Assembly (NCBI GenBank): GCA_002686955.1
Contig: NYZA01000193.1
Span: forward strand, 1 to 28,007
Source: Gemmatimonadota bacterium
GTDB lineage: Bacteria; GCA-2686955
DNA: 28,007 nt
Reading direction: 5' to 3'
Part shown: one piece after another, positions 1-28,007 of the stretch
Numbering within the stretch: the stretch's first letter is position 1
Layout: every line of letters starts with the position of its first letter
The notes under the pieces: generated by a model
Database searches by the model: none
The model's input: the letters and a program-made list of their open reading frames with translations, nothing else
What the model was told of the DNA's origin: nothing
Program-made: the position numbers and the translations under genes

Positions 1-735
1 ACCGACCAGCGGCAGGCGCTCCACTTTCGACAGCTCTTCTCCGCGCTCGATCGAGCCGGCTTCGATTGGGCCGATCGGAACGAGCACATTCCCTACGGCC
101 TGGTGAAGATCGTCGACGGGGGGCGGATCCTCCCGATGAGCACCCGCTCGGGCAAGATGATCCGCCTCGAGGAGCTGCTCGATCGCCTGGTCGCGGCGGT
201 GCGGACCATCGTCGAGGAGGAGGCGGTAAAGAGGGCCGAGCTGAGCCCTCCCGAGATCGAGCGCGTCAGCGAAGCGGTCGGAGTCGGTGCCGTCCTTTTT
301 TGGACCCAGGCGCGCGGCCGGCGCAACGATCTGCTCTTCGACTGGGATCGCGCGACCGATACCCGCGGAGCGACCGGTCCCTATCTGCAATACGCCCATG
401 CACGGCTTTGCGGAATTCTGCGAAAGCACGGGGGACCGGTCCCCTCGGCCCGGGGCGTTTCCCCCCTCGAGTCGCCCGAGGAGCTCGCGATCGCGCGCCG
501 GCTGGCCGAGTTTCCAAGCGTGCTGCACAAGGCCGCGGAGCTCTACGAACCTTCGATGCTCGCCGAATTCTTGCTCGATCTCTCGTCGAGCTTCTCCACC
601 TTCTACAACAAACACCGCGTACTGAAACAGGAAGACTCGGTCACCTCGGCCCGCCTCCGTCTGGTCGATGCGATCCGTCTCGTTCTGGCCCGGGGCCTCA
701 CGATCTTGGGCATGACGGCACCCGAGCGGATGTGA
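1..735 (+). CDS. argS: Arginyl-tRNA synthetase, C-terminal part (5' end outside window)
   Basis: Class I aminoacyl-tRNA synthetase that charges tRNA-Arg in the cytoplasm. The reading frame is open from base 1 and ends at TGA 733-735, giving about 244 C-terminal residues. The segment reading PMSTRSGKMIRL (around residues 46-57 of the fragment) matches the ArgRS 'MSTRKG' region that follows the Rossmann catalytic domain. It is followed by the all-helical DALR anticodon-binding domain, with the typical YAHARLCGILRK motif near residues 131-142. The N-terminal half with the HIGH motif lies upstream of the window. A 55 bp gap separates it from the next gene on the same strand. Identity is confident because several ArgRS-specific segments appear in order. 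Confidence 0.95.
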   Translation, partial: TDQRQALHFRQLFSALDRAGFDWADRNEHIPYGLVKIVDGGRILPMSTRSGKMIRLEELLDRLVAAVRTIVEEEAVKRAELSPPEIERVSEAVGVGAVLFWTQARGRRNDLLFDWDRATDTRGATGPYLQYAHARLCGILRKHGGPVPSARGVSPLESPEELAIARRLAEFPSVLHKAAELYEPSMLAEFLLDLSSSFSTFYNKHRVLKQEDSVTSARLRLVDAIRLVLARGLTILGMTAPERM

Positions 736-790
736 TCTTCAACCGGCACGCCGACCCTCTCATCAAGGAAAAAAACCCGGAGATCCCAGC

Positions 791-1378
791 ATGAAGATAT
801 CGAGACTCGCCATCTTCGCCGCCTTCGCGTGGACACTCGGCGCGGGCCCATGGGCGCAGAGCGCCACGGCGGGCCAGCGCGGCTTCGTGGGCGTCAAGAA
901 ATGCAAGCTCTGCCACAAGAATGAAGACCAAGGCAACCAGTACGGCCAGTGGCAAGCGTCCGCCCACGCGAAGGCCTACGAGACTCTCGGTACCGAGAAG
1001 GCAAAGGAGGCCGCCGCCGGAATCGGCGTCGACGATCCGCAAGACTCCCCGAAATGTCTGCGCTGCCACGTCACCGCTTTCACCGTAAGGGAAAAGATCG
1101 CGACGGAGAAGATCACCCTCGAAGAGGGCGTATCGTGCGAATCGTGTCATGGAGCCGGCAAAGGCTATTTCAAGAAGAAGACCATGCAGGCGATCGCCGA
1201 CGGCAAGATCGATCGGGCCTCGGTGGGACTCACCAAGCCCGACGCCACGGTCTGCGCGCAGTGCCACAACGAAGACAATCCCTTCCATAAGGGCTTCGAT
1301 TTCGATGCGTCCTACGCGAAGATCGCCCATCCGCGACCGGCCGAAGGGGCGACCGCGGCAGACAAGACGACCCAGTAG
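791..1378 (+). CDS. Secreted tetrahaem cytochrome c (cytochrome c554-like)
   Basis: Predicted 195-residue exported electron-transfer protein. Residues 1-27 form a signal peptide (basic MKISR start, hydrophobic core, Ala-rich end near AQSATAG). Four haem-binding CxxCH motifs are visible: CKLCH at 38-42, CLRCH at 89-93, CESCH at 116-120 and CAQCH at 155-159. A WQASAHA segment just after haem 1 supplies a possible distal His ligand (His59), as in cytochrome c554-type multihaem proteins. The likely site is the periplasm. The physiological partner is not evident because no reductase or oxidase gene lies nearby. The ATG at 791 is supported by GGAG eight bases upstream. A small winged-helix gene follows after 20 bp and may be cotranscribed. 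Confidence 0.85.
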   Translation: MKISRLAIFAAFAWTLGAGPWAQSATAGQRGFVGVKKCKLCHKNEDQGNQYGQWQASAHAKAYETLGTEKAKEAAAGIGVDDPQDSPKCLRCHVTAFTVREKIATEKITLEEGVSCESCHGAGKGYFKKKTMQAIADGKIDRASVGLTKPDATVCAQCHNEDNPFHKGFDFDASYAKIAHPRPAEGATAADKTTQ

Positions 1379-1398
1379 CAGAATAGAAAGACGAAACG

Positions 1399-1626
1399 AT
1401 GAGCAAGACAGCGAACAAAGAGATCTCCGAGACGATCGGCCTCGCGGCCGGAATGGTCTGGAAGCACCTCCAAGAGAACGGCGAATCGAGCTTGACCACC
1501 CTGAAGAAGGCAATAAAGCCGGCGGGCGTCAGCGCCGAGATGGGCTTGGGCTGGCTGGCGCGCGAGGGCAAGGTGCTCGTAGAGCGCACCGGCAGATCGA
1601 CCGTGGCGCGGCTGTCGGAGATGTAG
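1399..1626 (+). CDS. Small winged-helix protein (DUF2582-like)
   Basis: A 75-residue protein that is essentially one winged helix-turn-helix domain. The pattern (an N-terminal helix with AAGMVWKHL, a second helix with LTTLKKAI, then GLGWLAREGKV leading into the wing) resembles the DUF2582 family of short wHTH proteins. Proteins of this family are found across many bacteria, often as tiny stand-alone genes; no ligand or DNA target is established that I can name. There is no metal-binding or sensor segment. It lies 20 bp after the cytochrome c gene on the same strand, so cotranscription is likely, but a regulatory link to the cytochrome is only inferred. Confidence 0.75.
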   Translation: MSKTANKEISETIGLAAGMVWKHLQENGESSLTTLKKAIKPAGVSAEMGLGWLAREGKVLVERTGRSTVARLSEM

Positions 1627-1658
1627 GCGGCTCACGGCTCTGAAAACGAGGCTAGGAT

Positions 1659-1686
1659 TCCGGTAGTTCCGTCCCCTACTACCGGA
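1659..1686 (+). promoter_or_regulatory. Hairpin overlapping the ribosome binding site of the exported hydrolase gene
   Basis: A perfect 9 bp inverted repeat, TCCGGTAGT at 1659-1667 and ACTACCGGA at 1678-1686, encloses a 10-base loop. The GGAG Shine-Dalgarno of the next gene occupies 1684-1687, so three of its four bases are in the 3' arm, seven bases before the ATG at 1695. There is no T-run after the stem, so an intrinsic terminator is unlikely. If formed in mRNA, the stem would mask the ribosome binding site. Confidence 0.5.
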
Positions 1687-1694
1687 GCCTGGCC

Positions 1695-3437
1695 ATGCGC
1701 ATGCTGCTTCCCGCGTTCGTCCTCCTCGCCCTGATCGCCGGTGAGGCGCTCCCGCTGAGCAATCCCGATCGAACGGTCACGATCTATCTGCACGGCTATG
1801 CGGGCGCCGGATTGGACCACGATGCTCCGATCGGAGAGGAGCTCTTCAGCGATGAAGTCGCGCCGCTGCAGGAGTTTCTCGACATCCCCTCCGGCGAGGA
1901 AGATCCCTTCGCGCCGAACCAGATCGCGGGCGTCGAATACATGGGGAATCGGCTGCCCGACCCCGAAACGAGCTACTTCGACTGGGACGACTACTGGGAG
2001 CTGGCGGAGCTCTTCCCGCCGGCGGGGGAAGGCGGAGTGCCCCTGCACGCCACGGTGGTCGCGAAGTTCGCGAGGCATGTACTGGAGCGCTCGGGAGCGG
2101 AGGGTATCAACATCGTCGGCGCCTCGTTCGGGGGCACCATCAGCCGCTACCTGATGGCGAACGATATAGACGGGCTCTGCTCCGAGGGGTTGGTGAGCCG
2201 CTGGGTCACGCTGGAGGGCGGTGTCAACGGGATCTGGATCGCGCAAAACCCCTTGTTTCAGCCGATTATCGAAAGACTCGGAGAGGACTCGATCGAGATC
2301 GAGCATATGTCCTACCGGTGGATGAGTCGCCATGTCGATCCCGGCCAGCCGAAGCCGAACTTGCCCTGGTCCCCGCCGAACTGGGGCACCTCGCCCTCCT
2401 ATCGCAACACGCTGATCCACCATCAGATCTCGACCGATTGGAGCCTCTACGGGGGAGTTATGCGCCACCTCAGCCACCTCGCCAACGACGGCGAAATCGC
2501 GGTCGGAGATGCGGCTCTCGCGGGTGTGGTCGAGGAGTACGCATGGCAGGGCCAGCAGCCGATGGTCCAGTATCTGCACGCGATGCACATTTCCGATGGG
2601 GATCTCGAGCCGGAGCATGTGGGGCTCTCCGATCACGAGGGGGCGTGGGAGACGTTGGCGGCGACGCTTTCGGGATCGAGGCGGGCCACCCTTCGGCTAA
2701 CCGAGGCGACCGCCCACGCGATCCACGAGCCGCCCTGGTTCGGCAAGGGCGAGCTGGTTTTCGAGACCGAGCTCTACTCCCGCTTCGCGGCCGATGAGTG
2801 GGGGATGCTTAGAGCGATCAACAACCGAAACCTGAGGGACGGGACCGCGCCGATGAGGCGCTTCAAGCAGGGTGAAACCAGGGCCCTCGACCTCGTGCTC
2901 TTCGATCAACTCGTTCTGCGCGAAGACCGGATGATTGATGCTTGGGTTCGAGCTCAGGAGCTCGATTGGAGCGATATGCGGAACTACCGCGTATTCGAAT
3001 CGATCCTTCACCCGCATCGGACTCTGGGCGAGGGATGGATCGAGCTCGATATCGAGCAGCCCGGCCCGATTCACTTCGCGGGTGACGAGGTCGATCTGCG
3101 TTTCGAGTTGGAGATGATCGAGCTCGATGTGATCGACCCCGCGGTCACGGGGTTCGAAGTGGTGCACGACGCCGGCGAATGGGTCGATCTCTGGTTCGTG
3201 AGCGACGAGCCCGCGATCTCCTCGGTCTTCGTTCGTGGCGGCGACGGCTCCCGGCGCGTGGTACACGGAGAGGAGGGCGCTCCGGCGACGGAGCATCGGA
3301 TCGTGGTCGATCGGCTTCGGGCGGGTGTGGCCTACTCCTTCACCCCCCGGGCCGAGGACGGCGCGCGCAATCTGGGCCGCGGCATGGTGTGGGAGAGGGA
3401 GGCTTGGCCGGGACGCTCATTCGATGTAGCCGAGTGA
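1695..3437 (+). CDS. Exported alpha/beta hydrolase (lipase/esterase-like) with C-terminal beta domain
   Basis: A 580-residue predicted extracytoplasmic serine hydrolase. Residues 1-20 are a signal peptide. The core shows the oxyanion-hole strand TIYLHGYAGAG (about 29-39) and the nucleophile elbow GASFGG at 142-147 with Ser144, as in lipases and palmitoyl-thioesterase-like enzymes. Acid and His partners cannot be fixed by eye; HAMHISDGDLEPEHVGLSDHE sits where a lid or catalytic His loop might be. The last about 110 residues resemble a fibronectin-III-like or other beta-sandwich module (SVFVRGGDGSRR and AGVAYSFTPRAEDGARN). Substrate is unknown. The ATG at 1695 has GGAG seven bases upstream, inside a hairpin. 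The 3' end overlaps the convergent phosphatase-superfamily gene by 21 bp. Confidence 0.7.
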   Translation: MRMLLPAFVLLALIAGEALPLSNPDRTVTIYLHGYAGAGLDHDAPIGEELFSDEVAPLQEFLDIPSGEEDPFAPNQIAGVEYMGNRLPDPETSYFDWDDYWELAELFPPAGEGGVPLHATVVAKFARHVLERSGAEGINIVGASFGGTISRYLMANDIDGLCSEGLVSRWVTLEGGVNGIWIAQNPLFQPIIERLGEDSIEIEHMSYRWMSRHVDPGQPKPNLPWSPPNWGTSPSYRNTLIHHQISTDWSLYGGVMRHLSHLANDGEIAVGDAALAGVVEEYAWQGQQPMVQYLHAMHISDGDLEPEHVGLSDHEGAWETLAATLSGSRRATLRLTEATAHAIHEPPWFGKGELVFETELYSRFAADEWGMLRAINNRNLRDGTAPMRRFKQGETRALDLVLFDQLVLREDRMIDAWVRAQELDWSDMRNYRVFESILHPHRTLGEGWIELDIEQPGPIHFAGDEVDLRFELEMIELDVIDPAVTGFEVVHDAGEWVDLWFVSDEPAISSVFVRGGDGSRRVVHGEEGAPATEHRIVVDRLRAGVAYSFTPRAEDGARNLGRGMVWEREAWPGRSFDVAE

Positions 3438-5588
3438 ACGAAGATCCCTGCGGATCTCTTCGTCCGATTCGTGGGAGGGAACCGGTGGAGGGCTTCCCGG
3501 CAGCTCCCAACTCTCGATCCTCGCCAATGGTGATTCGCGGATCAGGGGATCGATGAGGGAACCCTCCATATCGGCTCCGGCCGGCAGCCCGAGGAGTTGG
3601 AGGACGGTGGGTGCGAGGTCGAGGACGGAGCGGGCGGAACCGAGCCTGCGCGACCGGCCGCCGAACGAAGCCACCAGCACGCCATCCATCCGGTGGGATC
3701 CCGTGAAATCCCCCTCGATCGAGACGGCCGCGAAGCTCTTAACCGGCACCGCGCTGCCGTCGGGTAGCTTCGCCGAGCTTCCCCCGGGCAATCCCCGATC
3801 GAGCTCGACGCGCAGTTCCCCCTCGCCGACCTCGATCGATGAGAAGATCTCGGCACCGGCCGTGGTTTCGAGCGAGCGAAGCAGCTCGGCCGCTTCGGTG
3901 GGCGTGATCGATGGGCCGACCGCGACGCGGCGTGCGCGGGGGGTTCGGGTGCGCAGCGGGGTCGCGTCCCAGAGCCGGCTGCGGGTCTGGTCCACCTCTC
4001 CCCTTTGGTCGCGATGAAGCGAGCCGAGGCGCTCGAAGAGGGGATCCAGATTCGCCCTGCCCAGGTTGCCGAGGCGGACACCGGCTCCGTGATCCGAGAC
4101 GACCAGGAAGCGGGAATCGGGGGGGGCGAGGCGCACGATCTCGGCCAGCCAGAGGTCGACCATGCGGTAGTAGTCGAGCACGAGGTCGCCGTAGGGAGAG
4201 CCGCTCCGATCCGCGCCGAGCGTTCGGAAGGTCCAGCGCGATGAAGCCGGGCCGTGTGCGTCGACATGCTCCCGCCAGAAGCGATGCTGCGCGCCGTCGG
4301 TGCCGCGGAGATAGAGCGCGACCAGGTCCCAGTCGGCGCGCTCGGCGAGGTGATGGAGCAGGATGCGGGTGGCGAGCCAGTCGCGCTCGATCTCACGCCG
4401 AAGATGGAGCCAAGCTCCGTGGGCGCCGGGATGGCGCGCGGGGTCGGGCTCTTTGCCCGCGATCGCCACCAGCAGAGAGTCGGTGCGCGGGCGGTGGGCG
4501 GCGACGATCGAGTCGATTTCAGCGCTACGCGCCGCCGGGGCGACGCGCTGGTTCAGGGTGTCGAGCAGGAAGCGATCGGAAACGAGCAGGGAACCTTCTG
4601 GTGAGGTCGCGGGCCAGGTGACGTACCAGTTGACGATGAGGCAGCGAAGGCCGAAATCGCCTGCGATCTCCCAGAGGGGACGGGACTTGCGGTGACCGGC
4701 GTGGGCCGGAACGGCGCGCTCGCCCTCGAAGACGAAGCCGTCGATACCGTGCTGCCAGGGGCGTTTTCCGGTGGCGATGCTAGTCCAGACCGGAGGCGAG
4801 AGCGCGGGATGAATGCTGGCCAGCGGGACGGCGAGCTTCGAGTCGCGGTGCATCGCCGCGAGGGCGGGCGCGGCGCCGGCGTTCTCGATCGTGCGCAGGG
4901 TTTGCCAGCCGAGCCCGTCGATGCCGATCAGGACGATCGGGGGGCTGCGCGGTGGGGGCTCGGTCGGGGGTTGAGCGTGAGGGGAGCGGAGCTCGGTGAG
5001 CTTGCCGGTGGCCACGAGTGCGAGGGGCGCGGCGAGGGCCAGGAAGATGGCGGGGGCACCGAGCTCGACGCTCTTCTGGCGCGAAAGAGGGCGCAATAGC
5101 CGGGCCGCCGGGAACGCCAGGGCGAGAGATGCGAGGGCGGCGACCAGGAACAAGAGGGCGAGTGGGAGCGGGCGAAAGGGGGCGCCGCCCCAGGCGAGAA
5201 GTGAGGCGGAGCTCAGCCAGAGCAGTCCATGGATCAGGATCGATGCGGCGACGCCGACCGCCAGGTGAGCGCGGAGAAGCGATCGGGGCCGACGCGATCG
5301 GGCCCAGAGGAGGAGAATCGCCCCTCCCGGCAGAGAGACCCAGGCAGCGATCGTTGCGACGATGGTGATCTCGCCGATCGTCCCGCCGAGCACACGCAGA
5401 ATCGCGGGGCCCAGCAGCGGTGCCAAGCGCGACAACACGAGCTCGCGCGCGAGCCACGAACCGTGCCGCGCGACCGGCCATCCCGCGAGTGCGATCGAGA
5501 GGAGCGCGCCGAGCCAGAAGGCGGTCGCGTACTGTCTCGCGAGCACACCGAGGACGGAGCGTTTCTCAGGGGTAGTAGAGCAGCACAT
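3417..5588 (-). CDS. Membrane-anchored alkaline-phosphatase-superfamily phosphodiesterase/phosphatase
   Basis: About 723 residues. The N-terminal 195 residues hold roughly five hydrophobic segments (near 22-36, 60-98 as a pair, 106-134, 140-160 and 177-195). The catalytic domain follows. In numbering from the 5588 start, visible two-metal residues are Asp224 in GIDGLGW, nucleophile Thr269 in PPVWTSIATG, Asp431/His435 in RGTDGAQH, Asp499/His500 in SDHG and His632 in SHRMDG. This set matches type I phosphodiesterase/nucleotide pyrophosphatase-like AlkP proteins. The C-terminus RRDLRSLGYIE resembles tails common in sulfatase and AlkP proteins of uncultured bacteria. It is the last gene of the ATP-grasp cluster. 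The start is uncertain: ATG 5588 overlaps the upstream esterase gene by 23 bp, GTG 5546 is an alternative, and neither has a clear SD. Substrate is unknown. Confidence 0.8.
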   Translation of the reverse strand: MCCSTTPEKRSVLGVLARQYATAFWLGALLSIALAGWPVARHGSWLARELVLSRLAPLLGPAILRVLGGTIGEITIVATIAAWVSLPGGAILLLWARSRRPRSLLRAHLAVGVAASILIHGLLWLSSASLLAWGGAPFRPLPLALLFLVAALASLALAFPAARLLRPLSRQKSVELGAPAIFLALAAPLALVATGKLTELRSPHAQPPTEPPPRSPPIVLIGIDGLGWQTLRTIENAGAAPALAAMHRDSKLAVPLASIHPALSPPVWTSIATGKRPWQHGIDGFVFEGERAVPAHAGHRKSRPLWEIAGDFGLRCLIVNWYVTWPATSPEGSLLVSDRFLLDTLNQRVAPAARSAEIDSIVAAHRPRTDSLLVAIAGKEPDPARHPGAHGAWLHLRREIERDWLATRILLHHLAERADWDLVALYLRGTDGAQHRFWREHVDAHGPASSRWTFRTLGADRSGSPYGDLVLDYYRMVDLWLAEIVRLAPPDSRFLVVSDHGAGVRLGNLGRANLDPLFERLGSLHRDQRGEVDQTRSRLWDATPLRTRTPRARRVAVGPSITPTEAAELLRSLETTAGAEIFSSIEVGEGELRVELDRGLPGGSSAKLPDGSAVPVKSFAAVSIEGDFTGSHRMDGVLVASFGGRSRRLGSARSVLDLAPTVLQLLGLPAGADMEGSLIDPLIRESPLARIESWELPGSPPPVPSHESDEEIRRDLRSLGYIE

Positions 5589-6729
5589 CGCCGGGGAAGA
5601 GGTAGCGGAATCCGTCTTTGAGTCCGTTGCGCCAGCAGGTCCAGTTGTGGCCGTCGTACGATTCCCGGAAGTGGTGTTCGTAGCCCTCGCGCCGGAGCAC
5701 ATCGAGCAGACTGCGATTGAAGAAGATCAGCGACTCGAAGCGACCGCAGCTCAGATAGAGCTTCGCGGGCTCGCTTCGGGCTTGGCGGGAGAAGGAGGAT
5801 ACGAATCGCAGGATCGGCTCATCGTCCTCGAGGCGTTCCGGATCGACTTCATGGATGGTGCGGCGGCGCACGTCGGCGTGTATGAAGCTGCCGGATTGAC
5901 TGAACACCTTGCCGTAGGTCCGTGGGAATCGACTGAAGGTGTGCAGCGAGGTGAGCGCGCCGTAGCTCGCGCCCATGAGGCAGCGAGAGGCGGCATCGTC
6001 TCGCAGGGCGTAGCGCTCCTGCAGCAAGGGCAGGATTTCGTTCGTGAGGAAATCCCCCTGCCTGGGGTCGACCTTGTACTCGGTGAGCCGCCGGGGTGAA
6101 TCGGTCAGCGCTACGACGAAATCCTCGATCTCTCGATCGTGCATAAGGTTGTCGAGCACGGTCGCCAGTTTTGCGTAGCGCAGATAGTCCGAGCCGTCGT
6201 GAACGATGAGGAGCGGATAGGCGCGATCGGAGCGGTAGCGCGCCGGGAGGTAGACGCGCAGCACCCGCTCTTCCGCGAAAACCGCGCTGAGCATCCTCAC
6301 GGTTTCGATCGTGCCCCGCCTCACATCGGCACGCTCCCGGACGAAACCGGGACGGGTATAGCCGTGGGCGGTGACAACCGACTTCTCTCCGTAGGGGCAA
6401 TCGGAGCGTATCGGATTCAGGGGATCGACGAAGGTCCGAGTGCCGGTGTCGTCGCGGACCTCCAGACGGTATTCGATTCGCGCGGTGGGAGGCACCTGCA
6501 TCGGCAGGTAGTGCAGCGAAGTTCCGGCGACCCGAAGAAACTCCTGACGGCTCTCGAGCCCCATGATTTCGTGCCGCAGGTGCACCTCTTTCGCGCTTCC
6601 GTCGCGGTAGAGGAAGGTCACCCCCTCATTGTCCACGAGAGGCGCCGCATGCGTCGCGAGGAAGCGCTCTATCGTGGACTCCATCGGGTTCTCGGCGAGT
6701 GCGTCCTGGAGCTGGGCCAGTCTCAACAC
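5566..6729 (-). CDS. Enterochelin-esterase-like alpha/beta hydrolase (putative esterase, Fes/esterase D type)
   Basis: A 387-residue hydrolase. Residues about 30-105 look like the N-terminal early-set (CBM48-like) beta domain of Fes-type esterases (VTFLYRDGSAKEVHL to YRLEV..GTRTFVDPLNP). The catalytic domain runs from about 140: VYLPARY then PLLIVHDGSDY (about 172-182), the nucleophile elbow MGASYGA with Ser255, and catalytic His361 in GHNWTCWR, which matches the 'GHDWxxWR' signature of PF00756 esterases. No signal peptide, so it is probably cytoplasmic. The start is GTG 6729 within GTGTTGA, overlapping the stop of the S51-like gene, with GGAAGG ten bases upstream; this suggests translational coupling. 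In context it likely cleaves or transfers an ester or amide in a compound made by the ATP-grasp partner (inference). It is not clearly a siderophore esterase, because no siderophore genes are nearby. Confidence 0.85.
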   Translation of the reverse strand: MLRLAQLQDALAENPMESTIERFLATHAAPLVDNEGVTFLYRDGSAKEVHLRHEIMGLESRQEFLRVAGTSLHYLPMQVPPTARIEYRLEVRDDTGTRTFVDPLNPIRSDCPYGEKSVVTAHGYTRPGFVRERADVRRGTIETVRMLSAVFAEERVLRVYLPARYRSDRAYPLLIVHDGSDYLRYAKLATVLDNLMHDREIEDFVVALTDSPRRLTEYKVDPRQGDFLTNEILPLLQERYALRDDAASRCLMGASYGALTSLHTFSRFPRTYGKVFSQSGSFIHADVRRRTIHEVDPERLEDDEPILRFVSSFSRQARSEPAKLYLSCGRFESLIFFNRSLLDVLRREGYEHHFRESYDGHNWTCWRNGLKDGFRYLFPGDVLLYYP

Positions 6730-7877
6730 GGCCCACCTACCTTCCTCGATGCACCGGCGAAGACCGTCTCGCCCGGCTGAAGTCCTCGCTCATCACCTTC
6801 CGGAGTAAAACGAAGGGCGCTGTCGGGCGGCCCTAGGCTGATGCAACGATCTAGATCCCCTCCGTCGACCACCAGCACGGCTCCCTCGTCGAGGCCGATA
6901 CAGGCTCGCAGCGGAAAGCGCCGCGCCAGAAAGGCGAGATGATCCTGGCTCCCCTTCCGAATCCGCTCCGCATGCTGCGGCAGCACCAAAAGGCCGGGGA
7001 GCATGCCCACCCCGCGCCCGAAGAGCTCGAAAGTGTGGTGGCGGTCTTGATACTCGTCGTGGTAGACGACCACCCGTTCGCCCAGCGCCATCGCCCCGGC
7101 CGATCTGGCGACGATCGTTGCTCCGGCCGCGAGGCTTTCGCGCAGGATCGGGCCCAAGTCGAAGAAATGGAGCCGATTGAGCAGAACCGCGAGATGGCCT
7201 CCATAGAAAACGAGCGTCGCGGCGCTCTTGATGCGACGCGCCAGTAGTCGCCGTTTCGCCAGCCAGGTCTTGTTCTCCCGCAGCTTCGACGCGTCAAGAA
7301 AAGCCCTATCCAATCGCGCCAAGCGGTCGAGGAGCCACTGGTCCTGCTCCCGTATCCGATCGAATTCGAGGCTCAACTCCTCGGCGGCGAGTCCAAGTGC
7401 GTCGTCGACGCGCCCGCGATGCGGAGTCGCGCGATCGAGAAGCGCGGCGAAGGACCATTCCGGGAACCAACTCTGGACGGTCGCGAGCTGCGCCTTGAGC
7501 TGTCGGAGCGCCATCCGATTCGATCTGCGATAGAGTTCCATCGTCTTCTTGACGTCATCCTGTTTATCGCTATACAGCGTAGCTAGTTTTGGCTCTTTCT
7601 CGCAGAACTTCTCGAACTCCCAATAGAGGGAGAGATTCTGGACGTTGTGGTGTTGGTTGCCCGGCATTCTAGGGGGCACACCGATGCGATAGAGCGCCTC
7701 TTTGAGATGAGACTCAGCGAACTCCTCGGCCTGCCAGCCGGCAGTGATCAAGACCACCTTGCGGCTGCCCCGAACACTCCGGTCGCCATGGGTCGGCTCG
7801 AGGATCCTCCCTCTGGCCACCTGGAGTGGTCCCGGATCGCGACCGGTGCCGCCGTCGATGATGATCGCTCCCGTCAT
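6723..7877 (-). CDS. Peptidase S51/cyanophycinase-like protein (type 1 glutamine amidotransferase-like fold) with helical insert
   Basis: 384 residues. The first strand KVVLITAG (40-47) leads the fold. TLVFYGGHLAVLLNRL (221-236) corresponds to the GGN/Q-type motif. GATIVARSAGAMALGE (252-267) contains the nucleophile Ser259 in the SAGA elbow, and LPGLLVLPQHAERIRK (293-308) with His302 matches the DQHF..R catalytic-His region of cyanophycinases. ACIGLDEGAVLVVDG (325-339) matches the conserved GIDE segment. Family members are serine peptidases that cut beta-aspartyl or acyl-amino-acid bonds. Between about 75 and 220 is a highly charged, helical insert (EKFCEKEPK to LLARRIKSAA) not found in short S51 enzymes. 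It starts at ATG 7877 inside an ATGA overlap with the ATP-grasp stop. Likely paired with that ligase; the substrate is not known. Confidence 0.8.
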   Translation of the reverse strand: MTGAIIIDGGTGRDPGPLQVARGRILEPTHGDRSVRGSRKVVLITAGWQAEEFAESHLKEALYRIGVPPRMPGNQHHNVQNLSLYWEFEKFCEKEPKLATLYSDKQDDVKKTMELYRRSNRMALRQLKAQLATVQSWFPEWSFAALLDRATPHRGRVDDALGLAAEELSLEFDRIREQDQWLLDRLARLDRAFLDASKLRENKTWLAKRRLLARRIKSAATLVFYGGHLAVLLNRLHFFDLGPILRESLAAGATIVARSAGAMALGERVVVYHDEYQDRHHTFELFGRGVGMLPGLLVLPQHAERIRKGSQDHLAFLARRFPLRACIGLDEGAVLVVDGGDLDRCISLGPPDSALRFTPEGDERGLQPGETVFAGASRKVGGPC

Positions 7878-8932
7878 AATCCGACCTGGTCTTCGGTCGC
7901 CGGCTCGTAGAAGCGGTTCGCCTGCTCCAAAGCTCGCTGCCGTCGCGTCCGCTCGTCGCCTTCGAGCTGAGCGATCGCGCTGAAGGCGTTCAGATCGGGC
8001 AGAAAAAGGGAAGAGACCGGAAAGCGGGCCAGCTCGGCGGCGCGGCGCGTGAGCGCTCCCACATAGTCCTCGAAGAAGTTCTCACCTAGCTCTCCCGGGC
8101 GACCATCCGGAACCGGGTTGTTGAAATCGATCGCCCAGGCATCGCCTTTGTCATCGATCACGAACTCGACCGAGTTCATTTCGTAGCCGAATGCCCGGTT
8201 GATGATGCGACAGGAATCGACGACCTCACGCCCCTGGTCCACCGTGAGGAAGCTCTTGTCGGGCAAATACTCCGAGCGGTCGCCGGGGCGGAAGATATAC
8301 TTCATCACGATGATCTCGCGGCCCACGCAGAGGCAGCGAAGATGCCACTCGTGGGGGCTGCTGACGGCCGCCTGAACCGTCATCGAGCGGTCCCCCGAAG
8401 CATCGTACGCCTCGAGCAACTCCTGCATATCGTTGCAAAGCGAAACACCTTCCGCCCCACGCCCCTCCGCGGGCTTGAGGTAGCAGGGAAAACCGACCTT
8501 GGACATCATCTTGTCCCACTGGAAATGCCTGTGGAATTTGAAGTCTCCCCGCTCGAGGCGCGGCGAAGAATGGGGCGGCAGGATAAAGGTCGCGGGCACG
8601 CGCACGCCGAGCCGGCGGACGATGGAGTAGCCGACATCTTTGTGGGCAATGAAGTAGTGGAAAGAGAGCGGATTGTTGATCACGTGGACGCCGCGGAAGG
8701 CATGGCTCATCAGCACGCCCCTGGCGATTTCGAGCCGATGGGAGGCGCGATCGATGACCAGGGAGTACCGGCTCTCGTGATCGATGTCGAATTCGGTGAT
8801 CTTCATGTGCTTCGCCACGAGCTCGATCTCGCGGCCGCCCGCGCTGAAGACTCTCGGCGACGCATTGATCGATTCGAGAAGGGCATCGCCCAGTGCCTCG
8901 GTGAAGTAGAGGAGTCCGACTTGGTACTGCAT
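7874..8932 (-). CDS. ATP-grasp carboxylate-amine/thiol ligase (RimK/glutathione-synthetase-like)
   Basis: 352-residue predicted ligase of the ATP-grasp superfamily, which activates a carboxylate as acyl-phosphate and joins it to an amine or thiol. An N-terminal Rossmann-like preATP domain covers about 1-110 (INNPLSFHYFIAHKDVGYSIV, where HKD precedes the helix typical of this fold). The ATP-binding Lys153 lies in CYLKPAEGRGAEGVSL (150-165), a glycine-rich loop. Metal-binding residues are visible as Glu256 (SVEFVID) and Asp269/Asn271 in AIDFNNP. It ends in an ATGA overlap with the S51-like gene, which implies tight coupling. The start at ATG 8932 has no strong SD, and the divergent ABC exporter begins 23 bp away. 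The product is unknown; it is more like a dipeptide or amide ligase than a canonical primary-metabolism enzyme. Confidence 0.85.
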   Translation of the reverse strand: MQYQVGLLYFTEALGDALLESINASPRVFSAGGREIELVAKHMKITEFDIDHESRYSLVIDRASHRLEIARGVLMSHAFRGVHVINNPLSFHYFIAHKDVGYSIVRRLGVRVPATFILPPHSSPRLERGDFKFHRHFQWDKMMSKVGFPCYLKPAEGRGAEGVSLCNDMQELLEAYDASGDRSMTVQAAVSSPHEWHLRCLCVGREIIVMKYIFRPGDRSEYLPDKSFLTVDQGREVVDSCRIINRAFGYEMNSVEFVIDDKGDAWAIDFNNPVPDGRPGELGENFFEDYVGALTRRAAELARFPVSSLFLPDLNAFSAIAQLEGDERTRRQRALEQANRFYEPATEDQVGL

Positions 8933-8955
8933 GGGGTCGATCCGAAGGGAGATGA

Positions 8956-10752
8956 GTGATTCGTACGCCCATTGTTGCGAGAATGCCGGCCCGTTTCAAA
9001 CTCCCAAGCGGTTCGTTCGGCCTGATTCGGCGTTTTTTGCCCTTTATGCGGCCGGACCGGTGGACTCTGGCGGGGGCGGCGGCGCTGATGATGGTCGAAG
9101 TGCCCTTCTCGGTGGTTCGTCCCTTGATCGCCAGGCATGTGCTCGACGTGGCGTTGCCCGCGAGCGACATGTCCCTTGTCGTGCAGCTCTGCGTGCTGAT
9201 CGCGGCCGTCTCGATCATCAACCAGCTCCTCGCCTGCGCGATTGGCGTCGTGATCGCCCGATTCCACGCCCGCTTCAGCTTTCGCGTGCGTACCCGGATC
9301 TTCCGGCATTTCCAGGCTCTTCCTCTGGGCTGGTATTCCGACAAAGACACGGGGTATCTGATGTCGCGGCAGACCGACGACGTCGACAACCTCGACGGCA
9401 TTCTCGCCGACACTTTCATCCGCGCGGCGATGGACCTCGTGCGGGCGCTCTTCTTTGTGGTCATGCTCCTGGTGCTCGATCCCTATCTCGCCGGCACCGC
9501 GTTTGCGTTCGTGACGACGATTTTCGGTATTCAAGCCCTCTTCTCGAGACGACTTCGGCGGGCCAGCCGCGAAACACGCGAAACATGGTCGCTCAGCAGC
9601 GCCTCTCTGCACGACGCACTCAGCGGTCATGCTCTGATCCGCGCCTCCGCGTCGGAAGGGGCCGAGAGGAGCCGCTTTTCCACTCGGCTCGCGGAGCACC
9701 TGCGCGCCCGATTTCGGCGAGACGTTCTCGGGATGGTGGCGGGGCGGATCTCCGGGGTCGTCGCCGGGATCGGGATGGGACTGATCCTCTTCATCGGGAG
9801 CTGGCGAATCCTCTCGGGGGAGTTCACGATCGGGGGCCTATTCGCCTTCTTCCTCTATCTGGGCAACCTCTTCGGGACGACCTATGCACTCGCGGGTCTC
9901 AATCCGGTCATCCAGCGGGCTCTGGCTTCCGCCGAGCGGATCGCTCAGCTGCTCGATACCATCCCCGCGATCAAGAGCCCGGTGGGCGCGCTGAAGCGGG
10001 TCATCTCCGAAGGGGACGTCGCTTTCGAGTCGGTCGAGTTCGCCTATCGCAAAGGGGAACCCGTGCTGCGGGGAGTTTCGCTACGGGCCAGGGCCGGATC
10101 GACGGTGGCTCTGGTGGGGCCGAGCGGTGCCGGAAAGTCCACTTTCGCGAGCATGGTGCCACGCTTCTACGATGTCGACAGCGGCAGGGTGTCGATCGAT
10201 GGCGTCGATGTTCGCCAGATGCGGCTGCCCGATCTCCGTGGTCAGATCGGCGTCGTTCCTCAGGAGATCTTCCTCTTCAACAGAAGCGTCCGCGACAACC
10301 TCACGGTCGGTCTCGGACGGCGCAAGATCGATATGGAGACGATCGAAGCGGCAGCTGAAGCGGCCCACGCACACGCCTTCGTCTCGGCTCTACCGCAAGG
10401 CTACGACACTCTGATCGGCGAGCGGGGTGTGCGCCTGAGTGGAGGCGAGAAACAGCGACTCGCGATCGCCAGGGAGCTGCTGCGAAACCCGCGGGTGCTC
10501 ATCCTCGATGAAGCCACATCGAGCCTCGATTCCACCTCGGAGCGTTTGGTGCAAGATGCCGTGAACCAGCTGCGTCGCAACCGCACATCGATCGTCATCG
10601 CGCATCGCTTGTCCACCGTGCTCTCCGCCGATCAGATTCTGGTCTTCGACGCCGGTGAGATCGTCGCTCGAGGCACGCACGATACACTCCTGGCGAGCTG
10701 TGAGCTATATCGCAAGCTGTACGAGACGCAATTCGATACAAATGCCGCATAA
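8956..10752 (+). CDS. ABC exporter, fused membrane and ATPase domains (MsbA/type IV family)
   Basis: 598-residue half-transporter. The N-terminal part (to about 330) has the usual six membrane helices of an exporter, with helices near 36-56, 75-100, 160-190 and 265-312 visible. The ATPase domain follows: Walker A GPSGAGKST (388-396), Q-loop Gln436, signature LSGGE (494-498), Walker B VLILDE (514-519) and H-loop His550. It functions as a homodimer or heterodimer in the inner membrane; the substrate is not deducible. GTG 8956 is chosen because AAGGGAG precedes it by 5-6 bases (ATG 8983 is the alternative). It runs divergently from the ATP-grasp cluster, from which it is separated by 23 bp, and overlaps trmB by 11 bp. 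Export of the cluster product is an inference from position only. Confidence 0.9.
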   Translation: MIRTPIVARMPARFKLPSGSFGLIRRFLPFMRPDRWTLAGAAALMMVEVPFSVVRPLIARHVLDVALPASDMSLVVQLCVLIAAVSIINQLLACAIGVVIARFHARFSFRVRTRIFRHFQALPLGWYSDKDTGYLMSRQTDDVDNLDGILADTFIRAAMDLVRALFFVVMLLVLDPYLAGTAFAFVTTIFGIQALFSRRLRRASRETRETWSLSSASLHDALSGHALIRASASEGAERSRFSTRLAEHLRARFRRDVLGMVAGRISGVVAGIGMGLILFIGSWRILSGEFTIGGLFAFFLYLGNLFGTTYALAGLNPVIQRALASAERIAQLLDTIPAIKSPVGALKRVISEGDVAFESVEFAYRKGEPVLRGVSLRARAGSTVALVGPSGAGKSTFASMVPRFYDVDSGRVSIDGVDVRQMRLPDLRGQIGVVPQEIFLFNRSVRDNLTVGLGRRKIDMETIEAAAEAAHAHAFVSALPQGYDTLIGERGVRLSGGEKQRLAIARELLRNPRVLILDEATSSLDSTSERLVQDAVNQLRRNRTSIVIAHRLSTVLSADQILVFDAGEIVARGTHDTLLASCELYRKLYETQFDTNAA

Positions 10753-11317
10753 CGGAGCATCCTCGAGCGGGGAAGGAAGAGTGCTGATCGAGATCGGCAG
10801 CCGACGCGGAGGTTTCCTGGCTCATCTCGCGGAGAGGAATCCGGACGCGGAGTGTATCGGTATCGAATACCGGGCAACCTGGGCTCGAGAGGCTCGTGAG
10901 AGCGCGCGGCGTCGTGGTCTCGACAACCTTCGCTACATCTGCGCGGATGCCCGTGAAGTCGTGCGGCATCTATTGATGCCGGAAGAGGTGGACGAAGTGT
11001 ACGTCCTCTTCCCCGACCCTTGGCACAAGAAACGACACTTGCCACGGCGCCTTCTACAGCCCGGTTTTCTGCGCGACCTGAGTCGCATCATGAAGCGGGG
11101 GGCCCCCCTCTACATCTTGACCGACATCGCCGACTATGCCCGATGTATCGAACGCGACCTGCTCGAGGTTGCTGATCTCGAACCGCTCCCCGAATCTCTT
11201 TGGCCCGATGAATCGGACTGGGGACCGTCGCGAAAAGACCGCTATCCTCGATTACCGGAAGAGGTGGTGATCCGGGTGTTTCGAAGACGACCGGTTCATC
11301 TCGCGGCGGGATCGTAG
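10742..11317 (+). CDS. trmB: tRNA (guanine-N7)-methyltransferase-like protein (TrmB)
   Basis: 191-residue SAM-dependent methyltransferase predicted to make m7G46 in tRNA. Diagnostic is VLFPDPWHKKRHLPRRLLQPGFL-type sequence at roughly 84-106, which matches the TrmB FPDPWPKKRH signature, plus the TDIADY segment after it. Motif I reads EIGSRRGGFL instead of the usual EIG(C/F)GxGxxL. SAM-contact acidic residue is seen in GIEYRA and motif ADARE. The start at ATG 10742 overlaps the ABC transporter end by 11 bp; the longer frame to 10655 lies within the transporter and is unlikely. The C-terminal 22 bp overlap the convergent tgt gene. It is a short version for the family. Function is fairly secure; the odd motif I leaves some doubt about SAM binding. 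Confidence 0.8.
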   Translation: MPHNGASSSGEGRVLIEIGSRRGGFLAHLAERNPDAECIGIEYRATWAREARESARRRGLDNLRYICADAREVVRHLLMPEEVDEVYVLFPDPWHKKRHLPRRLLQPGFLRDLSRIMKRGAPLYILTDIADYARCIERDLLEVADLEPLPESLWPDESDWGPSRKDRYPRLPEEVVIRVFRRRPVHLAAGS

Positions 11318-12420
11318 TCGGCCAAGAATCGTCTGCTGAACTCCGCGTACGCGCCGGTCTCGATCGCCTCGCGCGCTCGGCGCATCAGATCGAGATAGAA
11401 ATAGAGATTGTGATAGGTCGCCAGGTGCTGCGCGAGATACTCGCGCGATTTGAAGAGGTGTCGCAGATAGGCACGGCTGGTAGTGTTGCAGACTCTACAA
11501 CGACAGTTCGGATCCGGAGGATCGGGGTCTCGGGCGTATCTGGCGGCCTTGGCGATCAGGGGGCCGCGTGACGTGAAGAGCATCGCTTTTCGCGCATTTC
11601 GAGTCGGCAAGACGCAATCGAATTGATCGATTCCGCGGCCCACGGCGTCGATCAAGTCCTCTGGATAGCCCACTCCCATCAAGTAGCGGGGACGGTGCTC
11701 CGGTAGGTGCGGGGCCACGATTTCGAGCATCCTCTCGAATTCCTCCTTCGGCTCCCCCACGGCCAATCCGCCGATCGCGATCCCCGCGAAGGGGAGAGAA
11801 GAAACGGTTTGCGCCGATTCGGTCCGAAGGTCGGGCTCGAAGGCGCCCTGACAGATGCCGTACAGGACACCTCCCCCCTCCCCCGGCCAGGCGTCGATGC
11901 AGCGCCGTGCCCATGCGTGGGTGCGTTCCATCGATCGAGCCGCATACTCACGCGCGCTCGGGTAGGGGCAGCACTCGTCGAAGGCCATCGGAATGTCGAC
12001 GCCGAGATCGGCTTGGATCCGCATGACCAACTCGGGCGTAAAGAGATGCTCGGAGCCGTCGAGATGGCTGCGGAATCTCACGCCATCCTCCTCGATCCTT
12101 CGATTGTGGGCGAGGGAGTGGACCTGAAATCCTCCGGAATCGGTGAGGATCGGGCCGGACCAGCCGCTGAATCGATGCAGGCCGCCCAACTCGCGCACGA
12201 GCTCGTGACCGGGTCGAAGATAGAGATGGTAGGTGTTGGCGAGAACGATCGACGCTCCGACCGATCGCACGTCGTCCCAGGTCTGTGTCTTCACGTTCGC
12301 GAGGGTGCCGACCGGCATGAAGCAGGGGGTTTCGATCCTGCCGTGGGCGGTGTGGATCGTGCCGCGGCGAGCGCCGGTCGGGTCGGTGGAGATCAGATCG
12401 AATCTGAAGGTGTTCGACAT
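11296..12420 (-). CDS. tgt: tRNA-guanine(34) transglycosylase (queuine tRNA-ribosyltransferase)
   Basis: 374-residue base-exchange enzyme that inserts preQ1 at position 34 of GUN-anticodon tRNAs. Visible are Asp94 in LTDSGGFQVHSL, the GGLAVGE loop (218-223), nucleophile Asp268 in DCVLPTRNAR, and zinc ligands Cys306, Cys308, Cys311 and His337 (CRCRVC and YHNLYF). All catalytic residues are intact. ATG 12420 is chosen because MSNTFRFDL matches the usual N-terminus; a longer frame to 12522 lies within queA. It sits 7 bp after the queA stop, and the enzyme acts just before QueA in queuosine synthesis, so the two are an operon. The 3' end overlaps trmB. Confidence 0.95.
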   Translation of the reverse strand: MSNTFRFDLISTDPTGARRGTIHTAHGRIETPCFMPVGTLANVKTQTWDDVRSVGASIVLANTYHLYLRPGHELVRELGGLHRFSGWSGPILTDSGGFQVHSLAHNRRIEEDGVRFRSHLDGSEHLFTPELVMRIQADLGVDIPMAFDECCPYPSAREYAARSMERTHAWARRCIDAWPGEGGGVLYGICQGAFEPDLRTESAQTVSSLPFAGIAIGGLAVGEPKEEFERMLEIVAPHLPEHRPRYLMGVGYPEDLIDAVGRGIDQFDCVLPTRNARKAMLFTSRGPLIAKAARYARDPDPPDPNCRCRVCNTTSRAYLRHLFKSREYLAQHLATYHNLYFYLDLMRRAREAIETGAYAEFSRRFLADYDPAAR

Positions 12421-12427
12421 TTCGCCG

Positions 12428-13489
12428 TCAGGAATCGGAGCAGATGAACATCGCATCGCCGTAGCTATAGAAACGGAAGCCCGCTGAGATCGCTTTCTCG
12501 TACGCCGCCAGAACCGCCTCACGACCGGCCATCGCGGAGACGAGCATCAACAGCGTCGACCGGGGCAGATGGAAGTTCGTGAGCAATGCGTCCACGATCC
12601 GCAGCTGCATCGGAGGATGGATGAAGATGTCGGTTGTGCCCCTGCCGGGAGAGACCAGGCGGCCTGGTGCGGCGCGGGCCTCGAGCACCCGCGCCACCGT
12701 CGTGCCTATGGCGACGACCCGCCCGCCGCGGGCCCTCGCATTCCGGATCGCGCGGGCGGTATCCTGCGGCAGATCGAAGGCTTCGGCGTGCATTTTGTGT
12801 TGCGCGATTCCTCCCTCCCCCACGGGTCGAAAGGTGCCCGGGCCTACGTGAAGCACCAGATCGGCCACCTCCACGCCTCGCTCCAAGAGGCCTTCGATGA
12901 GGGAGCCGGTGAGGTGGAGCCCCGCCGTCGGCGCCGCGACCGAGCCACGGACATTTGCATAGACGGTCTGGTACCTCTCGCGATCCTCTTCTTGCGGCTG
13001 CCGGCGGATATAGGGGGGCAGAGGGATCCGGCCGCAAGCGTCGACGGCTTCGTCGAGCGCCTCGCCGGCCAAATCGAAGCGCAAGACCCGCCGGCCGTTC
13101 GATCGTACCTCTTCGACAGCCGCGCGAAGGCTGCCGCCGAATTCGAGAGGCACACCGGCCCGGAGCCGGCGCGCGGGCTTCAGCAAGGCAATCCACCGGT
13201 CTTCGGTGAGCGGCGAAACCAGGAGTGCTTCGACTCTTCCACCGGTGTCGCTCCTCTCGCCCAAGAGACGGGCGGGGAAAACGCGGGTGGTGTTCCGGAC
13301 GATCAGGTCCCCCCGCCGCAGGACTTCGAGGAGGCCCGGGATTCCCGCCAGGGTGATGTGTCCGGGGACGCGGTTCAGAATCAGCAGTCGCGCCGCATCT
13401 CGGGTCGGCGGAGGATGCTGGGCGATCCGATCGGCCGGCAGATCGAAATCGTAGTCGTCCAGGCGTTCGCCGGATACCTGATTGGTCAT
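12428..13489 (-). CDS. queA: S-adenosylmethionine:tRNA ribosyltransferase-isomerase
   Basis: 353-residue enzyme that transfers and isomerises the ribosyl part of SAM onto preQ1-modified tRNA to give epoxyqueuosine. The N-terminus [17 protein letters not shown] and the following [11 protein letters not shown] match QueA closely. Further conserved parts are [11 protein letters not shown], the PTAGLHLT block, VGPGTFRPV, and [15 protein letters not shown] near the C-terminus. Length is standard. ATG 13489 overlaps the ruvB stop in ATGA. It lies directly ahead of tgt, the preceding enzyme in the pathway, and after ruvB, an arrangement common in bacteria. No oddities seen. Confidence 0.95.
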
Positions 13490-14508
13490 TCGAAGAGGCG
13501 AGCCTGGGGACCCCGCCCCTGGGGCGTGAAGCCGAGATGACGATAGGCGAGTGCGGTCGCCACCCTCCCCCGCGGCGTGCGGACCAGAAGTCCTTCCATG
13601 ATCAGGAAGGGCTCCACCACCTCTTCGATCGTGTCCTTCTCCTCGCCGATCGAGACCGCGAGGTTTCCGAGACCCACAGGTCCGCCGCCGAATTTCTGGA
13701 TGATCGCGGTGAGCAAGCGCTTGTCGAGATCGTCCAGGCCTCTCGCATCGACGTCGAGGCGATCCAACGAGCTTTCGACGACGGGAAGAACGATCTTTCC
13801 GTCCCCTTCGACCTCGGCGAAATCGCGGACCCGCCGCAGAAGGCGGTTGGAGACGCGAGGGGTGCCACGCGAACGGCGCGCGATCTCGAGTGCCGCGTCG
13901 GCCTTCGTCTCGACATCGAGCAGGCGTGCGGAACGTTCGACGATCCGCGCCAGTGGCTCGGCCGCATAGTGTTCCAGATGAGCGTTGATCCCGAAGCGGG
14001 AACGCATCGGGCTAGAGAGCAGGCCGGAACGGGTGGTGGCGCCGACGAGGGTGAAAGGGGCGAGGGTGAGCTTGACGGTTCGGGCCGCGGGACCGGAGTC
14101 GATCATGATATCGAGGCGGAAATCCTCCATCGCCGAGTAGAGATACTCCTCGACCACCGGGCCGAGGCGGTGGCTCTCGTCGATGAAGAGCACGTCGCGC
14201 GGCTCCAGCCCGGTGAGGATGCCGGCCAGATCTCCGGCCTTCTCCACGGCGGGACCGGAGGTCGTGTGCAGCTCCACGTCGAGCTCGCCTGCGATGATGC
14301 CCGCGAGGGTTGTCTTGCCGAGCCCCGGCGGACCGGAGAGGAGAACATGATCGAGCGGCTCACCTCTCGCCGCGGCCGCGCGAATGAAGACCCTCAGATT
14401 GTCGGTGATCCGTTCCTGGCCGATGAAGTCGTCGAGCCTTCGCGGCCTAAGAGACCGCTCGAATTCGATCTCTTCGCTCAGCGGACCGGTGGAGCTGATT
14501 TCGTTCAC
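13486..14508 (-). CDS. ruvB: Holliday junction branch migration helicase RuvB
   Basis: 340-residue AAA+ ATPase motor that drives branch migration of Holliday junctions with RuvA. Walker [10 protein letters not shown] (about 60-68), Walker B FIDES at around 107-111, sensor [18 protein letters not shown] and the C-terminal winged-helix segment [13 protein letters not shown] are visible; [10 protein letters not shown] is typical of RuvB. The start is GTG 14508, with GAGAGG nine bases upstream, and the gene begins 5 bases after the ruvA stop. It ends in an ATGA overlap with queA. The usual FIDEIHRL motif reads FIDESHRL (AGC codon), a change next to the Walker B acidic pair. Confidence 0.95.
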
Positions 14509-14513
14509 GGCAC

Positions 14514-15110
14514 TTAGCCTCTCAACCTCTTCAGGGCGGCGCGCACGATGGCATCGGTCGAAGGTGAATCGCCCGGGTCCTCACGAAGGATCGCGAGGGT
14601 GTGCGCGATCTTGGAGCGATCGTAGCCCAGCGTGATCAAAGCCGTGGCCGCGTCGTCCCACGGCGCGGGCGGGGCGTTCGCTGCCGATTTAGGGAGAGCA
14701 CGATTCGGACCGACATAGCGGTCTCGCAGCTCCAAGAGCATACGCTCGGCCAGCTTCCGCCCAACACCGGGGGCGCGCTGAAGCGTGCCGTGGTCGCCCG
14801 TCGCGATCGATCGGGCAAAGCTCAATGGGTCGATCGCTCCCACGATCGAGAGTGCCAGGCGCGGTCCGATGCCGGAGATACCGAGCAGAGTCTTGAAGAG
14901 CGTTCGCTCCTCCTCGTGCGCGAAGCCGTAAAGCTCGAGGGCGTCCTCCCGAACGTGCAGATGGGTGGGTACCCGGATCTCTTCACCAGCTCCGCGCCCA
15001 ATCAACGCGCTGGTGGAGGGGACTACGATTCCCAGCTCCAACCCGCCGACCTCTACGATCACGCGCCCCTCATAGGAACGAACCAGTCGCCCGCGAACCG
15101 CTTCGATCAT
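14514..15110 (-). CDS. ruvA: Holliday junction DNA helicase subunit RuvA
   Basis: 198-residue junction-binding subunit. The N-terminal OB-fold reads [38 protein letters not shown] is the classic end of domain I. Helix-hairpin-helix motifs follow in [13 protein letters not shown] and [14 protein letters not shown]; a short linker of Ala/Pro leads to domain III, which contacts RuvB (ALITLGY..SKI). ATG 15110 starts inside an ATGA overlap with ruvC, which also excludes the longer frame reaching 15530. RuvA tetramers load RuvB on the junction; gene order C-A-B is standard. Confidence 0.95.
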
Positions 15111-15598
15111 CCCGCCGAGTCCGCCCGGTTGATATGGCACACCGCCACCGCCAAGGCATCGGAGGCATCCTCGGGGACCGATCCCTCGATACCGGAGACC
15201 AGCATGCGAACGAGCGATGCCACCTGCTCCTTGCTCCCTCCTCCCCCCGCGCCGACGGCCCGCTTGATCTCGGCGGGGCTGTACTCGCCGACACCGATCC
15301 CGGCGAGCGCAAAGGCTAGAAGCGCCGCGGCCCGCGCGTGGCCCAGCAGCAGCGCGGAGCGCATGTTGCGACCCACGAAGACCCTCTCGATCGCTGCTCC
15401 CGTTACGGTGTAACGCTCGAGGACATCTCGAACTCCCCGGTGAATCGTGGCCAGACGAACCGACATGGCATCGGATGGAGAAGATCGCACGACGCCGAAA
15501 TGGAGCGCGCGCATCTGTCGAGCCTCGCATTCCACGATGCCGATGCCGGTCCGAGCGAGGCCTGGATCGATCCCCATGACGATGCTCTTGGTTCGCAC
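15107..15598 (-). CDS. ruvC: Crossover junction endodeoxyribonuclease RuvC
   Basis: 163-residue resolvase that cuts Holliday junctions. The acidic active site is visible: Asp11 in MGIDPGLARTG, Glu70 in AIERVFVGRN, and Asp138-type and Asp141-type residues in PEDASDALAVAVCH. The EYSPAEIKRAV segment, then a run of Gly before SKEQV, is typical. The start is GTG 15598, three bases past the yebC stop; ATG 15577 is an alternative that would give a slightly shorter N-terminus. It overlaps ruvA by ATGA. No missing catalytic residue. Confidence 0.93.
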   Translation of the reverse strand: MRTKSIVMGIDPGLARTGIGIVECEARQMRALHFGVVRSSPSDAMSVRLATIHRGVRDVLERYTVTGAAIERVFVGRNMRSALLLGHARAAALLAFALAGIGVGEYSPAEIKRAVGAGGGGSKEQVASLVRMLVSGIEGSVPEDASDALAVAVCHINRADSAG

Positions 15599-15601
15599 CT
15601 C

Positions 15602-16345
15602 TCAGGCGTTCTCTATGACGCTCTCGTCGACATCCGCGTTGGAGTAGACGCGCTCCACGTCGTCCAGATCCTCCAAGAGGCCGATCAGCCTAACGGCCTG
15701 AATCGCCTCGCTCCCTTCGAGCCGCTTGGTCGTGGAGGGCAAGCGCGTCACTTCGGCGGAGACCATCGGAATGCCCGCTCCTTCGAGCGCGGCACGAATC
15801 TCGTCGCAAGAGTCGACGGTCGTGAGCACCTGATGGGTGCTCTCTTCGCTCGTCAAGTCCTCCGCGCCGGCCTCGAGAGCAACCTCCATAAGTCGGTCCT
15901 CATCGACCTCGGCGGCATCGACGAGGATCACTCCACGTTTCTCGAAGAGCCAGCTGACGCAGCCGCTCGATCCGAGAGATCCGTTGTGCTTCGAGAAGAG
16001 ATGTCGGACGGCCGCGGCGGTTCTGTTGCGGTTGTCGGTCGCGACTTCGAGCATCAGTGCGGCCCCACCGGGGGTATACCCCTCGTAGATCACTTCTTCG
16101 ATGACCTGGCCGTCGAGCTCGCCGGTTCCCTTCTTGATCGCCCGTTCGATGTTGTCGGCGGGCATATTGGCGGCTTTCGCGCTCTGGATCGCCAGTCTGA
16201 GTCTCGGGTTTCCCTCCGGATCCCCACCCCCTTGCCGCGCGGCCGAGGTGATGTCTTTGATGAGTCGGGTGAAGATCCGCCCTCGCGCCGCATCGACCTT
16301 CTCCTTCTTGCGGCGGATCGTACTCCACTTGGAATGACCAGACAC
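15602..16345 (-). CDS. YebC/PmpR-family protein
   Basis: 247-residue member of the YebC/TACO1-type family. These are known as DNA-binding regulators in some bacteria (PmpR) and, in recent work, as ribosome-associated translation factors that relieve stalling at proline-rich motifs. Sequence shows the classic N-terminus MSGHSKWSTIRRKKEKVDAA, the region IKKGTGELDG and the EEVIYEGY..GG segment, with acidic C-terminal part ending in IENA. Length and motifs are normal. The start is a GTG (16345) with GGAGG eight bases upstream. It precedes ruvC by three bases, an arrangement commonly conserved. The EF-G paralogue lies 47 bp upstream on the same strand, which suits a translation role. Confidence 0.92.
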   Translation of the reverse strand: MSGHSKWSTIRRKKEKVDAARGRIFTRLIKDITSAARQGGGDPEGNPRLRLAIQSAKAANMPADNIERAIKKGTGELDGQVIEEVIYEGYTPGGAALMLEVATDNRNRTAAAVRHLFSKHNGSLGSSGCVSWLFEKRGVILVDAAEVDEDRLMEVALEAGAEDLTSEESTHQVLTTVDSCDEIRAALEGAGIPMVSAEVTRLPSTTKRLEGSEAIQAVRLIGLLEDLDDVERVYSNADVDESVIENA

Positions 16346-16392
16346 TGGACTACCTCCGGATCGCTGAATGGCGCGCTATTCGAGAGTCGACT

Positions 16393-18480
16393 CTACTCCG
16401 ATTCCGCCTTCGCGGCCTTCGCTGCTTCGATCACCTTCGGTGCGATATCGCCAGGTACCTCTTCGTGGTGCGAAACCGTGCTCGTATATGCCCCTCGGCC
16501 GCCCGTCATCGAACGAAGATGCGTCGAGTAGCGGTACATCTCGGCCTCGGGCACCTCGGCCCGGATCGTCGTGAACGCCCCATCCGGATCCATTCCTTGA
16601 GTTCGGCCCCGACGAGAGGTCAGATCGCCCATGACCGAGCCCATGAACGACTCGGGGATCGTCACCGCCACATTTAGGATCGGCTCGAGCAGAATCGGCT
16701 TCGCGTCCATGAATGCCCTTCTCATTGCCTGGCGCGCCGCGATCTTGAACGCCATCTCGGATGAGTCGACAGCATGGAATCCCCCATCGTACAGGGTCAC
16801 CTTGAGGTCGATGATCGGATACCCCGCCAACACCCCCTCGGGAAGCAGTTCTTGGACGCCCTTGTTCACCGCTGGGATGAACTTCCCCGGAACGACACCG
16901 CCGACGATGGCGTTGACGAACTCATACCCGCTGCCTCTCGGCGTCGACTCGAGCCGAATGTGCACGTCGGCGAACTGGCCGCGTCCCCCCGACTGTTTCT
17001 TGTGCCGGTAGTGGGCTTCCGCCTTCCCCTTGATCGTCTCGCGATAGCCGATTCGTGGTTGCGAGATCTCGACCTCTACGCCGTAACGGGTCTGCAACCG
17101 CTTGGTGAGCAGATCGAGGTGCACCTCTCCCATGCCCGAGATGACGGTTTGCTTCAGTTCCGGATCGGCCGTGACATGAACCGTTGGATCTTCCTGACGC
17201 AGCTTCGCGAGAGCGCCGCCGATCTTGTCTTCGTCGGCCTTCGATTTTGCGCGAATCGCGTTTGCCAGCAGGGGTGCGGGGAAGCGTGGGGGCGCCACCA
17301 GGTTGGCGCCCGCATTCACCGCCAGGGTGTCGCCGGTGTGTGTGTGCTTGAGCTTCACCAGGGCAACGATATCGCCCGCCACCGCCTCGCCGATCTCGAC
17401 CTTGTCTTTCGCCTGAAGAGCCGAGATATGACCGAGGCGTTCGCTCTCGCTCCGATTCAGATTGCGCACGTCGGCGCCGGCCGAGATTCTGCCGCTGAAC
17501 ACGCGCACGAAGGCCAACTCGCCCACATGCCTTTCGACCTGTGTCTTGAAGACCAGCGCAACCCCCGACCCTTCAGGCTGAATCGCCTCCTCGATCTCCC
17601 CTCCGTCGGAGTCGAGTGCCCGGTAGGTGCCCACATCGAGCGCGGATGGACAGAGATCGGCCACGGCGTCCAGGAGTCGGCGCACGCCGGTGTTCTTGAC
17701 AGCGCATCCGCAGAAGACGGGATACACCTTGCCTGCCGCGACACCGGAGCGAAGTCCGCGAACCATATCGTCTCGAGAAAGCGTTCCTTCTTCGAAGTAC
17801 TTCTCCAGAAGAGTATCGTCGGACTCCGCGGCCGCCTCCATGAGGGCCTCGCTTGCACTCTGAAAGGCCGCATCGAGCTCCGCCGGGATTTCGGCCTCCT
17901 CCACGACACCGTCGGCCTTGCCGCTGCTCAGATACGCCTTGCCGCCGAGCACATCGACGACGCCTTTGAAATCTTCGCCCGAGCCTATCGGAAGAGAGTA
18001 CGGAGCCACACCATTGCCCCACCGTTCGCGCAGCGATGAAAGCACCGAGTCGAAATCGACGTTCTCCCGATCCATCTGATTGACGAAGAGAAAGCGGGGC
18101 AGGTCCCGTTCTTGGGCTTGTCGCCAGCCCCTTTCGGTACCAACCTCGATGCCTCCGGAGGCGTGAACAACGACCACCGTCGCGTCGACGACCCGCAACG
18201 CCGCCGCGACCTCGCCCGCGAAATCCGCGAAACCCGGCGTATCGAGCACGTTGACTTTCGTCCCTTTGTGCTCGACGAATCCGACCGCCATCGAGACGGA
18301 AAAGCCCTTGTCGATCTCCTCTTCGAGGTAGTCGAATGCCGCCGACCCATCATCGACACTGCCCATGCGGCCGGTCTTCTCGGTCACATGCAGCATCGCC
18401 TCGGCGAGCGTCGTCTTTCCGGCCGTTCCGTGGCCAATGAGTGCGATGTTTCGAATGTCTTCGGACGCGTACCGCTTCAT
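16393..18480 (-). CDS. Elongation factor G paralogue (EF-G-2/FusA2-like translational GTPase)
   Basis: 695-residue translational GTPase with EF-G domain order: GTPase, beta-barrel, domains III-V. G1 is GHGTAGKTT (16-24). The usual RGITI switch I is KGFSVSM (58-64), switch II reads DTPGF (80-84) rather than DTPGH, and G4 reads NQMD (134-137) rather than NKMD. These departures match the EF-G paralogue class (for example Thermus EF-G-2), not housekeeping EF-G. Domain IV/V landmarks QSGGRGQFADVHI and the tail MYRYSTHLRSMTGGRGAYTS are present. ATG 18480 has AGGGA about eight bases upstream. Paralogues are associated with stress or recycling roles, not clearly defined; a housekeeping fusA probably lies elsewhere. 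It starts a run with yebC and ruv. Confidence 0.85.
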   Translation of the reverse strand: MKRYASEDIRNIALIGHGTAGKTTLAEAMLHVTEKTGRMGSVDDGSAAFDYLEEEIDKGFSVSMAVGFVEHKGTKVNVLDTPGFADFAGEVAAALRVVDATVVVVHASGGIEVGTERGWRQAQERDLPRFLFVNQMDRENVDFDSVLSSLRERWGNGVAPYSLPIGSGEDFKGVVDVLGGKAYLSSGKADGVVEEAEIPAELDAAFQSASEALMEAAAESDDTLLEKYFEEGTLSRDDMVRGLRSGVAAGKVYPVFCGCAVKNTGVRRLLDAVADLCPSALDVGTYRALDSDGGEIEEAIQPEGSGVALVFKTQVERHVGELAFVRVFSGRISAGADVRNLNRSESERLGHISALQAKDKVEIGEAVAGDIVALVKLKHTHTGDTLAVNAGANLVAPPRFPAPLLANAIRAKSKADEDKIGGALAKLRQEDPTVHVTADPELKQTVISGMGEVHLDLLTKRLQTRYGVEVEISQPRIGYRETIKGKAEAHYRHKKQSGGRGQFADVHIRLESTPRGSGYEFVNAIVGGVVPGKFIPAVNKGVQELLPEGVLAGYPIIDLKVTLYDGGFHAVDSSEMAFKIAARQAMRRAFMDAKPILLEPILNVAVTIPESFMGSVMGDLTSRRGRTQGMDPDGAFTTIRAEVPEAEMYRYSTHLRSMTGGRGAYTSTVSHHEEVPGDIAPKVIEAAKAAKAESE

Positions 18481-18494
18481 GGCAATCCCTGCTG

Positions 18495-18513
18495 CGGTCC
18501 CTCAATGGGACCG
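18495..18513 (-). promoter_or_regulatory. Hairpin in the leader of the EF-G paralogue gene
   Basis: A 7 bp perfect stem (CGGTCCC / GGGACCG) with a 5-base loop lies 14 bases before the start codon on the minus strand. No T-run follows, so a terminator is unlikely. The rest of the 142 bp gap between 18481 and 18622 shows no other clear feature. Function is unknown. Confidence 0.3.
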
Positions 18514-18622
18514 AGTGGCTGGAGTCTGGAACCCTCTTCGGTCCAATCGAGCGCCTCTGAAGTTCGATGGCTCGCGCGACCGCGTCGCCGCATCACGAGG
18601 GTTGCCGGGCAGACCTACGACG

Positions 18623-19414
18623 CTACGGCTCGATCGGCGCGGGTGTCAAGCTCAGTCGAAGGGGTCGGAGATCCCCCTCGAACGACTTGAGAAGCCACAG
18701 TGCTTCGAGCTCGGCATCGTGGTACCGGAGCAGACGTCCATCGGCTCCGTACCAGAGAAAAACCTCGTGCTCAGGGTAGTCGAAAGTGGTCGGCGGCCTG
18801 TGCCGCCGCACCCCCATCCGCACCTTTCTCGCGCGGTGCGTGCCGCTGGGCGTGGTGATCTCCTCCTCCCCCTGGTCTCGGACCGCGACCCGAAGCTGGC
18901 TTTGGGCGTCGGCGGAAAGGGCGCGCAGGATCGTCGGACGGTTCCGACCGTAGTCGGTGAGACCGAGACCGAGATTGAGCTGCTCCTTGTCGAGCATCAC
19001 CGTATCTCGCGGAACGTAGATCGGGAAAACACCCCTCGGTGTACCCGAGGTGACGATGACTACTTCGTCTTGGTAGACGGCGTTGGCGTACTTGCGTTCG
19101 GTTCCGGCGAGAACGATCTTTCGGGACCGGATAGGAAGATGGGTCGCGGCATCGAGCAGAACCCTCGTCGAGTCGTACACCGTCACTCCCGCCCCTTCGA
19201 GCTTCGTCTGCGCCTCGATGGACAGCGTTCTCCGGCCTTCGGTCTCCGCGAGGCGGTAGAGCACATTGCTCTCACCCAAAATGTCGTCACCTATCGCCAC
19301 CGCATAGGAGGCCCGCACATCGCGCGTGGCACCCGCCGGGGCGCACGCCGAAAGCGCGACCGAAATGACGAGCAGTGCGTTCAACACCAAATAGAATGAA
19401 GGGGTTCTGGACAT
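18623..19414 (-). CDS. Uncharacterised lipoprotein (beta-rich, DUF3108/DUF6134-like in style)
   Basis: 263 residues. A signal peptide ends in a lipobox LSAC with Cys24, so it should be a lipid-anchored periplasmic or outer-membrane protein. The remainder is beta-rich: repeated short strands such as SYAVAIGDDILGESNVLYRL, an STRVLLDAATHLPIRSRKIVL strand pair, and a late FLWYGADGRLLRYHD turn. This is the pattern of DUF3108-like proteins, where a reporter strand 'wv.ddgrllr' occurs, but I cannot assign a family with certainty. No catalytic motif. It lies between ssb (85 bp upstream) and the EF-G paralogue, on the same strand. Role unknown. Confidence 0.6.
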   Translation of the reverse strand: MSRTPSFYLVLNALLVISVALSACAPAGATRDVRASYAVAIGDDILGESNVLYRLAETEGRRTLSIEAQTKLEGAGVTVYDSTRVLLDAATHLPIRSRKIVLAGTERKYANAVYQDEVVIVTSGTPRGVFPIYVPRDTVMLDKEQLNLGLGLTDYGRNRPTILRALSADAQSQLRVAVRDQGEEEITTPSGTHRARKVRMGVRRHRPPTTFDYPEHEVFLWYGADGRLLRYHDAELEALWLLKSFEGDLRPLRLSLTPAPIEP

Positions 19415-19442
19415 ATCGTGCTTTTCGGGTTCAGCAGGCGAG

Positions 19443-19467
19443 AGCCCGCCGGAGGAACCGGCAGGCT
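19443..19467 (-). promoter_or_regulatory. Hairpin between ssb and the lipoprotein gene
   Basis: An inverted repeat with 10-base arms (AGCCCGCCGG and CCGGCAGGCT, one C-A mismatch) and a 5-base AGGAA loop, read on the plus strand. It lies 32 bases past the ssb stop and 28 bases before the lipoprotein ATG. No T-run follows on the minus strand, so it may be a weak terminator, an attenuator or an RNA processing element. Confidence 0.35.
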
Positions 19468-19499
19468 ACACGTCCGCCGACCCGAGCGGCAACCGTCCC

Positions 19500-19907
19500 T
19501 CACGCCTCCTGGGCTTCGGTCTCCACGCGCGCGAAGCCCCCGGAATCGGATTCCTCGAGCGGACGCCCGAGGAAATGAACCCGGCGCGCGACCACATCGG
19601 TGCTGTCGCGAGGTTCGCCCTCTCCATTTACCCAGCGTCCCTGGTAGAGTCGTCCCTCTACGAGCACCGGTTTTCCCTTGTGCAGATACTCGTTGCAGAG
19701 TGAGGCGAGACGATTCCAGGCAATCACCGTGAAGAAGCCGTCCTCCACCTGCATCTCGCCGTCGCGATTGCGATAATGGCGATTGCAGGCGATTCGCAGG
19801 CGTACCCGCTCCTGCCCCGAGGGGAGCACCACATGATCGGGGTCGGCGGTCAGCCGGCCCGCGAGGATTACTTGATTGAGCTCCGGCATCGACAATCGTT
19901 CGGCCAT
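19500..19907 (-). CDS. ssb: Single-stranded DNA-binding protein
   Basis: 135-residue OB-fold protein that coats single-stranded DNA in replication and repair. The core NQVILAGRLTADPDH..SGQERVRLRIACNRHYR, FFTVIAWNRLASLCNEYL and GKPVLVEGRLYQGRWVN matches bacterial SSB. The C-terminus ends SGGFARVETEAQEA, with no acidic DDDIPF tip, so binding to the usual SSB partners may be reduced or this may be a paralogue. The start is taken at ATG 19907 (GGACGG upstream); ATG 19889 is an alternative. A much longer frame reaching 20306 covers the divergent gene and is rejected. The next gene downstream is the lipoprotein. Confidence 0.85.
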   Translation of the reverse strand: MAERLSMPELNQVILAGRLTADPDHVVLPSGQERVRLRIACNRHYRNRDGEMQVEDGFFTVIAWNRLASLCNEYLHKGKPVLVEGRLYQGRWVNGEGEPRDSTDVVARRVHFLGRPLEESDSGGFARVETEAQEA

Positions 19908-19981
19908 TTCGTCCGTCCAGTCTTCTCTGAGTGGGCGCACCCATCGGGAGTCCACGCAGCGGCGCCCGGACCGCGCGGAGG

Positions 19982-20008
19982 GGGAAGGTCGCGGGTTGCG
20001 ACTTTCCC
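19982..20008. promoter_or_regulatory. Strong inverted repeat in the divergent ssb/glycosidase intergenic region
   Basis: Arms GGGAAGGTCGC (19982-19992) and GCGACTTTCCC (19998-20008) pair over 11 positions with a single G-T wobble and a 5-base loop. The 288 bp gap 19908-20195 has no credible gene. The same gap also carries a perfect 10 bp palindrome, CGAAGCTTCG, at 20083-20092, and the interrupted palindrome CACTCC-G-GGAGTG at 20093-20105, next to it. These may be operator sites or RNA structures in one of the two leaders; no promoter was recognised. Confidence 0.4.
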
Positions 20009-20195
20009 TTCGGACGGATCGGTGATGGCAAAGCTCGTGCCACCGAGCATGGATGCAAGAACTCGTTGTCCCACCACGGATTCGAAGCTTCGCACTCCGG
20101 GAGTGGAGAAAGCCGGGGGTCGAGAATCGGCACCGGCGGGGTTGCCCTCTGACCCACGACGAAGCGATCCTGCGCGGACCCTCAGGAGAAGACCG

Positions 20196-21911
20196 ATGAC
20201 CGCGAGAGCCCCAATTTTGTCCCTCATGCTCCCCTTGATGGGCGCACTCAGCCTCTGCTGCGCGACCACGCCCCGCTCCCAGGCATCTCCCACGCCCGCG
20301 TCGCATCCCCCGCTCTCAACTCCATCGTACCCACTCGTTGGACTGATTCAGATCGACCCCACACTGCGAGACGGAGCGGACCGGAGGCCGATCGAGACCT
20401 CTTCGGTGGCGGAGCTACGGCACTACCGTTTCGTCTACCGCACCGACAACGAGTTACTGAAAAATGTCAGGCGGGCGATTCGCCGGGCGAAACTCGACGT
20501 GCGTGTGCTCAGCTATATCGGCAGCAACTACACTTCGGGACGCCGTGAGCTGCGCTGGGTTGAGACCCCGGGCCACCGCGATGCGGTAGCACTCGTAGAT
20601 GTCGCGGTCCTGACGGAGCCGATCTCGACCGTCGATCAGACGGAGATCTCTATTCGAGGCGAGGGTCCCCTGCCGATACACGCCTCCACGACGCGACAGA
20701 GCGATCCGCATGACCCGAAACGATTCGACTTCTGGATCCGGATAGATGACGAGCTGATGCGTGTCGTCTCGGTCGGCCCGCGCCGGCGCACTCTCTCGGT
20801 AGAACGAGGACTCGATTCCCCCGCCGCCCCGCACCGGGCGGGCGCGACGGTTCTGGCCCCCTGCTATCACGGTGACAGGCGGGAAGGGGGATTGCTTCAG
20901 AAACGCAGGCGCAACGGCTATCCCGACGCTCCCTCTTCGGGCGGCAGTCGATACGCACTTTCGTATGCACTCGATCCCACCGCTCCCGAAGCGATCGAGC
21001 TTCTGGCCCGCCGCGTCGGAGGCCATCTGCGGCGTGGAAACGATGGTGTGTGGATCGACAACTTCAAGCCCGCGCCGAACTGGATGTGCAATGCACTCGG
21101 CGAAAAATCGTCCCACCCCTGGAACCACGCCGAGGGACGCCGGTTTACCGATGCCGAGCTCACCGATGCACTGCTCGACCTGCTCGGCGTTCTGCGCGCC
21201 AAAGCGTCGCACGAGCTCGGGCGCTCTCCATATTTCGCGGCGAATGGTGTCGCGGGGATCTACGACCAGCCCGCCGGTATCCGCCTCTTTCGCTCCGTCG
21301 ACGATCCGCGCGGGCTCGATGCCTTCGCATTCGAGGACGCTTTCATCAAGCCGCTCCCCTTCGATCGCGCGGAGGGTCGCGTCGAGTTTCGCGCCAACGC
21401 GATAAAGCGATATAGTTCCCGGGTGACGGCGCTGCAAGATGCGGCGCGTCGTGCTCTGCCCGCAGTTGCGATGACCACCGCCGCCGGAGCTCTAGGAGCG
21501 TTCTTCACTCCTGAATTGACCAACTACGCGGCGCTCGATCGCTTTGGGTGGTGCTCGTTCTTGCTCACCGTCGCGAAACAAAGAACGACATATTTCGGGC
21601 GACCCGTCGTTTTCCGTGCGAATGGCAACGTTCTTTTCATCCCACCCTTGGGCGAGCACTACTTCCTCGATATCGGCAACCCAAGGGAGGAGAGACCGCT
21701 CGATGACTATCTCGTGGAGCGCGATTGCTACGCCAGGGAGTTCGACAATGCTGTAGTGCTCGTTAATACAGGGAGCGAGAGACGAAAGGTGCATTTACCT
21801 GATCGACTTGGCCGACTCGTGAACCTGCCGGTCGTCGAGCTCGATGGGGCGGACGGTCGAATACTCATGAAGGACGCAAGCCTTGCCCGGATTTCTCAAG
21901 AGATTCCGTAG
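20196..21911 (+). CDS. Exported putative glycosidase (GHL15-like TIM-barrel) with an inserted beta domain
   Basis: 571-residue exported protein. The signal region (residues 1-22) ends in LCC, an atypical lipobox, so lipid anchoring is possible but unsure. SYPLVGLIQIDPT (44-56) and LSYIGSNY (105-112) resemble the start of the hypothetical glycosyl hydrolase TIM-barrel families (GHL-type, PF14885-like), and DGVWIDNFKP (283-292) carries the acidic strand-end residue expected for catalysis. Residues about 178-222 (IRIDDELMRVVSV to ERGLDSPAAPHRAGATV) match the short 'DDExMxV..RG..GT.AA.H' module otherwise frequent in phage and surface proteins, apparently inserted in the barrel. ATG 20196 has AGGAG eight bases upstream. 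Substrate is unknown; it is divergent from ssb and convergent with manA. Confidence 0.6.
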   Translation: MTARAPILSLMLPLMGALSLCCATTPRSQASPTPASHPPLSTPSYPLVGLIQIDPTLRDGADRRPIETSSVAELRHYRFVYRTDNELLKNVRRAIRRAKLDVRVLSYIGSNYTSGRRELRWVETPGHRDAVALVDVAVLTEPISTVDQTEISIRGEGPLPIHASTTRQSDPHDPKRFDFWIRIDDELMRVVSVGPRRRTLSVERGLDSPAAPHRAGATVLAPCYHGDRREGGLLQKRRRNGYPDAPSSGGSRYALSYALDPTAPEAIELLARRVGGHLRRGNDGVWIDNFKPAPNWMCNALGEKSSHPWNHAEGRRFTDAELTDALLDLLGVLRAKASHELGRSPYFAANGVAGIYDQPAGIRLFRSVDDPRGLDAFAFEDAFIKPLPFDRAEGRVEFRANAIKRYSSRVTALQDAARRALPAVAMTTAAGALGAFFTPELTNYAALDRFGWCSFLLTVAKQRTTYFGRPVVFRANGNVLFIPPLGEHYFLDIGNPREERPLDDYLVERDCYAREFDNAVVLVNTGSERRKVHLPDRLGRLVNLPVVELDGADGRILMKDASLARISQEIP

Positions 21912-21968
21912 CGGGGCTGCCGAGGTGACCGTGCTCTCCGATCGGCTACCTGGTCCGAGTGTAACGAC

Positions 21969-23189
21969 TCACTCCGGCGCTCGGCCCGGCCCGGCCGGCA
22001 CAGCCGCCTTGTATAGTGTCGCCTCCCCGTCGATCTCATATCCACCGCCGGCGGCCGGCACCAGAAAGCTGGCGCCGCGCCCGAATCGAAAAACCGACTC
22101 CTTCTGCCGCAAGGTCCCCTTCCCCGCCGAGCAAAAGAGGATCTCTACGCCGTGGTCACCCTGAGAGAGAAAGGGGCGCCGTGGCGATGAACGGATCGTC
22201 GAAAGCACGAATTCATCGGCCTCACTCGAATAGGCGGCCTCTCCGGGCCGATGCGGGACCGCCTCCAGAACCTCCACATCGCGCGAATCGAATCGCAGCA
22301 CTCGCAATAGCTCCGCTGGATCGACGTGTTTGCGTGTCAGCCCGCCGCGGAGCACATTGTCGGAGTTGGACATCAGCTCGACGCCCAATCCTCGCAGATA
22401 GGCGTGCAGCTCGCCCGCCGGAAGGGCGATCGCCTGGCCCGGACTCAGGCGAATCAGATTTAGAAAGGCGGGGGCCAAGACTCCGAAATCGCCGGGATGC
22501 CGCTTCTGCAGCTCTACGATCCAGGTGCAAGTCAAGGCTTCCGCTCCCCCATCCGCGGCGATCCGGGTCGCGTCGGTGACGGCTGCTCGAATCAGTCGAA
22601 CTCGACGTTTCGTTTCCAGGCCGATCAGGCCGGCGAAGAAGAGCCGTAGCGCACCCTTCTCCAGCGGATCAAGCAGTTCGTGATCGGCCGCGGGCAAGAG
22701 GATCCTGAGCAGATCGAGCATCTCCGCAACAGGTCGAAAACCGCAAAGAGCCCAGAACTCCGTGAGTGCGCACAAGCACTCCGGTTTGTGATTCTCGTCC
22801 CGGTAGTTGCGACTTGCGCCGGCGCGCGCGATCCCCAGGTCCTCCTCCCTGGCGAATCCCTCTCGCGCCTGCTCCAGGGCGGGATGAGCCTGGATCGAGA
22901 GCGGCTCTTCCGCCGCCAGGATCTTGAGGAGGAAGGGCAGTCGGGCGCCAAATCGCGCGTACACTTCGGCGCCAAGGATCTCCCGCGGATAACGCGCGAT
23001 CAGCTCGGGCAGAGGGACTTTTTCTCCCTCCAGCAACACTGACGAAGGACCCTGCGGATGGTCCCCCATCCATAGCTCGGCTTGAGGTCGATCGGCGGGC
23101 GAGGATCGCCCCAAGAGCTCGGGGATCCAGCTTCGAGACCCCCAGGCGTACTCCTGTACGCGGTTTTCGAGCCGACAGATGCGCTTCAT
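21969..23189 (-). CDS. manA: Mannose-6-phosphate isomerase, class I
   Basis: 406-residue zinc enzyme that interconverts mannose-6-phosphate and fructose-6-phosphate in the cytoplasm, feeding GDP-mannose or fructose use. The N-terminus NRVQEYAWGSRSWIPEL is typical. Zinc ligands are visible: Gln100 and His102 in IQAHP, Glu137 in NHKPE, and His262 in GELHAYL. Length is normal. ATG 23189 starts the frame. A 107 bp gap separates it from the divergent M3 peptidase, probably holding both promoters, although none was recognised. It is convergent with the glycosidase-like gene across a 57 bp gap that has no clear terminator. It is cytoplasmic, unlike that exported protein, and a link between them is not shown. 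Confidence 0.95.
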   Translation of the reverse strand: MKRICRLENRVQEYAWGSRSWIPELLGRSSPADRPQAELWMGDHPQGPSSVLLEGEKVPLPELIARYPREILGAEVYARFGARLPFLLKILAAEEPLSIQAHPALEQAREGFAREEDLGIARAGASRNYRDENHKPECLCALTEFWALCGFRPVAEMLDLLRILLPAADHELLDPLEKGALRLFFAGLIGLETKRRVRLIRAAVTDATRIAADGGAEALTCTWIVELQKRHPGDFGVLAPAFLNLIRLSPGQAIALPAGELHAYLRGLGVELMSNSDNVLRGGLTRKHVDPAELLRVLRFDSRDVEVLEAVPHRPGEAAYSSEADEFVLSTIRSSPRRPFLSQGDHGVEILFCSAGKGTLRQKESVFRFGRGASFLVPAAGGGYEIDGEATLYKAAVPAGPGRAPE

Positions 23190-23296
23190 GTTGCCCTCGG
23201 TCCTATTGATGGGGTTGCGAGCCCTCTCGACAAGCCGACATCAAAGAGGCTACACCTGAATATCGACCGAATCGAGCGAGAGAGAGTCATCACAGT

Positions 23297-25351
23297 ATGT
23301 CTTCCGTCCACAATCCCCTCCGCGAACCCTTCGATCTTCGCCATGGCGCGGTCCCCTTCGACCGGATCGAGAAGCAGCATTTCCTCCCCGCCATCGAGCA
23401 TGCGATCGAGCAGGCCGAATCGGCCATCGAGAGGATTCTCGGCAGTCCCTCTCCCCCCGGCTTCGAAAACACGATCGTCGCGCTCGACGAAGTCACCCAC
23501 CCGATCGATCGGGTCGCGGCGGTCTACTACGGACTCCGGGGCGCGCACTCCGACGACGACTTCAAGGCCCTCGCGCAGCCGATCGGCGCCATGTGCACCG
23601 CCTTCAATCGCAGCGTTGACCTGAACCCAGCGCTCTTCGATCGGGTTCGCGCCGTCTACGAGCAGCGCCGCGATCTCGATCTCACCCCGGAAGCTCTGCG
23701 ACTCCTCGACCGGACCTTTCGTCGTTTCGTGCGAAACGGTGCCTTGCTCGGGCCGGCCGACAAGGAGCGACTTCAGTGGATCGACCAGAGGCTGAACCGC
23801 CTGCGCTCCGACTTCTCCAGGAATCTGGCCAGCGCCACCGAGGCCTTCGAATACCACACGGAGGACGAATCGGAGCTCGATGGCGTCCCCGCGACGGTGA
23901 GAGAGAACGCCGCCCGCACGGCTATCGAGAAAGGACATGACTCCGGATGGAGTCTGACGCTTCAGATGCCTTGCCTCTCGAGCGTGATGAAGTACGCGAG
24001 CAGCCCCGCGCTCCGGGAGCGATTCGCGCGGGCTTCGGGAGGGATCGGGTTCGGTGGAGAGCACGACAACCGTGCGGTCATCAAGGAGATCGCCCGCCTT
24101 GCTCATGAGCGAGCGCTCCTGCTCGGCTACGAGAACCACGCCGCCTATGAGCTGGAGTCGCGCATGGCCGCGTCTTCGGAGACGGTGGCCCGCTTCAGAG
24201 ACAGGCTTTTCGAAGTGGCAAGGCCCGCGGCTGAATCGGAGCTGGTGGAGATCCGTGAAAAGGCCCGGCGGTTCGATGGCCGGGAAGAGCTCGAACCCTG
24301 GGACTTCGCCTACTACGCGGAGAAGCTCAAGCAGGAGCGGTTCGATTTCGACGACGAGTCGCTCAGACCCTATCTGCCCTTGGAAAGAGTGCTCGCGGGC
24401 GCCTTGGAGCTGATCGAGACTCTATTCGCGCTCACCTTCCGCGAGGCCTCAGACCTGCCCGTTTACCACCCGGATGTGCGGGTTTTCGAGGTTCACCACG
24501 ACGGGGGGACCTTCCTTGGCCTTCTCTACCTCGATCTGCTCGCCCGGGGGAACAAGATGGGCGGCGCCTGGAAGAGCTGCTACCGCTGCCAGGGGACTGT
24601 CGAGGGTCGCGACCAGCGTCCCCTCGTTTCAATCACGGCGAGCCTCGCTCCTTCGACTCCTACGCGTCCCTCACTGCTCAGCGTACGGGAGATGAAAACC
24701 CTCTTCCACGAGCTGGGGCACGCGGTGCACGCCTTTCTCTCCGACAGTCCCTATACGAGCCTCAACAGCTGTCACGTCTACCGGGACTTCGTCGAGCTTC
24801 CATCGCAGCTTCTGCAGTACTGGGCGACCGAAAAGGAGGTGCTGAAACGCTTCGCGGGCCACTACGAAACCGGTGAAGCGATTCCGGAGGTGTTGCTCGA
24901 ATCCTTGGAGGCATCGGATGGATTCCTGGCGGGCTGTGGGTTGCTCGGGGGGGTGCGCATGATCGACCTCGACTGGGCGTGGTTCGGCCGCGATCCGAGC
25001 CGTGTGATCGACGTTGGGGCCCACGAAGAGGAGACCACCCGCGCAACCCGGCTCTTCGATGTGGTGGAGGGAACCAACATCTCGGTCTCCTTTCGACATA
25101 TCTTCGGAGGAGGCTACGCGGCCGGCTTCTACGGCTATCGGTGGGCGGAGCTTCTGACCGCCGACGCCTTCGAGCTGTTCACGCAGGAGAGAATCGTCGA
25201 TCCGACCGTCGCCGCGCGCTTTCGTGACGAGATTCTGAGCCGCGGCAATTCGGATGAACCGGCCCAGCTCTACCGCCGATTCCGAGGCCGCGACCCCGAT
25301 CCCGACGCCCTGCTCCGCCGGCTGAAACTGCTGAGCGCTACGGATAGGTGA
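23297..25351 (+). CDS. M3 family oligopeptidase (oligopeptidase A/Dcp-like)
   Basis: 684-residue cytosolic zinc metallopeptidase of the thimet oligopeptidase family that degrades short peptides. The zinc motif HELGH is at residues 471-475 (LFHELGHAVHAF), and the third ligand Glu500 lies in RDFVELPSQLLQYW. The helical N-terminal domain includes FENTIVALDEV and the block KLKQERFDFDDESLRPYLPL (about 343-362) typical of Dcp and OpdA. C-terminal FGGGYAAGFYGYRWAELL is the usual substrate-binding region. No signal peptide. ATG 23297 is preceded by GAGAGAG about 10 bases upstream. It divides from manA by 107 bp and overlaps the convergent Asp-box protein gene by 14 bp. Which of OpdA or Dcp it is cannot be decided by eye. 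Confidence 0.93.
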   Translation: MSSVHNPLREPFDLRHGAVPFDRIEKQHFLPAIEHAIEQAESAIERILGSPSPPGFENTIVALDEVTHPIDRVAAVYYGLRGAHSDDDFKALAQPIGAMCTAFNRSVDLNPALFDRVRAVYEQRRDLDLTPEALRLLDRTFRRFVRNGALLGPADKERLQWIDQRLNRLRSDFSRNLASATEAFEYHTEDESELDGVPATVRENAARTAIEKGHDSGWSLTLQMPCLSSVMKYASSPALRERFARASGGIGFGGEHDNRAVIKEIARLAHERALLLGYENHAAYELESRMAASSETVARFRDRLFEVARPAAESELVEIREKARRFDGREELEPWDFAYYAEKLKQERFDFDDESLRPYLPLERVLAGALELIETLFALTFREASDLPVYHPDVRVFEVHHDGGTFLGLLYLDLLARGNKMGGAWKSCYRCQGTVEGRDQRPLVSITASLAPSTPTRPSLLSVREMKTLFHELGHAVHAFLSDSPYTSLNSCHVYRDFVELPSQLLQYWATEKEVLKRFAGHYETGEAIPEVLLESLEASDGFLAGCGLLGGVRMIDLDWAWFGRDPSRVIDVGAHEEETTRATRLFDVVEGTNISVSFRHIFGGGYAAGFYGYRWAELLTADAFELFTQERIVDPTVAARFRDEILSRGNSDEPAQLYRRFRGRDPDPDALLRRLKLLSATDR

Positions 25352-27737
25352 CGTTGAACGCGTCGATCCCGATCCGGTGGCCGGTCGAGAGCGGGTTCTT
25401 ATCCGCGGCGACCTCGACCCGCAGCCAGTGAAAGCCCGGATCGAGGCCGGAGATCTCGGCCAAGGTCCGCTGCAGCTCGTTCGTCGCGCTGTAGGCGTCG
25501 AAAGCCGGAAGCTCCGTTCCCTCGAGGAAGATCCGCAAGGTCCCATGATCGGGGCCGGTGCTCCCGATCACGCTCACTCCGTCGCCGTCGAAGGGGAGAA
25601 TCAGGCTGGAGCCGATCCGGGTCGATTCGGCCATCCCCAGATTGATGCATCCGGGCTGCAGGGTGCGGCTCCAGACCCCTCCGGGAATGATCGGCTCGTC
25701 GCGGCGATCGTCATACACCTCTTCGTGGGTCGTCTTGACCCAGGTCGCGCCGCGATCGACGGAGCGGAAGATCCCCTCGAAAGTCCCCGCGAAAAGGATC
25801 GGCACGTCCGGATAGTCCGGGGAGATCGCCAGCGATGAGGCGTGGGTCACGGGTGAGCTGTCGGGATCGAGCCGATTCCAGCTCACGCCGGCGTCGGTCG
25901 ATTCCCAAATGCCGTTCGATTGGGTCGTGGCGACCATCGTCGAGTTGGAGGAGAACTGTTTCGCCGGAATCAAGCGGACGGGGCTCGTGCCCTCGAAGCC
26001 GACGCCAAGCGGCGCCCAGCTTTCCCCTCGATCGGTGGAGACCTTGACGCCGATGCTGGAGGAAGCGATCCAGAGTCGGTGGGTGGTTGCGAAATCGGGA
26101 TCGATCGCCAGGGTCGTCACACTCGCGACATCGCCGGAAGGTGCCGTAAAGCTGGCACCGCCGTCCACCGATCGCATCACCCCGTCGTTGGCGCCCGGTC
26201 CGGCCACGAAAAGGGTCGAATCGTTCGCGAAATCGGGGGAGATGACCATCTTCCAGGCGCGCACGATCGGCGGCGGATACGACACCCAGCTCACCCCCGC
26301 GTCGGTCGAGCGGTAGATCCCTCCGTTCGCGGAGGCGTAGACCGTTTGGTCCGACGCGAACGTGGAGCTGTAGACGATGCTGCGGATCGAGTTGTAGTAA
26401 GCCGTCGTATCGTGAGGAGCCAGAACGACACCCTGCCATGTCAACCCGCCGTCCAACGAGCGCCGAATCCCGTTTCCGACGCCGGCGAGAACCAGTTGAT
26501 CGTCGGCGAAGGTCGGGGAGACCGCCAGGGAGTACGTGCTGATCGCTTCGTAGTCGGTGAACTCCACGCTCCAGCTGTCGCCGCCGTCGTTCGATTCGAG
26601 CACCTGCATGCCGTAGCCGGTGCCGAACACCTTGCCGTCCGCCGCGAAATCGGGAGAGATCGAAAGAAACCTGCCCATGCGCGTCGGGTTGATGTTCGCC
26701 TGCTTCCAATTCACTCCGCCGTCGAACGACGCGTATAGACCCTCGAAGGAGGCGCAGTAAAGAGTCTGGTCGGACGGCCAGCTCGGAGAGATATGGACTC
26801 GGCGGTAGTGGATATCGGTCTGATTGGTCTTCTTGACCGAGAGCCCCAGCACAGCCCAGGAATCGCCCCCGTTGGAGGAGTGCAAAACGCCCTCGTCCCG
26901 CGTCGTTACCCAGAGGTCGGCCGGCGCGGGATAGGTCGGTGCTACCGCGATGTCGGTCACGAAGAGATCGGTCAGGCCGCCGTTGACCGCCGTGAAGGTC
27001 TGTCCGGCGTCGGTCGAACGCAGTATCCCCCTGCCGGTCGTGCCCACCCAGATCGTGCGATCGGTCGGAAAACCGGGAGAGACGGCGAGAACCGCCGCGG
27101 TCCAGCCCATAGCGATCGTGGTCCAGTCGTCTCCGGCGTTCTCCGAGATCAAGAGCGAGCCATCGTTCGTCGCGAGGACGATCGTCTCGTCCTCACCGAA
27201 TCGAGGCGAAATCGCCATGGCGTTGATCGATCCCGTGTCGTCCACGGTTCCTACGACATGAACGATCTCTTCCCCGGGCAGAACCGGGTCGGCCGCGAAG
27301 AGGGTGTCCTGTCCGGCGTAGAAGACCGAGCGACCGCGCACCGGCTCGGATGCGACTTCGAGAAACTGGAGCTTCGCGTGATCTTCGAAGGGGACGCTCC
27401 AGGATCGCCCACCATTCCAAGAGACCTGAAGGCCCCCAATTCCGGTTATCGCATAGATATACGGGGTGTCGGGCCAATCGGGCGCAAAGGAGAAGGCCGT
27501 CGCTGCTCGGCCGACCAGGCCCTGTCGGGCCTCTTGCCAAGTGCGGGCGTGATCGCTGCTGCGCAGCATGACGTTGTACGATCCGTCGGACGCCAGGAGC
27601 ATCAGCGGGATTTCGGGATAAAGAGGGTTCAGCGCGAAGGCGTCGATCGGATCATGGGGGTGGTGAGCGGCGGCGGAGCCGGCGAGGATTGCGATTGCGA
27701 GCGTGGCGATGGGCGTGGAACGCCTGATTATGCCCAT
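25338..27737 (-). CDS. Secreted Asp-box/BNR-repeat beta-propeller protein with C-terminal beta module
   Basis: 799-residue exported protein. A signal peptide covers 1-24 (MGIIRRSTPIATLAI to AAA-HHP). The body carries 13 Asp-box motifs of the form S-x-D/N-x-G-x-[TSN]-[WF], about 40-65 residues apart, which would fold as one or two beta-propellers like sortilin/Vps10 or YCF48 proteins. The last about 100 residues (VSVIGSTGPDHGTLRIFLEG to IGIDAFNV) look like a beta-sandwich carbohydrate-binding or jelly-roll module. No lipobox or sorting tail is seen. ATG 27737 has GGGGGGA about ten bases upstream; the frame extends to 27944 but lacks a credible start. Function may be binding or sialidase-like, but no sialidase triad can be recognised. 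It overlaps the M3 gene by 14 bp. Confidence 0.75.
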   Translation of the reverse strand: MGIIRRSTPIATLAIAILAGSAAAHHPHDPIDAFALNPLYPEIPLMLLASDGSYNVMLRSSDHARTWQEARQGLVGRAATAFSFAPDWPDTPYIYAITGIGGLQVSWNGGRSWSVPFEDHAKLQFLEVASEPVRGRSVFYAGQDTLFAADPVLPGEEIVHVVGTVDDTGSINAMAISPRFGEDETIVLATNDGSLLISENAGDDWTTIAMGWTAAVLAVSPGFPTDRTIWVGTTGRGILRSTDAGQTFTAVNGGLTDLFVTDIAVAPTYPAPADLWVTTRDEGVLHSSNGGDSWAVLGLSVKKTNQTDIHYRRVHISPSWPSDQTLYCASFEGLYASFDGGVNWKQANINPTRMGRFLSISPDFAADGKVFGTGYGMQVLESNDGGDSWSVEFTDYEAISTYSLAVSPTFADDQLVLAGVGNGIRRSLDGGLTWQGVVLAPHDTTAYYNSIRSIVYSSTFASDQTVYASANGGIYRSTDAGVSWVSYPPPIVRAWKMVISPDFANDSTLFVAGPGANDGVMRSVDGGASFTAPSGDVASVTTLAIDPDFATTHRLWIASSSIGVKVSTDRGESWAPLGVGFEGTSPVRLIPAKQFSSNSTMVATTQSNGIWESTDAGVSWNRLDPDSSPVTHASSLAISPDYPDVPILFAGTFEGIFRSVDRGATWVKTTHEEVYDDRRDEPIIPGGVWSRTLQPGCINLGMAESTRIGSSLILPFDGDGVSVIGSTGPDHGTLRIFLEGTELPAFDAYSATNELQRTLAEISGLDPGFHWLRVEVAADKNPLSTGHRIGIDAFNVTYP
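25740..27560 (-). repeat. Thirteen Asp-box repeats encoded in the propeller gene
   Basis: The segment encodes 13 copies of an Asp-box motif, for example SWNGGRSW, STDAGQTF, SNDGGDSW, SVDGGASF and SVDRGATW. The copies have diverged in the intervening strands, so they are old repeats at protein level rather than DNA repeats. Each repeat probably forms a beta-hairpin between propeller strands. Confidence 0.75.
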
Positions 27738-27792
27738 GGTCGAGGTCCCCCCGTGGGAAGCGATACGGTTGCCTGTCCAGTTTTCCCGATCG

Positions 27793-27822
27793 AATATAAC
27801 CGCACTCGAAGCTCCAAATGAA
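27793..27822 (-). promoter_or_regulatory. Possible promoter of the Asp-box protein gene
   Basis: On the minus strand, TTCATT (27817-27822) and TATATT (27793-27798) are spaced by 18 bases. The -10 element differs from TATAAT at one position; the -35 is weak. The distance to the ATG at 27737 would give a leader of about 50 bases. The rest of 27738-28007 shows no gene; it holds an inverted repeat CTGAC/GTCAG at 27945-27960 and a GTGGCCAC palindrome at 27915-27922, both too common to interpret. Confidence 0.3.
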
Positions 27823-28007
27823 ACTACTGAATCGACTCTGGATGCGAGAATCACCCCGCAATGCGGGTTCCTGCTTATCCGGTTGACGCAACACGGCACT
27901 AGATGTAGTGGGTGGTGGCCACAATTGGGGCGTGGCTGTGTCACCTGACATGCACGTCAGTTCCGAACTCGTCTGCTTGATACAGTTCGTGATACGTGGG
28001 TGCCGCT

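Follow-up and report, generated by a model that had tools for sequence, protein, structure and literature searches.

An ATP-grasp ligase, an S51-like protein and a Fes-like esterase form a recurring bacterial gene unit that may make and edit a peptide-like metabolite

The window analysed here, 28,007 nucleotides long, is an entire contig (C193) of a Gemmatimonadota assembly of 4.28 Mb with an estimated completeness of about 84.5%. It carries a cluster of four minus-strand genes (8932-3417) in the order ATPG-S51-EST-PDE (Table 1). ATPG and S51 overlap in ATGA at 7877-7874, S51 and EST overlap in GTGTTGA at 6729-6723, and the ATG of PDE at 5588 falls inside EST, whose TGA stop codon occupies positions 5568-5566. 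The four-gene cluster and these overlaps, as described by an earlier sequence-only reading, are therefore confirmed. The matches of S51, EST and PDE to their Pfam families all exceed the Pfam cut-offs. Elsewhere in the window, an ORF of 338 aa (14514-15598) encodes RuvA, and its RuvA domains start only at residue 141; the true start is probably located further in, because of this position of the domains and because a second ORF (15107-15598), which may be RuvC, overlaps it.

Table 1. Genes of the cluster and its flanks in the window, with comparison to the related genome
Feature	Position	Strand	Size	Family evidence or remark	Identity to relative (aa)	dN/dS
ATP-grasp ligase (ATPG)	7874..8932	-	352 aa	RimK family TIGR00768 4e-9, below cut-off; RimK/ArgX fold (model)	68%	~0.18
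S51-peptidase-like protein (S51)	6723..7877	-	384 aa	PF03575 6.5e-8	64%	~0.17
Fes-like esterase (EST)	5566..6729	-	387 aa	Esterase PF00756 5e-21	66%	~0.18
Membrane AlkP-superfamily type I phosphodiesterase (PDE)	3417..5588	-	723 aa from ATG 5588	Phosphodiest PF01663 2.6e-26	~50-51%	~0.25
Divergent ABC exporter, MsbA-like	8956..10752	+		Family matches; excluded from cluster parts		
Convergent alpha/beta-hydrolase-like protein	1695..3437	+	580 aa	Syntenic neighbour, kept beside cluster in relative		
Multihaem c-type cytochrome, c554-like	791-1378			Kept beside cluster in relative		

The cluster was compared with that of G001, the sole other genome of the window's GTDB phylum in the collection searched (83% complete), which presents the identical four-gene order and, after it, the convergent alpha/beta-hydrolase and cytochrome genes seen in the window. 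Considering the dN/dS values of 0.17-0.25 against this relative, all four ORFs are genuine protein-coding genes under purifying selection. PDE, found at the same place in both genomes, is common beside the cluster only to the window and this one relative, and is a family-level addition and not part of the core. The real core consists of the first three genes: of the four-gene set proposed earlier, ATPG, S51 and EST remain as a conserved unit, without PDE. The divergent ABC exporter does not adjoin the cluster in the relative and was dropped as a cluster part for this reason.

Two starts were considered for PDE, ATG 5588 and ATG 5702, the latter giving a protein of 761 aa. The former seems the more likely, because the long form resembles the relative only from residue 37 onwards and because the PDE of the relative starts at GTG 13344, overlapping its own EST stop by 4 bases. 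The protein exhibits about four hydrophobic stretches by hydropathy, followed by the metal motifs IGIDG, WTS and SDHG. In another genome (G349, L034:6642-9605), an S51 homolog without esterase has an AlkP/type I phosphodiesterase-like gene 16 bases behind it, an arrangement reminiscent of the window PDE.

All Pfam and NCBIfam scores of ATPG are below the cut-offs, the match to the RimK family TIGR00768 reaching 36.2 bits for a cut-off of 143.4. The predicted structure has a pLDDT of 82 and aligns with RimK (5zct) with a Z-score of 21.4 and an rmsd of 2.9 over 265 residues, and with ArgX (3vpb) with a Z-score of 20.5. D-Ala ligases and the kinase ITPK1 (Z 19) come close behind, and ArgX/LysX and the graspetide macrocyclases MdnC and PsnB are also found among the structural neighbours. 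The confident model aligned with known ATP-grasp ligases predicts that ATPG has an ATP-grasp fold, namely the RimK/ArgX, peptide-ligase type of fold, with an identity of about 16% to the RimK, ArgX and LysX ligases. Residues K98, K153, R199, N253, E256, D269 and N272 are conserved, and the conserved lysines and acidic residues are retained across 15 homologs.

The S51 protein scores 32.9 bits against PF03575, above the gathering score of 23.9, which places it in peptidase family S51. Its score against the cyanophycinase model TIGR02069 (4e-7, 29.6 bits) is below the cut-off of 126.6, and the protein carries a long insert that is probably helical. S51 peptidases employ a Ser-His-Glu or Ser-His-Asp triad (PMC9239234). 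From the motif columns of the homologs, the likely triad consists of Ser259 (ARSAGAM), His302 (LPQHAER) and Glu331 or Asp330. The Ser and His are kept in the window protein and in most unfused homologs; the homolog at L042 is without the His. In the relative, the Ser is replaced by Ala (GCG for TCG), a difference of one base on a contig of about 2.4-fold coverage, and the replacement was not counted as a triad loss. The triad Ser and His are both missing from all four S51-EST fusion proteins, so that the S51 portion of these proteins probably serves a non-hydrolytic role and may be a recognition module. The structure prediction of S51, made from two sequences only, was poor (pLDDT 49).

The N-terminal part of EST is weakly Enterochelin_N-like and is followed by an alpha/beta hydrolase. 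The residues Ser251, Glu328 and His357, in the numbering of alignment A3, from which the first 4 codons are missing (Ser255, Glu332 and His361 counted from the GTG start), are invariant across 14 homologs. Matches in the PDB include ferulic acid esterases and Fes (2b20). Some relatives of EST are CE1 enzymes whose N-terminal domains are of the glucan-binding type; the N-terminal part of EST is a better match to Enterochelin_N than to the glucan-binding domain. Against the enterochelin esterase equivalog of NCBIfam (PRK10439), EST scores 95.9 bits, below the cut-off of 222. In the tree, the esterases of the clusters group by themselves (support 96/81), apart from the siderophore Fes and from the Fes-like paralogs of the same genomes. 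Because of this separate clade, the substrate specificity of Fes is not transferable to EST. Most true Fes relatives that were looked at have TonB receptor or NRPS genes as neighbours, and none is found among the annotated neighbours of the window cluster. In plasmid searches, the esterase matched mostly siderophore-type Fes, and neither ATPG nor S51 gave a match.

A search of 386 genomes with an S51 profile gave 16 carriers, including two members of the window's family, and of four further phylum searches, three gave eight more carriers. Outside the window's family, the S51-like gene is present at 22 loci in 15 GTDB families; these were mapped with profiles built here, gene calls came from a simple caller and profile matches, and, the genomes being incomplete, absences are provisional. 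A matching Fes-like esterase is adjacent or fused to S51 at 20 of these 22 loci (13 GTDB families), and at four of them S51 and EST are fused into one protein of 798-855 aa. The core genes are thus kept together in other genomes, where their dispersal had been named as the observation that would speak against the cluster.

Among the 20 EST-linked loci, 13 carry the window's ATP-grasp family within the same stretch, 18 have RizA-like L-amino-acid ligases (LAL), one to three per locus, identified by a full-length profile match to RizA 4wd3 (E 1e-43), 12 carry a second short esterase (EST2) and eight have genes for glycogen synthase, branching enzyme or both. LAL-S51-EST-ATPG-EST2 is the most frequent order, that of the window being ATPG-S51-EST. 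In the fullest locus (L077:725-12039), GlgB-LAL-LAL lie on one strand and GlgA-LAL-S51-EST-ATPG-EST2 divergently on the other; LAL overlaps or abuts GlgA or GlgB. The pairwise distances of S51, EST and ATPG are correlated, with r 0.89-0.93 and the lowest attainable Mantel p (1/2001); this correlation reflects species history at least in part and may reflect nothing else. Neither a RizA-like ligase at E 1e-20 nor a circularly permuted ATP-grasp at E 1e-15 was found in the window's genome or in its relative, both incomplete as given above. The trio S51-EST-ATPG without RizA-like ligases is also present at L078. As the unit elsewhere usually has RizA-like ligases and EST2 with it, and in some cases glycogen genes, the window cluster is a reduced form of the fuller RizA-containing clusters.

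Additionally, a DNA-pattern scan for the ligase detected relatives in one Sericytochromatia MAG, two Wallbacteria MAGs and one Acidobacteria MAG. In the Sericytochromatia and Wallbacteria, S51 homologs are located on contigs separate from the ligase, the Sericytochromatia contig ending at the S51 gene, and the Wallbacteria ligase gene adjoins one for a circularly permuted ATP-grasp protein. Searches of the Wallbacteria and Acidobacteria genomes gave no esterase above E 1e-20, and the Acidobacteria genome has the ligase without S51 or esterase, in an operon (L009:8658-13483) of a GCS2-type ligase, the ATPG relative, a circularly permuted ATP-grasp and an M29-like peptidase. The parts of the cluster are therefore separable, S51 being apart from the ligase in Wallbacteria, where no such esterase was found, and the ligase occurring alone of the three in one Acidobacteria genome. 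Two other surroundings of S51 homologs were recorded: directly behind a PHO4 phosphate transporter gene (G248, L033:7976-10741), and, in Wallbacteria (L056:8925-13370), divergent from two SPFH/Band 7 genes.

Our best reading, to which we give an even chance, is that ATPG and a coupled S51-EST unit make and edit a peptide-like metabolite. The constant pairing and the fusion of S51 and EST suggest that the two act together, and the ligases neighbouring them suggest that their substrate arises through ATP-dependent formation of an amide bond. ATPG would use ATP to activate a carboxylate and then couple it to an amine; as a counter-point to this ligase role, ATP-grasp folds also serve kinases, such as the ITPK1 listed above. 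RizA-type ligases join free amino acids (PMC6920838), and in the fuller clusters they would form the preceding dipeptide bond or bonds. S51 and EST, as a complex, would trim, transfer or recycle the product: S51 would bind a terminal (iso)peptide bond and cleave it where the triad is intact, and EST would cleave or transfer an ester or amide. Where the two are fused, the triad-less S51 is probably only a recognition module for EST. PDE, as a family-specific addition, might conceivably take part in export or in removing a phosphate-linked carrier. We infer complex formation, the order of the reactions and the class of product; the best fit is a peptide-like metabolite or else a polymer carrying a peptidyl group, and the glycogen genes point to the second of these in some lineages.

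The sequence-only reading, in which the set makes and processes an amide- or ester-linked metabolite or storage polymer, gains from the peptide-ligase fold predicted for ATPG, the product class staying at the strength just given. Its view of S51 as a peptidase that cuts may not hold, since the triad is missing from the four fused proteins. Its Fes-type esterase holds for the hydrolase family and not for the siderophore Fes clade. The structure prediction that it had proposed as a check gave a confident model for ATPG and a poor one for S51.

Both non-ligase enzymes of the core belong to hydrolase families, and S51-EST could instead degrade an external peptide conjugate or a siderophore-like ester, the ligases only re-using the fragments. 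Such salvage or detoxification has parallels, since S51 peptidases are able to confer resistance to peptidyl-nucleotide antibiotics (PMC9239234) and cyanophycinase and isoaspartyl dipeptidase form scavenging clusters without CphA (PMC10206079). Nevertheless, up to four ATP-consuming ligases per cluster exceed the needs of salvage, and the TonB receptor and NRPS genes of most true Fes relatives are missing from the annotated neighbours in the window, which leaves this explanation unlikely. The modification of a polymer, e.g. an alpha-glucan such as glycogen, to which EST would attach, or from which it would remove, an aminoacyl or peptidyl group built by the ligases, is distinctly unlikely. The glycogen genes of eight loci, the contact of LAL with GlgA or GlgB, the arrangement of the fullest locus and the CE1 relatives of EST agree with it; however, glycogen genes were seen neither beside the window cluster nor in 12 of the 20 loci, those loci that have them are confined to few lineages, and the EST N-terminal part is closer to Enterochelin_N. 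A more specific cross-phylum system, in which a triad-less peptidase fold is the recognition part of an esterase and up to four ATP-grasp ligases build a glycogen-linked peptide-like group, would be a long shot.

The presence of ArgX/LysX, MdnC and PsnB among the structural neighbours of ATPG is also what would be expected if ATPG acted on the ribosomal precursor of a graspetide (RiPP) or on a LysW-like carrier. The cluster leaves no space for a precursor gene, as its genes overlap and the divergent ORF is 24 bases from the ATPG start, and none was found there, a precursor elsewhere being possible; moreover, the usual partners, the RizA-like ligases, join free amino acids (PMC6920838). We consider this modification very unlikely. 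The window and its relative alone would be insufficient to rule out a chance operon of unrelated housekeeping enzymes, but adjacency or fusion at 20 of the 22 loci from other families makes such an operon hardly credible. A defence role was rejected, as no PADLOC match was obtained.

The ligase, peptidase-like protein and esterase make up a defined recurring set, kept together by evolution and sometimes fused, in distant and mostly uncultured bacteria. If the reading of ATPG with a coupled S51-EST unit is true, it adds a peptide-like metabolite or a modification of a polymer to what poorly known bacterial phyla produce, and gives an example of how a peptidase can come to serve an esterase as its recognition module.

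Among known systems, cyanophycin synthetase and cyanophycinase (CphA, CphB), whose genes are often clustered (PMC10206079), likewise pair an ATP-grasp ligase with an S51-family protein. In contrast to the CphA type, of about 870 aa in the model with ATP-grasp and Mur-ligase domains, ATPG is a short protein, and no cyanophycin-synthetase model is among its 19 NCBIfam matches; S51 differs from CphB by its score below the TIGR02069 cut-off and its long insert, and the constant partner of the unit is an esterase. The view that the cluster is not classic cyanophycin is thus borne out. The L-amino-acid ligases (RizA, BL00235, BacD) resemble the RizA-like ligases that accompany the unit at most EST-linked loci, but neither the window's genome nor its relative yielded one, and ATPG belongs to a different ATP-grasp family. 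RimK, ArgX and LysX are the nearest folds to ATPG (Z 20-21) and share a partial RimK-family match with it; the identity is low, the score is below the family cut-off, and ATPG has no known ribosomal or LysW partner. EST shares with Fes and the CE1 ferulic acid esterases the hydrolase family, the Ser-Glu-His pattern and the weak Enterochelin_N-like N-terminus; unlike Fes, it stands in a separate clade and has S51 and ATP-grasp genes as partners in place of NRPS and TonB receptors. Iyer et al. (2009) reportedly described ATP-grasp/GCS2 peptide-ligase neighbourhoods, in which clusters of several ligases and a peptidase are predicted to produce small peptides. The Acidobacteria operon is of this kind; the S51-EST pairing and fusion with RizA-like ligases differs from it. 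Pfam and NCBIfam hold no model specific to the cluster parts, the scores being below the equivalog cut-offs, and the open papers searched in full text do not describe the gene combination, a mention in the 2009 catalogue of amidoligase neighbourhoods being possible; in agreement with the earlier statement, these sources yielded no named system that has such partners. The cluster belongs with the known clusters of ATP-grasp ligases and hydrolases, and its particular combination of genes appears to be new.
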